Assembly (NCBI RefSeq): GCF_021462825.1
Contig: NZ_JAKEEB010000012.1
Coordinates: 124,001 to 188,000, forward strand
Direction of reading: 5' to 3'
From: Streptomyces glomeratus
GTDB lineage: Bacteria > Actinomycetota > Actinomycetes > Streptomycetales > Streptomycetaceae
DNA: 64,000 bases
Each line of letters opens with the position of its first letter. Position 1 is the first letter of the stretch. Below the pieces are notes generated by a model. The model was given only the letters and a program-made list of their open reading frames with translations. It did no database searches and had not been told where the DNA came from. Of this stretch, positions 1 through 64,000 are shown piece after piece. Made by a program: the position numbers and the translations under genes.

Positions 1-297
1 GTCGACGAGAACGTCGTCGAGGACGAGATCCGTACCGAGGCCGCGGCCCTGCTCGCCGTCCACCGGCAACGGCACCCGCACGTCCATGTCGACCTGTCGA
101 CCCCGCCGGGGGAAGCGGCGGGGCATCTCGTCGCGGCCTCCCAGGACGCGGAACTCGTCGTCGTGGGACGTCACCGCCGCCGGCTCCTCGCGCCCGCCCG
201 CATGATCGGCTCCGTTACCCAGGCGGTGCTGCTGCACGCGGCGAGCCCGGTCGCGGTGATCCCACCGACGGCGGAGCCCGCCCGGGCCGACGGCTGA
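1..297 (+). CDS. Universal stress protein (UspA family), C-terminal part
   Basis: The open frame enters at base 1 and ends at TGA 295-297, so about 98 C-terminal residues are present and the start lies outside the window. The segment ELVVVGRHRR, followed about ten residues later by MIGSVTQAVLLHA and SPVAVIPP, is the nucleotide-binding end of the UspA fold (G-x2-G-x9-G-S/T region). Two-domain Usp proteins are common in Streptomyces and bind ATP in the cytoplasm during stress or dormancy. Whether this is a one- or two-domain protein cannot be told. The last residues are a short Ala/Pro-rich tail. Confidence 0.85.
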   Translation, partial: VDENVVEDEIRTEAAALLAVHRQRHPHVHVDLSTPPGEAAGHLVAASQDAELVVVGRHRRRLLAPARMIGSVTQAVLLHAASPVAVIPPTAEPARADG

Positions 298-463
298 CGG
301 CCCCTTCGGCCCGGGGCCGTGGCGCCCCTGACGGCGAGTACGAGAGCGCGCCGAACACCCGTCGCTCATGCCGAACGTCCGACGGAAAAGGCGGATGCCG
401 TGCGCAACGCCCAGGCCGGGGACCCAGGCCCCGGCTTTCGGCTCGGCCACGTACCATGGCGGC

Positions 464-961
464 ATGTCCTTCCTCCGCCGCCGCAGCGCCACGCCCGCCG
501 GGCCCGACTTCGACGTACTGGCCATGGATCCGGGGGACTGGCCGGGCAATCTGGGTGCCGGGCTGCTGCCCGCCCCCGACGGCAGCTGCCAGGGCGTGTT
601 CCTGCGGTACGACCTGTTCGGCGGCCGCGGCACCGCGATGATCATCGGCAATCTGCCGGAGGGCTCCCCGGCCCGCGACGTCACCGAGGGCGAGATCCCC
701 TTCGAGGTGGCCCAGCTCCTCCTCGCGCTGGGGAACGACGAGGAGGTCACCGTCGTCGGAACCGAGGAGATCCCGGTGATGCAGGGCGACAACCTGCTCA
801 TCGTGCGCCGCCTCAAGCTCTCGGAGAGCCGGATCTCCTGCGTCCAGTTCGACCGCAGCGACAACGTGCTCGTCACCATCGCCGCCTGGGACCGGCCGAT
901 CCCCGACGATCTGTACGCGCTGCTGAAGCCGCTGCCCGCGGAGCTCTTCCAGCAGGGCTGA
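464..961 (+). CDS. Conserved actinobacterial-type hypothetical protein, 165 aa
   Basis: I do not recognise a named domain. The ATG at 464 (MSFLRRR) is preferred over an upstream in-frame ATG at 368, because the extra 32 residues look like translated intergenic DNA and the next residues start a well-behaved acidic protein. There is no signal peptide or membrane segment. Alternating hydrophobic strands (AMIIGNL, EVTVVGTEEIPVM, NVLVTIAAW) suggest a beta-rich globular cytoplasmic protein. The coding frame has strong G/C third positions. A strong terminator hairpin follows 12 bases after the stop, so this is the end of a transcription unit. Confidence 0.7.
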   Translation: MSFLRRRSATPAGPDFDVLAMDPGDWPGNLGAGLLPAPDGSCQGVFLRYDLFGGRGTAMIIGNLPEGSPARDVTEGEIPFEVAQLLLALGNDEEVTVVGTEEIPVMQGDNLLIVRRLKLSESRISCVQFDRSDNVLVTIAAWDRPIPDDLYALLKPLPAELFQQG

Positions 962-973
962 CCGACCGACGCA

Positions 974-1012
974 CGAAGGGCCGGTCCCGCCACCCGCGGG
1001 ACCGGCCCTTCG
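974..1012. terminator. Perfect 17-bp stem-loop between convergent genes
   Basis: Bases 974-990 are exactly complementary to 996-1012 with a 5-base loop (991-995). It lies between the convergent stops at 961 (+) and 1024 (-), so it can serve both directions. No long U-tract follows, as is usual for high-G+C actinomycete terminators. Confidence 0.85.
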
Positions 1013-1023
1013 CCGTATGACGG

Positions 1024-3009
1024 CTACGCGCCCGACGGCAAGGCGCCCGACCGCTCCACCCGGACGTCCGCAGCCCGCACGAACGCCACCCGGTGGCCGA
1101 ACTGGATCTCGTAGTACAGGTCCTCGCCGACCACGACCCGGTGGGAGTCCGTGGTGAAGGTGACCGCGTAGTAGTACTCGCCCGGCACCCGGTCGCCGAT
1201 CACGTACCTCTGGCCCGCAGGCAGGCGATACGGCAGCGGTGACACCGACTGCGCGGGCACCCCATCCGGGTACGCCTCCTTCTCCGGATACGCCCGGCCG
1301 TACACCGGGATGTCCGTGAGGCCGGCCCTGGGCGTCACCACGAGACCGGACGCGTCCACCGCCGTCCGCTGCACCTTCGGGTTGCGGAACCAGGCCCTCT
1401 GGCCCAGATACCAGATCGCCGTCCAGTCCCCGTCACGTCCGGCGACCGCGTACCGCTGGCCGGTGGAGGCCCGTGAGCCCACGTCGTTCACGTCGATCGT
1501 CGAGTCGCCCCCCGAAGGATGCAGCCCGATGTCCTTGATCAGCGGCGAGGCGTCGTCCGGCGCGCTGTACAGGCGCACTTCGCTGGAGCCGTGCGCCGGG
1601 CACGGCACGCCCGGCTGGGCGCAGCCCGTGTACTTCGGCCGGTTCGCCGTGTAGTCCGGCAGGATCGTCACCAGTCCGCCGCCGGGGCCGGCCGTGGTGT
1701 GGAACGGACTGCCGAGCAACTCGAAGTAGTGCCGCCAGTCCCAGTATGGTCCCGGGTCCGTGTGCATGCCGGGGATCGACGAGGTCGTCGGGCCCGGCAC
1801 GTTGTCGTGCCCGAGGATGTGCTGCCGGTCCAGCGGTAGGCCGTACTTCCCGGCGAGGTACCCCACCAGTCGCGCCGACGAACGGTACATCGCCTCGGTG
1901 TACCAGGCGTCCGGGGAGGCGAGGAAGCCCTCGTGCTCGATGCCGATCGACTTGGCGTTGACGTACCAGTTGCCCGCGTGCCAGGCCACGTCCTTCGCCT
2001 TCACATGCTGGGCGATCAATCCGTCCGTGGAGCGCACGGTGTAGTTCCAGGAGACATATGTGGGGTCCTGGATCAGCTTGAGCACGCCGTCCCACTGGCC
2101 TTCGGTGTCATGGATGACGATGTACTTGATGCTCTGGTACACCGGACGGTCACCCAGGTCGTGGTTGCCGTAGTCGTCGTCGCCGAACTGCTCGTACGGC
2201 GCCGGGACCCAGACGCAGGAGACGCTCACGGGGCATTCGGTCCCGTCGGCGCCGCCCGGACGGAGCCCGGTTCGATCCAGCTGCGCGGTCTCGGGTGCCA
2301 CCTCCGGGCGCGCGACGAGCGTGATGCTCTGCCCCGTGTCCGTGGTACGCCGTTCGCCCTCGCGCAGCACGGAGAACACGTCGTCCGCGTACGCCGCCGC
2401 CGTGGCCCGGTCGTCCGCGGACGAGAACTCGGCCACCGCCCCGTACCAGTCGGCCGGGTCGTCGCTGAGCGGCTCGCCCAGCCGCTTCTGCGCCGCGGCG
2501 AGCAGCGCGGCACCACCCGCGATGTTCGCCGCCGGGTCGGTGCGCATCCGGGCGGCCGGGATACCGGTCAGTGCGGCGGCCCGGGGCAGCGTCTTCAGCC
2601 GGGCCGGCAGTTCGGCCTCCTCGGGCACCCTCGTCGTCGGCAGCAGCGTGGCCCGGGCCTGGTCGCCGCGAGCGTCCTCCGTGCCCTCGCCGTGGTGGGC
2701 GGCCTGGGCGACCGCAGTGCGGGCGTCGGTCAGATGCATCGGACCGTAGCCGCCCGAGACGCTGGGTGCGCCGCCGTGCGTGTCCCAACGGGACTGGAGG
2801 TAGCAGACGCCGAGGAGCACGCTCTGCGGTACGTGGTATTCGGCGGCCGCGGTGGCGAAGGCGCCCTGGAGTCCGGCCGGGGCTCCGGGCGCGGGGGCAG
2901 CGCCCAGCAGCGGCAGCAGCAGCACCGCCGAGGCGAGAGCGCCCGCCGTCCTGACGGTGGTGCGTCTGTGTCCGGTGGGGGAGTGGGGGTCGGTGGCGGA
3001 AACGCGCAA
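1024..3009 (-). CDS. Secreted N-acetylmuramoyl-L-alanine amidase (Amidase_2/PGRP fold), 661 aa
   Basis: The start is taken as TTG at 3009, which has a full AGGAGG five bases upstream; longer in-frame starts lack this. Residues 1 to about 43 form a signal peptide (Arg-rich n-region, then ALASAVLLLPLLGAAPA). Residues ~47-190 resemble the lysozyme/SLT-like N-terminal module of streptomycete amidases. Here the motif reads YLQSRW, with Gln where a catalytic Glu might be expected. Residues ~295-440 are the zinc amidase: IVIHDTEG, WHAGNW, IGIEHEG, GHDNVPGP and GMHTDPGPYWDW supply the zinc His ligands. The C-terminal ~190 residues look like SH3-type wall-binding modules. It cleaves the MurNAc-L-Ala bond of peptidoglycan outside the membrane. 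Confidence 0.88.
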   Translation of the reverse strand: MRVSATDPHSPTGHRRTTVRTAGALASAVLLLPLLGAAPAPGAPAGLQGAFATAAAEYHVPQSVLLGVCYLQSRWDTHGGAPSVSGGYGPMHLTDARTAVAQAAHHGEGTEDARGDQARATLLPTTRVPEEAELPARLKTLPRAAALTGIPAARMRTDPAANIAGGAALLAAAQKRLGEPLSDDPADWYGAVAEFSSADDRATAAAYADDVFSVLREGERRTTDTGQSITLVARPEVAPETAQLDRTGLRPGGADGTECPVSVSCVWVPAPYEQFGDDDYGNHDLGDRPVYQSIKYIVIHDTEGQWDGVLKLIQDPTYVSWNYTVRSTDGLIAQHVKAKDVAWHAGNWYVNAKSIGIEHEGFLASPDAWYTEAMYRSSARLVGYLAGKYGLPLDRQHILGHDNVPGPTTSSIPGMHTDPGPYWDWRHYFELLGSPFHTTAGPGGGLVTILPDYTANRPKYTGCAQPGVPCPAHGSSEVRLYSAPDDASPLIKDIGLHPSGGDSTIDVNDVGSRASTGQRYAVAGRDGDWTAIWYLGQRAWFRNPKVQRTAVDASGLVVTPRAGLTDIPVYGRAYPEKEAYPDGVPAQSVSPLPYRLPAGQRYVIGDRVPGEYYYAVTFTTDSHRVVVGEDLYYEIQFGHRVAFVRAADVRVERSGALPSGA

Positions 3010-3247
3010 TGCAGCCTCCTGGGACGGTCGGGCGCTGTGGGGGTGCGGGCCCGGACGTGCGTCAGTGGTACCGGCTCTCCGACGATCCGTCAATCATGCG
3101 CGGTGGCAGGCGATTTCCCACGTCAGCGGCGGTGGGAAGGAGTTTCCTGGCGGTGGTGGCACGGCCTGCGGGGCGTCAGTGGAGTGGACCAATGACCCGG
3201 ACGGGTCAGTTCCCGGGAGGAGGCAGAAGGACCCGGGACACGACGAA

Positions 3248-3286
3248 GGTCCGCGGTACGCCGCTCTCGCGTACGCACCGCGGACC
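3248..3286 (-). terminator. 10-bp inverted repeat downstream of the APH-like gene
   Basis: Bases 3248-3257 pair perfectly with 3277-3286 (GGTCCGCGGT/ACCGCGGACC) around a 19-base loop that can pair further internally. It lies 11 bases beyond the minus-strand stop at 3297 and probably ends that transcript before the amidase promoter region. Confidence 0.65.
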
Positions 3287-3296
3287 GTCATCCCCC

Positions 3297-4436
3297 TCAG
3301 CGAGTACTGACCGCCGCTCGAACGGCCCGCCGTGCCAACTGGCAGTCGTCGTGCAGCCGCCGCAGCAGCAGCCGCTGCTCCTCGCCGGACGGCGCAGCAC
3401 CCGGGGGGGCCACTCCCGGTGCCGCCGGGGCCGTGTCGTGCATCGAACGCTGCACGGCCGTCTCGTAGGTACGGATCTCCCGGGTCAGGACGAGCATCAG
3501 GTTCACCAGGAAGGCGTCGCGCGAGGCCGGGCCGGCCGACTGCGCGATCTGGCTGATCTGACGCCGCGCCACGGGAGCGTCCCCGAGGACCGCCCACAGC
3601 GTGGCCAGGTCGTAGCCGGGCAGGTACCAGCCTGCGTGCTCCCAGTCCACCAGCACGGGGCCCGCCGGTGACAGCAGCATGTTCGACAGCAGCGCGTCGC
3701 CGTGACAGAACTGGCCCATGCCCTGACGGCCCGCCGCGTGGGCGATGTCGTGGAGCAGCTTCTGCAGGTCGCCCATGTCCCGGTCCGTGAGCAGCCCCAG
3801 CTCATGGAAGCGAGCGATGCGCTCCGGGTAGTCCAGCGGGGCGTCGAACGTGCCCGCCGGGGGACGCCACGCGTTCAGCCGGCAGATCGCGCCGAGCGCC
3901 GTCCGGATGTCCGCCCGCGGCGGCGCCTCCACGGGATGCCGCTGCAGCGCCGCCACCCGGCCCGGCATCCGCTCGATCACCAGGGTGCAGTTGTCCGGGT
4001 CCGCCGCGATCAGCCGGGGCACCCGTACCGGTGGCCGATGCCGGACGAACGACCGATATGCCACTATCTCGTGCCGGATGCGCTCGGACCAGATGGGTGA
4101 GTGGTCCAGTAAGCACTTGGCGACCGCTGTGCTGCGCCCGGTCGTGCCGACGATGAGGACGGAGCGCCCGCTTCGGCGCAGCACCTGTACCGGGGTGAAC
4201 TCCGGACAGATGCGGTGCACGGAAGCGATCGCCGTGCGCAGTTGCGCACCCTGAGGGCCGGACAGGTCGATTCTGCCGCTGAGCGGTGAGGCGCCGACGC
4301 CCGGGACGCGGCGCGTACGGCCGGTGCCGAGCACCGGGGCCGCCGACCGCGCGGGGTCGAGATAGGGGCCGCCGGCGCCCGGGCGGGGGCGCAGCGACCG
4401 GGGCGGGGCGGACACGGAGGACGATGCTGCGTACAT
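3297..4436 (-). CDS. Aminoglycoside phosphotransferase/choline kinase-like protein, 379 aa
   Basis: The protein-kinase-like APH fold is shown by VAKCLL with LVIERMPG in the N-lobe and by the catalytic loop [11 protein letters not shown] and the metal-binding motif VLVDWEHAG in the C-lobe. These are the HGD-x4-N and D-W-E signatures of the APH family. The first ~70 residues are Pro/Arg/Gly-rich and probably disordered. The ATG at 4436 has AGGAAGGGA about 12 bases upstream. The natural substrate cannot be inferred; such Streptomyces proteins phosphorylate small hydroxylated metabolites and need not confer drug resistance. Divergent from the NsdA-like gene across a 233-base region. Confidence 0.8.
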
Positions 4437-4580
4437 GGGTGATACAGATCCCTTCCTGTGCCTGCGAGTTGCGCGCCGTCCGACCCGGCCGCCGCGGGTG
4501 CACCCTGGGGAATGTCCGTGCGGCGACCGGGTCGGGGTGGCGCGTTCCTACCTGACACCCGTTGCCCCGTGGCACACCAT

Positions 4581-4610
4581 CTGGCGCACCCTGGCGAACC
4601 CTGGCGAATA
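4581..4610. promoter_or_regulatory. Three tandem 10-bp CTGGCG repeats upstream of the NsdA-like gene
   Basis: CTGGCG occurs at 4581, 4591 and 4601 in three consecutive near-identical 10-bp units. One repeat per helical turn places them on one face of the DNA, as in activator or repressor arrays. They lie 60-90 bases upstream of the GTG at 4670 and between two divergent genes. Confidence 0.4.
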
Positions 4611-4623
4611 GTCCCCAAGCAAC

Positions 4624-4642
4624 TGACAGCGGGCTACTGTCA
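4624..4642. promoter_or_regulatory. TGACAG-N7-CTGTCA inverted repeat
   Basis: Perfect 6-bp arms at 4624-4629 and 4637-4642 sit 28 bases before the NsdA-like start codon, in the expected promoter or 5' leader region. It could be an operator, possibly autoregulatory. The protein that would bind it is unknown. Confidence 0.35.
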
Positions 4643-4669
4643 ACTCAGCCGAGAACCTGGGGGCTTGAC

Positions 4670-6169
4670 GTGAGCGGACAACCCAACACCCGCCTCGCGG
4701 ACCTGTTCGGCCTGGCCGGCTGGTCCAAGGGCGAACTCGCGAGGATGGTCAACCGGCAGGCGGCGGCCATGGGTCACCCCCAGCTGGCGACCGACACCTC
4801 ACGGGTGCGGCGTTGGATCGACACGGGAGAGATCCCGCGCGATCCGGTACCGCGGGTGCTGGCGGCGCTGTTCACCGAGCGACTCGGCCGTGTCGTGACC
4901 ATCGAGGACCTCGGTCTGGTCCGGCACGGGCGCGTGGGGAGACGGCGTGACGACGGGCATGCGCAGCACCCCGACGGAGTTCCGTGGGCGCCCGAGCGGA
5001 CTGCTGCGGTCCTCACCGAATTCACGGGAATGGACCTCATGCTCAACCGACGCGGCTTGGTGAGCGCGGGCGCCGCGCTCGCCGCAGGATCCGCACTCAG
5101 CAGCGCCATGCACGACTGGCTGCACACCGATCCGGCCCTCGCGGCCGACGCTCCCCACTTCGACGATCCCCTGCACGCCGACCCCGCTGGGTTCGACCGC
5201 TACGAGGCCGCCCCCATCGGGTCGCAGGAGATCGAGGAACTGGAGCGCTCGGTCGAGGTGTTCCGGGCCTGGGACGCGGCCCGCGGCGGCGGGCTGCAGC
5301 GCAAGGCTGTCGTGGGACAGCTCAACGAGGTGGGAGGCATGCTCGCCTACCGCCACCCCGACCATCTGCAGCGCCGTCTATGGGGCGTCGCCGCCAACCT
5401 CGCCGTCCTCGCCGGGTGGATGTCGCACGACGTCGGCCTGGAGCCCACGGCTCAGAAGTACTTCGTCATCGCCGCCCACGCGGCCCGTGAGGGCGGTGAC
5501 CGTCCCCGCGCCGGGGAGGCACTCTCCCGTGCCGCCCGCCAGATGGTGCACCTCGGCCGGCCCGACGACGCACTGGACCTGATGCAGCTCGCCAAGTCCG
5601 GCTCGGGCGACGAGGTGCTGCCACGCACCAAGGCCATGCTCTGCACCATCGAGGCCTGGGCACAGGCGTCCATGGGCAAGGGGCAGGCCATGCGGCGCAC
5701 CCTCGGCGAGGCGGAGGACCTGTTCGTCTCCGACAGGGGGGACGTGCCCCCACCGAGCTGGATGCAGATGTTCGACGAGGCGGATCTGCACGGAATGCAG
5801 GCCCTGGCCTACCGCACCCTCGCCGAACACGAGCCCGGTGCGGCCCTGATCGCCCAGCGGCACGCCAAGGAGGCGCTGGAGCTGCGAGGCACGGGCCGGG
5901 ACCGGTCGAAGATCTTCGACCACATCTCGCTCGCTTCCGCCTGCTTCATCGCCGACGACCCGGAACAGGCCGACCGCTACGCACGCCTGGCCCTGACGTC
6001 CATGGGCGCGAACTCGTCCCTGCGGACGTGGGACCGGCTGCGCGAGATGTACCGGCTCACGGGGCAGTACGCCAGTTACCCGAAGATCCAGGACCTGCGT
6101 GAGGAGATCAAACGGGCACTCCCGAAGGGCCTCACGAAGTCCGGGAGCGGCAACAGCGCACCGGCGTGA
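4670..6169 (+). CDS. NsdA-like TPR transcriptional/developmental regulator, 499 aa
   Basis: GTG at 4670 follows GGGGG and starts the conserved region (RLADLFGLAGWSKGELARMVNRQA); upstream in-frame codons read as non-coding. The N-terminal ~70 residues are a helix-turn-helix-like module with TDTSRVRRWID and PRVLAALFTERLGR. This module typifies the Streptomyces NsdA/NsdB family, whose founding member represses antibiotic production and sporulation in S. coelicolor. A hydrophobic stretch at ~130-150 (RRGLVSAGAALAAGSAL) and a long alpha-helical TPR-like domain (~210-490) follow. Family placement is from motif similarity; the regulated genes are unknown. Divergent from the APH-like gene. Confidence 0.8.
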   Translation: MSGQPNTRLADLFGLAGWSKGELARMVNRQAAAMGHPQLATDTSRVRRWIDTGEIPRDPVPRVLAALFTERLGRVVTIEDLGLVRHGRVGRRRDDGHAQHPDGVPWAPERTAAVLTEFTGMDLMLNRRGLVSAGAALAAGSALSSAMHDWLHTDPALAADAPHFDDPLHADPAGFDRYEAAPIGSQEIEELERSVEVFRAWDAARGGGLQRKAVVGQLNEVGGMLAYRHPDHLQRRLWGVAANLAVLAGWMSHDVGLEPTAQKYFVIAAHAAREGGDRPRAGEALSRAARQMVHLGRPDDALDLMQLAKSGSGDEVLPRTKAMLCTIEAWAQASMGKGQAMRRTLGEAEDLFVSDRGDVPPPSWMQMFDEADLHGMQALAYRTLAEHEPGAALIAQRHAKEALELRGTGRDRSKIFDHISLASACFIADDPEQADRYARLALTSMGANSSLRTWDRLREMYRLTGQYASYPKIQDLREEIKRALPKGLTKSGSGNSAPA

Positions 6170-6206
6170 AGCGGTCTGCGACGGATCCCCCGGCCCGCGC
6201 AGAACC

Positions 6207-6272
6207 GGGGAACCGGTCCGTTGAGGATCCGGGGAACCCGTCCGCCGAAGACCGGCCCGGGGAACTCGTCCG
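6207..6272. repeat. Three GGGGAACY-GTCCG repeats between convergent genes
   Basis: Near-identical 14-mers start at 6207, 6231 and 6259, spacing 24 and 28 bases, in the gap between the convergent stops at 6169 and 6294. No perfect hairpin is formed. They may be remnants of local duplication in a 3' untranslated region. Confidence 0.4.
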
Positions 6273-6293
6273 TCAGTCCCAAGTGCCCATCCG

Positions 6294-7724
6294 TCAGGAG
6301 ACGACCCTGGCGATGAGCAGGCAGGCGTCGTCAGTGCGCGCGTTCTCACCGAACTCCTCCACGACCATCCGGACGCAGTCCTGGGCCGTGCGGGCTCCGC
6401 CGAGGCGCGGGGCCAGGCCGAGCAGGTCCGGGAGGGCAGCCGTGCCACTGCGCCGCGGGACCAGCCCGTCGGTGTGCAGGAGCAGCAGGTCGCCTTCCTC
6501 GAGGGTCACTTCGGCCTGCCCGTAGGCGGCCGACGAGGTCGCCCCGAGCAGCACGCCGTCCGGCGCTGCCAGCACGTGCCCCGTCCCGCCTCGGTAGAGC
6601 AGCGGGGCGGGGTGTCCTGCCTGAGCCCAGCTCAGGGTGCGGGTGGCGGGCCGGTAGCGGCAGCACACCGCGCTGCCCAGGGCCGGCCGGGCGGAGGCGT
6701 CGAGCAACTGGTTGAGCCAGCCCATCAAGGGGCCGGGTTCGGTCCCCGCGACGGCCATGCCGCGGAGGGCGCCGATCAATGTCGCCATGCCGGAGGCCAC
6801 GCTCACACCGTGTCCGGTGAGGTCGCCGACGCTGAGCAGGGTGTCCCCGTCGGGCAGTTCCAGTGCGTCGTACCAGTCGCCGCCGATCGGTGCGCCGGTG
6901 GACGACGGCAGATGACGCGCGGCCAGATCCAGTGCCCCGGGGCCCTGGCGCGGGAGCCGCAGGGGGCCGTGCCAGGGCGGCAGCACGGCCTCCTGCAGCT
7001 CGACCGCGAGCCGGTGCTCGGTCTGCGCGCGCTGCCGGTGACGCTGCAGCGAGTCATGCGACTCGTGCACGGTCCGCTGACTGCGGCGCAGTTCGCTGAC
7101 ATCCCGCAGCACGGCCCACATCGAGGCGGTGCTGCCGTCGGCGTCCAGCACGGGCTCGCCCATCATGTGCACGGTGCGGACCTCGCCGCCGGGGCGCACG
7201 ATCCGGAACTCGCCGTCGATGGGCTTGCCGTCGACCAGACAGTCCGTGACCATCGCCGTCAGCAGCGGCCGGTCCTCGTCGTGCACCAGCGAGGGCAGCT
7301 CGTCGAGGGTCAGCGCGGGGGACGAGAGGTCGCGGCCGAGGATCTGGTACAGCTCGCCGGACCAACTCGCCTCGTCGGTCAGCAGATTCCACTCCGCGCT
7401 GCCGACCCGGCTGAGCAGGGAGCCGCCGGGGGACGGAGGCGGGTCGGCCGGTCCGGGCTCCGCGGCACGGTGCTCGGCGGCCACGACCGGAGGGCCGTCG
7501 CGCAGCTGCCCCAAGTGCTCGTGCAAGTCGCTGAGTTGGTGCAGTGCGAGGTCGCACAGTGCGCGCTGCCACCGGCCCTCGGGATCCGAGCCGTCCTCGG
7601 GTGCTTCCCGCCGTACGGCGTCCACCTCTCCGCGCAGCTGCCGTGTCTGCGAGATGAGCGCGTCCACCGCGCCGCGCCCGGGGGGCCGGGCGGCTGGGCG
7701 GTCCGCGGAGAGATGGGGTGGCAT
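6294..7724 (-). CDS. PAS-SpoIIE (RsbU-like) PP2C serine phosphatase, 476 aa
   Basis: ATG at 7724 has GGAG six bases upstream and is chosen over a TTG at 7754. An N-terminal helical/coiled-coil segment (to ~100) precedes a PAS domain at ~115-225 (LTDEASWSGELYQILG, LVHDEDRPLL, GEFRIVRPGGEVRTVHMMGEP). A linker helix leads into a SpoIIE/PP2C domain (~255-476) with GGDWYDALELPDG, VGDLTGHG, AGHPAPLLY, LLLHTDGLV and TDDACLL, the acidic metal ligands of the family. These enzymes dephosphorylate STAS anti-anti-sigma factors, releasing sigma-B-type factors in response to a signal sensed by PAS. A candidate target circuit is encoded at 41.7-43.2 kb. Confidence 0.9.
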   Translation of the reverse strand: MPPHLSADRPAARPPGRGAVDALISQTRQLRGEVDAVRREAPEDGSDPEGRWQRALCDLALHQLSDLHEHLGQLRDGPPVVAAEHRAAEPGPADPPPSPGGSLLSRVGSAEWNLLTDEASWSGELYQILGRDLSSPALTLDELPSLVHDEDRPLLTAMVTDCLVDGKPIDGEFRIVRPGGEVRTVHMMGEPVLDADGSTASMWAVLRDVSELRRSQRTVHESHDSLQRHRQRAQTEHRLAVELQEAVLPPWHGPLRLPRQGPGALDLAARHLPSSTGAPIGGDWYDALELPDGDTLLSVGDLTGHGVSVASGMATLIGALRGMAVAGTEPGPLMGWLNQLLDASARPALGSAVCCRYRPATRTLSWAQAGHPAPLLYRGGTGHVLAAPDGVLLGATSSAAYGQAEVTLEEGDLLLLHTDGLVPRRSGTAALPDLLGLAPRLGGARTAQDCVRMVVEEFGENARTDDACLLIARVVS

Positions 7725-7970
7725 GACGCGCTCCGATACGGACGGTTCGACCAAGGCTTACGGAAGGACCATTACGACTGTTGCACAGCCCGCGACTCCC
7801 TGTAAGGGATTTGGCAACACCCGATACGGTGGTGCTTCTGGCATATGCCGGCGGCCTGGTGGGTGTCCGCCGGGGGGCGACGGACGCACGGGCCCGGAGT
7901 GATCAATTCCCGAGTGGTGCAAGGGACTTGAGGGGCAACGGAAACGGCCGAGCCATCGCGCAAGCGTGCG

Positions 7971-9026
7971 TCAGGCGAGTGTGCGTGCCACTGCGCCGAG
8001 GTGGCCGTCGTCGTCCGCGTACAGCCCCGGTCGCGGGGCGAGGTCCACGGTCTGCCGGACGCCGTCCCGCCGAGCCCGGACCCCCGCCTCGGCGACCGCC
8101 GAGGCCGCGTACCCGTCCCACACGGACGGCCCGGCGACCCGCCCCTGCCGGGTGGCGTCGACCCAGGCCTGCACCTCCCGGTCGTAGGCATCCGCGAACC
8201 GCACGAGATAGTCCTGCGCGACCTCCTGGTGCGCGGTCCCGCCAGTCGTCACGACCATGGTGTGCCCGTCGCCGATACGGGCGCTGCCGTTCTCGCAGAC
8301 CGCCTCGCAGCGCACCTGGTAGCCGAAGCCGGAGTTGACGAAGACCTCCACGTCGACAAGGGCGCCGCCCGAGGTCTCGAACACCACGAACTGCGGGTCG
8401 AGAAGGTCCTCGGAAGCGTTCCGGGACGGCCGCGGACACAGCACCGACACAGCGGTCAGCTCCTGGCCCAGCAGCCAGCGGGCCGCGTCGATCTCGTGCG
8501 AGACGGAGCTGTCGATCAGCATGTCCGTGGTGAAGTGCGGCGGCGAGGACACATTGCGGTGCGTGCAGTGCAGCATCAGGGGCCGGCCCAGCCGTCCGCT
8601 GCCCAGCAGGGACCTCAGACGCATGTACTCGGCGTCGTACCGCCGCATGAACCCCACCTGTGCGAGCCGCCGCCCGAGCCGGGCCTCCGCCTCCACCACC
8701 CGCAGCGCCCCGGCCGCGTCGGGAACCAGCGGTTTCTCGCACAGCACCGGCAGCCCGCGCGCGAAGGCCGCGAGCAGCGCGTCCTCGTGCGCCGGTCCGG
8801 GGGAGGCGACGAGCACGGCCTGGACGCCGGGTGCGTCGAGCGCCGCCTCCGGTTCGGGATACACCCTCACGTCGTCGATGCCGGCCGTGGCCTCCTTGGC
8901 GCGGTCCGTGTCGGGATCCGCCACGGACACCACTCTCGCGCCGCTCACGCCACGGTCCAGCCGGCGCACATGGTCGGCACCCATGTGTCCCGCCCCCAGT
9001 ACCGCCACGCCCAGCAGGCCGCCCAT
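7971..9026 (-). CDS. Gfo/Idh/MocA family NAD(P)-dependent oxidoreductase, 351 aa
   Basis: ATG at 9026 lies seven bases after GGAGG. The N-terminal Rossmann domain begins [17 protein letters not shown] and has VSVADPD (NAD selectivity strand), [11 protein letters not shown] and the catalytic CEKPLV lysine motif. The C-terminal domain has [15 protein letters not shown], close to the D-x3-H-x3-D pattern of myo-inositol and related sugar dehydrogenases. Length fits inositol 2-dehydrogenases (about 340 aa). The substrate is probably a cyclitol or sugar, but no transport or catabolic neighbour confirms it. A stem-loop sits just upstream (9037-9079). Confidence 0.85.
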
Positions 9027-9036
9027 GTGCCACCCT

Positions 9037-9079
9037 CCCCTTCCGTGGACCACCCCGGCAGGGTAGACCGCGGAAGGGG
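9037..9079 (-). terminator. Stem-loop between baeRF3 gene and dehydrogenase gene
   Basis: CCCCTTCCG at 9037-9045 is the exact complement of CGGAAGGGG at 9071-9079, loop 25 bases. It follows the baeRF3 stop (9085) by 6 bases and directly abuts the SD of the next minus-strand gene, so it could terminate the first transcript or modulate translation of the second. Confidence 0.45.
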
Positions 9080-9084
9080 CCGGC

Positions 9085-10179
9085 TCAGTAGCGGAGTACC
9101 CCGGCGATGCCCTGCGCGTCGCCGAGGGTGCCGTCGGGAACGAAGCGGACCTCGGCGCCCGTGTCCAGGCAGCGTTCGACGATCTCGTCCACGATGTCCT
9201 CGCGGGCGTCGAGGTCCCCGCTCTCGGCCGGCACCAGGTGGTCACCGGCATCGTCACGGACCGTCACCCGGAAGTTCTCCTCGACGACGAGCAGCCCGAT
9301 ACGGCCGTCCGACGCGTTCTGCCAGACCTCGTCCACCCCGGCGGCGTACGCCTTGCGGCCACGCGCCGCCTCCAGCTCACGGCCTGCCGTGTCGACGTTC
9401 CTGCGGTCCTCTGCGGCGATCACGGGCTCGACGGCGTGCCACACGGCGTCGCGGGTGCCGTGGGCGAGACCGCCGTGCGGCACGTGGACCGCCTTCTTGC
9501 TGACCGTGCCGATCTCGTCGAGGGCGGACAGCGCCGCCGGCTCGCCGGTGACGTACAGCGGCCGGGGATCCTGGCGCAGCACCCTGCTCAAGGCGGTGTC
9601 GGCCTCGCGCAGGAAATGACGGGTGTCCTCGTCACGGAAGGTGCTCGGCATGTCGCCGATCTGCTCCCGGCGCTCGGCGTCGAAGTTCTCCCGGCCCCGG
9701 GTCAGCGGGAAGCCGCCGGTGCGCTCCTCGGCGACCTGGCCGGCACCGCCGTTCCACAGCGTCACACGGTCCGCGGAGACCGCCAGTACCCAGAACGGCC
9801 GCTGGGCGGCCTGCGCGGCCACCAGGTTGCGGGTCAGGAAGGTGTCGGAGAGTACCACCCGCTCCGGCACCGGACGGGACAGCGACCACACCTGGTGCTC
9901 GCCGGGCGCCGCGAAGATCACAAGGCCGTCCTCGGTGTAGGTCAGATCGACCTCGCCGAGTGCCTGGTCGAGCTGGGCCTCGACATCGATCCGGCGCTCA
10001 CGGGTGACCGCGGGATCCGACTCGAGCTGCTTCTTCGCGTCGGCCAGCGCGTTGCGCAGCCGCACGCGGTCTTGGATGTTGTCCGGCTCGCGGCGGTGCG
10101 TCGGCGCGAGGACCGACACCGCGGGGTACGGCCGCGGCCGGCGCAGTTCCGCGAGGGTCGAGGGACTGAGCGCTTCCAT
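9085..10179 (-). CDS. baeRF family 3 (bacterial archaeo-eukaryotic release-factor-like) protein, 364 aa
   Basis: The sequence has the layout of the bacterial release-factor-1-like (baeRF3) family: an N-terminal domain starting [26 protein letters not shown], a central RNase-H-like part ([36 protein letters not shown]), and a C-terminal L7Ae-like part ([33 protein letters not shown]). ATG at 10179 has AAGGTG five bases upstream. The family is predicted from comparative genomics to act on ribosomes, perhaps in stalled or hibernating states, but experimental function is sparse. There is no signal peptide. Divergent from asnB. Confidence 0.75.
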
Positions 10180-10505
10180 ATCAGCACCTTAGGGCCGATT
10201 CGGGTGTCGGGCATTCGGGGCAATCGGCCACCGGGCCGCCGCCGTGCCGTACGGCCTCTCCGGGCGGCGTCCGCCGTGCGAGAGGTTGGGGAACTCTTTG
10301 CCCGTGGCCGAGACCCGACGGAACCGGCCCGGCACGGAGCCGATCCGCGGGTACGCGCGACGTAAAGGCAGGCCGAAACGGTGGGGGAGACGGGATCCAC
10401 CCGGTGACGGACGAGTTGACCGCCCTCCGCCCGTGACACACGCTCGACATGTAGCTGCCCGATACATCTTGTTTGGGCGCGGGGGCAGGACGCGGGAGGT
10501 CGGAC
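10180..10505. other. 326-base divergent intergenic region (baeRF3 / asnB)
   Basis: No credible gene is seen on either strand. It must hold the promoters of two divergent genes. A TTGACC near 10416 and several A/T-richer stretches close to asnB (for example ATACATCTTG near 10463) are possible promoter parts, but none forms a convincing -35/-10 pair. No riboswitch-like fold is evident. Confidence 0.5.
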
Positions 10506-12347
10506 ATGTGCGGGATCACCGGCTGGGTCTCCTACGAGCGTGATCTGCGGGGCGAGGGCGCCACCCTGGACGCGATGACGGAGACGATGGCCTGCCGGGG
10601 ACCCGACGACCGCGGCACCTTCACCGACAGGCCCGCGGCCCTCGGGCACCGCAGGCTCGCGATCATCGACCTGCCCGGCGGCCGCCAGCCGATGACCGTC
10701 GAGACCCCGAACGGCACGGTCGCGCTTGTCTACTCGGGCGAGGTCTACAACTTCACCGGGCTGCGCCGTGAGCTGAAGGCGCGAGGACACCGCTTCACGA
10801 CCGACTCCGACACCGAGGTGGTCCTGCACGCCTACCTCGCATGGGGCGACGCACTGGCCGAGCGCCTCAACGGCATGTACGCCCTCGCCGTGTGGGACGG
10901 CCGCGACGACACCCTCGTGATGATCCGCGACCGCATGGGCATCAAGCCCCTCTACTACTACCCGACCCCCGACGGCGTCCTGTTCGGCTCGGAACCGAAG
11001 GCGATCCTCGCCAACCCGCTGGCCCGCCACCGCGTTCGCCTCGACGGACTGCGGGAGCTGTTCGCCATGGTCAAGACGCCCGGGCACGCCGTCTGGGACG
11101 GCATGCACGAGGTGGAGCCCGGCACGGTCGTCACCGTCGGCCGGTACGGCCTTCGGCGGCGCGTGTACTGGCGGCTCGAGACCCGGCCGCACACCGACGA
11201 CCGCGCCGCCTCCGTCGCCGCCGTCCGCTCGCTGCTCGAGGACGTCGTGCGCCGTCAACTGGTCGCCGACGTGCCCCGCTGCACGCTGCTGTCCGGAGGT
11301 CTCGACTCCTCCGCGATGACCGCCCTGGCCGCGCGGCAGCTGGCCGAGCACGGCGAGAAGGTGCGCAGCTTCGCGGTGGACTTCGTCGGGCAGACCGACC
11401 ACTTCGTCGCCGACGAGCTGCGCCGCACGCCCGACACGCCGTTCGTGCACGACGTCGCCCACGCCTGCGGCACCGACCACCAGGACATCGTCCTCGACGC
11501 GGACGCCCTCGCCGACCTCGACGTGCGCGCCGCGGTCATCCGCGCCCGGGACCTCCCGGTCGGCTTCGGCGACCTGGACAGCTCGCTCCTGCTGCTGTTC
11601 CGGGCGATCCGCGAGCACTCCACGGTGGCGCTGTCGGGGGAGTCCGCGGACGAGGTCTTCGGCGGCTACCTCCAGTTCTTCGACGAGGAGGCCCGCGCCG
11701 CCGAGACGTTCCCCTGGCTCGTGTCCCCCGCCCGCCGCTCCGGCGAGGAACAGGACGTCCTGCGCCCCGAACTGACCGAGGCCCTCGACCTCGAGGCGTA
11801 CGTCGCGGACGGGTACCGCACGGCGGTCTCGGGCATCGTGCGCCTCGACGGCGAGAGCGACTTCGAGTACCGGATGCGGCGGATCTGCCACCTCCACCTG
11901 ACCCGCTTCGTGCGGATCCTGCTCGACCGCAAGGACCGCGCGAGCATGTCGGTCGGGCTGGAGGTGCGGGTGCCGTTCTGCGACCACCGGCTCGTCGAGT
12001 ACGTGTACAACACGCCTTGGTCGCTGAAGTCGTTCGACGGCAGGGAGAAGAGCCTGCTCCGGGAGGCCACCCGGGACCTGATCCCGAAGTCCGTCTACGA
12101 CCGGGCCAAGAGCCCGTACCCCTCCACACAGGACCCGAGGTACGCGGTCGCCCTCCAGGAACACGCCAAGGATCTGCTCTCCCGCCCCGGCCATCCCGTC
12201 TTCCGCCTGGTCGACCGGGAACGGGTACGGCAGGCCGCCCGGCGCGACACGCCGCAGATCACGCAGACCTCGCGCCGTGGCCTCGAACGGACCCTGGACC
12301 TCGCGCTGTGGCTCGACCTCTACTCGCCCGAGCTGTCCCTCACCTGA
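10506..12347 (+). CDS. asnB: Asparagine synthetase, glutamine-hydrolysing, 613 aa
   Basis: The ATG at 10506 places Cys at residue 2 (MCGITGW), the N-terminal nucleophile of class II glutamine amidotransferases, which fixes the start; GGAGG lies 6-7 bases upstream. Residues 1 to ~200 form the glutaminase domain (RGPDDRGTF, GHRRLAIIDL, YSGEVYNF, SDTEVVLHAY). The synthetase domain carries the PP-loop SGGLDSSAM near residue 263 and the later motifs SGESADEVFGGY and VRVPFCDHRLVEYVYNTPW. It makes asparagine from aspartate, glutamine and ATP. Such enzymes in Streptomyces may be housekeeping or recruited to secondary metabolism; nothing nearby indicates a cluster. Confidence 0.93.
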   Translation: MCGITGWVSYERDLRGEGATLDAMTETMACRGPDDRGTFTDRPAALGHRRLAIIDLPGGRQPMTVETPNGTVALVYSGEVYNFTGLRRELKARGHRFTTDSDTEVVLHAYLAWGDALAERLNGMYALAVWDGRDDTLVMIRDRMGIKPLYYYPTPDGVLFGSEPKAILANPLARHRVRLDGLRELFAMVKTPGHAVWDGMHEVEPGTVVTVGRYGLRRRVYWRLETRPHTDDRAASVAAVRSLLEDVVRRQLVADVPRCTLLSGGLDSSAMTALAARQLAEHGEKVRSFAVDFVGQTDHFVADELRRTPDTPFVHDVAHACGTDHQDIVLDADALADLDVRAAVIRARDLPVGFGDLDSSLLLLFRAIREHSTVALSGESADEVFGGYLQFFDEEARAAETFPWLVSPARRSGEEQDVLRPELTEALDLEAYVADGYRTAVSGIVRLDGESDFEYRMRRICHLHLTRFVRILLDRKDRASMSVGLEVRVPFCDHRLVEYVYNTPWSLKSFDGREKSLLREATRDLIPKSVYDRAKSPYPSTQDPRYAVALQEHAKDLLSRPGHPVFRLVDRERVRQAARRDTPQITQTSRRGLERTLDLALWLDLYSPELSLT

Positions 12348-12427
12348 CAGTTCGACACCGGGCCACTCGATGGGGTGAAAGGAAGATAAGCCATAACTCG
12401 GATTGGTCCCTCTGCGTTTTATCGGGT

Positions 12428-12443
12428 GCGAGCGAGTGCTCGC
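12428..12443. promoter_or_regulatory. Small inverted repeat in the chaplin leader
   Basis: GCGAGC (12428-12433) and GCTCGC (12438-12443) are exact inverted copies around GAGT, about 27 bases before the chaplin ATG. It could be an operator half or a 5'-UTR hairpin near the ribosome-binding region. Evidence is symmetry only. Confidence 0.3.
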
Positions 12444-12469
12444 GACCATGTCTGGAAGGCAGGGAACCT

Positions 12470-13114
12470 ATGAAACGGGTTACCCGAAATGGTTTGATCG
12501 CCGCGGCCGCCGCCTCGGGGGCGCTGGTCACGGCGCTGCCGGCGCACGCGGACTCCGCGGCGAACGGTACCGATGCGGGTTCGCCCGGGCTGATCTCCGG
12601 CAACAGCATCCAGCTGCCGGTGCACGTGCCGGTCAACGTGTGCGGCAACACCGTGAACGTCCTGGGGCTCCTCGACCCGGCCGCGGGCAACGCCTGTGTG
12701 AACCAGGGCACGCCCCGGGGCGGACCGCGCCACGGGACCGGGACCGCCGGAGGTGGCGCCGCCGCGTACGGCCGGGCCAAGGGCTCCGGCGGCCTGCTCG
12801 CCGGCAACGAGGTGCAGCTGCCCGTCCACCTCCCGGTGAACGTCTCCGGCAATGCGGTGAGCGTGGTCGGCGTCGGCAACGGGGCCGGGGGCAACACGTC
12901 CGCGAACACCTCGCCCGGGCGGCCCGTCCCGCGGCCGGCCGTACCGCCCAGGGTGCACACGCCCGCACCGGCGCGGACCCACACCGTCCCGCGGCCGGCC
13001 GTGCTCGCCCACACGGGCGCGGAGGCGCCCCTGTCCACGCTGGCGGGAGGCGCGGCCCTGGTGCTCGGCGGCACGATGCTGTACCGCCGTTTCCGCGCCG
13101 GAGCGACCCGTTGA
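12470..13114 (+). CDS. Long chaplin, two chaplin repeats and LAxTG sortase signal, 214 aa
   Basis: The signal peptide is residues 1-27 (MKRVTRNGLIAAAAASGAL...ALPAHA). Chaplin repeat 1 (~39-78, LISGNSIQLPVHVPVNVCGN) has both disulfide cysteines, C58 and C76. Repeat 2 (~107-146, LLAGNEVQLPVHLPVNVSGN) has serine at both equivalent positions (126 and 144). A Pro/Arg/Thr linker leads to the sortase motif LAHTG at 179-183, a hydrophobic span and a basic tail. Long chaplins (ChpA-C type) are anchored to wall peptidoglycan and help coat aerial hyphae and spores with amyloid-like fibrils. The start follows AGGGA. The loss of Cys from one repeat is unusual in my recollection. Confidence 0.92.
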   Translation: MKRVTRNGLIAAAAASGALVTALPAHADSAANGTDAGSPGLISGNSIQLPVHVPVNVCGNTVNVLGLLDPAAGNACVNQGTPRGGPRHGTGTAGGGAAAYGRAKGSGGLLAGNEVQLPVHLPVNVSGNAVSVVGVGNGAGGNTSANTSPGRPVPRPAVPPRVHTPAPARTHTVPRPAVLAHTGAEAPLSTLAGGAALVLGGTMLYRRFRAGATR

Positions 13115-13131
13115 ACCGTCCCCGGTGTGCC

Positions 13132-13173
13132 GAGGAGGGCCCCGCCGCACGAGCGATGCGCGGGGCCCTCCTC
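13132..13173 (+). terminator. 14-bp stem-loop after the chaplin gene
   Basis: GAGGAGGGCCCCGC (13132-13145) is exactly complementary to 13160-13173 with a 14-base loop. It starts 18 bases after the chaplin stop and should end that transcript before the GNAT gene. Confidence 0.8.
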
Positions 13174-13330
13174 CGTGTCTCACCGACCGTCAGGAACCGT
13201 TTCCCCTAAGGGGATCGTTCTCGGCCACAGGGAGGGACCGGCATGGCGTACGACCCCGACATCGGGAAGGATGCTGCGGTGCGGCCGATCACCGCACCGA
13301 TCGCCGTCCCCCACGGAAGGAAGCGCCACG

Positions 13331-14185
13331 ATGACGTCTGCGGGTCCCGACGCCCTCGTCGTCACCCGGGCCACGCTCGACGACTGGCCGGTGATCAGCG
13401 GCTGGGCGGCGGACGAGGGCTGGAACCCGGGGGCGTCCGACGGCCCGGCCTTCTTCGCCCAGGACCCCAGGGGCTTCTTCATCGGACGGCTCGGCGGGGA
13501 CCCCGTCTCGGCGATCTCCGTCGTCACCTACGGCGCCGACTACGCCTTCCTGGGCTGCTACCTCGTACGCCCCGATCTCCGCGGCCGGGGCCTCGGACTG
13601 GCCACCTGGAAGGCGGGCCTCGCCCACGCCGGCGGGCGCACGATCGGCCTGGACGGTGTCGTCGCCCAGCAGGACAACTACCGCCGGTCCGGGTTCGAGC
13701 CGGCCCACCGCACCGTACGCTTCACCGGCCCCGCCCCCGCGGGGGAGGCGGCCCCCGGAGTGCGCCCGGCCGAGAAGGCGGACCTCGACTCCGTGATCGC
13801 GTACGACAGCGTCTGCTACCCGGCCGACCGTCCCCGCTTCCTGGAACACTGGCTCACCGCCCCCGAGCACCGCGTCTTCGTCCGCTGCGAGGACGACCGG
13901 CTGACCGGCTACGCGGTGATCCGCCCCGCCCGTGACGGCCTGCGCATCGGCCCCCTGTTCGCCGACACCGCCGACGACGCCGATGCGCTCTTCACCACTC
14001 TGACCGCCAGGGCCGCGGGCCGGCTCGTCGCCATCGACGTCCCCGAACCGAACACGGCCGCCGTCGCGCTCGCCGAACGCGCCGGTCTCACCCCGTCGTT
14101 CGAGACGGCCCGGATGTACACGGGGCCGGTCAGGCCGTTCGCGGCGGAGCGTGTGTACGGGGTGACCACCCTGGAACTCGGCTGA
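13331..14185 (+). CDS. Two-domain GNAT acetyltransferase, 284 aa
   Basis: ATG at 13331 has GGAAGGAAG upstream; in-frame codons before it read as intergenic. The N-terminal GNAT domain (~5-135) contains CYLVRPDLRGRGLGLATWK, the R/Q-x-x-G-x-G/A acetyl-CoA loop. The second half (~140-284, PGVRPAEKADLDSVIAYDSVCYP and ENAGLT-like VALAERAGLTPSFETARMYTG) matches the YitH/HolE-type C-terminal GNAT partner domain. It probably N-acetylates a small molecule or a protein, substrate unknown. It is transcribed alone between two terminators. Confidence 0.85.
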   Translation: MTSAGPDALVVTRATLDDWPVISGWAADEGWNPGASDGPAFFAQDPRGFFIGRLGGDPVSAISVVTYGADYAFLGCYLVRPDLRGRGLGLATWKAGLAHAGGRTIGLDGVVAQQDNYRRSGFEPAHRTVRFTGPAPAGEAAPGVRPAEKADLDSVIAYDSVCYPADRPRFLEHWLTAPEHRVFVRCEDDRLTGYAVIRPARDGLRIGPLFADTADDADALFTTLTARAAGRLVAIDVPEPNTAAVALAERAGLTPSFETARMYTGPVRPFAAERVYGVTTLELG

Positions 14186-14202
14186 CCTTCGGGGCCGAAT
14201 GC

Positions 14203-14229
14203 CGGCGGGCCGGTGCTCACGGCCCGCCG
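14203..14229. terminator. 9-bp stem-loop between convergent GNAT and glsB-like genes
   Basis: CGGCGGGCC (14203-14211) pairs exactly with GGCCCGCCG (14221-14229), loop 9 bases. It lies between convergent stops at 14185 (+) and 14261 (-), consistent with a bidirectional terminator. Confidence 0.7.
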
Positions 14230-14260
14230 CAACAGCGGCCGTCGCGGCCGGAACCCGCCG

Positions 14261-14524
14261 TCAGCGCCCCGCCCGTGCCCGGTCCAGGGCCGCGACGCCC
14301 AGTGCCGCCAGACCGATCTGGATGAGCCACTCGATCCAGTCCACGCCCTTGGTGTCCGCCACTCCGACCGCCGCGGCGATTCCGGCCCCGATGAAGGCCG
14401 CCACGATGCCGACGACGATCGTCCACAGGATGCCGATGTGCTGGCGCCCGGGGACGACGAGCCGCCCCAGGACACCGATGACGAGCCCGATGACGAGGGC
14501 ACTGATGATGCCGGATATCTCCAT
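14261..14524 (-). CDS. GlsB/YeaQ/YmgE family stress-response membrane protein, 87 aa
   Basis: The small protein has three hydrophobic helices with the family's glycine-rich pattern: ISALVIGLVIGVLGRLVVPGRQ, ILWTIVVGIVAAFIGAGIAAAVG and WLIQIGLAALGVAALD. It resembles the transglycosylase-associated YeaQ family, often induced by general stress in Gram-positive bacteria, with no known enzymatic role. ATG at 14524 follows AAGGGG-N5. A sigma-B-type promoter was looked for upstream and not clearly found. Confidence 0.85.
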   Translation of the reverse strand: MEISGIISALVIGLVIGVLGRLVVPGRQHIGILWTIVVGIVAAFIGAGIAAAVGVADTKGVDWIEWLIQIGLAALGVAALDRARAGR

Positions 14525-14715
14525 CTCCGCCCCTTATGTTGAAGGCCTCTGCTCTCGTCTATGTGCCCGCTGAGCGCGGCAACAGTCCGTTCCGTTTCAA
14601 CTTCCGGTCAATGCCGGGTCAATCCTCGTCCTGCCGAAGCGGCATTCTCCTGTTCAGCCCCCGCGTTGCCATGTACCGTTCAACAGTTCGTCGCGCAGGC
14701 GGCGTAAAAAGGGAT

Positions 14716-14752
14716 TTCTACGCGCGCAGATCGCAACGTGGTTCTACGCGCG
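14716..14752. repeat. Direct repeat TTCTACGCGCG, two copies 26 bases apart
   Basis: Identical 11-mers lie at 14716-14726 and 14742-14752 in the divergent region between the glsB-like gene and the secreted hydrolase, about 70-110 bases before the latter's ATG. The first copy extends to an imperfect palindrome (TCTACGCGCGCAGA). Spacing of about 2.5 turns and location suggest an operator pair. Confidence 0.4.
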
Positions 14753-14824
14753 AAGACGCACGGCGCCCACCCTGCTCTTCCCGACTCCCCGCAACTCCCC
14801 TCGACCCTCACGGAGGTCTGCCGG

Positions 14825-16279
14825 ATGCCCGGACCCACCAGATCCCGCCACAGGCTCACCACGGCCCTCGCCGTGTTCGGCCTGCTCGCCACAGGCGCCG
14901 CCGTTCAGGCGGCCACGGCCGCAACGCCGGCCCGCGCGGCCACTCCCCACCGCGTCCTGTTCGACAACGCGCACGCGGAGACCGCCGGCAACGCCGACTG
15001 GATCATCTCCACCAGCCAGCCCGACCCTCTCGGCCAGGACTCCTCCCCGTCCGCCGAGACGGACTGGACCGGAGCCCTCTCGTCCTGGGGGGTCGCCCTG
15101 CAGAAGACGGGCAACTACAGCCTCAAGACGCTGCCCTCGGGATCCGGCCTCAGCTACGGCGGCTCCTCCGCGACCGATCTGTCGAACTTCGACACCCTGG
15201 TCCTGCCCGAGCCGAACACGCTGTTCACGACGGCCGAGAAGACGGCGATCATGAACTTCGTGAAGAACGGCGGCGGTCTGTTCATGATCTCCGACCACAC
15301 CGGCGCCGACCGCAACAACGACGGCTCCGACGCGGTCAAGATCCTGAACGACCTGATGACCAACAACAGCGTCGACTCCACCGACCCGTTCGGCTTCTCC
15401 ATCGACTCGCTGAACATCACCTCCGGCTACCCGGCCGCCGTCAGCGACAGCACCGACCCGGTCCTGCACGGCTCTTTCGGCACCGTCACCAAGAGCCTCA
15501 TCGCCAACGGCACCACCGCCACGCTCAAGCCCTCCGACAACTCCTCCGTCAAGGGCCTGGTCTACCGCAGCGGTTACTCGGGCAACACCGGAGCCTTCTT
15601 CCTGACCAGCACCTTCGGCAGCGGCCGCGTGGCCTTCTGGGGCGACAGCTCGCCGATCGACGACGGGACCGGCCAGTCCGGCAACACGCTCTACGACGGC
15701 TGGAACGACTCCGGCGCCAGCAACGCCGCCCTGGCACTCAACGCCACCGAATGGCTCTCCGGCGCGAGCGGCAGCAGCGGGGGCGGAGGCGGCGGCTCCA
15801 CCTCCTGCACCGCCGCCCAGCTCCTCGGGAACAACGGCTTCGAGTCCGGCGCCACCACCTGGAGCGCCAGCAGCGGCGTCATCACCGACTCCGGCGGCGA
15901 ATCGCCCCGTACCGGCTCCTTCTATGCCTGGCTGGACGGCTACGGCTCCGCGCACACCGACACCCTGTCCCAGCCGGTGAGCATTCCGTCGGGCTGTACC
16001 ACCGCCACGCTGAGCTTCTATCTGCACATCGACACGGAGGAGACCACCACGAGCACGGCGTACGACACCCTCAAGGTGCAGGTGCTCAACAGCTCGGGAA
16101 CCGTGCTGGGCACCCTGGCGACGTACTCCAACCTCCAGGCCGGCAGCGGGTACACCCAGCGCAGCTTCGATCTCGCGAGCTACGCGGGGCAGACCGTCAC
16201 CCTCAAGTTCACCGGTACCGAGGGCTCCAGCCTCCAGACGTCGTTCGTCGTCGACGACACGGCGCTCAATGTGAGCTGA
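14825..16279 (+). CDS. Secreted GATase-fold/IFT52-like hydrolase with C-terminal jelly-roll domain, 484 aa
   Basis: ATG at 14825 lies eight bases after GGAGG. Residues 1 to ~40 are a signal peptide ([24 protein letters not shown], cleavage near ARA). The first domain (~42-320) has a Rossmann-like pattern reminiscent of DUF4350/IFT52-type GATase folds: [35 protein letters not shown] and [14 protein letters not shown] Gly/Ser linker leads to a ~150-residue C-terminal beta domain ([30 protein letters not shown]) found on many secreted Streptomyces hydrolases and likely carbohydrate- or surface-binding. Catalytic activity is not proven from motifs. It ends in a strong terminator. Confidence 0.75.
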
Positions 16280-16286
16280 CCTTCCC

Positions 16287-16312
16287 AGGGGTGGGCTCCC
16301 GGGCCCACCCCT
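16287..16312. terminator. 10-bp stem-loop after the secreted hydrolase gene
   Basis: AGGGGTGGGC (16287-16296) is exactly complementary to 16303-16312 around TCCCGG. It begins 8 bases after the stop and precedes the convergent ROK gene end at 16387, so it may act in both directions. Confidence 0.8.
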
Positions 16313-16386
16313 CCCGGTCGCCCGCCGGCACCCTGTGTTCCGGTCCGCCCCGGCCCGAGATCGGCCTTTGGGCCCGGGTGAGTTGG

Positions 16387-17574
16387 TCAGGGCGCCGCCG
16401 ACCGTCGCTCGAACACCACGTCCCGCGCCGTCCCCAGGGCGGTCGCCAGCGCTCCCAGCAGCACCGCGTCCTCACCCAGCCGGCTCGGCGCGATCTTCGG
16501 GCGGAGCGGGGTGAGGGAGCGCAGCGTCTCGCGCACGGGGCGCAGCAGCAGATCGACGCTGTGGCCCACGCCGCCGCCGAGCACCACCAGGTCCGGGTCG
16601 AGCACGGCCGCCGCGGCCGCCACCGTGTGCGCGATGCGCTCGCCCTCCTGCCGCACCGCCTGGGCCGCGGCGGGATGGCCCTGCCGGGCCGCGTCGAACA
16701 CCGCCTTGGCCGTGAGCTGTTGGCCGGTCATCCCGAACGCCCGTGCCGACTCGACGACCGCGACGCCCGACACCGCGTCCTCCAGCGTCCCGGGCTCGTG
16801 CCGCCCCGGCCACGGCAGGAACCCGATCTCCCCGGCCCCGCCGTGTGCGCCGGTGAACAACCGCCCCTCGCTGACGACACCCATGCCGAGGCCGGTTCCG
16901 ATCAGGATGTACGCGAACAGCCGGCTCCCCGCACCGACGCCGTAGGTGTACTCGCCGAGCGCGGCCAGGTTCGCGTCGTTGTGCACCTCCAGCGGGACGC
17001 CCAGCTCCGCGCGCATCCGGTCGAACAGTCCCGCCCGTCCCCAGCCGGGCAGGTGCATCGCGTACCGCACCCGGCGCCGCTCCTCGTCGTACACGCCGGG
17101 CGTCCCCACCACGGCGTGCGCCACATCCTCGGGCCGGGCTCCCGAGTCGGCGATCACCTGCCGGGCGGTGCCGACGACCAGGTCGGCCATCGCGCCCGAG
17201 CTCCGGGCCCGGTTGTGCACGTCCGACCGGGCCACCACCTCGCCCGCGAGGTCGGCGACCGCGACCCGCAGCCAGCTGCGGCCGATGTCGATGCCGAGCG
17301 CGTACCCGGCGGCCGGATCCGGCGCGTACAGCACCGCCATCCTGCCGCGCTCGGGCGTGTGCGTCCCGACCTCGCGGACCAGCCCCGCCTCCTCCAGGGC
17401 CGCCAGCGCGCTGGAGACCGTCGGTTTCGACAGGCCCGTCTCCCGGGCGAGCTGGGCGCGCGAGGCGGCCCCCGCGGCGCGCAGCCGCTCCAGGAGCAGT
17501 CGCTCGTTGGTGCTGCGCAGCCGTCGGCGGTTCCAGGGCTGTTCCGGCTGCTCGGCGGCATCACTGGCGGGCAT
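16387..17574 (-). CDS. ROK family transcriptional regulator, 395 aa
   Basis: A winged HTH occupies the N-terminus (LLLERLRAAGAASRAQLARETGLSKPTVSSALAALEEAGLV), followed by the ROK sugar-kinase-like domain with GIDIGRSWLRVAVADL, HNDANLAALGE, ILIGTGLGMGVV and the GxGxG-like VLGGGVGHS. The zinc-binding Cys cluster typical of many ROK kinases is not obvious (HGGAGEIGFLPW occupies the region). ROK repressors sense sugars or their phosphates. It is divergent from an APC permease, so it may control that gene and itself. The start has only a weak SD. Confidence 0.87.
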   Translation of the reverse strand: MPASDAAEQPEQPWNRRRLRSTNERLLLERLRAAGAASRAQLARETGLSKPTVSSALAALEEAGLVREVGTHTPERGRMAVLYAPDPAAGYALGIDIGRSWLRVAVADLAGEVVARSDVHNRARSSGAMADLVVGTARQVIADSGARPEDVAHAVVGTPGVYDEERRRVRYAMHLPGWGRAGLFDRMRAELGVPLEVHNDANLAALGEYTYGVGAGSRLFAYILIGTGLGMGVVSEGRLFTGAHGGAGEIGFLPWPGRHEPGTLEDAVSGVAVVESARAFGMTGQQLTAKAVFDAARQGHPAAAQAVRQEGERIAHTVAAAAAVLDPDLVVLGGGVGHSVDLLLRPVRETLRSLTPLRPKIAPSRLGEDAVLLGALATALGTARDVVFERRSAAP

Positions 17575-17605
17575 CGCACCATTCTCACGTATTCATGACA
17601 CGCCC

Positions 17606-17634
17606 TTGACGCATCTAGTAAGGCTCCTTAACTT
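17606..17634 (+). promoter_or_regulatory. Candidate promoter/operator between ROK regulator and permease
   Basis: TTGACG (17606-17611) and TAACTT (17629-17634) are 17 bases apart, reading toward the permease. Overlapping them is an imperfect inverted repeat, AGTAAGG-CT-CCTTAACT (17618 to about 17634), similar in style to A/T-containing ROK operators. A repressor bound here would cover the -10 region. Confidence 0.5.
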
Positions 17635-17784
17635 TATCGCCCAGTCAGCCTCGCCGGGCGAGCCGAGGGGAGCCCAGCGCCGGCCGGACACCCGCGCCCT
17701 TGATCCGCGGGCCCGTGACCTGGGCCCGCAGTCCGTACATCCCACTCCCCGCGCCTCACTCCCCGCCCCGCTTCAGGAGGTCCC

Positions 17785-19233
17785 GTGTCCGGTAGTCCGC
17801 CCGCAGGCGGCGGTTTCGTCCGCCGTGTCGGCCTGTTCCAGGCGACCGCGATCAACATGAGTCAGATGTGCGGCATCGGGCCGTTCGTCACCATCCCGCT
17901 GATGGTCGCCGCCTTCGGTGGCCCGCAGGCGGTCATCGGTTTCATCGCGGGCGCCCTGCTCGCGCTCGCCGACGGGCTCGTCTGGGCCGAGCTGGGCGCC
18001 GCGATGCCCGGCTCCGGGGGCAGCTACGTCTACCTCCGCCAGGCGTTCCAGTACCGCACGGGCCGGCTGATGCCGTTCCTGTTCGTGTGGACCGCGATGC
18101 TGTTCATCCCACTGATCATGTCCACCGGTGTGGTGGGCTTCGTGCAGTACCTGGGCTATCTGGCCCCGCACCTGGGCCGGACCGCCGGTGACCTGGTCGG
18201 GCTCGGTGTCATCGCGCTCGTGGTCCTCCTGCTGTGGCGGGGCATCGAGAACATAGCCCGCATCACCGCGGTGATGTGGGCCGTCATGGTCACCTCCGTA
18301 CTCCTGGTGATCGTCGCCGCGGCCTCCGACTTCAGCCCGCACCTGGCCTTCACCTACCCGGCGCACGCCTTCGAATTGACGAGCGGTCACTTCTGGCCGG
18401 GCTTCGCGGCGGGTCTGACCATCGGCATCTACGACTACCTGGGGTACAACACGACCGCCTACATGGGCGCGGAGATCAAGGACCCGGGCCGTACGCTCCC
18501 ACGCTCGATCATGTTCTCCATCCTCGGCATCATGGCCATCTACCTGCTGCTGCAGATCGGCACGCTCGGCATCGTCGACTGGCACCGGATGACCGACCCG
18601 AACGACATCGCCTCCACGTCCGTGGCGTCGGCGGTGCTGGAGAAGGCCTGGGGCAAGGGGGCGGCGGACGCGGTCACGGTCCTGATCCTGATCACGGCGT
18701 TCGCGTCCGTGTTCACGGGCCTGCTGGGCGGCTCACGGGTGCCCTGCGACGCGGCCCGTGACCGGGTCTTCTTCCGTCCCTACGCCACGCTGCATCCACG
18801 CCACCGCTTCCCCGTGCTGGGCCTGGCCACCATGGGCGTGGTCACGGCGGTCGGCTTCCTGATCGGCCGTCACACCGATCTGGCCACCCTGATCCAGCTG
18901 CTGACCACGGTGATGGTGCTCGTCCAGGCGCTGGCGCAGATCGCGGCCGTGACGGTGCTGCGCAAGCGGCAGCCGGGGCTCCACCGCCCGTACCGGATGT
19001 GGCTGTACCCCGTGCCGAGTCTCGTCGCCCTCGTCGGCTGGCTGGTCATCTACGGCTACGCGGACAGGAACTCCCCGGGCCGTCACCCCATCGAGTGGTC
19101 CCTGGCCTGGCTGGCGCTCGGCTGTGTGGCGTTCCTGGTGTGGGCCCGGCTGGAGAAGGTCTGGCCGTTCGGGCCGAAGGAGGTCGCGGAGGAGTATCTC
19201 GTGGCGCCCCGCACGGAGCCTGCGGGCGCGTAG
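17785..19233 (+). CDS. APC family amino acid/amine permease, 482 aa
   Basis: GTG at 17785 follows AGGAGG by four bases. About twelve hydrophobic helices are visible. The first contains the APC substrate-binding glycine motif (ATAINMSQMCGIGPFVTIPLM) and helix 3 has the conserved GSGGSYVYLRQAF. The helix 5-6 region GFAAGLTIGIYDYLGYNTTAYMGAEIKDPGRT and GGSRVPCDAARD are typical of the APC superfamily. It imports an amino acid or amine, probably by cation symport or exchange. The divergent ROK regulator is an unusual partner for an amino acid permease and leaves open a sugar-linked signal. Confidence 0.9.
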   Translation: MSGSPPAGGGFVRRVGLFQATAINMSQMCGIGPFVTIPLMVAAFGGPQAVIGFIAGALLALADGLVWAELGAAMPGSGGSYVYLRQAFQYRTGRLMPFLFVWTAMLFIPLIMSTGVVGFVQYLGYLAPHLGRTAGDLVGLGVIALVVLLLWRGIENIARITAVMWAVMVTSVLLVIVAAASDFSPHLAFTYPAHAFELTSGHFWPGFAAGLTIGIYDYLGYNTTAYMGAEIKDPGRTLPRSIMFSILGIMAIYLLLQIGTLGIVDWHRMTDPNDIASTSVASAVLEKAWGKGAADAVTVLILITAFASVFTGLLGGSRVPCDAARDRVFFRPYATLHPRHRFPVLGLATMGVVTAVGFLIGRHTDLATLIQLLTTVMVLVQALAQIAAVTVLRKRQPGLHRPYRMWLYPVPSLVALVGWLVIYGYADRNSPGRHPIEWSLAWLALGCVAFLVWARLEKVWPFGPKEVAEEYLVAPRTEPAGA

Positions 19234-19262
19234 CCCGCCCGACGGTACCCTGCGGGCGCGTC

Positions 19263-19288
19263 GGCCGGTCCGCCGCCGCGGACCGGCC
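19263..19288. terminator. Perfect 11-bp stem-loop after the APC permease
   Basis: GGCCGGTCCGC (19263-19273) pairs exactly with 19278-19288 around CGCC. It lies between the convergent stops at 19233 (+) and 19337 (-). Confidence 0.85.
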
Positions 19289-19336
19289 CCCGGGTGCGCC
19301 TCCGTGTACGCGGTGCCCGGTGACGGGCGGGCAGGG

Positions 19337-19777
19337 TTACGGACGTGCAGTGGTCCTGGTCGTCACGCCCGCGCACAGCATGCCCAGCACCACCGCGAGG
19401 GCGCCGATGACGATGCTGTTGACCACGACTCCGGTGTCCGGGGCCGTGCCGACGATCCACGGCGAGATGATCATCCAGGTGCCCAGCGCACACATGGCCC
19501 AGCTCAGGCCGTACATGCGCTCCGGCATGATGGTGAAGCCGAGAGCCAGCAGTCCGATCGCGATCCCCATGATGAGGTTGTGTGTCGCGACCGCGGGCTG
19601 GCTCGCCGTGTAGTGGACTATCCACGGGGATGCGGCGCAGTACAGGCCGAGCAGGAACACCGGCCCGTCCATGAGCGCCACATCGCGGCCACCGAGCATA
19701 CGGGCGTAGCGGGCCCGCATTTCGTGGACATCGGGGTGGGTCGTCATGTCCCCTTTGGTGTGCGAGACGTGAGCCAT
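19337..19777 (-). CDS. SPW repeat membrane protein, 146 aa
   Basis: Two Ser-Pro-Trp motifs sit in paired hydrophobic helices (YCAASPWIVHY and GTWMIISPWIVG), defining the SPW repeat family of small four-helix membrane proteins. The ATG at 19777 is chosen because GGAGG lies six bases upstream; an overlapping GTG at 19780 is too close. A further ATG (MTTHPDV) with AAAGGGG upstream is an alternative, shorter start. Function is unknown. An unusually A-rich stretch lies 64-98 bases upstream on the coding strand and probably contributes to its promoter. Confidence 0.85.
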   Translation of the reverse strand: MAHVSHTKGDMTTHPDVHEMRARYARMLGGRDVALMDGPVFLLGLYCAASPWIVHYTASQPAVATHNLIMGIAIGLLALGFTIMPERMYGLSWAMCALGTWMIISPWIVGTAPDTGVVVNSIVIGALAVVLGMLCAGVTTRTTARP

Positions 19778-19865
19778 CACTCGCCTCCTTCAATCTGCGG
19801 CATGGCCGCGCTGAAGCGGTATGCGGTGAATCGCCGCGTACACTTATTGTGCTCTTATTTTTTCT

Positions 19866-20837
19866 TTATGTGTAGACGCGGCCTCTTTGCCGCTCCCGCT
19901 CCGCGCGCACCAGCTCGGCCGCGAACTGCGCCCCCGCCAGCAGCGACAGATGGGACATCCACAGCCACACGAGGAAGACCACCACGCCCGCCAGCGACCC
20001 GTAGAGCCTGCTGTAGGTGCCGAGACCGGCGGCGTACGCCGTGAAGCACACCGAGGCGGTCAGCCACAGCGCCGCCGCGAGCACCCCGCCCGGCACCGCA
20101 TGACGCAACTCCCGGGCCTGCGGCGGCCCGGTCCGGAAGAGGACCAGCACCAGCAGCGCCACCAGGGCCACCAGCGCCGGCCAGCGCAGCAGGACCCATA
20201 CGGTCTCGCCCGCCTTCCCGAGCCCCGCCCACCGTCCCAGCGCCCTCACCAGCGGACCGCTCAGGACGAGCAGCAGGGCGCTGCCGAAGAGCAGGGGCAG
20301 CAGCGTCACGGCCGTGAGCAGAATCCGGTGCGCCTTGCGCAGGGCGGGCCGGTTGTCCGCGACACCGTGCTGATCGTGCAGCGCCCGCCGGAACACCGCC
20401 AGGTAACTGGAGGCCGACCACAGTGCGCTGGCCCCGCCGCCGACGGCCACCGTCACCGCGGCGGACCGCTCCCCGGCCAGTCGGCGCAGCGTACTGTGCA
20501 GAGCCGTCCCCGCCTCGGCCGGTGCCCACGCCGTGACCCGTGTGATCAGCGCATCCGTGAGATGCGGGCTGACCGCCCCGACCAGGGAGAACGTCATCAG
20601 GAACATGGGCAGCAGGGCGAGGATGGCGTAGTACGTCAGCGCCGCGGCCCAGTCGGACACGTCGTCCCGCCACATCGCCACCGGCGTGCGCCGCAGCGCC
20701 GTCCACAGCACCGGCCACGATCGGCCGGCCCGGTTGAGGGCCCTTCCTGCACCGCACGGCGTGTCCGGGCCGGCCGGGACACCGACGCGCCGCAGCCACG
20801 GCCACCTCCTGGGGGATACCGACGCCTGTCCGTCCAC
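19866..20837 (-). CDS. YihY/BrkB family inner-membrane protein, about 323 aa
   Basis: The protein has WRDDVSDWAAALTYYAILALLPMFLMTFSLVGA, the YihY/BrkB start motif, then helices ALWSASSYLAVFRRAL, VTLLPLLFGSALLLVLSG, LVALVALLVLVLFR, GVLAAALWLTASVCFTAYAAG and SLAGVVVFLVWLWMSHLSLLAGAQFAAEL, with a basic C-tail. The start is uncertain: GTG 20837 (AAGGGCA upstream) is chosen, while ATG 20963 or even 21056 would add an Arg-rich, low-complexity extension. Despite the older 'ribonuclease BN' label, members are polytopic membrane proteins of unclear function. Confidence 0.8.
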   Translation of the reverse strand: MDGQASVSPRRWPWLRRVGVPAGPDTPCGAGRALNRAGRSWPVLWTALRRTPVAMWRDDVSDWAAALTYYAILALLPMFLMTFSLVGAVSPHLTDALITRVTAWAPAEAGTALHSTLRRLAGERSAAVTVAVGGGASALWSASSYLAVFRRALHDQHGVADNRPALRKAHRILLTAVTLLPLLFGSALLLVLSGPLVRALGRWAGLGKAGETVWVLLRWPALVALVALLVLVLFRTGPPQARELRHAVPGGVLAAALWLTASVCFTAYAAGLGTYSRLYGSLAGVVVFLVWLWMSHLSLLAGAQFAAELVRAERERQRGRVYT

Positions 20838-21312
20838 CACTGCCCTTCCCGTCCCAGCCGTATCGGCGTGCGACCGTGCGTACCGCCGTCCGGCCGCCCG
20901 TGCGGGGCGGTGCGCGGCGTACCCCTCTCTCACCCATTCCCTGACCGGCGAACGAAAGGCCATGCCGTCACCCGGTCGAAGGAAGCCCGGCCCGGGGCCA
21001 AACCGCCGTCGCCGCCTTCGGGTTCGCCGCTTTCTGCGGGCGCAGGCGCGTGCCACGGCGAGCGTGCCACCGGCCCGTCAGGCGGCCACCAGGGCGTGGG
21101 GCGTGAACGCGGCGCGCCGGAATCCGGTCGTCAGGCTCGGGCGGCCCCGGTCGGGCGGGACGCGGGGCCTGTCCGGGCCGGCCTGGCCGAGGGGCGCCCT
21201 CACGGCACCCGCCACCGGATTCGCGCCGTCGGTGGGCCGGCCCCTTCGGCCGGCCCAGGGCCGGGGAGGCCGCCGGGCGCGCCGGGGGTGCCGTAACGGC
21301 CGTGCGTGGTCC
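20838..21312. other. Region between YihY and photolyase genes
   Basis: No confident gene is seen. The in-frame extension of the YihY gene to 20963 is possible. Beyond that the sequence is high-G+C without a good coding pattern on either strand. It holds the likely YihY promoter and the photolyase terminator at 21233-21257. Confidence 0.4.
21233..21257 (-). terminator. 8-bp stem-loop downstream of photolyase
   Basis: TGGGCCGG (21233-21240) and CCGGCCCA (21250-21257) are exact inverted copies with a 9-base loop. It lies 56 bases beyond the minus-strand photolyase stop at 21313. Confidence 0.5.
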
Positions 21313-22689
21313 TCAGCCGTATCCGCGGGCCCGCTTGAAGCGTGCCAGGCCCTCCGAGAGGTCGACGATCGGGTCCGGGTAGGCGTCGTAGGCGGCACGC
21401 TCGGGGCCCCGCAGCTTCCACGGCTCGTGCACCACGGGCGCGTCCAGTCCGGCGAGTTCCGGCACCCAGCGGCGCACGTACGCCCCGTCCGGGTCGTGGC
21501 GCTTGGCCTGGCCGACCGGGTTGAGGACCCGGCCGGGCCGGGTGTCGGTGCCGGTTCCGGCCACCCACTGCCAGTTCATCTGGTTGCTGGCAAGGTCGCC
21601 GTCGACCAGCAGCGCGAGGAAGTGGCGGGCGCCGACCCGCCAGTCCACGTACAGGGTCTTGGCGAGGAAACTGGCCGTCAGCAGCCGCGCCCGGTTGTGC
21701 ATCCAGCCCTCGTGCCGCAGCTGGCGCATCGCCGCGTCGACCACGGGGTAGCCGGTACGGCCCTCGCGCCACGCCTCGACGTCCGCGCGGGCCGCGCGCT
21801 CGGAACGCCAGCGGTCGTGTCTCGTGCGGTAGTCGGCGGTGGCCGCGTCCGGACGCGCCGCCAGGACCTGGCGGTGGAAGTCCCGCCACGCCAGCTGCCG
21901 CACGAATGCGTCGGCACCCGGGCCTCCGGCCCCCCGGGCCCGGTGGACGAGTTCGACGGGGGAGAGCGTCCCGAAGTGCAGATGCGGCGACAGACGGGAG
22001 GTGGCGTCGGCCGCGAGGTCGTCGTGGCGGTCCTGGTACGCGGTGATCCCGCCGCGCAGCCAGGCCGCGAGCCGCTTCCTGCCCTCGCTCTCGCCGCCCG
22101 AGGCGAGCCCCGGCGAGACCTCCGAAATCTCCGCACGCACGGGAAGTTCCCCGGATCGCGCGGCGTCCGGCACCCGCACCGTGCGGGGCGCGCCGAGGGC
22201 GTCGCGCAACCACTGCCGGGACCACTGCCGGAAGTACGGAGTGAAGACGGCGAAGTGATCCGAGGATGCCGGGGTCACCGCGCCGGGCGGCACGGCGGTG
22301 GTCACGGCGTCGTGGACGTGCAGCCGGCACCCCTGTGCCTCCAGGGCCCGCCGCAGCCGCGCCTCACGCCGATGCGCGTAGGCGCTGACGTCGGCGGCCA
22401 TGTGCACCTCGTCGGCGTCCGTCTCGGCGGCCACCCGGCACACCTCGTCGACGACGTCACCGGAGCGGACGACGAGCCGGCCGCCCCGGGCCCGCAGACC
22501 CGCGTCCAGGTCCCGCAGGCAGTCCGCGAGGAACGCCAGCCGGTTCGGCACGGCGAACCCGGCGGCCGCCACGGCCCGGTCGCGCACGAACAGCGGCACC
22601 ACCTGACGGGAGCCGTCGAGGGCGGCCCGCAGCGGCGGATGGTCGTGCAGACGCAGATCCGAGGTGAACAGGACCACCGAGACGTTCAT
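21313..22689 (-). CDS. phr: Deoxyribodipyrimidine photo-lyase (cryptochrome/photolyase family), 458 aa
   Basis: The N-terminal antenna-binding Rossmann domain begins VSVVLFTSDLRLHDHPPLRAAL; the C-terminal FAD domain contains GEGRKRL-type LAAWLRG, DATSRLSPHLHFGTLSP, WRDFHRQVL, GYPVVDAAMRQLRHEGWMHNRARL, LLVDGDLASNQMNWQWVAGTGTD and DPDGAYVRRWVPEL, all hallmarks of CPD photolyases. It repairs UV cyclobutane pyrimidine dimers using blue light and FADH-. ATG at 22689 has GGAG eight bases upstream. A 37-bp tandem duplication lies just before the start. The codirectional SDR-DUF2867 gene is 110 bases upstream; the two may be cotranscribed. Confidence 0.93.
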   Translation of the reverse strand: MNVSVVLFTSDLRLHDHPPLRAALDGSRQVVPLFVRDRAVAAAGFAVPNRLAFLADCLRDLDAGLRARGGRLVVRSGDVVDEVCRVAAETDADEVHMAADVSAYAHRREARLRRALEAQGCRLHVHDAVTTAVPPGAVTPASSDHFAVFTPYFRQWSRQWLRDALGAPRTVRVPDAARSGELPVRAEISEVSPGLASGGESEGRKRLAAWLRGGITAYQDRHDDLAADATSRLSPHLHFGTLSPVELVHRARGAGGPGADAFVRQLAWRDFHRQVLAARPDAATADYRTRHDRWRSERAARADVEAWREGRTGYPVVDAAMRQLRHEGWMHNRARLLTASFLAKTLYVDWRVGARHFLALLVDGDLASNQMNWQWVAGTGTDTRPGRVLNPVGQAKRHDPDGAYVRRWVPELAGLDAPVVHEPWKLRGPERAAYDAYPDPIVDLSEGLARFKRARGYG

Positions 22690-22700
22690 GACGCGCACTC

Positions 22701-22783
22701 CGGGGACGCAAGGGGGTTGGCGTGATCTGCTTCCGTCCGGGGACGCAAGGGGGCTGCCGTGATCGGCTTCCGTCCGGGGACGC
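22701..22783. repeat. 37-bp tandem duplication (2.25 copies) upstream of phr
   Basis: Unit 1 is 22701-22737, unit 2 is 22738-22774 and a 9-base partial copy follows to 22783. The two full units differ at only a few bases. The first copy includes sequence within 12 bases of the phr start codon, so the duplication probably alters the leader of phr. Confidence 0.75.
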
Positions 22784-22799
22784 CCCGCGGATGCGGGCG

Positions 22800-24329
22800 T
22801 CAGCGGGCGGCCGTGCCGTCCCGGGCGGAGACGGACGGGGCCCGGGCGGCCGCCTTCGCGATGTTGCGGGCCATGCCGCCGAAGACGAGGGCGTGGAAGG
22901 GCGAGACGCCCCACCAGTAGGCGTGTCCGAGGAGCCCGTGCGGATGGAACAGGGCCCGCTGCCGGTACCGGGTACGCCCCCGGCCGTCGAGCTCGGCGCA
23001 CATCTCCAGCCAGGCCAGGCCCGGGAGCCGCATCTCGGCCCGTAGCCGCAGCAGATGCCCTGGTTCGATCTCCTCGACCCGCCAGAAGTCCAGGGAGTCG
23101 CCGACCCGCAGCCGCTCGGCGTCGCGTCGCCCCCGGCGCAGCCCGACCCCGCCGGCCAGTCGGTCCAGCCACCCCCGCGCCGCCCAGGCGAGCGGGAAGG
23201 AATACCAGCTGTTCTCGCCGCCGATGCCCTCGACGACGCGCCACAGTGCCTCCGGGGAGGCGTGGACCGTCAGCTCCCGGCGGTCCGTGTAGAGGCTGCC
23301 ACCGGCCCAGTCCGGGTCGGTGGGCAGCGGGTCGCTCGGGGCGCCGGGCGGCGACGCGGACGACCAGCGGGTCGTGACCTGTGCGTCGCGCACCCGCTGG
23401 AGCGCCAGCCGGACCGCCTCGTCGAAACCGATCGGATGCCCCGGCGGGGCGGGCACGTACCGCTCGATGTCCCGCTCACGGCAGACGACCTCGTGGCGCA
23501 GGGACTCGGTGAGCGGCCGGGCGAGGGACGCGGGCACGGGCGTCACCAGGCCGACCCAGAGACTGGACAGGCCGGGGGTGAGGACCGGGACGGGCACGAT
23601 GACCCGGCGCGGAAGGCCCGCGTTCGCGGCGTACCGGACCATCATCTCCCGGTACGTCAGCACATCGGGCCCTCCGATGTCGAAGGCGCGGTTGACCTCG
23701 TCCGGCATGCGCGCGCTGCCCACCAGCAGGCGCAGCACGTCCCGCACCGCGATGGGCTGGGTCCGGGTGCGCACCCAGCGCGGGGTGACCATGACGGGCA
23801 GGCGCTCGGTGAGATAGCGCAGCATCTCGAAGGAGGCCGAGCCCGAGCCGATGATGACGGCGGCCCGCAGCACCGTGGTCGGTACACCCGAGTCCAGCAG
23901 AATACGGCCGACTTCGGACCGCGAGCGCAGATGCGGGGACAGCTGCCGCTCGGGGACGCCCACCGGTGTCAGACCGCCGAGGTAGACGATGCGCCGCACT
24001 CCCGCGGCCCGCGCCTGCTCCCCGAAGGTCCGCGCGGCGGTGCGGTCCTTGTCCTCGAAGCCTCTTCCCGCGCCGAGGGCGTGCACCAGGTAGTACGCGA
24101 CGTCGACGCCGCGCATGGCCTCGGCGACCGACTCCGCCCGGGTGACGTCCCCGGCGACGACCTCGACCTCACCCGCCCACGGATGGTCGCGCAGTTTGCC
24201 CGGTGAGCGGGCCAGGCAGCGTACCCGGTGCCCGGCGGCGAGCAGCTCCGGGACGAGCCGGCCGCCGATGTATCCCGTGGCGCCGGTCACCAGGCAGTGC
24301 AGCCCCGGTCCGGCCTCGTCGCCGTTCAT
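22800..24329 (-). CDS. NAD(P)-binding SDR (NmrA-like) fused to DUF2867, 509 aa
   Basis: Residues ~10-320 are an atypical short-chain dehydrogenase with LVTGATGYIGGRLVPELL (GxxGxxG), VAYYLVHALG, RRIVYLGGL and TVLRAAVIIGSGSASFEM, the pattern of NmrA/complex-I NDUFA9-like sugar-epimerase relatives. Residues ~345-500 (LYTDRRELTVHASPEALWRVVEGIGGENSWYSFPLAW, FWRVEEIEPGHLLRLRAEMRLPG, QRALFHPHGLLGHAYWWGVSPFH) match DUF2867, an SRPBCC-like ligand-binding domain frequently fused to this SDR. The reaction is unknown. It is often found near photolyase genes in actinobacteria as I recall, in line with the arrangement here. ATG follows AAGGA. Confidence 0.85.
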   Translation of the reverse strand: MNGDEAGPGLHCLVTGATGYIGGRLVPELLAAGHRVRCLARSPGKLRDHPWAGEVEVVAGDVTRAESVAEAMRGVDVAYYLVHALGAGRGFEDKDRTAARTFGEQARAAGVRRIVYLGGLTPVGVPERQLSPHLRSRSEVGRILLDSGVPTTVLRAAVIIGSGSASFEMLRYLTERLPVMVTPRWVRTRTQPIAVRDVLRLLVGSARMPDEVNRAFDIGGPDVLTYREMMVRYAANAGLPRRVIVPVPVLTPGLSSLWVGLVTPVPASLARPLTESLRHEVVCRERDIERYVPAPPGHPIGFDEAVRLALQRVRDAQVTTRWSSASPPGAPSDPLPTDPDWAGGSLYTDRRELTVHASPEALWRVVEGIGGENSWYSFPLAWAARGWLDRLAGGVGLRRGRRDAERLRVGDSLDFWRVEEIEPGHLLRLRAEMRLPGLAWLEMCAELDGRGRTRYRQRALFHPHGLLGHAYWWGVSPFHALVFGGMARNIAKAAARAPSVSARDGTAAR

Positions 24330-24457
24330 CAGTGCGTTCCTTCGTCGTCGATGTCCTTCAGTGGATTCTTCCCACGGCGGGGGTGTTCCGGATGCGCCGA
24401 GGGAGTGCCAGGCGGTGACCGGGCCGCCGGGAGGAAGGGCTTTCCCGTAAGCCGGAC

Positions 24458-24718
24458 ATGTCGGCGTCGATCGAGGGCAGGCGGATTACACGAGAGTCGT
24501 CGGTGGCCGTCGGTGCGAGCCGGCGGCCGATGCTGGAGGTGTCTGCCGCTATGGGCGCGAAGGTGTTGGAGCGGTTTCCTGCGGGAGCTCCGCGCGGAGC
24601 GTGGCCGGCGGAGGAGTTCGCGGCGGCGCGCCGTGCCGAGGGCGAGCCCGCGAAGGTCGTCATGGATCTGACGTCGGACATGTTCCTCGTGGTGGTCCCG
24701 GCCCGCGACGACGACTGA
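24458..24718 (+). CDS. Small hypothetical protein, 86 aa
   Basis: ATG 24458 to TGA 24718 gives an 86-residue protein with strong G/C third positions, ending in an acidic DDD tail. No family is recognised. The segment FPAGAPRGAWPAEEFAAARRAEGEPAKVVMDLTSDMFLVVVPARDD looks like a folded alpha/beta fragment rather than random sequence. There is no good SD, and it lies in the divergent interval between two minus-strand genes, so it may be a shadow. Confidence is moderate. Confidence 0.45.
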   Translation: MSASIEGRRITRESSVAVGASRRPMLEVSAAMGAKVLERFPAGAPRGAWPAEEFAAARRAEGEPAKVVMDLTSDMFLVVVPARDDD

Positions 24719-24845
24719 CCGGACGGACACCGGGAGCGGGGCGCCGTATCGCCCGACGTCTCACGCTCGGGGAGCACCCGGTTCGGCCGGTACTCCGCCC
24801 TGGGTGCCGTTCGCGAGCCGAGTCGCCGTCTTCGAAGGCCGGGGC

Positions 24846-25889
24846 TCAGCAGAGATGGTCGAGGTGGGCGCGGCGCACCTCGGCCGTCTGCCCCTGCACC
24901 AGCAGGAACATCGCCTCCCGTGCCAGCCGCTGGGCCCGGTTGCCCAGGAGTACGGACCGCCCGCCCCCGGCCACGAGCGCCGCGGTCGTCGCGGCCCGCA
25001 TCAGATCGTGGGCCCGCAGTTTCCACGCGAGCCGTTCCTCGAAGCGCTCGTGCGGCACCGGGTGGTCCCACAGGGCGTAGGACTCCCGCCGCGCCTCGTC
25101 GAGACGGCCCCGCAGGGAACGCGCCGTGTCCTTGGCATCAGGGCTGCCCTCCAGCAGTTCGAGCGCCGCGTAAGCGACGCCGAAGACGGCAGGGGAGGCG
25201 TTGGCGTTCCGGGGCCGGTCGACCAGGGCGAACTCTTCCCGCGGGGCGCGCAGCACGACCGCCTCCCCGGGCAGCCACAGGCCGTCCAGTTCCAGTGAGA
25301 CCGTACGGGCGGCGGTGAGTGCCGCGAGCCGCATCGGCGCCGAGGCGCGCAGTCCCGGCTGCTCGCGCGCCTCGGTGAAGGCGAAGACCACCTCGTCGGC
25401 CTCGGACACACCCGCGAGCAGCATCACGTCGTTCAGCGTCCACCCCGTGTACCACGGCACGGTGCCGTCGAAGCGCCAGCCGCCTCGCTCGGGAGTGGCC
25501 CGCACAAGGATCCGCGGGAAGGCGCGGACGTGGGCGTAGGCGATTCCGGCCAGCAGTTCGCCCGTTGCCAGCGGCCGAAGCAGCCGCTCCCGCACGGGCA
25601 GATCCGCCGACGCCAGCAGCTTGACCGGCGTGTAGTGCTGCGTCACCACGAACCACGTCGAACAGCACGCCCCGGCCAGGATCTCCGCGGTCTCCCGGAC
25701 GACGGCGCCGGGTGCCGCCGCCCCGCCGTACTTCGTGGGTGCGTTGAGGCCGAGCAGCCCCGAATCCTTGAGTGCCTGGACATGGCTCGCGGGGAGGCCC
25801 TCCTGGTCGACGCGTTCCGCCCGGGGCGACAGGAGATCGGCGGCCAACTGCCGGGCGCGGGTGACGAGCGGGTGCGCTGCGGTGGTCAT
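24846..25889 (-). CDS. Acyl-CoA dehydrogenase-like flavoprotein, 347 aa
   Basis: The all-helical N-domain is visible (ADLLSPRAERVDQEGLPASHVQALKDSGLLGLNAPTKYGG), followed by the central beta domain with WFVVTQHYTPVKLL, GGWRFDGTVPWYTGW and FAFTEAREQPGL, and a C-terminal helical bundle (ASPAVFGVAYAALELLEG, RAATTAALVAGGGRSVLLGNRAQRLAREAMFLLVQGQT). It is about 30 residues shorter than typical acyl-CoA dehydrogenases and the usual catalytic Glu motif is not evident. It may be a flavin-dependent monooxygenase/desulfurisation-type relative (DszC-like fold). The start is ATG 25889; ATG 25895 is also possible. Confidence 0.75.
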   Translation of the reverse strand: MTTAAHPLVTRARQLAADLLSPRAERVDQEGLPASHVQALKDSGLLGLNAPTKYGGAAAPGAVVRETAEILAGACCSTWFVVTQHYTPVKLLASADLPVRERLLRPLATGELLAGIAYAHVRAFPRILVRATPERGGWRFDGTVPWYTGWTLNDVMLLAGVSEADEVVFAFTEAREQPGLRASAPMRLAALTAARTVSLELDGLWLPGEAVVLRAPREEFALVDRPRNANASPAVFGVAYAALELLEGSPDAKDTARSLRGRLDEARRESYALWDHPVPHERFEERLAWKLRAHDLMRAATTAALVAGGGRSVLLGNRAQRLAREAMFLLVQGQTAEVRRAHLDHLC

Positions 25890-26257
25890 GAGAGGCATTC
25901 TCCCCACCGGTTCCACGGACCGGGGTGACCCCGCCCGACGAGGCCGAGCGCACCGGCCGCACTCCGGCCGGCCGAGCCGATCGTTAGGGCCGCCCGCGAC
26001 CGACAGGTCTACACCCTTGACTCGTGCAGATCAACGCGGTTGAGTGTGCCTCCGCAACCCCCCACCACGGCCGCCCCCACGCCGTGACCGGCCAGACCGG
26101 CGCGTGCGCGCAAGGACCGCTCCGCGGCGCCCTTGCCCGGGAGCGGCCGTGCCCGGGTCCTCGGAGCTTCACCCGGCGGCCACCTTTCCTGTCGGCGTAC
26201 GACCGCCGGGGTGCTGTCATGCACCTGACCATGCACCGTCGAAGGAAGGGCACTGCC
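25890..26257. other. 368-base divergent intergenic region
   Basis: It lies between the acyl-CoA dehydrogenase-like gene (-) and the PLC-like gene (+). TTGACT at 26017-26022 is a possible -35 element reading right, without a convincing -10. In-frame codons continue upstream of the PLC start but show no signal-peptide or domain logic. No other gene or repeat is seen. Confidence 0.45.
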
Positions 26258-27622
26258 ATGCGAACCCCCCACGCCCTGCTCGCCGCGGCCACCGCGCTGG
26301 CCGCGGCGGTCGTGACACCTCCGTCCCACGCGGCCGCCGCGATCCCCGCCGCCGGCGCCTACTACGTGCAGAGCGCCACCACCGGGCTGAACGCGGCCGA
26401 CAACGGGGGAGCCGTCGAGCAGCACAACCCCAAGGGCAACGAGGACCACCAGCAGTGGAACCTGAGAGCCGCCGGATCCTCGTTCGTCCTCGAAAGCGCC
26501 GACACCGGGGGCAGTTGCCTCGGCCGCTCCGGCGACAAGGCCCGCACGGTCGCCTGCACAAGTGCCGACGCGGCCTGGGAGATCGCCCCGGCGGGCGGCG
26601 ACCAGTACACCCTCAAGGCCCCCGGGACCGACCGCCACCTGACGGTCGCCGCCAAGCCCTCCGGCGCCAACTACCCCGCTCAGCTGGCCGTCGGCTCCTC
26701 CGGCGGCCTCGCCTCCTGGTACCTCACACCGGTCACCTCCCCCACCCGTCCCATGCCGCCCGCGGACCAGCGCACCCTCGACCAGGTCACGTTCCTCACC
26801 GCGCACAACGCCTACGCCAACGGCGTCGACGGCGGCTTCGCCCCTCCCTTCGTGAATCTGGTGCCCAATCAGATCCGCGGCATCGACCGGCAACTGGCCG
26901 ACGGCGTACGCGGGTTCATGCTGGACATCCATCAGACACCCGACGGGGCCATCCTCTGCCACAACAGCTGCACCCTGGTCAGCAAGCCGGTGGCCCTGTG
27001 GGTGGACGTCCAGCGCATCGTGGACTTCCTCAAGGCGCACCCGGATCAGTTCGCCACCATCTTCCTGGAGGACTACGTCGACCCGGGTGTGCTGCGCAAT
27101 GAACTGGCCCGGGTGAACGGCCTGTCGGACGTGCTCTACCGTCCGGACCAGACCGGCGTGCGGCAGAACGGCTGGCCGAAGATGGCCGATCTGATCGCCG
27201 CGGGCCACCGGCTGCTGATCTTCACCGACCACAGCCGCGCCTCCGACGAGGCCGCCGGGCTCACCCGCGACAGCTTCGGAGTGATGTACCAGAAGGACTG
27301 GACGGTGGAGAACTACTGGTCCATGGGCTCGGGCCTGGGCTCCTCCGACTGGTCCTGCTACAGCCGCTGGTACGACGCGGACACCGCCATCCCCCTGACC
27401 CGCACCGAACCCGGCTTCCGCCCGCTGTTCGTCATGAACCACTTCCGTGATGCGACGATCACGTCCACGGCCCGGACCGACAACACCAAGCTCGCCGACC
27501 GCGCCCGGCGGTTCTGCCAGCCGGCCGCCCGCAAGAAGCCCACCTTCCTCGCGGTCGACCGCTACGACCTCGGGGACCCGGCGTCCGCCGTCGACACACT
27601 GAACACCTACATCTATCCGTAA
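26258..27622 (+). CDS. Secreted PI-PLC X-domain-like protein with N-terminal ricin-like module, 454 aa
   Basis: ATG at 26258 lies seven bases after GGAAGGG. Residues 1-27 are a signal peptide (MRTPHALLAAATALAAAVVTPPSHA). Residues ~30-160 resemble a ricin-B-type lectin-like module (YYVQSATTGLNAADNG, QWNLRAAGSSFVLES, LKAPGTDRHLTV). The PLC X-like TIM barrel (~170-454) shows LTAHNAYANG and DIHQTPDGAILCHNSC, which would supply the two catalytic histidines, then FLEDYV and RLLIFTDH. It is probably exported and acts on phosphoinositide-like or other phosphodiesters. Substrate is unproven. Confidence 0.85.
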   Translation: MRTPHALLAAATALAAAVVTPPSHAAAAIPAAGAYYVQSATTGLNAADNGGAVEQHNPKGNEDHQQWNLRAAGSSFVLESADTGGSCLGRSGDKARTVACTSADAAWEIAPAGGDQYTLKAPGTDRHLTVAAKPSGANYPAQLAVGSSGGLASWYLTPVTSPTRPMPPADQRTLDQVTFLTAHNAYANGVDGGFAPPFVNLVPNQIRGIDRQLADGVRGFMLDIHQTPDGAILCHNSCTLVSKPVALWVDVQRIVDFLKAHPDQFATIFLEDYVDPGVLRNELARVNGLSDVLYRPDQTGVRQNGWPKMADLIAAGHRLLIFTDHSRASDEAAGLTRDSFGVMYQKDWTVENYWSMGSGLGSSDWSCYSRWYDADTAIPLTRTEPGFRPLFVMNHFRDATITSTARTDNTKLADRARRFCQPAARKKPTFLAVDRYDLGDPASAVDTLNTYIYP

Positions 27623-27663
27623 GGCGCCCGGCAAGTACTCCTGTCCGTGAGGTGCCCGGCAAG
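27616..27663. repeat. Duplicated TCCGT-GGCGCCCGGCAAG block at the PLC-like gene 3' end
   Basis: Two near-identical 20-base blocks begin at about 27616 and 27643, the first spanning the PLC-like stop codon. It looks like a small duplication of the gene's 3' end. Confidence 0.35.
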
Positions 27664-27741
27664 GCACCGCGGCGGACGGGTTTCGTTCGGATCAAGCCAG
27701 GGTCCGCGACGCCCGGCTCGGCATCTCACCGCGTTGTCGGA

Positions 27742-27770
27742 CCGCCCGAGTACATCCGGTACGCGGGCGG
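27742..27770. terminator. Hairpin between convergent PLC-like and PAP2 genes
   Basis: CCGCCCG (27742-27748) pairs with CGGGCGG (27764-27770). After one mismatch a further GTAC/GTAC pairing closes a 5-base loop, giving an almost 12-bp stem in the 309-base gap between the stops at 27622 (+) and 27932 (-). Nothing else is evident in that gap. Confidence 0.6.
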
Positions 27771-27931
27771 CCCTCCGCCTTGCGACGCACCGCGCCGGAC
27801 GCCGCGGCCTGATCCGAACCGATCGCGAACGAAATCCCCCAGGTGTGATCCGCGGACGGCCTCACCCCCGATCACCGCGGACGCCCGTGATGCCTGGGAA
27901 CCGGGCGACCTGCCCGGCCGCCGCATGGGTT

Positions 27932-28618
27932 TCAGTGCCCTGCGGCCGGCGGGCAGGACCGCTCGGTCTCGCCGGACGCCGTGCGCGGGCCCAGGCGGGC
28001 GGCGGCGTACACGCACAGGCTCAGCCAGCACAGGGCGAACAGCCAGCCGCCCAGGACGTCGGAGAACCAGTGGACGCCCAGATACACCCGGGTGAGGCCG
28101 ACGAGTACGCCCCAGGTCAGGACGAGTGCCACCAGGGCCGCTCGGCCCCGCCGGGCGCGGGCGAGGATCGCCAGGGCCAGCAGCCCCGCCGCGACCGCGG
28201 CCGTCGTGGTGTGCCCCGAGGGAAACGCCCAGCCCGATGCGTGCGTGACCCAGTCCCGGGGGGCCGGGCGAGGACGCGCCACCAGTGTCATCACCCCGGA
28301 CCGCACCGCCTGGCCCGCGGCCAGGCAGAGGAGTGCCGCGGCGACGGCCGTGCCCCGCTGCCGCGGCGTGCGTCCCGCCAGCAGGCCCGCCAGGGCGGCG
28401 AGCAGATACGGGACCACTCCCGTGCCTGTGGACGTCAAGGCCCGCGCCACCGCGACCATCGCGTGCGGGCGGTGGCCCACCGACCACTCCAGCAGGTCCT
28501 CGTCGCCGAACAGCGGGGAACCGTCCCGCCCCGTCACGGTCAGCGTGAGCAGCGCGAACGCCGCGAGCGCGCCCACCGCCACCGAACCGGCGAGGTCCGC
28601 GGCGTCCGCCCGCTTCAC
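27932..28618 (-). CDS. PAP2-family membrane phosphatase, 228 aa
   Basis: The PAP2 signature is complete: VARPRPAPRDW (K/R-x6-RP), FPSGHTTTAAV (PSGH) and TRVYLGVHWFSDVLGGW (SR-x5-H-x3-D form). Five or six hydrophobic helices are predicted, so it is an integral membrane phosphatase of phosphatidate, undecaprenyl pyrophosphate or related lipids. GTG at 28618 is used because GGTGG precedes it; a longer in-frame reading into the operator region lacks coding character. It is divergent from blaI and its promoter probably overlaps the BlaI-type operator at 28741-28767. Confidence 0.85.
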   Translation of the reverse strand: MKRADAADLAGSVAVGALAAFALLTLTVTGRDGSPLFGDEDLLEWSVGHRPHAMVAVARALTSTGTGVVPYLLAALAGLLAGRTPRQRGTAVAAALLCLAAGQAVRSGVMTLVARPRPAPRDWVTHASGWAFPSGHTTTAAVAAGLLALAILARARRGRAALVALVLTWGVLVGLTRVYLGVHWFSDVLGGWLFALCWLSLCVYAAARLGPRTASGETERSCPPAAGH

Positions 28619-28740
28619 GCAGCCACCCGGGGGGCGCCGGGCGAGCGCGGCGGTGCGGTGCGCGATGCTGCGCCCATGTGGTGGGCCCCTTTCATAATGG
28701 ACGTGCGGGACGGCCCCGGCCGGACACGCGAACGACAATT

Positions 28741-28767
28741 CTGTAGACGGTCTACAGTAGTGTAGAC
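28741..28767. promoter_or_regulatory. BlaI/MecI-type operator: 17-bp palindrome plus half-site
   Basis: CTGTAGACGGTCTACAG (28741-28757) is a perfect 8-1-8 palindrome, and TGTAGAC recurs at 28761-28767. It lies 24-50 bases before the blaI ATG, in the divergent PAP2/blaI region. BlaI/MecI repressors bind dyads with TACA/TGTA cores, so this is the likely autoregulatory site, and it could also control the PAP2 gene. Confidence 0.8.
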
Positions 28768-28790
28768 GACTATGGGGTGAGGAAGGTTCC

Positions 28791-29162
28791 ATGACCGAAG
28801 AGAGGGACGAGCGCCGCCCGGCGGGCGAACTGGAAGCCGGCGTCATGGCCGCCCTGTGGGCCGCGGACGCTCCCCAGACGCCCGGTCAGGTGCAGCTGAG
28901 CCTGGGCACCGGTCTCGCCCGTACGACGGTGACGACGATCCTGTCCCGGCTGCACGAGAAGGGCGTCGTCGACCGCAGGCGCCAGGGCCGCGGCTACGCC
29001 TACTTCCCCGTCCAGGACGCCCACGGCCTGACCGCCCGGCGTATGCACACCGAACTGGACCGGGGCAGCGACCGGCACACCGTTCTCGCCCGCTTCGTCG
29101 CCCAGCTCAGCGAAGACGACGAGCGTGTCCTGCGGGACCTGCTGGAATCCGGCGAGCAGTGA
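28791..29162 (+). CDS. BlaI/MecI/CopY family repressor, 123 aa
   Basis: A winged helix (LEAGVMAALWAADAPQTPGQVQLSLGTGLARTTVTTILSRLHEKGVVDRR) and a C-terminal dimerisation helix (VLARFVAQLSEDDERVLRDLLES) match the family at its usual length. GAGGAAGG precedes the ATG. The gene overlaps the next one by four bases (GTGA), the standard BlaI-BlaR1-like arrangement. In this arrangement the membrane metalloprotease partner relieves repression after sensing an envelope signal. A matching operator lies immediately upstream. Confidence 0.92.
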   Translation: MTEERDERRPAGELEAGVMAALWAADAPQTPGQVQLSLGTGLARTTVTTILSRLHEKGVVDRRRQGRGYAYFPVQDAHGLTARRMHTELDRGSDRHTVLARFVAQLSEDDERVLRDLLESGEQ

Positions 29163-30088
29163 CCGTCCTGCTGCTCGTTCCGCTCGCGCTGCCGCTCCTG
29201 ACGGCCCCGCTCGCCCGCCGCGCCCTTCAGCGGCTCGCGCCCGCGGCCGCGCTGTGGGTGGTGACCGGCTCCACGGTCGTCCTCGCGTGCTGCTCCCTGA
29301 CCGCGCTGGGGGCCTTCGTGCTCACCGGGCTGCTCAAGCTGCCGCTGTTCAGCGCGCTCGGGGAACTGGTGCGGCCGCTGCGTGCCGGGTCGAACCTCAT
29401 CGTCGTACCGGCGGCCGCGTTCTCCGTGGGTGCGCTCGCCGTCACCCTGTGGACCGTGTGCCGCACCGTGACGTGCCAGGTCCGGGCCTTCCGTGCCGCC
29501 ACCACCGAGGCGGACCGCCGTTCCGCCGCCGGTGACCTGTGCGTCATCGACTCCCCGTGCCCGGACGCTTACGCCCTGCCCGGGCGCCCGCACCGCATCG
29601 TCGTCACCACGGGGATGCTCCGCAGCCTCGCCCCGGACGAGCGGGAGGTGCTCTTCGCCCACGAGCGCGCACACAACGCGGCCGGGCACCACTACTTCCT
29701 CGCCGCCGCCGAACTGGCCGCGCTGTGCCATCCCGGCCTGCGGCCCCTGCGGGCGGTCATCCGCCTCGCGGCCGAACGCGCGGCCGACGAGACCGCCGCC
29801 GCGGTGGTCGGGGACCGGCGGCTGACCGCCCGGGCGATCGGCCGGGCCGCGCTGGCCGCCCGGGCCGCCCGAGCGGTGCGGCCGTCCTTCGCGCCCGCCG
29901 CGACCACCGGACCCGTGCCGCAGAGGGTCGCCGCGCTGCTGGCGGCCCCGAGGGTGCCGCACCGGGCCGCCCGCTGGATCGCCGCTCTTCTGGTCGCCTG
30001 CGCCGCGGTCTCCGCGTGTGCCTCGGCGACCGGGATCATCGGCTTCCATCACGAGGTGGAGGTCGCCCAGGGCGAGGAAGGCCACTGA
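29159..30088 (+). CDS. M56 family membrane metallopeptidase (BlaR1/HtpX-like), 309 aa
   Basis: GTG at 29159 overlaps the blaI stop. Hydrophobic helices lie at residues ~1-20, 28-65, 80-100 and 280-300. The zinc motif HERAH (HExxH) is at residues 168-172, followed by a conserved AERAADETAAAVVGD helix that supplies the third ligand (E). The C-terminus lacks a penicillin-binding sensor domain, so it is not a classical beta-lactam sensor. It likely cleaves a membrane-proximal substrate or the BlaI-type repressor. Cotranscribed with the repressor gene. Confidence 0.9.
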   Translation: MTVLLLVPLALPLLTAPLARRALQRLAPAAALWVVTGSTVVLACCSLTALGAFVLTGLLKLPLFSALGELVRPLRAGSNLIVVPAAAFSVGALAVTLWTVCRTVTCQVRAFRAATTEADRRSAAGDLCVIDSPCPDAYALPGRPHRIVVTTGMLRSLAPDEREVLFAHERAHNAAGHHYFLAAAELAALCHPGLRPLRAVIRLAAERAADETAAAVVGDRRLTARAIGRAALAARAARAVRPSFAPAATTGPVPQRVAALLAAPRVPHRAARWIAALLVACAAVSACASATGIIGFHHEVEVAQGEEGH

Positions 30089-30142
30089 CCCACCTGCGCC
30101 CGCATGGCCGCACCGGTCGTGGGGGCGCCCCGCGCCAGGTAC

Positions 30143-30171
30143 TTGACGGGATGCCGTACGCTTCGTGTTAC
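30143..30171 (+). promoter_or_regulatory. Candidate promoter upstream of VOC gene, overlapping GTTA/TAAC dyad
   Basis: TTGACG (30143-30148) and TGTTAC (30166-30171) are 17 bases apart. Overlapping and downstream is GTTA-CGTA-TAAC (30167-30178), an imperfect dyad, followed by another GGTAAC. The start codon at 30210 is at a suitable distance. A repressor site is possible. Confidence 0.5.
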
Positions 30172-30209
30172 GTATAACGCGGTAACGTCCCCCCGTCCCG
30201 GAAGGCCTG

Positions 30210-30602
30210 ATGAGACGCATCGCCTTGGTCACCCTCGTCGTCGACGACTACGACGAGGCGATCCGCTTCTACACCGAGGCCCTGGGATACCGGCTCGTGG
30301 CCGACGAGCCGCGGCCCGACGGCTCCCGGTGGGTCGTCGCCGAGCCCGGCGCAGCCGACCACGGCACCGGGCTGCTCCTGGCCCGGGCCAAGGACGACGC
30401 CCAGCGCGCCCGGGTCGGTGACCAGACCGGCGGACGCGTGGGCTTCTTCCTGCACACGGACGACTTCGCCCGCGACCACGCCCGGATGACCGCCGCCGGC
30501 GTGACCTTCCTGGAGGAGCCGCGGCACGAGCCGTACGGCACGGTCGCCGTCTTCCAGGACCTGTACGGCAACCGCTGGGACCTGCTCCAGCCCGCCGAGT
30601 GA
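30210..30602 (+). CDS. VOC/glyoxalase superfamily protein, 130 aa
   Basis: The beta-alpha-beta-beta-beta fold of the vicinal oxygen chelate family is clear: [75 protein letters not shown] precedes the ATG. Such small single-domain proteins act as glyoxalases, dioxygenases or drug-binding resistance proteins; the metal-ligand set is not clear enough to choose. It stands upstream of add but likely has its own promoter. Confidence 0.85.
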
Positions 30603-30648
30603 CCGACCTCCCGCCGCTGTGAAGCGCCTGCTCAAGGAAAGACCCGTC

Positions 30649-31719
30649 ATGACTGCTACGCGCGTAGATGCCGAAGTGATCCGCCGCCTGCCCAAGGCCG
30701 TCCTGCACGACCACCTCGACGGCGGCCTGCGCCCCGCCACCGTCGTCGAACTCGCGGCCGCGGTCGGCCACACGCTGCCCACCACCGACCCCGAAGAGCT
30801 GGCCGCCTGGTACTTCGAGGCCGCGAACTCCGGTGACCTGGTCCGCTACATAGCCACCTTCGAGCACACCCTTGCCGTGATGCAGTCCCGCGAGGGCCTG
30901 CTGCGCGTCGCGGAGGAGTACGTTCTGGACCTCGCCGCCGACGGCGTCGTCTACGCCGAGGTGCGCTACGCCCCCGAGCTGAACACCAAGGGCGGGCTGT
31001 CGATGAGCGAGGTCGTGGAGGCCGTCCAGGAGGGTCTCGCGGCCGGTATGGCCAAGGCGGCCTCCGCCGGCACTCCCGTCCGGGTCGGCACGCTGCTGTG
31101 CGGCATGCGGATGTTCGACCGCGTCCGCGAGGCCGCCGACCTCGCCGTCGCCTACCGTGACGCCGGAGTCGTCGGGTTCGACATCGCCGGTGCCGAGGAC
31201 GGCTTCCCGCCCGCCGATCACCTGGCCGCCTTCGAGCACCTGCGCCGGGAGAGCGTCCCGTTCACCATCCACGCCGGCGAGGCGCACGGACTGCCCAGCA
31301 TCCACCAGGCCCTCCAGGTGTGCGGCGCCCAGCGCATCGGCCACGGCGTGCGCATCACCGAGGACATCGTCGACGGCAAGCTCGGCCGGCTCGCGAGCTG
31401 GGTCCGGGACCGCCGTGTCGCGCTGGAGATGTGCCCGACCTCCAACCTGCAGACCGGCGCGGCCACCTCGATCGCCGAGCACCCGATCACCGCCCTGAAG
31501 GACCTGGGCTTCCGGGTCACCCTCAACACCGACAACCGTCTGGTCTCGGGCACGACGATGACCCGCGAGATGTCCCTGCTGGTCGAGGAGGCGGGATGGA
31601 CCGTCGAGGACCTGCGCACAGTGACGGTGAACGCCCTCAAGAGCGCGTTCATCCCGTTCGACGAGCGCAACGCCCTCATCCGGGACGTGGTCCTGCCCGG
31701 CTACGAGGCCGCGCTCTGA
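30649..31719 (+). CDS. add: Adenosine deaminase, 356 aa
   Basis: ATG at 30649 has AAGGAAAG upstream. Zinc and catalytic motifs of the family are present: VLHDHLDGG (two His ligands), [21 protein letters not shown] (His ligand and catalytic Glu), RIGHGVR (catalytic His), [10 protein letters not shown] and [11 protein letters not shown] (Asp ligand). It deaminates adenosine to inosine in purine salvage. The 3' end overlaps the convergent DinB gene by 19 bases. A 12-bp palindrome CTACGCGCGTAG (30656-30667) lies within codons 3-6 and may be chance or a regulatory site. Confidence 0.93.
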
Positions 31720-32216
31720 AGCAGCCCTCGCAGGTAGGCGGCCTGTCCGGCGTGCTGCAGATCGTCGGACAGGACGCTGACCAGCCGTACGCCCAGGCCG
31801 ACCGGCGGGTCCCAGCGCTCGTCCACGATGCGCTCAAGGTCCTTGGCGGCCAGTTGCCGCAGGGCCCCCAGGGTCTGCTCGTGCACGGCGTCGTAGTACC
31901 CCGTCAGCAGGTCCCCGGAGTCGATCCGGACCTTGGCGACCTTCGCCGGGCTGTGGCCGTACCCGGTGTCGCGGCGCGGCAGATCCAGCCCGAAGCGCTT
32001 CTCCCAGTCCTGTGAGAGCCACACCTGGTCGAGGCCGAAGGCGTCGGCGATATGGTCGTCCTGGACGCGGGCGAGGTGCCAGATCAACCAGGCGATGGAG
32101 TTGCTCTCCCCGGTCGGCCGGGCGTTGAGGTCGTCCGGTCCCAGACCGTCGAGGACGGCATGGACTTCTTCCTGGATGCGGCTGTACGCGTCGATGAGGA
32201 TGTCCTTGGCATGCAT
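31701..32216 (-). CDS. DinB/mycothiol-dependent enzyme-like protein (DUF664 type), 171 aa
   Basis: The four-helix DinB fold is suggested by [37 protein letters not shown] (His pair), [15 protein letters not shown] and [20 protein letters not shown] (third His). The three histidines form the metal site of the superfamily. Actinobacterial members use mycothiol or bacillithiol for transfer and detoxification reactions; the specific substrate is unknown. The gene is convergent with add and their 3' ends overlap by 19 bases. Confidence 0.85.
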
Positions 32217-32315
32217 GGGTCCACCATCGCGTATCGCGCCCGCGGGCGTCCGGCGAACCCGCTGAGCGCGGGGCCGGCCCGGTGCGCCGTGTGTCCCGCG
32301 TCCGTCGCGCGCCGG

Positions 32316-33242
32316 TCAGCCGGCTCGGGAGGTGTCCGCCACGTCCGCTGGGTCCGCCGTCTCCTCGGGGTCCGCCGTGAGCAGGCTCATGAGCGCCCAG
32401 GCAGCCGGGCTGGTGGCCTCGTGCGGGGGCAGCATCGCCACCGTCTCGTACTCGGCGGCGCCCTTGACGGGGAGCGAGACCAGGGTGGACGCCTCGGGCT
32501 TGTGCCCGAAATGGCGCGGGACGACGGCGACGCCGAGTCCCTCGTGCACCAGCTCCAGCAGGCTGTGCACATCGTTGACCTCGAGCGTCACGGTCCGCTC
32601 GACCCCCGCCTGCGCGAACGCGGCGTCGGTGGTGCGGCGCGGCCCCCAGTCGGGGTGGAAGTCGACGAACGCCTCGCCGCCCAGGTCCTCGGGTGCCACC
32701 GGGCCGCCCCCCGCGAGCGGGTGCGAGGGATGGCACAGCACCGTCATCGGCTCGCTCGTCAGCGGTACGGACCGCAGCTGGTCGGTGTCCGCCCAGGTGC
32801 GCATCGCGAACGCCAGGTCCAGCCGTCCCGCCGTGACCTCCTCGGCCAGCGCACCCGACCCCGCCTGCCGCAGCCGGATCTCCACATCGGGGTGGCGCCG
32901 CCGGAACCGGGCGAGCAGCCGGGCGACGTGCACCCCGGCGATGCACTGCTCGGTGCCCAGCGCGAGCGTGCCGCGCAGCACGCCCTGCACGGCAGCCACC
33001 GCCTCGCGGGCCGCCCGCACCTGGGCCAGGATCCGCTCCGCCTCCACCAGCAGGGCGCGGCCCGCCTCCGTGAGGGTGACGCTGCGGGTGGTGCGCACGA
33101 ACAGCGGGGCCTGCAACTCACGCTCCAGCGCCCGGACCGAGGCCGACAGACCCGACTGGGACACCATCAGCCGTTCGGCTGCCCGGGTGAAGTGACGGTC
33201 CTCGGCGACCGCGACGAAGTGCTGGAGATGGCGCAATTCCAT
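32316..33242 (-). CDS. LysR family transcriptional regulator, 308 aa
   Basis: The N-terminal winged HTH is canonical (MELRHLQHFVAVAEDRHFTRAAERLMVSQSGLSASVRALERELQAPLFVRTTRSVTLTEAG), joined by a linker helix to a periplasmic-binding-protein-like effector domain (~90-295). It is divergent from the aldo/keto reductase gene with 110 bases between them, so that gene is its probable target. The effector is unknown. Confidence 0.93.
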   Translation of the reverse strand: MELRHLQHFVAVAEDRHFTRAAERLMVSQSGLSASVRALERELQAPLFVRTTRSVTLTEAGRALLVEAERILAQVRAAREAVAAVQGVLRGTLALGTEQCIAGVHVARLLARFRRRHPDVEIRLRQAGSGALAEEVTAGRLDLAFAMRTWADTDQLRSVPLTSEPMTVLCHPSHPLAGGGPVAPEDLGGEAFVDFHPDWGPRRTTDAAFAQAGVERTVTLEVNDVHSLLELVHEGLGVAVVPRHFGHKPEASTLVSLPVKGAAEYETVAMLPPHEATSPAAWALMSLLTADPEETADPADVADTSRAG

Positions 33243-33352
33243 GATTGAGAAGCTTAGATGCTGAATCCCATCCGATTCCTCTGTTGGACCGCTGTACGAC
33301 GGCCGGGTCAGAGTGGACGGCGTCGTCGGTAAACGCCCTTCTGGAGTGCACG

Positions 33353-34354
33353 TTGTACACGGCAGATCCCTCCCGCTACGAGGCCATGCCCTACCGCCGT
33401 ACCGGACACAGCGGCCTGAAGCTGCCCGCGCTGTCGCTCGGCCTGTGGCACAACTTCGGGCCTGACCGCCCGGTGGAGACCCAGCGGGCGATCCTGCGCC
33501 GGGCCTTCGACCTCGGCGTCACGCACTTCGACCTGGCCAACAACTACGGGCCCCCACCCGGAGCCGCCGAGTCCGCCCTCGGTGACGCCCTGAGGGCGGA
33601 CTTCGGCCCCTACCGCGACGAGCTGGTCGTCTCCACCAAGGCCGGCTATCTGATGTGGCCGGGGCCCTACGGTGAATGGGGCTCTCGGAAGTACCTGCTG
33701 TCCTCGCTCGACCAGAGCCTGAAGCGGTTGGGCCTGGACCACGTCGACATCTTCTACTCGCACCGCTTCGACCCGAAGACCCCGCTCGAGGAGACGATGG
33801 GCGCCCTGCACTCGGCGGTCTTGCAGGGCAAGGCGCTCTACGCAGGTGTCTCCAACTACTCGCCGGAGCAGACCCGGGAAGCCGCCCGCATCCTGCGCGA
33901 ACTGGGCACGCCCCTGCTGATCCACCAGCCGCGCTACTCGATGCTCGACCGCCGCCCCGAGGACGGGCTCCTGGACACCCTCGACGAACTGGGGGTCGGC
34001 TCCATCGCGTACTCGCCGCTGGAGCAGGGCCTGCTGACCGCCCGCTATCTCGACGGCATCCCGGAGGGCTCCCGGGCCGCGAGCGACAGCCCGTTCCTCG
34101 GCACCGACGCGATCACCGAGGACATGGTGCGGCAGCTCCGGGCGCTCGACGACATCGCCGGCTCCCGCGGCCAGTCGCTGGCCCAGATGGCGCTGGCCTG
34201 GGTGCTGCGCGGCGGCCGGGTGACCTCGGCCCTGGTGGGCGCCAGCAGCCCGCGGCAGCTGGAGGACAGCGTCGCGGCGATCCGCAACCTGGACTTCGAT
34301 GCGGACGAGCTGGCACGGATCGACGCGGTGATCAGGCGGGGAGACGCTCGCTGA
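33353..34354 (+). CDS. Aldo/keto reductase, YghZ (L-glyceraldehyde-3-phosphate reductase) type, 333 aa
   Basis: TTG at 33353 is preferred because GGAG lies six bases upstream and translation then begins just before [21 protein letters not shown]. Motifs of the YghZ branch are present: [15 protein letters not shown] (catalytic Asp and Tyr), [23 protein letters not shown] (catalytic Lys), [13 protein letters not shown] (His), and [15 protein letters not shown] (NADPH 2'-phosphate loop). It reduces small aldehydes with NADPH and may act in methylglyoxal or L-glyceraldehyde-phosphate detoxification. Controlled in all likelihood by the divergent LysR. Confidence 0.9.
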
Positions 34355-34721
34355 CCTCGCAGGGGCGGGCGGCCGCCTCCGGGTCGGCCGCGTAGGCGAG
34401 CACGCCGACGGTCGCCGCCCCGGCACGCCAGGCGGCTTCGTCCCCCTCGGCCGCCGGCGGGCTGATGTCGCAGTTCTCGCAGTACGGTGCGGCCCTCGTC
34501 GTCCACGGCTCCGGCCGCCCGGAGACGTCCTCGGGGACATGCTCGGCGAGGCCCGTGTCGACGATGGTGCCCGGGTGCACGGCGATGGCCCGCACATCCT
34601 CCGCGCGGCCGCGCCGGTCCGGTTCCACCGCGAACAGGGCCTTCGCGGTCCTCGACCGACCGTAGGCGGCGAAGGGCTCGTAGGGCCGGTGGTCGAAGTG
34701 CAGGTCGTCGAAGGCGACGGG
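34332..34721 (-). pseudogene. Truncated, internally deleted short-chain dehydrogenase remnant
   Basis: Reading left from 34721, the frame gives [50 protein letters not shown] and YCENCDIS, then [17 protein letters not shown]. This matches the C-terminal third of a common Streptomyces SDR (FDDLHFxxRPYxxxxAYGQSKTANALFAVE ... GGVYCEDCDIA ... DPEAAERLWELSERL). The N-terminal nucleotide-binding half is absent, the catalytic YxxxK reads YGRSR, and about 30 residues between VPED and YCENC are missing or altered. It overlaps the 3' end of the aldo/keto reductase gene by 23 bases. A decayed gene, not an enzyme. Confidence 0.75.
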
Positions 34722-34955
34722 GGAGAAGCGGAAGCCCCGGCGCGGCGAGCCTCCGGTCGCGGACGGCGCGAGGGGGCGACGAAAGCGACCCGAGTACCCG
34801 GGTATTTTCTCGCTAACCATCCCTGAACGCCCCGGTTTTCCCTTAAATGCCCGGGTTGTCGTGTGACGTGACGTGGCGAAGACTGGGGCGAGTACGGGCA
34901 AATCGACGACGGCGTGCGACGCAGCCGTGTGTCGCCGCAGGACGGGTGGCCAACC

Positions 34956-37517
34956 GTGAGCATCTCGCCCTTCGGGTCCGGTGACCCCTTCTCCGAACTC
35001 TTCAACCGCTTCTTCGGCATGAGCCCGGCGACCTCCCCGCCCGCCGTGCAGCGTGTCCCCATCGGACGACTCCTCAGCGACTCCGCGCACGAACTGCTGT
35101 CCGCCGCCGGCGAGCGGGCGGCGCAGGACGGCGCCGACCTCGACGCCGTCCATCTCCTGTGGGCCGCCACCCAGGTCCCGGCCGCACGCCAGATCCTGGA
35201 GCAGGCCGGCGCCGACCCGGACCGGATCGCCGCCGATCTCCAGCGGTCGATGCCCTCCGGGACCGGCGAGGGGGAACCCGCGCTCACCCCGGCGGCCAAG
35301 CGCGCCCTGCTCACGGCCCATGCCCGGTCCCAGGCGGCCGGCGCCTCGTACATCGGCCCTGAGCACATCCTCACCGCGCTCCTCGACGATCCGCGCTCCC
35401 CGCTCTCCCGGGCTCTCGGGTCCGAGGGCGCCTCGCCCGCTGCGCTGAGCGGCGCAGCCAAGGAGGGGCGCGCCGCGAGCGCACACCCGGACACTCCGAC
35501 GCTCGACGAGTTCGGGCGCGATCTCACCGACGAGGCGCGCGGCGGCCGCCTCGACCCGGTGGTCGGCCGGGCCGTGGAGATCGAGCAGGCCGTCGAGGTC
35601 CTCGCCCGCCGCACCAAGAACAACCCCGTGCTCATCGGCGATCCGGGCGTGGGCAAGACGGCGATCGTCGAGGGACTTGCGCAGCGCATCGTCGCCGGGG
35701 AGGTGCCCAAGGTGCTGAAGGACCGCCGGGTGGTGGCCCTCGACATGGCCGGTCTCGTCGCCGGGTCCCAGTACCGGGGCCAGTTCGAGGAACGGCTGAA
35801 GAAGGTCATCGACGAGGTCACCGGAGCCAAGAAGGGGATCATTCTCTTCATCGACGAACTGCACCAGGTCGTCGGCGCGGGTGCCACCGGCGAGGGCTCC
35901 ATGGACGCCGGCAACATCCTCAAGCCCGCACTCGCGCGAGGCGACCTCAGCGTCGTCGGCGCCACGACCCTCGACGAGTACCGCAAGCACATCGAGAAGG
36001 ACGCGGCGCTCGAACGCCGCTTCCAGCCGGTCATGGTGCCCGAGCCCACCGTCGAGGACACGATCGAGATCCTGCGCGGGCTGCGCGACTCGTACGAGGC
36101 CCACCACCAGGTCCGCTACATGGACGAGGCGCTGGACGCCGCCGCCTCCCTCTCCGACCGCTACATCAGCGACCGCTTCCTGCCCGACAAGGCCATCGAC
36201 CTCATGGACCAGGCCGGAGCCCGGGTCGCACTGCGGATCACGGGCGGCCCCACAGAGGTCGCCGAGATCGAGGAGCGTCTCGACCGGCTGCGCCGGGAGA
36301 AGGACGAGGCGGTCAACGCCGAGGACTTCGAGCGTGCGGGTGAGGCCAAGCGGCAGATGACGGAATTGGAGCGGCAGCTCTCGGAGACCGGCGAGGGCGG
36401 CGTACCGACGACCCCTGCCGTCACCGTCGACGACATCGCCGAAGTGCTCTCCGCGCGCACCGGTATCCCGGTCTCCCAGCTGACCGAGACCGAGCGTGAG
36501 CGGCTCATGAAGCTGGAGGAGCTGCTGCACCAGCGCGTCATCGGCCAGGACCAGGCGGTCACCGCCGTGGCCCAGGCCGTGCGGCGCGGCCGGGCCGGCA
36601 TGGGCGCCCCCGACCGGCCCACCGGCAGCTTCCTCTTCCTCGGTCCCACCGGCGTCGGCAAGACGGAACTCGCCAAGGCGCTCGCGGAACTGCTCTTCGG
36701 CGACCCCGACCGCATGGTCCGCTTCGACATGAGCGAGTTCCAGGAGAAGCACACCGTCTCCCGGCTCGTCGGATCCCCGCCCGGCTACGTCGGGTACGAG
36801 GAGGCCGGTCAGCTCACCGAGGCGGTGCGCCGCAAGCCGTACAGCGTCGTGCTGTTCGACGAGGTGGAGAAGGCCCACCCGGACATCTTCAACCTGCTGC
36901 TCCAGGTCCTGGACGACGGACGGCTGACCGACGCCCAGGGGCGCACGGTCGACTTCCGCAACACCGTCGTCATCATGACCAGCAACATCGCCTCCAAGCA
37001 CATCCTCGACCACACGGGCGACGTCGAGGAGATCAGGGACGATCTGATGGCGGAGCTGCACGCCCACTTCCGCCCCGAGTTCCTGAACCGCATCGACGAT
37101 GTGATCGTCTTCCACTCGCTGGGCCGCCAGGACCTGGTGCGGATCGTCGACCTGCTCCTCGAGGGCACCCGGCGGCGACTGCACGCGCAGGGGGTCCGGA
37201 TGGAGGTCACCGACGCGGCCGAGGAGTGGCTCGCCGACCGCGGCTACCAGCCGGAGTTCGGGGCACGGCCGCTGCGCCGCACCATCCAGTCGGAACTCGA
37301 CAACCGGCTGTCGAACATGCTGCTCGACGGCACGCTCAACCCGGGCGACACGGTCCTCGTCGACGTCGCCGAAGGCGAGCTGGCCGTGAGCCTCAAGGCG
37401 CCGGCCGGGGAGACGAAGGACGCCAGGTCGGCGCCCGGCGATGCCGGCAGCGCGTCGCCGGGCGGCCCGGAGGACTCCGAGGAGCAGCCCCCGAGCTGGC
37501 CCGGCCCGATCTCCTAG
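34956..37517 (+). CDS. Hsp100/Clp ATPase (ClpC/ClpL-like), 853 aa
   Basis: GTG at 34956 (GGTGG upstream) starts [20 protein letters not shown], a Phe-rich N-terminus recalling ClpL. A Clp N domain (~35-170) is followed by AAA module 1 (GDPGVGKTA Walker [11 protein letters not shown] Walker B), a short UVR-like middle segment ([25 protein letters not shown]), AAA module 2 ([18 protein letters not shown]) and the D2-small domain ([13 protein letters not shown]). Between the sensor-1 TSN and PEFLNRID there is no [LIV]-G-[FL] ClpP-docking loop, unlike ClpC or ClpA. It should unfold or disaggregate proteins with ATP; ClpP partnership is doubtful. Upstream, TACCCGGGTA (34795-34804) is a perfect palindrome. 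Confidence 0.9.
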
Positions 37518-37528
37518 GGCGGATCCGA

Positions 37529-37558
37529 GAATTCGCGCCGGATCGGCGGCGGGAATTC
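37529..37558. terminator. Imperfect hairpin between convergent clp ATPase and SnoaL genes
   Basis: GAATTC at 37529 and 37553 bracket partially complementary GCGCC/GGCGG arms, giving a bulged stem between the stops at 37517 (+) and 37568 (-). It is a plausible bidirectional terminator. Confidence 0.5.
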
Positions 37559-37567
37559 CGGCACTCC

Positions 37568-37957
37568 CTAGCCCGCCGCGCCCTCCGGGACGCGGTCCAG
37601 GAAGCCGTGGACGCTGCGGATGCGCCCGTCGTCGGACAGGGTGATCACATCGAAGCCGGCCACGGGCGCCGAGCCGTCCGCGTCGCCGACCAGTTCCCAG
37701 GCGAAGCGTGCGATGTCGTGGTGCCCGTCGACCGTGCCCGAGAGCCGGAAGGAGAACCCCGGGAACTGGGCGTGCGCTGCGGCGATCACCGCCGCGATCT
37801 GCTCGTGCCCGCTGACGTCGGCCAGCGGATCGGTGTAGCTCCCGTCCGGGGTCCAGGCGGCGGCGACCGCCTTGGTCAGGGCCTGCGGGTCACGGGAGTT
37901 CCACGCCTCGAGGTAGCGGGCGACGGCGGACTCGTGGCGGTGGGTGTCTGCGGACAT
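37568..37957 (-). CDS. SnoaL/NTF2-like small protein, 129 aa
   Basis: The cone-shaped alpha+beta fold of the SnoaL/NTF2 superfamily is indicated by ARYLEAWNSRDPQALTKAVAAAWTPDGSYTDPLADVSGHEQIAAVIAAAHAQFPGFSF and DIARFAWELVGDADG, ending in RIRSVHGFLDRVP. Family members include polyketide cyclases, isomerases and many binding-only proteins; catalytic residues cannot be assigned. Monocistronic, with about 400 bases of non-coding DNA upstream. Confidence 0.85.
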   Translation of the reverse strand: MSADTHRHESAVARYLEAWNSRDPQALTKAVAAAWTPDGSYTDPLADVSGHEQIAAVIAAAHAQFPGFSFRLSGTVDGHHDIARFAWELVGDADGSAPVAGFDVITLSDDGRIRSVHGFLDRVPEGAAG

Positions 37958-38359
37958 GGCGGTTCAGCCTCCATCGAGGTCGTCTGCGCTGGCAGGACGT
38001 CGGCCCCGGGGCGACCTGCCCCGTCGGGAAGCCGACACCGCAACCATGCCCGGATGCCCGACGGGCGTCGATTACCTCTCGGGTAAGGGAGCCGTGGGCG
38101 CGGTACGGCGACGAGGACGCCGTCGGGCGGCGGGCCGAGCCGAAACCTTTCGGCCAACGGCGGCCGCGCATATGCCAGGAGACTGGCCGAAATGGCATCG
38201 TGACAGAGTGTCAGGAGTGGCGATACTCGAGTGACAGGGTGGTTCGGACCACATCCCCGTGCGCATGACGCGCCGCGTCCGGGCCGCCCACGTGCACAGT
38301 GAGCGCATGCAAGGCACCACGGGCCGGCCCGGCACCGAGCACCGCACTGGGGGACGATC
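37958..38359. promoter_or_regulatory. 402-base non-coding region with a cluster of small dyads
   Basis: No gene is seen. Three dyads lie together: ATGCCA-N15-TGGCAT (38172-38198), TGACA-GAG-TGTCA (38201-38213) and ACTCGAGT (38225-38232), followed by another TGACA. They are about 130-190 bases upstream of the GTG at 38360. The grouping suggests operators for that gene or for the divergent SnoaL gene. Confidence 0.4.
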
Positions 38360-38770
38360 GTGCACGACGAATTCCTGTGCCATGTCACGGCATACGGCAT
38401 CTGCGGCGGTCAGCGTGTCGGCGTGCCCTTAGGCACCTACCGCGCGCCCACGCTCGCCCTCGCGCTGTGGTGGATGCGGGACCGCGCCTGCTGGATCGCC
38501 GAGCGGCTCGACCCGGATCCGGACAACCCGCTCTTCCCGGCGAACTCCATCGCTCCCGTCGCCGACACGGTCCCCGACGTGCCGAGCGTCCTGCGTGCCT
38601 GGTGTGGTGACACCCGCAGGCAGGAGCAGGTCGCCGAGGAGCTGGCCGCGGGACGGCTGGTTCGCGTCGCCGTCAGCGACGACACCACCGAGTACGAACT
38701 GCTCGCCGAATCCGTGGACGCCCTGCGGATGCAGCGCTTCGTCCCCGCGCTCTCCACCCCGGCGGCCTGA
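38360..38770 (+). CDS. Hypothetical protein with a TTA codon, 136 aa
   Basis: GTG at 38360 follows GGGGGA. The protein (HDEFLCHVTAYGICGG, LALALWWMRDRACWIAERLDPDPDNP, SVLRAWCGDTRRQEQVAEELAAGRLVRVAVSDD) has no recognised domain, signal peptide or membrane helix. Codon 24 is TTA (38429-38431). In Streptomyces TTA is read by the bldA tRNA, which accumulates late, so translation is probably growth-phase dependent. It was the only in-frame TTA I noticed in a window of about 58 genes. The gene is convergent with the streptophobe gene. Confidence 0.7.
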   Translation: MHDEFLCHVTAYGICGGQRVGVPLGTYRAPTLALALWWMRDRACWIAERLDPDPDNPLFPANSIAPVADTVPDVPSVLRAWCGDTRRQEQVAEELAAGRLVRVAVSDDTTEYELLAESVDALRMQRFVPALSTPAA

Positions 38771-38785
38771 CCGCCGCTTCCGGCC

Positions 38786-40141
38786 TCAGCGGTCCGCGGG
38801 ACCGGCGGAACCGGTGTCCGCCGACGAACCGGCCGTCCGGCCCGGTACCGGCCCGGGGGCCTCACCCCGCGGGGGCACCCTCCCGGCCACCCAGCCGCCG
38901 ACAGGACCCGCGGCAAGACCGCAGAGCGCGGCCAGGCCCAGTGCCGTCCACCACTGCGGCGTCAGAAACAGCACACCGGACAGTCCGCCGCCCAGGTCGC
39001 CGACACCGAGGAGCGACAGCCCGTAGTGCGCCTCGACCCGGCACACCAGGCAGATCATCAGCACCGCCGACCCCAGCGCGAGGGCCAGGTGTGCCGCGTG
39101 CCGCCTCAGCGGTGTCCGCGGCGGGGAGCGCCTCGCCATCACGTACGCGGCGGCGAGGAGCAGCAGGGCGTCCACGACCACGAGCCACCACACCCGGCCG
39201 TCGTGCTCGGCGAGCGTGCGGAGGTCGAGCGTCGAGACGTCCGGCGTGCGCAGCACCTCGTCGAGCACATGGGGCATGGGCAGCGCGAACGGCCCGTCCA
39301 CCCGCCCGTGCCAGGTGGCGCCCAGACCGATGGTGAGCAGCGGCCATACCAGGTTGGGCAGCCCCAGCAGGATCACCGCAATCGTCTCCGCGGGGTGCCC
39401 GCGTGTCGCCGCCACCACCAGCGCGATGAGGGCGCCCAGGGCGATGTGCGCGAGGAGCAGAGCCACCACGGCGTACGCGGCGGGACGCACGGACTCCTGG
39501 CAGCGCAGCAACCGGGGTGGGAGCGGGGCCCCGTGCGAGACCAGCAGGGCCAGGAACAACACGCCCGCAAGCCACAGGAGTCCGAAGAGCACGGTCTGCG
39601 GCACGTCCGTCGTGTAGCCGATCCTGGGAGAGATACCGAACAACTGCCCGATGTCGCCGATCGTTCCGCCACCGAGCGGGACCGTGAAGGTCTGACGGGC
39701 CGCCAGTGCCAGACCGACCAGTGCCCCAAGCCACAGCAGGGCGATCCGGGCCGCCCAGCCCGCCAGTCCGGATGCCCCGGCGACGGCCCGGTGCCGCAGC
39801 GGGCGCACGAAGCCCGCTGCGATCACCAACGCCCCCGCGAGGGTCACCGACAGCGGCATCACCGTGAGCCCTCCCCGGGTACCGGCGAGCGGGCCCGCAT
39901 CCCCCGCCAGCCTCACGCTGCCGCCGATCGCGACGACGACCACGGCCACGACCACCCGGGGGAAGCCGTTGTCGGGGATGCCGGTACCGCCCGCCGCCCA
40001 CAGTCCGAGGGCGGACAGCACGCTCATGACGACAAGCCCGGCCAGCACGGTCCAGGCGGCCTGGACCCAGCCGGGCGGGGAGACCGGTGCGCCGCCGGGG
40101 GCGCGCGCGGTGGTCGGACCGCTCGAGGTCGGGGCGTTCAC
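38786..40141 (-). CDS. Streptophobe-family polytopic membrane protein, 451 aa
   Basis: About ten hydrophobic helices (AAWTVLAGLVVMSVLSALGLW, VVVAVVVVAIGGSV, ALVIAAGFVRPL, LLWLGALVGLALA, VLFGLLWLAGVLFLALLVS, VVALLLAHIALGALIALVVAA and others) with DIGQLFGISPRIGYTTDVPQT and GLPNLVWPLLTIGLGATWHG. This layout matches the Streptomyces 'streptophobe' family, hydrophobic proteins of unknown function, as I recall it. GTG at 40141 is chosen; in-frame sequence upstream is Arg/Gly-rich and non-coding in character. The C-terminus is a Pro/Gly/Ala tail. Confidence 0.75.
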   Translation of the reverse strand: MNAPTSSGPTTARAPGGAPVSPPGWVQAAWTVLAGLVVMSVLSALGLWAAGGTGIPDNGFPRVVVAVVVVAIGGSVRLAGDAGPLAGTRGGLTVMPLSVTLAGALVIAAGFVRPLRHRAVAGASGLAGWAARIALLWLGALVGLALAARQTFTVPLGGGTIGDIGQLFGISPRIGYTTDVPQTVLFGLLWLAGVLFLALLVSHGAPLPPRLLRCQESVRPAAYAVVALLLAHIALGALIALVVAATRGHPAETIAVILLGLPNLVWPLLTIGLGATWHGRVDGPFALPMPHVLDEVLRTPDVSTLDLRTLAEHDGRVWWLVVVDALLLLAAAYVMARRSPPRTPLRRHAAHLALALGSAVLMICLVCRVEAHYGLSLLGVGDLGGGLSGVLFLTPQWWTALGLAALCGLAAGPVGGWVAGRVPPRGEAPGPVPGRTAGSSADTGSAGPADR

Positions 40142-40364
40142 GCTGCCACGGTAAGCAGCCCGTACGCGCTCCGCCCGCCGACCGGGTCCGGCCGCGTCCG
40201 GCTCACGGCCCGCGACCCGCGCGCGCCGGTAGGCCGTCGGACTGAGGTGTGCGGTACGTCGCGCCCCGTCACGCCCTGGCCGTCGTATGCCGGCGGATGA
40301 CGCGGACCCGCGGTACGCCCGCCGCCCGGGCCGTCGTCCGCCTGTCAGCCCCGCGCGGCCCGGT

Positions 40365-40784
40365 TCAGTCGGCCCGTACCACGAGCGCGTGGTCCCCGAG
40401 CCCGAGCAGGCGGTCGCCCGCGACCTCACCCAGCGTGGTGACCACCTTCTCGACCCGGCCGGTGGACGGATCGAAGACGAGGTCCTGGACCGTTCCCCGC
40501 TCGTCGCCCTCCTCGGACAGCACCCGGCGGCCCAGGACCTCGTGACGGGGGCCGGACGGACCGGGATCCGGCGGGACGGCCGACTCCACGAGAACGGCGT
40601 CGGGACCGACCGCGTGCAGGGCCTTCCAGGCCACGGCCGTCTCCTTGCGGCCGCGCGGTCCCGTCACCCGCAGATGGGTGATCCGGCCTGCCGCGGCGTC
40701 CAGGGCGAGCGAGGCCAGCACACCGATCTCCCGCGCCTCGCCCAGCGTCACCACCGGCAGTCCCCGCGCCTCGGAGAACGTCAT
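40365..40784 (-). CDS. PRC-barrel domain protein, 139 aa
   Basis: Short beta strands of a PRC-barrel are visible twice: LPVVTLGEAREIGVLASLALDAAAGRITHLRVTG and HEVLGRRVLSEEGDERGTVQDLVFDPSTGRVEKVVTTLG. The ATG at 40784 shares its A with the TGA of the preceding gene (TGATG), so translation is coupled. PRC barrels occur in ribosome maturation factor RimM, in photosynthetic reaction centre H subunits, and in many stand-alone actinobacterial proteins of unknown role. It is the third gene of an operon starting at 41535. Confidence 0.85.
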   Translation of the reverse strand: MTFSEARGLPVVTLGEAREIGVLASLALDAAAGRITHLRVTGPRGRKETAVAWKALHAVGPDAVLVESAVPPDPGPSGPRHEVLGRRVLSEEGDERGTVQDLVFDPSTGRVEKVVTTLGEVAGDRLLGLGDHALVVRAD

Positions 40785-41392
40785 CACGGCAGTGGCCCCC
40801 TCTCGACGCCGTTCGCAGTCGCGCCGCCCCGCGCCCGGTAGGCCTCCACCCGGGCCGCGAAACCGGCGAGGTCGTCGGCGACGAACCGGACCGCGTCCGC
40901 GGGGACGACCAGCGCCCGCCCGGACACGGCGAGCGTCTCACCGCGCGGCACGAACACCTTCCGCCTGCGCCTGCGCGAACCCGCGACCAGCGACTCCCGC
41001 GCATTGATCCGGAAGCCCGCCACCCGTCCGCTGGTACCGCCCTCGACCACCACGTCCAGCACCACACCGATCTCCGCGCCCGCGTCCGTCAGCACCCTGG
41101 CGCCGAGCACCTGCCCGTGCGCCGCCTCCTTGCGCGCCACCACCGCGGACGGCTCGGCGAGCACGTCCACACCCCGGATCATCACGGCATGCCGTCCCAG
41201 CGCATGAACGGCGCTCCACGGCAGGCTCTTGCGCAGCGGTCCCGCGAGCAGCCCCCGGCCGCTGAGCGTGAACCCCGTGATCCGGCCGGCCGGGCCGTCG
41301 AAGACCGTGTCCCGTACCTGGGCGACCGCGTCGCCGCCCAGTGTCACCACAGGGCGCCCCGACAGTTCGCGGGCCCCCGACAGTTCGTTCAT
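40784..41392 (-). CDS. PRC-barrel domain protein, 202 aa
   Basis: ATG at 41392 overlaps the stop of the small membrane gene (ATGA) and its own stop overlaps the next start. PRC-barrel units are seen at ~5-75 (ELSGRPVVTLGGDAVAQVRDTVFDGPAGRITGFTLSG) and ~85-160 (GQVLGARVLTDAGAEIGVVLDVVVEGGTSGRVAGFRINA), followed by an Arg-rich loop (GSRRRRRKVFVP) and a helical tail. There is no signal peptide. Function is unknown; the coupled 48-aa membrane protein suggests a membrane-associated complex. Confidence 0.85.
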   Translation of the reverse strand: MNELSGARELSGRPVVTLGGDAVAQVRDTVFDGPAGRITGFTLSGRGLLAGPLRKSLPWSAVHALGRHAVMIRGVDVLAEPSAVVARKEAAHGQVLGARVLTDAGAEIGVVLDVVVEGGTSGRVAGFRINARESLVAGSRRRRRKVFVPRGETLAVSGRALVVPADAVRFVADDLAGFAARVEAYRARGGATANGVERGPLP

Positions 41393-41535
41393 CGCCCACC
41401 CCGCCTTCCGGGCCGGCCACCCCGCTGAACCGCGATCACCGTGCCCGCCCGCCGGTGCGCCTGCACCCACAGGAACAGCCCGGACAGCAGCGCCACCGCC
41501 GCCACCACGAGGACCGGCCACACCCACCAGCTCAC
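41389..41535 (-). CDS. Single-pass small membrane protein, 48 aa, start of PRC operon
   Basis: GTG at 41535 has a textbook GGAGGTGA with suitable spacing. The 48-residue product is one transmembrane helix (WWVWPVLVVAAVALLSGLFLWV) followed by a strongly basic tail (QAHRRAGTVIAVQRGGRPGRRGGR). Its TGA (41391-41389) overlaps the ATG of the 202-aa PRC gene, so the pair is translationally coupled. The positive-inside rule places the basic tail in the cytoplasm, where it could recruit the PRC proteins. No family is recognised. Confidence 0.75.
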   Translation of the reverse strand: MSWWVWPVLVVAAVALLSGLFLWVQAHRRAGTVIAVQRGGRPGRRGGR

Positions 41536-41675
41536 GGTTCACCTCCGGTACCCCGGCCCGGCCGCCGTCGACCGGGCGCCGTACCATGCGGGTGCCCCGG
41601 ACCCACCCGAAGATGCCCCTGCCGTGATCGCCTCCTCGCATTCCGTCACCGTGACCGCCGAACCGGCCGCGGTGT

Positions 41676-41700
41676 GACTGGAGACCGCATCGCTGGGTAC
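41676..41700 (+). promoter_or_regulatory. Sigma-B-type promoter upstream of RsbW-like gene
   Basis: GACT (41676-41679), a 15-base spacer and GGGTAC (41695-41700) match the GNNT-N14-16-GGGTA(C/T) consensus I recall for S. coelicolor sigma-B. The start codon is 73 bases downstream. It would make the anti-sigma gene part of its own sigma regulon. Confidence 0.55.
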
Positions 41701-41772
41701 GAGCACTGGTGCGGTGCCCCTGCGGCGGGAGCGCCGCGCCGAACGAATCCGGGCATTCCGAGAGAGAACCGC

Positions 41773-42225
41773 ATGATGGAGCACATGGACGGAGCAGTGA
41801 TACCTACTGACTTCGACATGCCCGTTGAGCCACTGCGGCGGGCGGCCCACTACACCGGGGAGCCGGGGTCCATCGCCGAGGCCAGAGCCTTCGGGGAGCT
41901 GTTCGTCGAACAGCTCAGGTCCGAGTGGTGCGCCCCGGTCGACCGGCGTGCCGCCGGGGACGTGCTCCTGGTGGTGAGCGAGCTGGTCACCAACGCCCAG
42001 CGGCACAGCCACGGCCCGTACATCCTGGAGCTGGAGGGCACCGACACCGCCGTGACGGTCGCCGTCTACGACAGCAGTGCGGCGCTGCCCCGGCGTTATC
42101 CCAAGGACCCGGGCCGTGTGGGACGGCACGGCCTGGAGATCGTCCATGCGCTCTCGACCCAGGTCACGGCCGAACTGGTGCCGGTCGGCAAGTGCGTGCG
42201 GGCCGTCGTGCAACTGGCCCGCTGA
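41773..42225 (+). CDS. RsbW-like ATP-binding anti-sigma factor (HATPase), 150 aa
   Basis: The GHKL/Bergerat fold is shown by LLVVSELVTNAQRHS (N-box), TVAVYDSSAALP (G1) and GRVGRHGLEIVHALS (G2). Single-domain proteins of this size in Streptomyces are RsbW-type kinases that hold a sigma-B-family factor inactive and phosphorylate its STAS antagonist. Two in-frame ATGs (41773, 41776) are adjacent; the SD is weak. A sigma-B-type promoter lies upstream and a sigma-B-family gene follows, convergently, at 42301-43188. A direct pairing with that factor is likely but unproven. Confidence 0.85.
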   Translation: MMEHMDGAVIPTDFDMPVEPLRRAAHYTGEPGSIAEARAFGELFVEQLRSEWCAPVDRRAAGDVLLVVSELVTNAQRHSHGPYILELEGTDTAVTVAVYDSSAALPRRYPKDPGRVGRHGLEIVHALSTQVTAELVPVGKCVRAVVQLAR

Positions 42226-42250
42226 GGCGCCGCGTCAGTGCCGCGGCGCC
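42226..42250. terminator. 9-bp stem-loop after the RsbW-like gene
   Basis: GGCGCCGCG (42226-42234) pairs exactly with CGCGGCGCC (42242-42250), loop 7 bases, starting directly after the stop. It lies between convergent genes. Downstream, CTCTCAGGT-like blocks recur three times up to the sigma gene stop, suggesting small duplications of that gene's end. Confidence 0.75.
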
Positions 42251-42300
42251 GAGCTCTCAGGTCTCAGCGCCCAGCTCCCAGGTGGCGCGATGCCCGGCTC

Positions 42301-43188
42301 TCAGGTGGCGTCGACCCGGTTCACGTCGTCCAGCATGCCCCTGCGCAACTGTGCGATGACGCGCTTGATGAGGCGGGAGACATGCATCTGTGAGCAGCCG
42401 AGCCGCGCGCCGATGTCGGCCTGGGTGGCCTCCTCGACGAAGCGCAGACGCAGGAGCGTACGGTCGCGTTCGCTGAGCCCCGCCACGAGGGGCGCGAGGG
42501 CGTGGAAGTCCTCGACGAGGCGCATGCCCTCGTCCTCCTCGCCGATGAAGTCGGCGAGCACCGTCTCCCCGTCCTGGTCGTCCCCGGTCAGCGCGGCGTC
42601 GAGGGAAGACGAGTTGTAGCCGTTGGCCGCGATCTGCGCCTCCCTCACCTCGTCCTCGGCAAGGTTCATCAGCGCGGCCAGCTCGGCGACGGTCGGCTCC
42701 CGGTCCAGGCGGGTGGAGAGTTCGTCGCGCGCCTTCGCCAGTTCCACCCGCAACTCCTGGAGGCGGCGCGGCACATGGACGGCCCACGTGGTGTCGCGGA
42801 AGAACCGCTTGATCTCCCCGACGATGTAGGGCACCGCGAAAGAGGTGAACTCGACCTCCCGCGAGATCTCGAACCGGTCGATGGCCTTGATGAGGCCGAT
42901 CATGCCGACCTGGACGATGTCCTCCATGTCGTCGCCGCGGCCCCGGAACCGTCCGGCCGCGAACCGCACCAGCGACATGTTCATCTCGATCAGGGTGTTG
43001 CGCGCGTACTGGTAGGCGTGCGTGCCCTCTTCCAGGGTGCTCAGGCGCTGGAAGAACTGCCGGGACAGTTCCCGCGCGTCACGAGGAGCCACCGTCCGCG
43101 GATCCGTGACGGTCGGCAGGGGGCCCTCACCAGTCCTGGTACGGACACTCTCGTCGGTGACCGTCGACCAGCCCATGGCGGTGTCCAT
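42301..43188 (-). CDS. SigB/SigF-family RNA polymerase sigma factor, 295 aa
   Basis: Region 2 (ARNTLIEMNMSLVRFAAGRFRGRGDDMEDIVQVGMIGLIKAIDRFEISREVEFTSFAVPYIVGEIKRFFRDTTWAVHVPRRLQEL), region 3 and region 4 (GLSERDRTLLRLRFVEEATQADIGARLGCSQMHVSRLIKRVIAQLR) are complete and typical of the stress/development sigma-B group. ATG at 43188 follows GAGG with suitable spacing; longer starts are less supported. It directs core polymerase to promoters of the GNNT-GGGTA(C/T) type, and one such site precedes the neighbouring RsbW-like gene. It is the probable client of that anti-sigma factor. Confidence 0.92.
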   Translation of the reverse strand: MDTAMGWSTVTDESVRTRTGEGPLPTVTDPRTVAPRDARELSRQFFQRLSTLEEGTHAYQYARNTLIEMNMSLVRFAAGRFRGRGDDMEDIVQVGMIGLIKAIDRFEISREVEFTSFAVPYIVGEIKRFFRDTTWAVHVPRRLQELRVELAKARDELSTRLDREPTVAELAALMNLAEDEVREAQIAANGYNSSSLDAALTGDDQDGETVLADFIGEEDEGMRLVEDFHALAPLVAGLSERDRTLLRLRFVEEATQADIGARLGCSQMHVSRLIKRVIAQLRRGMLDDVNRVDAT

Positions 43189-43421
43189 GACCTCTACCTC
43201 TTCCACGAAACTCACTCTTCGGTCTCTCGGGCGTCGTCCATGCTTCGTGTGACCGCGTATACCCCGCGGTTGGCATCTCATGTGCGCGTTTTCGCCCATA
43301 CGGCGTGGCGCTGGTCACCCGGGGGCGGCAGCGGAGGCTCTGCGCCGTACGACGGCACGGGTTCTCCCAGGGCGGAATGCCGCTCCCTTCCCGCGTCGCC
43401 CCGTGTCCCTAGGCTGAGGGG

Positions 43422-43853
43422 GTGAGCCCTGATGCGCCGAACGACGCCCGAGTCGTCCCCCTCCGTCCGCCGGGCGCGCCGCCCCGCACCGGCGGAGCGC
43501 CCCGCACTCCGCAGCAGCCGGGACCGGGGCCGCGGACGGCCGTTCCCAAGGAGCCTCTGTGGCGCGACCTCGTCGGGGACATACTGCGGCGCGAGCGGCT
43601 CGCCCAGGAGCGTACGCTCAAGGACGTCGCGGCGGCGGCCCGCATCTCGATGCCGTACCTGTCCGAGTTGGAGCGCGGCCGGAAGGAGGCGTCCTCCGAG
43701 GTCCTCGCGGCCGCGGCCCGGGCCCTCGGGCTGGGCCTCACCGAACTGCTCTCCCTCGCCCAGGACGAGTTGGCGCGGCAGGCCCGAAGCCGGTCCGGCC
43801 GGGGCCGTACGTCGCCGACGGCGCGGCACGACGGTCTGTGTCTCGTCGCCTGA
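43422..43853 (+). CDS. popR: XRE-family regulator resembling PopR/ClgR, 143 aa
   Basis: A Pro/Arg-rich N-terminal tail is followed by WRDLVGDILRRERLAQERTLKDVAAAARISMPYLSELERGRKEASSEVLAAAARALGLGLTELLSLAQDELARQ. This is the ClgR/PopR-type HTH that activates clp genes in actinomycetes. It is convergent with a two-gene clpP operon, as I recall for popR and clpP3-clpP4 in Streptomyces. The C-terminus ends LCLVA, resembling ssrA-type LVA/LAA tails; PopR is reported to be degraded by ClpP through C-terminal alanines. The start GTG 43422 sits almost on its SD, so the true start could differ slightly. Confidence 0.75.
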   Translation: MSPDAPNDARVVPLRPPGAPPRTGGAPRTPQQPGPGPRTAVPKEPLWRDLVGDILRRERLAQERTLKDVAAAARISMPYLSELERGRKEASSEVLAAAARALGLGLTELLSLAQDELARQARSRSGRGRTSPTARHDGLCLVA

Positions 43854-43888
43854 CCGCCTCGCCGACGTCCGGCTCCCGGCCCACCGGG

Positions 43889-44491
43889 TCACCCGAACGC
43901 GACCCGTCGGCTGAGCACTTCGTCGGCGAGCCCGTACGCCACGGCTTCCTGAGCGGTGAACACCCTGTCCCGGTCCATGTCGGCCCGCAGGGTCGCCACA
44001 TCATGGTGCGTGTGCCGGGAGAGCACCTCCTCCACCTGGGAGCGGATGCGGACCATCTCCTTGGCCTTGAGGCTCAGGTCCGAGACCGTTCCCTGCTGCC
44101 CGCCGGCCGCGGGCTGGCCGAGCAGCACCCGGGAGTGCTGCAGCACGAACCGCCGGCCCGGGTCGCCGCCGGCCAGCAGCACCGCCGCCGTCGAGGCGGC
44201 CTGCCCGACGCAGAAGGTGGAGACGGGGGAGCGCACGAACGTCATCGTGTCGTAGATCGCCATCAGTGAGGTGAACGAACCGCCCGGCGAGTTGAGGTAC
44301 ACGGAGATCTCCTGCTCCGGGTTCGCGGACTCCAGGTGGAGGAGCTGCGCGATGACGACGTTGGCGACGCCGTCGTCGATCTCGGTGCCGAGGAAGACGA
44401 TCCGCTCGGAGAGCAGCCGGCTGAAGACGTCGTACGACCGCTCGCCCTGCGCGGTCCGCTCCACGACGTACGGAACCGTGTACGACCCCAT
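43889..44491 (-). CDS. clpP4: ClpP-family subunit with missing catalytic His, 200 aa (ClpP4-like)
   Basis: ClpP fold motifs are clear: [48 protein letters not shown] (catalytic Ser100) and [20 protein letters not shown] (Asp175). The active-site histidine, normally in [ML]-HQP, is replaced: [11 protein letters not shown] has Gly125, confirmed by the codon GGC. The subunit should not hydrolyse peptides by itself and may act as a structural or regulatory partner of the upstream ClpP. The start is one base after that gene's stop (TGACATG), so the two are coupled. Confidence 0.88.
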
Positions 44492-44492
44492 G

Positions 44493-45131
44493 TCACAACC
44501 CCATCCGTCGGCGCGAGGCGACCGGGCGGACGTCGGCGAGCGACTCCACGACCCGGTCGACCATTCCGTACTCCCGCGCCTGCTCGGCCGTGAACCAGCG
44601 GTCGCGGTCGCCGTCCCGCGCGACGGTCTCCTCGCTCTGCCCGGTGTGCTCGGCGGTGATCCGCTCGATGGCCTTCTTGGTGTACTGAAGGTTCTCCGCC
44701 TGGATCTCGATGTCCGCCGTCGTGCCGCCGATGCCCGCCGACGGCTGGTGCATCATGATCCGCGCGTTCGGCAGGGCGAAGCGTTTGCCGCGCGTTCCCA
44801 CCGTGAGCAGGAACTGGCCCATGCTGGCGGCGAAGCCCATCACCAGGGTCGACACGTCGTTGGGTATGAGCCGCATGGTGTCGTAGATGGCGAGCCCGGC
44901 GGTGACGGATCCGCCGGGGCTGTTGATGTACAGGCTGATGTCGGTACGCGGGTCCTCCGCCGACAGCAGGAGCAGCTGGGCGCACACCCGGTTGGCCGAC
45001 ACCTCGTCGACCTGCGTGCCCAGGAAGACGATGCGCTGGGCGAGCAGTTGTGCGGCGAGGTGGTCGTCGAACCGGCTGGGCGGGGTGTCGCCCTCCTCCG
45101 CCCGGGGCGAGAGGGTGGTCAGTGGAGTCAT
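44493..45131 (-). CDS. clpP3: ATP-dependent Clp protease proteolytic subunit, 212 aa (ClpP3-like)
   Basis: The catalytic triad motifs are intact: [11 protein letters not shown] (Ser103), IMMHQPSAG (His128) and [15 protein letters not shown] (Asp). AGGAG lies five bases before the ATG. It forms the proteolytic chamber that degrades proteins delivered by a Clp ATPase. It is the first gene of a two-gene operon, downstream of an exact TCTGCC-N3-GGCAGA palindrome at 45204-45218 and near a PopR-like gene, matching the clpP3-clpP4 system. Confidence 0.9.
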
Positions 45132-45203
45132 CTCGTCTCCTTGTCGTGGCACGGTTGCCGTCGACTCCACTGTCGGCCCCGGGCGACGGGCGGACACCGA
45201 TTC

Positions 45204-45218
45204 TCTGCCCGCGGCAGA
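45204..45218. promoter_or_regulatory. PopR-type palindrome TCTGCC-CGC-GGCAGA
   Basis: The arms are exactly symmetric around CGC. The site lies 73 bases before the clpP3-like ATG, in the 110-base gap after the epoxide hydrolase gene. From memory, S. lividans PopR binds TCTGCC-N3-GGCAGA to activate clpP3-clpP4; this is an exact fit, and a PopR-like gene is adjacent to the operon. Confidence 0.75.
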
Positions 45219-45241
45219 TTCGCCGAGGGCCGAGTCCGGGC

Positions 45242-46444
45242 TCAGCCCTTCTCGCGCAGCTGCCGGAAGAATGCCCGGACGTCGTCCACCAGCAGGTCCG
45301 GCTCCTCCATCGCCGCGAAGTGCCCGCCCCGGTCGAACTCCGTCCAGCGCACGATGTTCTCGGTGCGCTCCGCCCTGTGCCGCAGCGGTACCTGGATCTC
45401 GGCCGGGAACACGGCGAGCGCGGTGGGCACGGTCGACGGCTCGGCAGGGGCTGCCGCCCGGCCCGAGGGGTGGGCCCGCTCGTAGTAGATCTGCGCGGAG
45501 GAACCGGCGGTCCCGGTGAGCCAGTACAGCATCACGTCGGTGAGCAGCCGGTCGCGGTCCACGGCCTCCTCCGGCAGTTCCTCGGAGTCCGTCCACTCCC
45601 GGAACTTCTCGACGATCCAGGCCAGTTGGCCGACGGGCGAGTCCGTGAGCGCGTAGGCGAGGGTCCCCGGGCGGGTCGAGTGCAGGATCGCGTACCCCGC
45701 GCCCTCGCGCTGCCATGCGTCCCAGCGGCGCCAGGAGGTGAGGGTACGCTCCCGCTCCTCGGGGCTCAGGGTGGCCAGTTCGTCGCCGGTCGGCTCGGTG
45801 AGCTGCTGCGCTCCCGGCAGCAGGTTGAGGTGGACGCCGATCACCCGGTCGGGGTGGGCGCGGCCCAGCTCGCGGGAGATCGCCGCGCCCCAGTCGCCGC
45901 CCTGTGCGCCGAACCGCCGGTATCCGAGCCGCCGCATCAGCTCGGCCCAGGCGTCCGCGACCCGCCCCGCCTCCCAGCCCCGGTCCCGGGTGGGCCCGGA
46001 CAGTCCGAACCCGGGAATGCCCGGCACGACGACGTGGAACGCGTCGGCCGGGTCGCCGCCGTGCGCGGCCGGGTCGGTCAGCGGCCCCACCACATCGAGG
46101 AACTCGACAAGGGACCCCGGCCATCCATGGGTGACGACCAGCGGGGTGGCGTCGGGCTCGGGGGAGCGGACGTGGGCGAAGTGGACGTTCGCCCCGTCGA
46201 TCGTGGTGGTGAACTGCGGCCACTCGTTCAGCCGCGCCTCGGCGGCACGCCAGTCGTAGTCGTGTCGCCAGTACCGTACGAGTTCGCGAAGATAGTCGAG
46301 GGGAACCCCGTACGCCCAGCCCACGTCCGGCAGCGCGTCGGGCCAACGGGTCCGGTCGAGGCGGTCGTACAGGTCGTCGAGGTCGCTCTGCGGGATGTCG
46401 AGGCGGAACGGCTGGAGGGACGCTGCGTCCGGAGAGGCGTTCAT
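45242..46444 (-). CDS. Epoxide hydrolase (microsomal/juvenile-hormone type, EHN), 400 aa
   Basis: The N-terminal EHN domain (FRLDIPQSDLDDLYDRLDRTRWPDALP, PLDYLRELVRYWRHDYDWRAAEARLNEWPQF) precedes an alpha/beta hydrolase with VVTHGWPGSLVEF (oxyanion), VVPGIPGFGLSG, GAQGGDWGAAI (nucleophile Asp) and GGHFAAMEEPDLL (catalytic His). It converts epoxides to vicinal diols. Such genes are often chromosomal detoxification genes in Streptomyces. Start ATG 46444; the SD is weak. Confidence 0.9.
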   Translation of the reverse strand: MNASPDAASLQPFRLDIPQSDLDDLYDRLDRTRWPDALPDVGWAYGVPLDYLRELVRYWRHDYDWRAAEARLNEWPQFTTTIDGANVHFAHVRSPEPDATPLVVTHGWPGSLVEFLDVVGPLTDPAAHGGDPADAFHVVVPGIPGFGLSGPTRDRGWEAGRVADAWAELMRRLGYRRFGAQGGDWGAAISRELGRAHPDRVIGVHLNLLPGAQQLTEPTGDELATLSPEERERTLTSWRRWDAWQREGAGYAILHSTRPGTLAYALTDSPVGQLAWIVEKFREWTDSEELPEEAVDRDRLLTDVMLYWLTGTAGSSAQIYYERAHPSGRAAAPAEPSTVPTALAVFPAEIQVPLRHRAERTENIVRWTEFDRGGHFAAMEEPDLLVDDVRAFFRQLREKG

Positions 46445-46668
46445 GAGGGCGGATCCTAGGACCCGGCCGCAACGGCTGCCATCGAATAGCGGCGGGCGGG
46501 GGGTCGGCGGCCGCCCACCACCGGCAGGAGGCAGTGCCCGGTGTCGCCGGCAGTACTGAAAGGCCGATATGTCGACAGTGGAAAAAGACCGGTCTGCGCG
46601 CCACCGATGAGTTCGGCGCCCGGGACCGGTCTGCACAGTGATGACGTTCCCGCCCGAGGAGGTACCCC

Positions 46669-47151
46669 ATGCCCACCGACGGATTCACCACGTGTCTGTG
46701 GTTCGACGGCCAGGCCGAGGAGGCGGCCGATTTCTACGTGTCCGTCTTCAAGAACTCCCGGCTCGGCCGTGTGGGCCGCTACACCGACGCCGGCCCCGGA
46801 CCGGCCGGCTCCGTCATGGCCGTCGAGTTCGTGGCCAACGGCCAGAAGTTCGTCGCCCTGAACGGCGGCCCGCAGTTCACGTTCAGCGAGGCCATCTCCT
46901 TCCAGATCTTCTGCGACGACCAGGACGAGGTGGACCACTACTGGAACCGGCTCACCGAGGGCGGCGGCGAACCCGGGCCGTGCGGCTGGCTCAAGGACCG
47001 GTACGGCCTGTCCTGGCAGGTCGTACCCGCCCGGCTGATCGAGCTGATCAGCGACCCGGATCCGGAGAAGGCGGCCCGCACCACCCAGGTGATGATGACG
47101 ATGTCCAAGCTGGACATCGCGGCCCTGGAGAAGGCGTACGCGGGCGAGTAG
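46669..47151 (+). CDS. VOC family (PhnB/3-demethylubiquinone methyltransferase-like) protein, 160 aa
   Basis: GAGGAGGT precedes the ATG. MPTDGFTTCLWFDGQAEEAADFYVSVFKNSRLG, SVMAVEFVANGQKFVALNGGPQFTFSEAISFQIFCDDQDEVDHYW and GWLKDRYGLSWQVVP are the classical motifs of the PhnB-like glyoxalase/bleomycin-resistance subgroup. Despite the 'methyltransferase' label often applied, no SAM-binding motif is present. Function unknown. Confidence 0.9.
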   Translation: MPTDGFTTCLWFDGQAEEAADFYVSVFKNSRLGRVGRYTDAGPGPAGSVMAVEFVANGQKFVALNGGPQFTFSEAISFQIFCDDQDEVDHYWNRLTEGGGEPGPCGWLKDRYGLSWQVVPARLIELISDPDPEKAARTTQVMMTMSKLDIAALEKAYAGE

Positions 47152-47168
47152 CCGCCACGGGCGGCGGG

Positions 47169-47190
47169 GCCGCTCCACGGCAGGAGCGGC
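47169..47190. terminator. 8-bp stem-loop between convergent VOC and SGNH genes
   Basis: GCCGCTCC (47169-47176) pairs exactly with GGAGCGGC (47183-47190) around a 6-base loop, between stops at 47151 (+) and 47209 (-). Confidence 0.7.
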
Positions 47191-47208
47191 TCCGTGTGCC
47201 CGGCACCG

Positions 47209-48114
47209 TCAGGTGCGGTGCGCGGCGATGGTCCGCGCGATCTCCCGTGTGATCCGCAGTACGCCCGGCGAGCGGACGGGGCATGGCTTCGGCGTCGAGG
47301 TCGTCGGGGCCAGACAGAAGTGCAGGGCGTCGTCGCCGCGGTGCAGGGCCGTGCGGTCGCGGGCCGGCTCGGTGCAGTACACCGGGTGCTCGTGCTCGTA
47401 TGCGGTGCACGGAAGGTACCGCGTCCAGATGTAGCGGCCCGAGGCCGGACTGACCGTCCCGCCGGCGTCGGAGACGAGGTCGCCGGACGCCCGTGCCTGC
47501 CTGAGGTACGTCTCGTTGACGCGCCGGACCCGGTCGGGCGTGACCGGATCGGGTCCTTGCAGCACCCAGACGATCCTGGGCCGCCGGGTGCCACCCGCCG
47601 CGGCGATCTGCTCGGTGAGCCGCGCCGCGTCCTCGGTGTAGCGCGCGAAGTACCCGGAGCGGGCCGAGTCGTAGGTGATCCCGTCCATACAGGGCGTGTA
47701 GCCCCACGAGTTGCCCCAGAACTGGAGCACCACGAAGTCCGGGTGGACGGCGCGTACCAGCGCGGCGGCCTTGTCCGCGGGCGGCACCAGCGACCTCTGC
47801 CGGCCGCCCTCCAGATAGTCGCACAGGGTGGTGCCCGAGTACGGGGCGCTCGTGTACCTCGCGTGCACCACGCTCTCGAGCTGCTGCCCCAGGACCTTCT
47901 GGTTCTCCATGGCGATCGAGTCGCCCAGATAGAGCACCGAAAGGGTTCGCGTGGGGGCGGGGTCGGTCGTGGCCGCCGCCCGCTGGTGAGCCGTCGCCGG
48001 GGCCGCAGGGGCGGTGGGCGCGGGCGGTGCCTGCTGGGGTCCGGACGACGGATCTCCGCACCCGCCGAGCAGCAGCCCGGCCATCAGCGTCCCCACGATC
48101 CACGGTTTCCGCAT
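47209..48114 (-). CDS. SGNH/GDSL hydrolase-like lipoprotein, 301 aa
   Basis: A lipoprotein signal (MRKPWIVGTLMAGLLLGGC, lipobox LGGC) is followed by a Pro/Ala-rich linker and the SGNH fold: LSVLYLGDSIAMENQK (catalytic Ser), VLQFWGNSWGY (Asn), and DDALHFCLAP (Asp/His end). Members remove acyl groups from polysaccharides or lipids at the cell surface. ATG at 48114 has GGGAG seven bases upstream. The long repeat-rich gap upstream (48115-48710) separates it from the LysR gene. Confidence 0.85.
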   Translation of the reverse strand: MRKPWIVGTLMAGLLLGGCGDPSSGPQQAPPAPTAPAAPATAHQRAAATTDPAPTRTLSVLYLGDSIAMENQKVLGQQLESVVHARYTSAPYSGTTLCDYLEGGRQRSLVPPADKAAALVRAVHPDFVVLQFWGNSWGYTPCMDGITYDSARSGYFARYTEDAARLTEQIAAAGGTRRPRIVWVLQGPDPVTPDRVRRVNETYLRQARASGDLVSDAGGTVSPASGRYIWTRYLPCTAYEHEHPVYCTEPARDRTALHRGDDALHFCLAPTTSTPKPCPVRSPGVLRITREIARTIAAHRT

Positions 48115-48710
48115 GCCGCAACTCCCGCCCCGACCGCCGAAAGGGCTCCCCAGGCAAGCACAGCGGGGTGCACGGCGGAAGACGGAGGAAGGCCATACCG
48201 GTGCGGGCCCCGGCCTTTCCGGGTGCGGGGCCTTCCGCGCCGTTCCTGGGTCCCGGAGTCTGCTGCGGCTTTTCCGGGTGCCGGGCCCTTTCGGCCCTTT
48301 CCGGGTGCTGGGCCTTCCCCCTTCCCCTTCCAGGTGCCGCGCCCTTCCTGGGTCCCGTGGGCCTGCCGCGCCTTTTCCGGGTGCCGGGCCCCTCCCGTCT
48401 CTCCGGGTGTCGGCCTTGCCCCCGTGACTTCCGGGCCCCTTTGGCGTCCCTTCCGTGTCTCTTCCGGGCCCCTTTCCGGGTGCCGGGCCCTTCCCGTCTC
48501 TCCGGGTGTCGGCCTCGCCCCCGTGACTTCCGGGCCCCTTCCGTGTCTCTTCCGGGTGACCGCCTTTCCCGTCCCTCCGGGTGCCGGCCTTGCCGCCGTC
48601 CCTTTCGGGCCCCTTTCCGGGCCCTTCCGGGCCCCTGGAAAACCGGGCGACGTCGCCCCGCCCGGCCGCCGGCCGGGCGCGACGGCCGCATGCGGCTGTA
48701 CGGCGGGCGG
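48115..48710. repeat. 596-base gap with degenerate, pyrimidine-skewed CCGGGTG repeats
   Basis: From about 48200 to 48660 the + strand is strongly C/T-rich and repeats CCGGGTG-, CGGGCCC- and TTCCGGG-type units many times. A near-perfect ~68-base block at 48374 recurs at 48473 (99 bases on) with only two differences before an inserted TTGGCGTCCC. Open frames across it encode only Arg/Gly/Pro repeats with no start logic, so I see no gene. It may form unusual DNA structure or hold expanded minisatellite-like DNA. Confidence 0.7.
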
Positions 48711-49643
48711 CTACCAGGACCGCGCGGTGCGCAGCAGACGGTCCCGGACCCGGTCGACGTCCGGGTTCTCCGAGGGGCCGGGACGCTGGACGAGGAAGCC
48801 CGTGTTGATCGGCGGGTCGTCGGGCTCGTGCAGCAGGACGACGGTTCCGGCGGCGAGTTCGCCGAGACAGAGGTACCGCGGCAGGACGCAGAAGCCCGCC
48901 CCCGCGACGACCGCCGAAAGCACCCCGCGCAGGTCGGGCACCGTCAGGGCGGCGGCGCGGGTCAGCCGGGTGCCGAACACATGACGCCAGTAGCGCCGGG
49001 TGATGGGGAGGTCCTCGGCGTACGACACCAAGGGCACCTCGTTCAGGGCGGCGGGCCCCTCGACGGCCAGCCGCCTCCGGACACGTTCCGCCCAGCGAGG
49101 CGCCGCGACCAGCACGAACTCCTCGTCGCCCAGCGGTACGGCCGTCAGGGTGCGGCCCCGGGGGCGGGTCGTGGCACACACCAGGTCGTGCCGGCCCGCG
49201 CGCAGTTCCTCCAGCAGCGCGTCGGTCAGTCCCGTCGTCACCCGCAACCGGACGCCCTCCGCCACCAGCGGGGCCAGGGCGGGCAGCAGGGAGGTGCACA
49301 GGAGTTCGGATGGGCCGGCGAGATGCACCGGGCCAGCCCGGCCGCCAGGGGCCCCCTCCGGTCCGGCGGCGGCCAGCAGCACGTCCAGGGGGCCGGCGAT
49401 CCTTGCGGCCAGCTCGTCGGCGACGGGCGTCGGTGACACGCCCCGCGGCCGTCGCTCGAACAGTTCGCGGCCGGTCTGTCGCTCCAGGGTCCGCATCTGC
49501 GTCGTCACCGTCGGCTGCGACAGCCCGAGCAGCCGAGCCGCACCGGTGAACGAACCGGAGCGGTACACCGCCACAAAGGTGCGCAGCAGGTTCAGATCGG
49601 GCTGTGGCTGCGAGGACGCGGGGCCCGAGGCTCCGTGAGTCAT
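48711..49643 (-). CDS. LysR family transcriptional regulator, 310 aa
   Basis: The HTH is canonical (PDLNLLRTFVAVYRSGSFTGAARLLGLSQPTVTTQMRTLERQTGRELFERRPRGVSPTPVADEL), followed by an effector-binding domain (LCTSLLPALAPLVAEGVRLRVTTGLTDALLEELRAGRHDLVCATTRPRGRTLTAVPL). ATG 49643 is used; ATGs at 49664 and 49676 would extend it slightly. No SD precedes any of them, so the transcript may be short-leadered or leaderless. It is divergent from the DJ-1/PfpI gene and overlaps a set of ATTGG/CCAAT inverted repeats. Confidence 0.9.
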   Translation of the reverse strand: MTHGASGPASSQPQPDLNLLRTFVAVYRSGSFTGAARLLGLSQPTVTTQMRTLERQTGRELFERRPRGVSPTPVADELAARIAGPLDVLLAAAGPEGAPGGRAGPVHLAGPSELLCTSLLPALAPLVAEGVRLRVTTGLTDALLEELRAGRHDLVCATTRPRGRTLTAVPLGDEEFVLVAAPRWAERVRRRLAVEGPAALNEVPLVSYAEDLPITRRYWRHVFGTRLTRAAALTVPDLRGVLSAVVAGAGFCVLPRYLCLGELAAGTVVLLHEPDDPPINTGFLVQRPGPSENPDVDRVRDRLLRTARSW

Positions 49644-49679
49644 TGGGTTTCCAATACCAGGCATTGTATTGATCATTGG
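49642..49679. promoter_or_regulatory. LysR-type operator cluster ATTGG/CCAAT
   Basis: ATTGG-GTTT-CCAAT (49642-49655) is a perfect dyad covering the LysR start codon, and a further ATTGG lies at 49675-49679. Two dyads sharing CCAAT in the divergent LysR/DJ-1 region look like recognition and activation half-sites. Confidence 0.5.
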
Positions 49680-49778
49680 AATCCTATCGCCCGGCGTCCT
49701 ACCGTCGATGACGCCGGCGCATCGGACGACCTCGGTCCGGGACACCGGCCCCCATGACCGCACCCTCGGAGGCAATCC

Positions 49779-50474
49779 ATGTCGAAGATTCTTTTCGTGC
49801 TGACCGGCGCCGACCACTGGACGCTGGCCGACGGCACCAAGCACCCCTCCGGTTTCTGGGCCGAGGAGGCCGTCGCCCCTTACGAGGTGTTCAAGGCCGC
49901 GGGCCACGAGATCGTCGTGGCCACTCCCGGCGGTGTCGTCCCCACCGTGGACGAGAGCAGCCTGACGCCCGAGCTCAACGGCGGCCAGGAGAACGCCGAC
50001 CGGATCAGGGAGGTCCTCACGTCGGCCGCCGAGTTCAGCCGCCCCGTGGCGCTGACGGACGTCGACCTCGACGAGTACGCCGCCGTGTTCTACCCCGGCG
50101 GTCACGGTCCCATGGAGGACCTCGCCGTCGACGCCGACTCCGGCAGCCTGCTCGCTCACACCCTCGACTCGGGCAAGCCGCTGGGCGTGGTGTGCCACGG
50201 CCCGGCCGCGCTGCTGGCGGCCACCCGGGCCGACGGCTCCAATGCGTTCGCCGGGTACCGGGTGGCCGCGTTCACCAACGCCGAGGAGACCCAGTCCGGC
50301 CTCGCCGACCGGGCCAAGTGGCTGCTCCAGGACCGTCTCACCGAGGTCGGCGTGCAGGTGCAGACGGGCGAGCCGTGGGCGCCGAACGTTGTGGTCGACC
50401 GCAACCTGGTCACCGGCCAGAACCCCGCGTCCTCCGCTCCGCTGGCCACCGAACTGCTGGCGAAGCTGAGCTGA
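49779..50474 (+). CDS. DJ-1/PfpI (type 1 glutamine amidotransferase-like) protein, 231 aa
   Basis: The fold is shown by KILFVLTGADHWTLADGTKHPSGFWAEEAVAPYEVFKAAGHEIVVATPGG, AAVFYPGGHGPMEDLAVD and GVVCHGPAALLAA, where the nucleophile-elbow Cys is followed by His. The glutamate of the Glu-Cys pair is in GFWAEEAVAPYEVF. Members include Hsp31 glyoxalase III-like and stress proteins. GGAGG lies six bases before the ATG. The divergent LysR gene is the probable regulator. Confidence 0.9.
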   Translation: MSKILFVLTGADHWTLADGTKHPSGFWAEEAVAPYEVFKAAGHEIVVATPGGVVPTVDESSLTPELNGGQENADRIREVLTSAAEFSRPVALTDVDLDEYAAVFYPGGHGPMEDLAVDADSGSLLAHTLDSGKPLGVVCHGPAALLAATRADGSNAFAGYRVAAFTNAEETQSGLADRAKWLLQDRLTEVGVQVQTGEPWAPNVVVDRNLVTGQNPASSAPLATELLAKLS

Positions 50475-50583
50475 CCGGACGGCGGCGTCCGCGGCCCGCG
50501 GCGTCCACCGGTCGGGGCAGGCGGGGGCGCCGGTCGGGCGCGTCCCGGATGCCGGAGCCGGCGCGTACCGGTAGCCGTGGAGC

Positions 50584-52155
50584 ATGCGCTTCCTCGGCGA
50601 GCTGGACCAGCGGCTGTTCACCCGGGTCGCCACGGCCCGCCTGCCCGGCGCCGACCCCGCGCTCACCCGGCTGAGCCGCTCGGCCGATCACGGACGGCTG
50701 TGGCTCGGAGCGGCGGCCGGGCTCGCGGCGCTCGGCGGCCCCACCGCCCGGCGCGCCGCCCTGCGCGGAGCCGGTTCGCTCGCCCTCGCCTCGCTCACCG
50801 TCAACACCGTCGTCAAATGGACCGCCCGGCGCCCGAGACCGCTGCTGGACCCCGTCCCGGCGGTCCGGCACCTCCTCCGGCAGCCCCGCACCACCTCCTT
50901 CCCGTCCGGCCACTCCGCGTCGGCCGCGGCCTTCGCCACCGGTGTCGCCCTCGAGTCCACCCGATACGGCACGCTGATCGCGCCGGTGGCCGCCGCGGTC
51001 GCCTTCTCGCGGGTCTACGTGGGCGTGCACTACCCGGGGGACGTCCTGGCCGGGACGATGATCGGCATCGGCGCCGCGGTGCTGACCTGCCGGTGGTGGC
51101 CGCCACGCCAGGTGAACCCGCAGCGCGAGCGGCCGCCCGCTGCGGCACCCGCGCTGCCCGGCGGCGACGGGCTCGTCGTCTTCGTGAACACCGGCTCCGG
51201 GCCCCCGGCCGCCCCGCTGCCGGCCTCCACCCTGCTCACGGAGCTCCTGCCGAGGGCGGAACTCGTGGAGTGCGCACCGGACGACGACTTCGGGGTCCTG
51301 CTCGACCGGGCGGTCCGTCGCGCCCTCGCACGCGGTGGCGCGCTGGGCGTCCACGGGGGCGACGGCACCGTCAACGCGGTGGCCCGGGCCGCCGCCCGGC
51401 ACGGTCTGGCCCTCGCCGTGTTCCCCGGCGGCACCCTCAATCACTTCGCCCTCGACGTGGGTGTTCCGCATGTGGAGGACACGGCGGCCGCGGTCGTCCG
51501 CGGTGAGGCGGTCGCCGTGGACGTCGGGGTCGCCGCACCCCTCGTGGCCCCTGCCGCGGACGCGGATACGGCGGCCACGGTGCCGGTGGAGTTCCTGAAC
51601 ACCTTCGGCATCGGTCTCTATCCCGAACTGGTCCGGCAGCGCGAGCGACTGGAGCCCCGGCTCGGCAAGTGGCCCGCGACGACCGTGGCGCTCATCCGGG
51701 TGCTGCGCACCGCGAAGCCCGCCGAGCTGCGCCTCGACGGCCGCCCCCGAAGGCTCTGGCTCCTCTTCGCCGGCAACGGCCGTTATCTGCCCGACGGCTT
51801 CGCACCCGCCTACCGTCCGCGGCTCGACGACGGGCTGCTCGATCTGCGGCTGATCGACGGGAGCCACCGGCTGGCCCGCACTCGGGTGGTCCTCTCGGCA
51901 CTGGCCGGAACGCTCGGACGCTCCCGGGTGTATGTCGCCGAGCGGGTGCCCGAGGTGCGGATCGAGAACCTCAGGGGTACCGACACCTGTGCGTACGACG
52001 GTGAGGTCCTCCCGGCCCCCGGGGCTTTGCGGCTCGCCAAACGGAACCGGGCGCTCGTGGTCTACCGGCCCGCCGTTCCGGGCAACGAGATCGCCCAGCA
52101 GGCGCGGCTCGCCGCCCTTGTCGCCCGGTACCGCGGACGGCAGAGGGGCGGCTGA
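50584..52155 (+). CDS. PAP2 phosphatase fused to diacylglycerol/sphingosine kinase-like domain, 523 aa
   Basis: The N-terminal half (~1-180) has PAP2 motifs KWTARRPRP, SFPSGHSASAA and SRVYVGVHYPGDVLAG with membrane helices. The C-terminal half (~195-515) is a DGK catalytic domain: LGVHGGDGTVNAVARAAARHGLALAVFPGGTLNHFALDVG, NTFGIGLYPELVRQRERLE, LFAGNGRYLPDGFAP and a D-D-G-L-L-D-L-R motif. It may dephosphorylate a lipid phosphate at the membrane and phosphorylate a lipid alcohol, coupling two steps of lipid turnover. Fusions of this type are known in actinobacteria. ATG 50584; no strong SD. Confidence 0.87.
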   Translation: MRFLGELDQRLFTRVATARLPGADPALTRLSRSADHGRLWLGAAAGLAALGGPTARRAALRGAGSLALASLTVNTVVKWTARRPRPLLDPVPAVRHLLRQPRTTSFPSGHSASAAAFATGVALESTRYGTLIAPVAAAVAFSRVYVGVHYPGDVLAGTMIGIGAAVLTCRWWPPRQVNPQRERPPAAAPALPGGDGLVVFVNTGSGPPAAPLPASTLLTELLPRAELVECAPDDDFGVLLDRAVRRALARGGALGVHGGDGTVNAVARAAARHGLALAVFPGGTLNHFALDVGVPHVEDTAAAVVRGEAVAVDVGVAAPLVAPAADADTAATVPVEFLNTFGIGLYPELVRQRERLEPRLGKWPATTVALIRVLRTAKPAELRLDGRPRRLWLLFAGNGRYLPDGFAPAYRPRLDDGLLDLRLIDGSHRLARTRVVLSALAGTLGRSRVYVAERVPEVRIENLRGTDTCAYDGEVLPAPGALRLAKRNRALVVYRPAVPGNEIAQQARLAALVARYRGRQRGG

Positions 52156-52162
52156 GTATTCG

Positions 52163-52192
52163 TTGACAGGCATATAACCAGCGGGGCATATT
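52163..52192 (+). promoter_or_regulatory. Promoter with GGCATAT direct repeats; leaderless arsR-like start
   Basis: TTGACA (52163-52168) and CATATT (52187-52192) are separated by 18 bases. The expected transcription start, seven bases after the -10, is the G of the GTG at 52199. GGCATAT occurs at 52169-52175 and 52185-52191, sixteen bases apart, flanking and overlapping the -10; an ArsR-type repressor could bind here. Confidence 0.7.
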
Positions 52193-52198
52193 AGGGGC

Positions 52199-52540
52199 GT
52201 GTCCGAAGCATCCTTGTGGACCGCCCTCGCCGACCCGCACCGACGGGCCATCGTCGCGCTGCTCCTGGAGCGGCCGAGGCCCGTCGGTGAGATCGTCGAG
52301 GCGTGCGGTCTCAGCCAGCCGAGCACGTCGAAGCACCTGAAAGTGCTGCGCGACGCGGGCCTGGTCCGCGTACGGCAGGACGCGCAGCGCCGGGTGTACG
52401 CACTCGACCCGTCCCCCATCGCCGAGCTCGACGCCTGGCTCGACCCCTACCGCAGGCTGTGGAACAGCAGTCTGGACGCGCTGGGACGGCGCCTCGACGA
52501 GACCTCGGACGACACCGACGAAACCCCCTCGAAGGACTGA
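52199..52540 (+). CDS. ArsR-family HTH regulator, 113 aa
   Basis: EASLWTALADPHRRAIVALLLERPRPVGEIVEACGLSQPSTSKHLKVLRDAGLVRVRQDAQRRVYALDPSPIAELDAWLDPYRRLW is the subgroup of ArsR regulators that sits next to SRPBCC proteins; metal-binding cysteines are absent. The GTG at 52199 coincides with the predicted transcription start, so the mRNA is probably leaderless. The SRPBCC gene follows after 6 bases. Confidence 0.92.
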   Translation: MSEASLWTALADPHRRAIVALLLERPRPVGEIVEACGLSQPSTSKHLKVLRDAGLVRVRQDAQRRVYALDPSPIAELDAWLDPYRRLWNSSLDALGRRLDETSDDTDETPSKD

Positions 52541-52546
52541 TCCGCC

Positions 52547-53077
52547 ATGACCGCCGACCTCACCGGCACGTACCTCACCCTCGACGACGGCCGTTCCGCC
52601 GTCCGCTTCAGCCGCGTCTACGACCACCCGGCCGACCGCGTCTGGCGGTTCGTCACCGACGCCGACGAACTCGCCCGGTGGTTCCCCTCCCGAGCAGAGT
52701 TCGAGCTTCGCCCCGGGGGCACCGTCCGCTTCAGCGGGGACCCCCACATGCCCGACTCGACCGGCGCGGTGCTGGCCGTCGACGCGCCCCGGCATCTGTC
52801 GTTCCTGTGGGGCGGCGACGAACTGCGCTTCGACCTGGAGGAACTGGACGGCGGACGCACACGGTTCACCCTCACCAACGTCCTCGGAGAGCGGGAGGCC
52901 GCCGCCCGCAACGGCGCGGGCTGGGAGGTCTGCCTCGCGGCCCTGGACGCCCGGGTCCGCGGCGAACGCCACGAGGGCCCGCACGCCGGGGTCGGCACCC
53001 CCTGGAAGGAGTACTACGAGGGCTACGTCCGGGCCGGGATCCCCTCGGGCGCGCCCGTCCCCGGTGCCGGCGCGTGA
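52547..53077 (+). CDS. SRPBCC/AHSA1-like ligand-binding protein, 176 aa
   Basis: The helix-grip fold is evident: VRFSRVYDHPADRVWRFVTDADELARWFPSRAEFELRPGGTVRFSGDP, GAVLAVDAPRHLSFLWGGDELRFDLEEL, TRFTLTNVLGEREAAARNGAGWEVCLAALDARV. In this genomic pairing the ArsR-type regulator is thought to control the SRPBCC partner, a cargo or ligand-binding protein. Separated from the regulator by 6 bases; its stop lies 4 bases from the convergent ABC gene's stop. Confidence 0.88.
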   Translation: MTADLTGTYLTLDDGRSAVRFSRVYDHPADRVWRFVTDADELARWFPSRAEFELRPGGTVRFSGDPHMPDSTGAVLAVDAPRHLSFLWGGDELRFDLEELDGGRTRFTLTNVLGEREAAARNGAGWEVCLAALDARVRGERHEGPHAGVGTPWKEYYEGYVRAGIPSGAPVPGAGA

Positions 53078-53081
53078 CCGC

Positions 53082-55898
53082 TCACGCCAGCTGACGCCGT
53101 ACCAGCTCGTGCAGCCGCCCGTTCGTGTCCGCGAGGAGCTGCGCGGGCGGGCCCTGCTGGGCGACCTTCCCGTCCTCCATCACGATGACCCGGTCCGCGT
53201 CCAGCACCGTGGACAGACGGTGGGCGATCACGATCCGGGTGGCGTTCAGGGCACGGGTGGACTCGATGACCTTCCGCTGTGTCTCGTTGTCCAGCGCGCT
53301 CGTCGCCTCGTCGAAGAACAGGATGCGCGGACGGCGGATCAGCGCCTGGGCGATCATCAGGCGCTGGCGCTGTCCACCGGAGATCGCGCCGCTGCCCTGG
53401 ACGATGGTGTGCAGACCCATGGGCATCCGCTTGATGTCCTCCGCCAGCCCCGCCATCTCGGCCGCCGCCATCGCCTCCTCCGGCGTGTACGGCTCGGTGC
53501 CGCAGATGACGTCCAGGATCGAACCGGTGAACGGCTGCGCGTGCTGGAGGACCACCCCGCACTGCCGGCGCACCGCCGACTGGTCGAGCGCCGCGAGGTC
53601 CTGGCCGTCGTACAGCACGCCGCCCGAGACGGGCTTGTCGAAGCCGATCAGCAGGCGCAGCAGGGTCGACTTGCCGCAGCCGCTCGGTCCCACGATCGCC
53701 ACGAACTCACCCGGTCGTACCGCGAAGGACACGTCGTCGAGGACCAGGGGACCGTCGTCGGCGTAGCGGAAGGACAACCGGCGCGCCTCGATCGCCCCGG
53801 ACAGCACACCCGGCCGGGTGCTGGCCGTACGCACCTCCGGGGTCGCGTCCAGCACCGGCCTGATCTCCTCGAACAGCGGCAGCGCCGCGACCACCGAGAC
53901 GAACGCGCCGGTGAGCTGGGTGACCGAGGTCAGCAGCATGGTCACCGCGGTGTTGAAGGTGAGGAAGTCGGCGGCCGACAGGGCACCCCTGGCCGGGCCC
54001 GCGAGCAGTATGAACAGCAGCAGCGAGCACACCGGCAGATACACCGCGCCCAGCACCGTGGTGAGGTTCTTGATCCGGCCCACCTTCTGCTGCAGCTCAC
54101 GGCTGCGCGCGAACTCGCGTGCCCAGGCGGCGTAGGCGTAGTTCTCGGCGGCCGCGACCCGAAGCTTGGGCAGACCGCGCAGGGTCTGGAACGCCTGGTT
54201 GTTCAGCTTGTTGCCCAGCCGCACCAGCCGCCGCTGCCAGCGCACCTGCCACAGCCCGAGCCCCAGGAAAACGGCGGCGATGACGACGAGCATGCCGATC
54301 GCCGCCAGGGCCATGGGCACGCTATACCACAGCAGGAGCCCCAGGTTCATGGCACCGACCGTCACGGATTGGGCGACCACCGGCCCGACTCCGGCGAGCA
54401 GCCTGCGGATGGCGCTGATACCCATCGCCGCACTCGCCAGCTCACCGGTGGAGCGCTCCGCGAAGAACTTCGTCGGCAGCCTCAGCAGACGGTCCCAGAC
54501 GGCGGGCTGGAGCGTCGCCTCGATCCGTCCCTCCAGGCGCAGGATGCTCAGATTCTCCAGCAGCATGAACGCCGCCGCCACCACACCGGTGACCATCACG
54601 GCGAGGCAGACCTGCACGATCAGCCCCTCCTGGGCCTTCGGCACGTACTCGCCGAGCACCTTGCCGGTGGCGATGGGCACCAGCGCGCCGATGGCGACGG
54701 TGACAAGGCCGCTGAGCACAAGGCCCAGCAGATCGCCCCGGGTGCCGTGCATGCTGAAGCGCAGCAGCCGCAGCGGCCCGAGCCGCTGATCCGGCAGCGG
54801 ACGGTAGAACATGACGGCCCGCGGCTCGAACTCATCCGCGTTCGCCTTCTCGATGGGCGTCTCGCGGCCCGAGGAGGGCTGCACGGCGGCATAGCCTCCG
54901 CGCCGCCACAGCAGGGCGACCGGCGCCCCCGACAGGGCCCGATGGCCCACCAGCGGGCCGACGTCGTCGTGCCACCAGCGCCCCTCCAGCCGCACGGCCC
55001 GGGTGCGGACCCGGGAGGCGACCGCGATCCGCTCGACCGGATCGAGGCGGTCGCTCTCGGTGTCGCTCTGCCCGGGGTCGGCGAGCGTGATCCCGGCCTC
55101 GCCGGCCACCAGCCGGCAGGCCGCGTAGGTGGCGTCGGCGTCGGCCGCCGTCGTGCGCCGGGCCGACGGCCTGCCGATCGAGGCGAGCAGTGTGCGGTCG
55201 GCCTGGGCGCGGACCGCCTCGCCCGCCTTGATGCCGGCCGCGGTACGGGTCTCGTGGGTGCGCTCCACCTGCTCGATCCACCGGTCGAGGGTGGCGAGCA
55301 GGCGGTACTGCTGGTCGACCATGCCCTGCCAGACCGCTGGGTCCATCAGCAGATCGGCCGCGGCCTCCGCCCCGTACAGGGAGCCGTACTGGACGCTGCC
55401 CGGCGGCACCTGCATCCAGAAGACGTCGTCGTCCGTGATGTCGGCGGCGCGTTCGCTCGCCATCGGCGCCTGGAAGAGAATCGACAGGCCCCGGCCGACG
55501 CCCAGGGCCAGGGCGTACTCCAGCGGGCTCGTCGTCGGCGGTACGTACTGCGGGTTGCCGTATTCGTCGTACGACCAGGTCTGGGTGTCGACCTGCTGGT
55601 ACAGCTCGCGGAGCTGGATGCGGCGCACCGCGCAGTCGCGCACCGGCCGGGCGACCAGAGTGTGCTGGGGGCCCGCGACCGGGCCGAGCAGCAGCGAACC
55701 CGCCTCCAGACGGCCGAGATGGTGCCAGTGGCCCTGAACGGCGGCGTCGACCGCGAACAGGTCCAGCGCGCCGGACGCCACCAGCCACAGCACCTGCGGG
55801 CCCCCCAGGTCGAGCCGGCCCAGGCCCGAGCAGTCGACCGGGGATCCCATCCCACCCAGCGCGCCGAGGACGAGGTCGCCCTCCTGAACCGCCGTCAT
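53082..55898 (-). CDS. NHLP bacteriocin-type ABC transporter (second ATPase/permease), 938 aa
   Basis: A long N-terminal non-peptidase region (~1-400: LGALGGMGSPVDCSGLGRL, YQQVDTQTWSYDEYGNPQY, ERTHETRTAAGIKAGEAVRAQADRTLLASIG) is followed by a six-helix ABC exporter domain and an ATPase with VGPSGCGKST (Walker A), GAISGGQRQRLMIAQAL (signature) and ILFFDEATSALDNET (Walker B). This architecture matches the NHLM/NHLP system partner of the C39 transporter. It starts two bases after the previous stop (TGAGATG). It likely works with the C39 exporter to move the peptide encoded at 59031-59246. Confidence 0.88.
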   Translation of the reverse strand: MTAVQEGDLVLGALGGMGSPVDCSGLGRLDLGGPQVLWLVASGALDLFAVDAAVQGHWHHLGRLEAGSLLLGPVAGPQHTLVARPVRDCAVRRIQLRELYQQVDTQTWSYDEYGNPQYVPPTTSPLEYALALGVGRGLSILFQAPMASERAADITDDDVFWMQVPPGSVQYGSLYGAEAAADLLMDPAVWQGMVDQQYRLLATLDRWIEQVERTHETRTAAGIKAGEAVRAQADRTLLASIGRPSARRTTAADADATYAACRLVAGEAGITLADPGQSDTESDRLDPVERIAVASRVRTRAVRLEGRWWHDDVGPLVGHRALSGAPVALLWRRGGYAAVQPSSGRETPIEKANADEFEPRAVMFYRPLPDQRLGPLRLLRFSMHGTRGDLLGLVLSGLVTVAIGALVPIATGKVLGEYVPKAQEGLIVQVCLAVMVTGVVAAAFMLLENLSILRLEGRIEATLQPAVWDRLLRLPTKFFAERSTGELASAAMGISAIRRLLAGVGPVVAQSVTVGAMNLGLLLWYSVPMALAAIGMLVVIAAVFLGLGLWQVRWQRRLVRLGNKLNNQAFQTLRGLPKLRVAAAENYAYAAWAREFARSRELQQKVGRIKNLTTVLGAVYLPVCSLLLFILLAGPARGALSAADFLTFNTAVTMLLTSVTQLTGAFVSVVAALPLFEEIRPVLDATPEVRTASTRPGVLSGAIEARRLSFRYADDGPLVLDDVSFAVRPGEFVAIVGPSGCGKSTLLRLLIGFDKPVSGGVLYDGQDLAALDQSAVRRQCGVVLQHAQPFTGSILDVICGTEPYTPEEAMAAAEMAGLAEDIKRMPMGLHTIVQGSGAISGGQRQRLMIAQALIRRPRILFFDEATSALDNETQRKVIESTRALNATRIVIAHRLSTVLDADRVIVMEDGKVAQQGPPAQLLADTNGRLHELVRRQLA

Positions 55899-55899
55899 C

Positions 55900-58134
55900 T
55901 CATCGCTCCCTGACCAGCTCGGCGTAAGCCCCGCCGGCCGCCACCAGGGCATCGTGCCGCCCTCGTTCCACGATCGTTCCGTGCTGGAGCACCACGATCT
56001 CGTCGCTGTCGCGCACGGTGCTGAGCCGGTGCGCGATCACCACGCAGGCGCAGCCGCGCTTGCGCAGGTTGTCGATCACTGTCTGTTCCGTCTCCGCGTC
56101 GAGGGCGCTGGTCACCTCGTCGAGGACCAGGATGCTGGGATCGCGCACCAGCGCCCGTGCGATCTCCAGGCGCTGGCGCTGCCCGCCGGAGAAGTTCCGC
56201 CCGTCCTGCTCGACCCGGCTGTGGATACCGCCCGGGCGGCGCATCACCACGTCGTACAGGGCCGCGTCCCGCAGCGCCGCGACCACCGCGTCGTCCGGGA
56301 TCGAGGGGTCCCACAGCGCCACGTTGTCGCGGACCGTGCCCTCGAAGAGGAAGACATCCTGGTCGACGAAGGAGACCGAGGCGGCGAGCGCCCCGCGCGG
56401 AATGTCCTGAAGGCGCCGCCCGTCGATGCGGATCTCGCCCTCCCACGGGGCGTACAGGCCCGAGATCAGCCGGGACACGGTCGACTTGCCGCTGCCCGAA
56501 CCGCCGACCAGCGCCACCTGCTGACCCGGGCCGACCGTCAGGCTGAAGCCGCTCAGCAGCGGCTTGTCCAGCGGGCTGTAGCCGAAGGTGATGTTCTCCA
56601 GTTCGACATGGCCGTGCAGGCGGCGCGTCGACTCGCCGCGTCCGGAGCGGCCGTAGAGCGGGTCGGCCTCGAAGTTCTCCACGTCCTTCAGACGTGCCAC
56701 GTCCGCCGCGAAGTCCTGGATACGGCCCGCGACCCCGTTGAGCCGGGTGATCGGCGCCGTGAACCGCGTCACCAGCGCCTGGAAGGCGACCAGCAGGCCG
56801 ACCGAGATATGCCCCTCGACCGCCCGCAGGCCGCCGATCCACAGGATCAGCGCGCTGTTGAGCGTGGCGAGCGTCGGCGCGACCACCCCCAGCCAGGCGC
56901 TCGGCACCCCGAGCCGCTGCTGTTCCTCCAGCGTGGTGGCGTGCTGCCCGGCCCACTTGCGGAAGTAGCCGTCCTCGCCACCGGTCGCCTTCATCGTCTC
57001 GATCAACTGCAGCCCGGTGTACGCGGTGTTGGTGAGCCGGGCGCTGTCCGCACGCAGCTTCGCGGTGCGCGTCGCCCGCAGCCTTACGACCACCCGCATC
57101 GCCACCACGTTGAGCAGCGCGACGCCGATACCGACGAACGTCAGCTGCGGGTCGTACGTGTACAGCAGCACCGCGTAGAGCACGACGACGATCGCGTCCA
57201 CGCCCGCCGCCGCCAGATCGCGGGCCAGGGTCTCGGCTACCGCGTCGTTGGACTGCAGGCGCTGCACCAGGTCGGCCGGACTGCGCTGGGCGAAGAACGT
57301 CACCGGCAGACGCAGCAGATGGCGCAGGAAGCGGGCGCTGGAGAGCGTGGAGGAGATGATCCGGCCGCGCAGCAGGTTCGTCTGCTGCACCCAGGTGAGC
57401 ACGATGGTGAGCAGCACACAGGCGGCCATCGACATGAACAGCACGCCCAGCAGCGAGGTCTGCCCGCCGATCAGGAACATGTCGATGTACGTCCGGCTGA
57501 GTGCGGGCAGCGCGGCACCCACCGCCACCAGGAGGAGGCTCGCCAGGATCGCGGCGGGCATCGTGCCCGAGGTGCCGCGCAGCCGCGCGGGCATGGCACC
57601 GAGGACACCCGGCCTGCGGCCGCCCTTGGTGAAGCGCTCACCCGGCTCCATCACCAGGACCACCCCGGTGAAGCTGGTGTCGAAGTCCTCCATCGGTACG
57701 AAACGGCGGCCCTTGCCGGGGTCGTTGACATACACGCCCCGGCGGCCGAAGCGGCGCCCCATGCCGTCGTAGACGACGTAGTGGTTGAACTCCCAGAACA
57801 GGATCGCGGGTGCCTTCACCTCGGCGAGCGCGGCCGTGTCCATCTGCATGCCCTTGGCCGTCAGACCGTAACTGCGGGCCGCTTTGAGAAGGTTGCTGGC
57901 GCGTGAGCCGTCGCGGGACACACCGCAGGCGATTCGCAGCTCCTCCAGGGGGATGTGCCGGCCGTAGTGTCCGAGCACCATGGCCAGGGAGGCCGCGCCG
58001 CACTCCACTGCCTCCATCTGGAGGACGGTGGGGGTGCGGACGGTCTTCGTCCTGCCCTTGGGCACGGTGCGCTTCGGCGGAGCGGCGCGGCGCCTGCCCC
58101 GTACCGGGGGCAGGGTGTCCGGGGGAGCGGTCAC
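55900..58134 (-). CDS. NHLP-type C39 peptidase-ABC exporter, 744 aa
   Basis: The C39 cysteine peptidase domain (~35-165) has QMEAVECGAASL (Cys45), FNHYVVYDG (His118) and VNDPGKGR (Asp138), the enzyme that cuts leaders after GG. Then come ABC transmembrane helices and an ATPase with GGSGSGKST, NFSGGQRQRLEIARAL and ILVLDEVTSALDAET. GTG at 58134 overlaps the HlyD stop by four bases (GTGA). It should remove the leader of the linked GG peptide and export the core. Confidence 0.92.
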   Translation of the reverse strand: MTAPPDTLPPVRGRRRAAPPKRTVPKGRTKTVRTPTVLQMEAVECGAASLAMVLGHYGRHIPLEELRIACGVSRDGSRASNLLKAARSYGLTAKGMQMDTAALAEVKAPAILFWEFNHYVVYDGMGRRFGRRGVYVNDPGKGRRFVPMEDFDTSFTGVVLVMEPGERFTKGGRRPGVLGAMPARLRGTSGTMPAAILASLLLVAVGAALPALSRTYIDMFLIGGQTSLLGVLFMSMAACVLLTIVLTWVQQTNLLRGRIISSTLSSARFLRHLLRLPVTFFAQRSPADLVQRLQSNDAVAETLARDLAAAGVDAIVVVLYAVLLYTYDPQLTFVGIGVALLNVVAMRVVVRLRATRTAKLRADSARLTNTAYTGLQLIETMKATGGEDGYFRKWAGQHATTLEEQQRLGVPSAWLGVVAPTLATLNSALILWIGGLRAVEGHISVGLLVAFQALVTRFTAPITRLNGVAGRIQDFAADVARLKDVENFEADPLYGRSGRGESTRRLHGHVELENITFGYSPLDKPLLSGFSLTVGPGQQVALVGGSGSGKSTVSRLISGLYAPWEGEIRIDGRRLQDIPRGALAASVSFVDQDVFLFEGTVRDNVALWDPSIPDDAVVAALRDAALYDVVMRRPGGIHSRVEQDGRNFSGGQRQRLEIARALVRDPSILVLDEVTSALDAETEQTVIDNLRKRGCACVVIAHRLSTVRDSDEIVVLQHGTIVERGRHDALVAAGGAYAELVRER

Positions 58135-58937
58135 GGCAGGAGCCAATCGACGGGACGCTGATCGGCCATGCGGATCGAGCCGGTGGCCATGGTCATGGAG
58201 GTGAGGGCGAACGGGGGGCCGTCCGTGGACGACCACCGGTAACCGCTCTTCGTGTCGGAGGACTTGTCGAGCCGTACGAGGACGGCCACCGGGCGGCCCT
58301 TCCTGGTCAACTGCTCGCCCAGCTGGCCGTCGCCCAGGAACGCGGCGATCTGCTGCGCCGACTGGGGCGCCCGGTCCACGGACTTCACACGACCGCGCAG
58401 CACACCGTACTGCTGGGACGGCACCGACTGCACGGTGAGTTCCACGGAGGCGTTCGCCGGGATGGAGGCGGCGCTCTGCGCGGGCACGTACACCGTCGCG
58501 TACAGCGGGTCGGAGGCGTGCGCGACCTTCTCCACCGCGGCGACGTTCGCCCCGGTCTGGATGATCTGGCCGATGGTGGCGGCGAGTGCGGTGACACGGC
58601 CCGCGGCGACGGTGCGGACCACCGCGTCGCCGCTGCTCGTTCGCACCTTCACCACGGGCGCGTCCGCGGGCAGCCGTTCGCCCTCCTTGGCGAGGACAGC
58701 GGTGACCTGGCCGGCGACGGGGCTCTGCAGGATGTAACTGCCCTCCCCGTGGGTGAGGATGGCGGGCGCGCTGACCGTGGAGGCCACCGAGCCGGTGACG
58801 GCCCACGCGGACGCGGCGGCCATGGCGACCACCGTGACGGCGAGCACGAGCCAGCCCTGGGGGCGCGCGAAGCGCACCGGGAGGTCCAGCTCTTCGGGCG
58901 ACTGCAGCTTGCCGAGGGCCTGTTGGCGGAACTGCAC
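58131..58937 (-). CDS. HlyD/membrane-fusion secretion protein of the NHLP system, 268 aa
   Basis: GTG at 58937 follows GGGAAGG; a longer GTG at 58952 lacks an SD. After a short cytoplasmic segment (QFRQQALGKLQSPEELDLPVRF) there is one membrane helix (GWLVLAVTVVAMAAASAWAV). Beyond it are paired lipoyl/barrel-sandwich halves (GSYILQSPVAGQVTAVLAKEGERL, GRVTALAATIGQIIQTGANVAAVEKV) and a beta-barrel domain. It tethers the exporter to the outside. It sits first in the export operon, after a strong stem-loop. Confidence 0.85.
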   Translation of the reverse strand: MQFRQQALGKLQSPEELDLPVRFARPQGWLVLAVTVVAMAAASAWAVTGSVASTVSAPAILTHGEGSYILQSPVAGQVTAVLAKEGERLPADAPVVKVRTSSGDAVVRTVAAGRVTALAATIGQIIQTGANVAAVEKVAHASDPLYATVYVPAQSAASIPANASVELTVQSVPSQQYGVLRGRVKSVDRAPQSAQQIAAFLGDGQLGEQLTRKGRPVAVLVRLDKSSDTKSGYRWSSTDGPPFALTSMTMATGSIRMADQRPVDWLLP

Positions 58938-58979
58938 GGAACCTTCCCTCACCTGTTCGGAGAGAATGACGGCATCCGA

Positions 58980-59012
58980 GAGTCCCGGAACCGGGAGGCG
59001 GTTCCGGGACTC
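58980..59012 (-). terminator. Perfect 13-bp stem-loop between peptide gene and export genes
   Basis: GAGTCCCGGAACC (58980-58992) is exactly complementary to 59000-59012 with a 7-base loop. It begins 19 bases after the peptide stop (minus strand) and 43 bases before the HlyD start. As a partial terminator it would keep precursor mRNA high and exporter mRNA low. Confidence 0.75.
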
Positions 59013-59030
59013 AACGGCACAAGGGCACGA

Positions 59031-59246
59031 TCAGAGGCCGGCGACCAGCTGGGTGACCGGGGCGGTGTTCAGGCCGGTGACACCCTCGACGGTGCCGACA
59101 GCCGTGCCGGCCAGGCCGGAAACCGGGGCGACGCCGTCCACCAGGCCGGCGGCGGTGCCCACGGCGTTCAGCTGAAGACCACCGGAAACGGTGTCCAGCT
59201 CGGCGTCCGAGATCTCGGCGGTCTCAACCTGGGGGGTGGAGTTCAT
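59031..59246 (-). CDS. Double-glycine leader peptide precursor, 71 aa, glycine-zipper core
   Basis: ATG at 59246 lies about seven bases after AAGGGAAG. The 23-residue leader has acidic residues and ends EISDAELDTVSGG, a typical C39-processed GG leader. The 48-residue core has no Cys, Lys, Arg or aromatic residue. Numbering from the first core residue, G7-x3-G11-x3-G15 and G24-x3-G28-x3-G32 form two glycine zippers with Asp or Glu just before the third Gly (GTAAGLVDG, GTAVGTVEG). These are approximate 17-residue repeats. No lanthipeptide, thiazole or other modification gene is adjacent. It could be a membrane-active or self-assembling peptide; its activity is unknown. Confidence 0.85.
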   Translation of the reverse strand: MNSTPQVETAEISDAELDTVSGGLQLNAVGTAAGLVDGVAPVSGLAGTAVGTVEGVTGLNTAPVTQLVAGL

Positions 59247-59728
59247 GATGGAACTTCCCTTCATATGGGTATTCACAAGGGGGAGAGCGGCCCCCCTCTG
59301 GGGACAGACGGTCGGCCGCGTCCGCGAGCGCCGGGCACCCGTCGCCGGGGCCCATGGGGGTGGCCCCCGCGGTGCAGGGATCAAAGCACGCCAAGGCATG
59401 GCTCTTCCAATCAACCAGGGCCCTCACCAGGGCAATTGACGCTCCGAAGCGGCTACCCGTGCAGGTGCGTGCACGGCGTGTCGGCCACTTCTTCACATGC
59501 TGCGCGGCATCCACGCCAACGGCCCCTGGCCGCCCGGAACCCGAAAGGGACACTCCTGGTCCAATAGCGCGGCCCCCGGCGCGCGAGTGTGCAGATCCGC
59601 CGTGGACGGTGACCTGTTTGCGCAATGGCTGTGCAGATCCCCTGAAGCCGGGATTCCGTTCGCCGCCCGGAACCGACCGTCACCGATCGATCGCTGAGCG
59701 TGTGCGGACGGTCGCGCGGACCGCGCTG
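59247..59728. other. 482-base upstream region of the peptide gene
   Basis: No gene is supported; minus-strand frames have no leader or SD logic. TGTGCAGATCC occurs twice (59588-59598 and 59630-59640). The promoter of the peptide gene must lie here, but no convincing -35/-10 pair was identified. Confidence 0.45.
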
Positions 59729-60166
59729 TTACGCAAGCCCGCCGCCGCCGCTGAGGTCCTGGCCGAGCAGGGCGTACACCGTGCTCGCCCGCGCCGCGAT
59801 CTCCGCCGTGTCGCCCACGGTCATCGTGACGTCGGCGAACGCCATACGCCGGCCCAGCTTGGTGAGCACCGCCTCGACCAGCACGTCCGCGTCCACCACC
59901 GCGCGCTGGAAGGTGGTCGACTGCTGGACGGTCGTCATGGGCACGAAGCCGCCGCGCGCCGCCGACACCGCGATCACGGTCGCGGTGTCGGCCGCGGCCA
60001 TCAGTGCCTGACCCGACAGCGCACCGCCCTCCCGTGCGAGCCGGGTGGTCCAGGGCAGCCGCAGTACGGCCCGCCGGTCGTCCAGTTCGACCACCGACAG
60101 GCCCAGTTCCTGCACCCAGGGGGCGAAGCTGCCGGAGAGGATCTTGTCGGCTTCGGCTGGCGTCAT
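59729..60166 (-). CDS. PaaI/YdiI-type hotdog thioesterase, 145 aa
   Basis: AAGGA precedes the ATG at 60166. ADKILSGSFAPWVQELGLSVVELDDRRAVLRLPWTTRLAREGGALSGQALMAAADTATVIAVSAARGG and FQRAVVDADVLVEAVLTKLGRRMAFADVTMTVGD show the hotdog fold with the conserved helix GGALSGQALMAAADTA. It is probably an acyl-CoA thioesterase with unknown substrate. It is transcribed toward the peptide locus but separated by 482 bases, so linkage is not implied. Confidence 0.85.
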   Translation of the reverse strand: MTPAEADKILSGSFAPWVQELGLSVVELDDRRAVLRLPWTTRLAREGGALSGQALMAAADTATVIAVSAARGGFVPMTTVQQSTTFQRAVVDADVLVEAVLTKLGRRMAFADVTMTVGDTAEIAARASTVYALLGQDLSGGGGLA

Positions 60167-60358
60167 GCGTGGTTCCTTACCCCCCGCCGGGCCCCGGCAG
60201 ACGCGTTTGCCACCTATTTCACGCTTTCGCATACGCCAACTCGGCCAGCTGCAGCAGCGGTTGAACACCCCATGTGACACCTGCGTATCAACAGGCATCC
60301 AGGCGCCCAGTCAGCTGCCGGACGGCGGCAACGCACCCCGTCCCCAGGAGGTCAAGAG

Positions 60359-61795
60359 TTGAGTCACAAACGCATACCCAAGCGCAAGGCCGTGATCGCG
60401 GCGGGAAGCGTGGCGGCGCTCGGAGCGGCGGCCCTTCTTCTGCCCAACGCCAACGCGTCCCAGACGGACTCGTCGCAGGGCGGCACCCCCAAGACGTTCA
60501 AGGCGGCCGACGTCTCGGACCTCGCCGCGCAGCTGGCTTCCCAGCTGGGCGATGCCTTCGCGGGCTCCTACTACAACGCCGACAAGCAGCAGATCGTCGT
60601 CAATGTGGTCGGTGACGACAGCAACGTCGTCAACACCATCAGAAAGGCGGGCGCGGTCCCCAACCAGGTCCGCAACAGCACCGCCACGCTGCGCGCCGCC
60701 GCCAAGACGCTGCGGACGAAGGCGACGATCCCCGGCACCGCGTGGTCCGTCGACCCCAAGACCAACGAGGTCCGGGTCACCGCCGACAGCACCGTGACCG
60801 GCGCCAAGTGGAACACGCTCGAATCGACGGTCAAGGGCCTCGGTTCGGGCGTGGCGACCCTCAAGAAGTCCGGGGGCACGTTCAAGACGTTCGTGTCGGG
60901 CGGCGACGCCATCTTCGCCCAGGCCAACGGCGGTGGAGTCCGTTGTTCCCTCGGCTTCAACGTCACTGCCGGCGACGGCAGCCCCGCCTTCCTGACGGCG
61001 GGTCACTGCGGCGTGGCGGCCAAGCAGTGGTCCGACTCCCAGAACGGCCAGCCGATCGCCACCGTCGACCAGGCCACCTTCCCCGGCAACGGCGACTTCT
61101 CGCTGGTCAAGTACGACGACCCGGCCACCCAGGCGCCGAGCGAGGTCAACGTCGGCAACGGGCAGACGGTCCAGATCACCAAGGCCGCGGACGCGGTGGT
61201 GGGCCAGCAGGTCTTCCGGATGGGCAGCACCACGGGTCTGCACGACGGCACCGTCACCGGACTCGACGCCACCGTCAACTTCCAGAGCGAGACCGACCCC
61301 AACGGCGTGGACACCGTCACCGGCCTGATCCAGACGAACGTCTGCGCCGAGGCCGGTGACAGCGGTGGCTCCCTGTTCACCCGGGACGGCAGCGCGATCG
61401 GCCTCACCTCGGGCGGCAGCGGCGACTGCACCACCGGCGGCGAGACCTTCTTCCAGCCGGTGACCACGGCCCTCCAGGCGACCGGCGCGACGCTCGGCGC
61501 GGGCGGCGCGGCGGGCGCGGGCGACCAGAGCGCGAGCCCGGGTGACCAGAGCGGTGCCGGTGACCAGAGCGCGAGCCCGGGTGACCAGAGCGGTGCCGGT
61601 GACCAGAGCGCGAGCCCGGGTGACCAGAGCGGTGCCGGTGACCAGAGCGCGAGCCCGGGTGACCAGAGCGGTGCCGGTGACCAGAGCGGCACCGGGGAGC
61701 AGGCGGGCGGCTCGGCCGACCCGTCCGGCAGCGACCAGTCCGGGCAGGCGCAGGGCGGCGGGGCGGCCGACGGCTCCTCCTTGTCGGGCCACTGA
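60359..61795 (+). CDS. Secreted S1 serine protease (streptogrisin/alpha-lytic type) with repeat tail, 478 aa
   Basis: TTG at 60359 has AGGAGGT six to seven bases upstream. The signal peptide is RKAVIAAGSVAALGAAALLLPNANA. A pro-domain (~50-190, foldase type) precedes the mature protease: FLTAGHCGVAAK (His), FPGNGDFSLVKYDD (Asp), CAEAGDSGGSLF (Ser), with paired cysteines. The C-terminus is a low-complexity region with four copies of GDQSASPGDQSGA and a Gly/Ser tail, probably an exposed linker or wall-binding segment. The enzyme is expected to be an extracellular chymotrypsin- or glutamyl-type protease; specificity was not assigned. Confidence 0.92.
   Translation: MSHKRIPKRKAVIAAGSVAALGAAALLLPNANASQTDSSQGGTPKTFKAADVSDLAAQLASQLGDAFAGSYYNADKQQIVVNVVGDDSNVVNTIRKAGAVPNQVRNSTATLRAAAKTLRTKATIPGTAWSVDPKTNEVRVTADSTVTGAKWNTLESTVKGLGSGVATLKKSGGTFKTFVSGGDAIFAQANGGGVRCSLGFNVTAGDGSPAFLTAGHCGVAAKQWSDSQNGQPIATVDQATFPGNGDFSLVKYDDPATQAPSEVNVGNGQTVQITKAADAVVGQQVFRMGSTTGLHDGTVTGLDATVNFQSETDPNGVDTVTGLIQTNVCAEAGDSGGSLFTRDGSAIGLTSGGSGDCTTGGETFFQPVTTALQATGATLGAGGAAGAGDQSASPGDQSGAGDQSASPGDQSGAGDQSASPGDQSGAGDQSASPGDQSGAGDQSGTGEQAGGSADPSGSDQSGQAQGGGAADGSSLSGH
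61520..61675. repeat. 39-bp tandem repeat, four copies, in the protease C-terminus
   Basis: Units at 61520-61558, 61559-61597, 61598-61636 and 61637-61675 are almost identical (the first differs at one base), with a partial fifth. Each encodes 13 residues (GDQSASPGDQSGA), itself two related half-repeats. Near-identity at DNA level points to recent expansion by slippage. Confidence 0.9.
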
Positions 61796-61804
61796 GCCCT
61801 TGAG

Positions 61805-61846
61805 CGGAACGGTCCGGCCCTCCGGCGGGAGGGCCGGACCGTTCCG
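61805..61846 (+). terminator. Perfect 19-bp stem-loop after the protease gene
   Basis: Bases 61805-61823 pair exactly with 61828-61846 around GGCG. It begins 9 bases after the stop and is the strongest terminator in the window. Confidence 0.92.
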
Positions 61847-61934
61847 TCGCCGGCCGTGACGCCCCGAGCGTTCGCGGCCGCGAAGTGGCTCCTGGCAGAA
61901 CACGGCAGGGACGACGCGCACGGACACGACAAGC

Positions 61935-61963
61935 ACAGAGACGACATGTACAGAGACGACATG
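61935..61963. repeat. 15-bp tandem repeat ACAGAGACGACATG
   Basis: The 14-mer occurs at 61935-61948 and 61950-61963 with a period of 15 bases, in the gap between the protease terminator and the phosphatase gene. Degenerate CACGAC/CACAA copies flank it. Confidence 0.5.
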
Positions 61964-62030
61964 CACAAAGAGCTGCACCGACACGCGCAGAGGGGCTGCG
62001 CCCACGTCGCGGAAGCGCTGTAATTGCAGA

Positions 62031-64000
62031 GTGGGCAGTGAGGGCGCTGCGGGACGCAGAACGAGAACGCAGCGTGCGGAACTTGCCCTCAAGACGCTCA
62101 TCGTGGACCTGGAACCGCGCGAGCGTCTGCGTCGCATCCTCGAACAGGCCCTTTCCTTCACGGGGGCGACCCTCGCCGCCGTCTACGCCCCGCACGCGGG
62201 CGGTGACGGACTGCGCCTGGTCGAGACGGTCGGCGTACCGAGGGCGCTGTACGGACTGCGTGACGTCTACCCCCTGCCCGCAAGCGGCCCCGCGGCGCGC
62301 GTCCACACCGCCGGACAGCCCCTGTGGCTCACCCCCGAGGACCTCGACCGCTGTGCCGAGGCGGGCCGGCTGCCGCCGGAACCGGACTTCTCTCTGGGAG
62401 TGCTGCCCCTGAGCGACGGTGGCTGCCTGGCCGCCGTCAGCGACAAGCCGGGCGGCTTCGACACCGAGGACCGGGAGTGCCTCCGGCTCGTCGCCGAGGC
62501 CCTCGCCGGCCCCACACCGGCCTCGGCCGGCCCGGGCCCACTCACCGGCAGCTCCTTCAGCCTGGCCGTGGACAGCGGCCGGGTCGAGGTCGACGACGAG
62601 GTACTGGATCTCTTCGGCATCGCTCGGGACGCGTTCGACGGCAGGGTCGAGACCCTGCTCTCCAGGACCGTTCCGGAAGACGTGCCGGCCCTGATGTCCG
62701 TGGTCGAACCCGACCGTTTGTCGGTCGGCGACCGGGAGCTGGAGTTCCGCATCCTGCAGCCCTCCGGCGAGCCGAAATGGCTGCGGCTGCGCGGGCGGCT
62801 GGTGCCCGCGGCGGAGGGCCGCCCCGCCCGGCTCGTCGGTACGGTCGCCGAGGCCTCGAAGCTGCGCCCCGCCGTCAGCGACGTCACCCGCATCCAGCGG
62901 CTCGCCGCTGCCCTCGCCACCGCGGGCACCGTCCGCGACGTCGGCACGGCCGTGGTCGCCGCCCTGCGCGCGCCGCTGCGGGCGGACCGGGTCGCCCTGG
63001 CCGAGCTGGAGTCCGACCGGCTCGTCGTCACCGTCCTCGACCCGCCCGAGCCTGAGGCCTGGCCAGAGGTGTGGCGCACCGAGTGGCGCACCGAGTGGCC
63101 CGATGCCCCGGTTCGCGCCATGCCGACCCTCGCCGCCGCGCTTCGGGAGGGCCGCCCTGCCGTCTGGCCCGCCGGCACGGACCTGGAGCCCGCGCTCGCC
63201 GAGGTCGGGCCCGGCGGTCTCGCCGTGCTGCCGCTGCCCGCGGGCAGCGGAACGGCCGGCGCCTGCCTCGTCGGCTGGGACAGCCCGCACGACTTCACCT
63301 TCGACGAACGCGCCCTGCTCACCGCCGTCGCGGGACTCGCCGGACAGGCGCTCGTGCGAGCCCACGCCTTCGACGCCGAGCACGAACTGATCGGCATGCT
63401 CCAGCGCGCCCTCCTCCCGCGCCGCCTGCCCCGGCTGCCCGGCGCCGTGGCCGTGGCCCGCTACCTGCCCACGACTGCGGGCCTGGAACTCGGCGGCGAC
63501 TGGTACGACGTGATCCCGCTGCCCGACAACCACGCCGCCCTCGTCATCGGCGACGTCCAGGGCCACAACGCCGGCGCCGCCACCCTGATGGGACAGATGC
63601 GCACGGCCCTGCGCGCGTACGCCGCCGAGGGCCACCCTCCGGACGTCGTCGTAGCGCACGCCAACCGGCTCCTCGTGGAGATGGAGTCCGACCTCTTCGC
63701 CACCTGCTGCTATGTCGACATCGACATGGAGGAGGGCACCGCCTGGTGCGTCCGCGCCGGACACATCCCGCCGGCACTGCGCCATCCGGACGGCAGAACG
63801 GAGATCATCGAGGCGGAGGGCGGACCGCCCCTCGGCGTCGTCGACCAGGCCGACTTCCCGATGACCCCGCTGCGGTTGCAGCCCGGCGCGGTCATCGCCC
63901 TCACCACGGACGGGCTGGTGGAAAACGCCGAGACCAGCCTCGACGACGGCCTCGCGCGGCTGGCCGGGGAACTGTCCGCCGCCGATCCCGGCCACCTCGG
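62031..64000 (+). CDS. GAF/PAS-SpoIIE (RsbU-like) protein phosphatase, 5' part, ~656 codons
   Basis: The open frame runs off the right end. GTG at 62031 is proposed because a -10-like TGTAAT (62019-62024) lies seven bases upstream, giving a possible leaderless start. In-frame codons extend further upstream and no SD is seen, so the start is uncertain. An N-terminal GAF-like domain (RAELALKTLIVDLEPRERLRRILEQALSFTGATLAAVY), a degenerate PAS (~180-280), a second GAF (~290-445) and PP2C (~455 on) follow. PP2C motifs are ELGGDWYDVIPLPD, IGDVQGHNAGAA, VRAGHIPPALRHPDG and ALTTDGLVENAE. It dephosphorylates anti-anti-sigma factors in response to a signal. Confidence 0.87.
   Translation, partial: MGSEGAAGRRTRTQRAELALKTLIVDLEPRERLRRILEQALSFTGATLAAVYAPHAGGDGLRLVETVGVPRALYGLRDVYPLPASGPAARVHTAGQPLWLTPEDLDRCAEAGRLPPEPDFSLGVLPLSDGGCLAAVSDKPGGFDTEDRECLRLVAEALAGPTPASAGPGPLTGSSFSLAVDSGRVEVDDEVLDLFGIARDAFDGRVETLLSRTVPEDVPALMSVVEPDRLSVGDRELEFRILQPSGEPKWLRLRGRLVPAAEGRPARLVGTVAEASKLRPAVSDVTRIQRLAAALATAGTVRDVGTAVVAALRAPLRADRVALAELESDRLVVTVLDPPEPEAWPEVWRTEWRTEWPDAPVRAMPTLAAALREGRPAVWPAGTDLEPALAEVGPGGLAVLPLPAGSGTAGACLVGWDSPHDFTFDERALLTAVAGLAGQALVRAHAFDAEHELIGMLQRALLPRRLPRLPGAVAVARYLPTTAGLELGGDWYDVIPLPDNHAALVIGDVQGHNAGAATLMGQMRTALRAYAAEGHPPDVVVAHANRLLVEMESDLFATCCYVDIDMEEGTAWCVRAGHIPPALRHPDGRTEIIEAEGGPPLGVVDQADFPMTPLRLQPGAVIALTTDGLVENAETSLDDGLARLAGELSAADPGHL

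Follow-up and report, generated by a model that had tools for sequence, protein, structure and literature searches.

The window, a stretch of 64,000 nucleotides from Streptomyces glomeratus, contained two clpP genes in tandem on the reverse strand. The upstream gene clpP3 (44493..45131) encoded a ClpP with an intact Ser103-His128-Asp177 triad, and the downstream gene clpP4 (43889..44491) was an open reading frame for a 200-residue ClpP paralogue with glycine (Gly125) in place of the catalytic histidine. Translational coupling of the two genes is plausible because the TGA stop codon of clpP3 lay one base ahead of the ATG of clpP4. A predicted PopR operator was located upstream of clpP3 (45204..45233, reverse strand) with one mismatch to the consensus published in PMC9775585, and its score was reached in none of 100 shuffles. 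Convergent to the pair, a PopR-like activator gene (43422..43853, forward strand; start codon uncertain) encoded an HTH protein with the degron-like C-terminus CLVA, which scored 86.2 bits against the ClgR model, below the cut-off of 170. The tandem genes, the operator and the PopR-like gene with its degron-like tail are the components of a ClpP3P4/PopR module, and the S. lividans ClpP3P4/PopR backup likewise combines a clpP3-clpP4 operon with a PopR box and a PopR-like gene of this kind. As reported in the available text of PMC9765437, PopR is destroyed by ClpP1P2, and ClpP3P4 appears once ClpP1P2 fails. The genome encoded five ClpPs, and the triads of the other four (ClpP1, ClpP2, ClpP3 and ClpP5) were intact. 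By eye, an ORF beyond the PopR-like gene (42301-43299, reverse strand) resembled a SigB/SigF-type sigma factor, and an ORF upstream of clpP3 (45242-46636, reverse strand) resembled an epoxide hydrolase.

The regulatory arrangement was also found at other clpP3-clpP4 loci. A PopR-like ORF (BLAST E up to 1e-5) was present in the surrounding stretch of 173 of the 178 pairs from the genus and 85 of the 96 others. When all loci carrying an ORF of this kind were pooled, a few of which may hold ClgR itself, the C-termini were mostly LAA (259), followed by LVA (15). Since these ORFs were also present at the pairs outside the genus, the PopR backup logic may be older than the genus. Operators with at most two mismatches, counted without a shuffle control, were found at 45 of 60 sampled genus loci versus 7 of 96 elsewhere.

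A domain search identified ClpP4 as a full-length ClpP (Pfam PF00574, 233.7 bits). Alignments with three PDB structures placed the catalytic histidine of the solved ClpPs on Gly125 (codon GGC, 44117..44119, reverse strand), with Ser100 at the nucleophile position (TCG, 44192..44194, reverse strand) and Asp175 (GAC, 43967..43969, reverse strand) in register with the catalytic serine and aspartate. This agreed with the first-pass annotation, which had read a glycine at the active-site histidine position and the other two residues as retained. The active-site strand was ungapped in the three alignments, and one gap followed the Gln-Pro. The AlphaFold2 model of ClpP4 retained the ClpP fold with a pLDDT of 88.3, the handle being lower (73 for residues 121-130 and 62 for residues 131-140), and the nearest PDB chains belonged to 6iw7 and 4u0g, two structures of ClpP1P2 from M. 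tuberculosis (TM 0.89). ClpP4 has the domain and the fold of ClpP (peptidase family S14) but lacks its Ser-His-Asp triad. It is best described as a ClpP homologue rather than a canonical peptidase, and we infer from its sequence that it would be inactive.

Triads and docking aromatics in the ClpP4 clade and its partners

Wider searches and the locus sequences gave a whole set of 742 distinct ClpP genes. A tree grouped 275 of these genes into a ClpP4 clade (support 0.866), which adjoined actinobacterial ClpP2 there and in another tree (support 0.87), both built without ClpR sequences. The full triad was absent in 240 of the 275 genes and present in 35, so that triad loss is not required. In the order Ser-His-Asp, the main triads were SGD (173), SHD (35), AHD (23), GHD (7), EHN (6), SGE (5) and EHH (5); the rarer ones were SHN (4), WHT (3), SHA (3), SHS (2), WHD (2) and GHE (2), and SAE, SHH, SSD, FHN and SDD occurred once each, with all counts referring to distinct genes and not to independent events. 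The slot of Ser100 was occupied by Trp, Glu, Ala, Gly or Phe in other lineages, and 62 of the 97 ClpP4 genes outside the genus were altered. Triad loss recurred in other actinobacterial lineages through other residues. Among the matches listed, Ser was replaced by Trp in Nocardioides agariphilus (L250) and His by Ser in Luteipulveratus (L255), and the triad was intact in Sphaerisporangium, Nocardiopsis and Cellulomonas. Ser or His was lost in 230 of the 240 altered genes and only Asp in 10; as Listeria ClpP1 is active in complex with Asn in place of Asp (PMC9765437), these 10 are set apart, and activity has probably been lost in 230 genes, not in all 240. Outside the ClpP4 clade, SHD was found in 466 of 467 ClpP genes, the exception being a housekeeping ClpP2 with Trp (L239). 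A FastTree phylogeny with the three triad columns masked required a minimum of 8 losses within the ClpP4 clade, of which 6 concerned Ser or His, in addition to L239. With nodes below 0.9 collapsed the minimum was 7, including the ClpP2 case, and tree support was weak in places.

In S. hawaiiensis, the unfolding motors dock via ClpP2, on which three pocket positions have been mapped (Reinhardt et al. 2022, PMC9765437). Two of the motor-docking residues described there, Y96 and Y116, are equivalent to Tyr65 (44297..44299, reverse strand) and Phe85 (44237..44239, reverse strand) of the window ClpP4. In ClpP3, Leu88 (44868..44870, reverse strand) occupies a position at which motor-docking ClpPs have Tyr or Phe. 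ClpP3 lay directly upstream of 274 of the 275 ClpP4 genes, the remaining one being near a contig start, and this upstream partner had the SHD triad in all 274 pairs. When Tyr, Phe, Trp and His were counted as aromatic (15 ClpP4 carried His in column 85), both docking aromatics in columns 65 and 85 were present in 274 of 274 ClpP4, 58 of 58 ClpP2 and 54 of 55 ClpP1, but in only 2 of 274 ClpP3. The ClpP1 and ClpP2 sets consisted of genes best matching the genome's own ClpP1, or its own ClpP2 at more than 60% identity. One of the two aromatics survived in most ClpP3, usually that in column 65. Column 63, the third docking position, and the rest of the pocket columns were variable in both ClpP3 and ClpP4 without such a contrast, and mean pocket variability was similar in the two proteins. 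A non-docking ClpP3 was paired with an altered ClpP4 in 239 cases and with an intact ClpP4 in 33, a docking ClpP3 was paired with an intact ClpP4 in 2, and a docking ClpP3 beside an altered ClpP4 was found in none of the 274 pairs. In the controls, triad and docking aromatics were canonical in both genes of 52 of 54 other tandem pairs, 53 of which had both triads intact, and in 85 of 85 remaining ClpPs. The tree on the ClpP3 side required a minimum of 7 docking losses, including one ClpP1 (L213). Both the recurrence of triad loss in other actinobacterial lineages and the loss of the docking aromatics in ClpP3 had escaped the first-pass annotation.

Further ClpPs were searched for in 30 genomes, 26 of which carried an altered ClpP4. 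The housekeeping pair was present in all of them, with SHD in 29 of 30 ClpP2 and 30 of 30 ClpP1, one ClpP1 being split over two frames. In the exceptional ClpP2 of L239 (genome G631) the catalytic Ser was replaced by Trp; the ClpP1 of this genome had the triad and the docking aromatics, and its ClpP4 had Ser in place of Asp. L213 (genome G210) was the sole ClpP1 of 55 with Leu at the docking aromatic of column 85. Its ClpP2 was intact, and the same genome carried a ClpP4 with His replaced by Ala and Asp by Glu (L158).

We consider it probable that ClpP3 and ClpP4 assemble into a single backup Clp core and divide the work, with cutting assigned to ClpP3 and docking and feeding to ClpP4. Alternatively, ClpP4 could associate with ClpP1 or ClpP2 in place of ClpP3 and, as an inactive regulatory or poison subunit, re-target or dampen the housekeeping core. 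The accessory paralogue ClpP_ADEP is reported to interact with both ClpP1 and ClpP2 (PMC12607617), and mixing of ClpP1/P2 with ClpP3/P4/P5 is left open in the available text of PMC11005422. However, the position of ClpP3 directly upstream of nearly every ClpP4 gene and the reciprocity of the residue losses in the two proteins make such a regulator unlikely.

Conservation and selection of ClpP4 in the genus

In a survey of 199 genomes of the genus, a ClpP4 orthologue (E <1e-98) was found in 97, and glycine occupied the histidine position in all 97, with Asp changed to Glu in four. The search gave no match for ClpP4 in the other 102 genomes, which suggests that the backup can be dispensed with. 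The enlarged genus set comprised 178 distinct ClpP4 genes, which were selected for their origin, irrespective of residue (own-genus loci gave 172 and named Streptomyces, L242-L248, gave 7, with one common to both). Their identity to the window ClpP4 was at least 76%, compared with at most 71% for the remaining genes of the ClpP4 clade. Gly and Ser were found in 178 of 178, Asp in 173 and Glu in 5, so that the glycine, whose universality in Streptomyces ClpP4 the first-pass annotation had left for checking, is universal in the sampled genus. Gly125 was encoded by GGC (75), GGG (73), GGT (15) and GGA (15), and Ser100 by TCN codons throughout; together with Tyr65, these residues were invariant over the 178 genes while their codons turned over synonymously. 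In one locus (L102, genome G156), one TGA was reported inside the ClpP4 match; the 196-residue core was open, which places the TGA in the extreme end of the matched region.

The constancy of Ser100 and Asp175 in the genus could mean that ClpP4 still cuts in another way, with a different histidine, by substrate-assisted catalysis or with a residue of its partner. Candidate histidines were present, since His119 was found in 178 and His163 in 168 of the 178 genes. Among the His-rich columns, 52, 119 and 160 were common to intact ClpP4, and 162 (100 of 178) and 163 were biased towards the genus. However, 34 of 35 intact ClpP4 also had His119, which is therefore no new replacement histidine, and in other lineages the serine itself was lost. 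Cutting by an alternative route is accordingly improbable, somewhat more so than mixing with the housekeeping core.

Selection was compared between the two genes of the pair. In the genus, the median dN/dS over 1500 random pairs was 0.151 for ClpP4 versus 0.162 for ClpP3. Outside the genus, the values for ClpP4 and ClpP3 were 0.266 and 0.237 in 32 genes with Ala or Gly, and 0.196 and 0.153 in 17 genes whose changes were to Glu, Asn, His or Ser. Purifying selection was thus about equally strong on altered ClpP4 and on ClpP3, although outside the genus dN/dS was slightly higher for ClpP4. That excess in the two non-genus sets, the variety of the substitutions and the 102 genomes lacking a match would be expected if ClpP4 served no positive purpose and were simply decaying, its constraint having relaxed after duplication. 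Such decay has a very small likelihood, a shade below that of alternative cutting, given that dN/dS of ClpP4 equals that of ClpP3 in the genus, that Gly125, Ser100 and Tyr65 stayed invariant amid synonymous turnover, and that the ClpP fold was kept in the model. That the GGC codon stems from faulty sequencing or assembly can be discarded with near certainty. Nothing was found in favour of such an error, all 97 genomes and all 178 genes carried glycine, the genes via four codons, and His and Gly are separated by two base changes, which a one-base read error cannot produce.

A proposed division of duties in the ClpP3P4 core

In the proposed split-duty core, peptide cutting would come from ClpP3, which would now be poor at docking the unfolding motors, and ClpP4 would not cut but would have kept its docking pocket. 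ClpX or ClpC would load at the ClpP4 face, and the substrate would pass through the ClpP4 ring to the active sites of ClpP3. By analogy with ClpP1P2, the core would most likely consist of two stacked heptameric rings, one of ClpP3 and one of ClpP4, in which 7 of 14 sites would cut and motors would bind at one end. PopR, which ClpP1P2 degrades, would turn on ClpP3P4 when ClpP1P2 fails.

Several observations stand against this division of duties. The retention of Ser100 throughout the genus is not accounted for by plain catalytic death, and 35 of the 275 ClpP4 genes have the full triad. In L239, ClpP2 lost its serine despite the aromatics of ClpP1, and in L213, ClpP1 lost an aromatic beside an intact ClpP2. 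The other pocket columns also contrast less sharply between ClpP3 and ClpP4. Insensitivity of ClpP3P4 to ADEP, as reported in PMC12607617, would fit a degraded ClpP3 pocket, but it is not predicted for ClpP4, which kept both aromatics.

A similar division is known from housekeeping ClpP1P2 of Streptomyces and mycobacteria, where cutting falls to one subunit and docking to the other, whose own active site is dispensable. In S. hawaiiensis, the S113A mutation of ClpP1 abolished degradation and the S131A mutation of ClpP2 caused no reduction (PMC9765437). The first-pass annotation had proposed that an inactive subunit would halve or gate the activity. This proposal is not supported, and halving is doubtful, since ClpP2 S131A kept full casein degradation in that study and an inactive subunit may therefore cost little. 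In M. tuberculosis, cutting by ClpP1, docking by ClpP2 and the dispensability of ClpP2 activity hold in vivo, and a "forced asymmetry" strain, with both the ClpP1 patch and the ClpP2 activity mutated, grew like the controls (PMC9067928). M. tuberculosis ClpP1 has one aromatic of three, with L83 at the place of column 85, and is not the docking ring (PMC4416901). In the tandem pairs other than ClpP3P4, both triads were intact in 53 of 54, whereas most ClpP3P4 pairs have given up the dispensable site and their cutter has lost docking aromatics; ClpP3P4 appears to show in nature both halves of the M. tuberculosis forced asymmetry. The S. lividans ClpP3P4 has been described, in the accessible text, as a second ClpP core, and no split between cutting and docking was found there. 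Listeria monocytogenes ClpP1P2 is a mixed barrel in which the triad of one subunit is non-standard, and the same would hold for ClpP3P4, but the Listeria change is Asp to Asn and the subunit is active in the complex (PMC9765437), whereas ClpP4 has lost the histidine. In Chlamydia trachomatis ClpP1P2, ClpX and ADEP1 likewise act mainly via one subunit, ClpP2, but both subunits have Ser-His-Asp, and killing either serine cut peptidase activity by about 60% (PMC6773864).

On balance, we lean slightly towards ClpP3P4 being a naturally evolved, fully split protease that actinobacteria reached repeatedly on one path. ClpP3 would first have lost docking, ClpP4 would then have become the indispensable dock, and its unneeded site would have been lost by any mutation, so that the laboratory forced-asymmetry design would have evolved at least six times. 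The argument that docking was lost before the triad draws on weakly supported trees and on the lack of any pair with a docking ClpP3 and an altered ClpP4.

ClpR of cyanobacteria, plastids and apicoplasts is an inactive ClpP paralogue that works with active ClpP. The first-pass annotation had considered ClpP4 comparable in idea to ClpR, and the sequence data support this: ClpP4 is a ClpP paralogue without the triad, its histidine is missing throughout the sampled genus, and it is encoded in an operon with an intact ClpP and kept by purifying selection. ClpP4 may differ from ClpR in its descent: in a tree without cyanobacterial ClpR it lay beside actinobacterial ClpP2, and the triad was lost within its clade, by residues that vary between lineages.

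The bare observation has prior art, as a 2022 paper noted that S. coelicolor has one clpP allele without critical residues (PMC9067928). In the open-access literature, as far as its text was available, no report was found of the universality of Gly in Streptomyces, of the recurrence or of the reciprocal docking loss, although Viala 2000 and Gominet 2011 may contain a remark on the histidine. With these patterns, a curious residue becomes a testable rule for the evolution of two-subunit ClpP barrels. The split-duty core suggests why ClpP3P4 of Streptomyces does not simply replace ClpP1P2, as it would have one motor-docking face and other cutting sites, and it offers a possible reason for the reported ADEP insensitivity. 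The 35 intact and 240 altered ClpP4 genes form a natural series in which it can be asked why an apparently inactive protease ring is kept.
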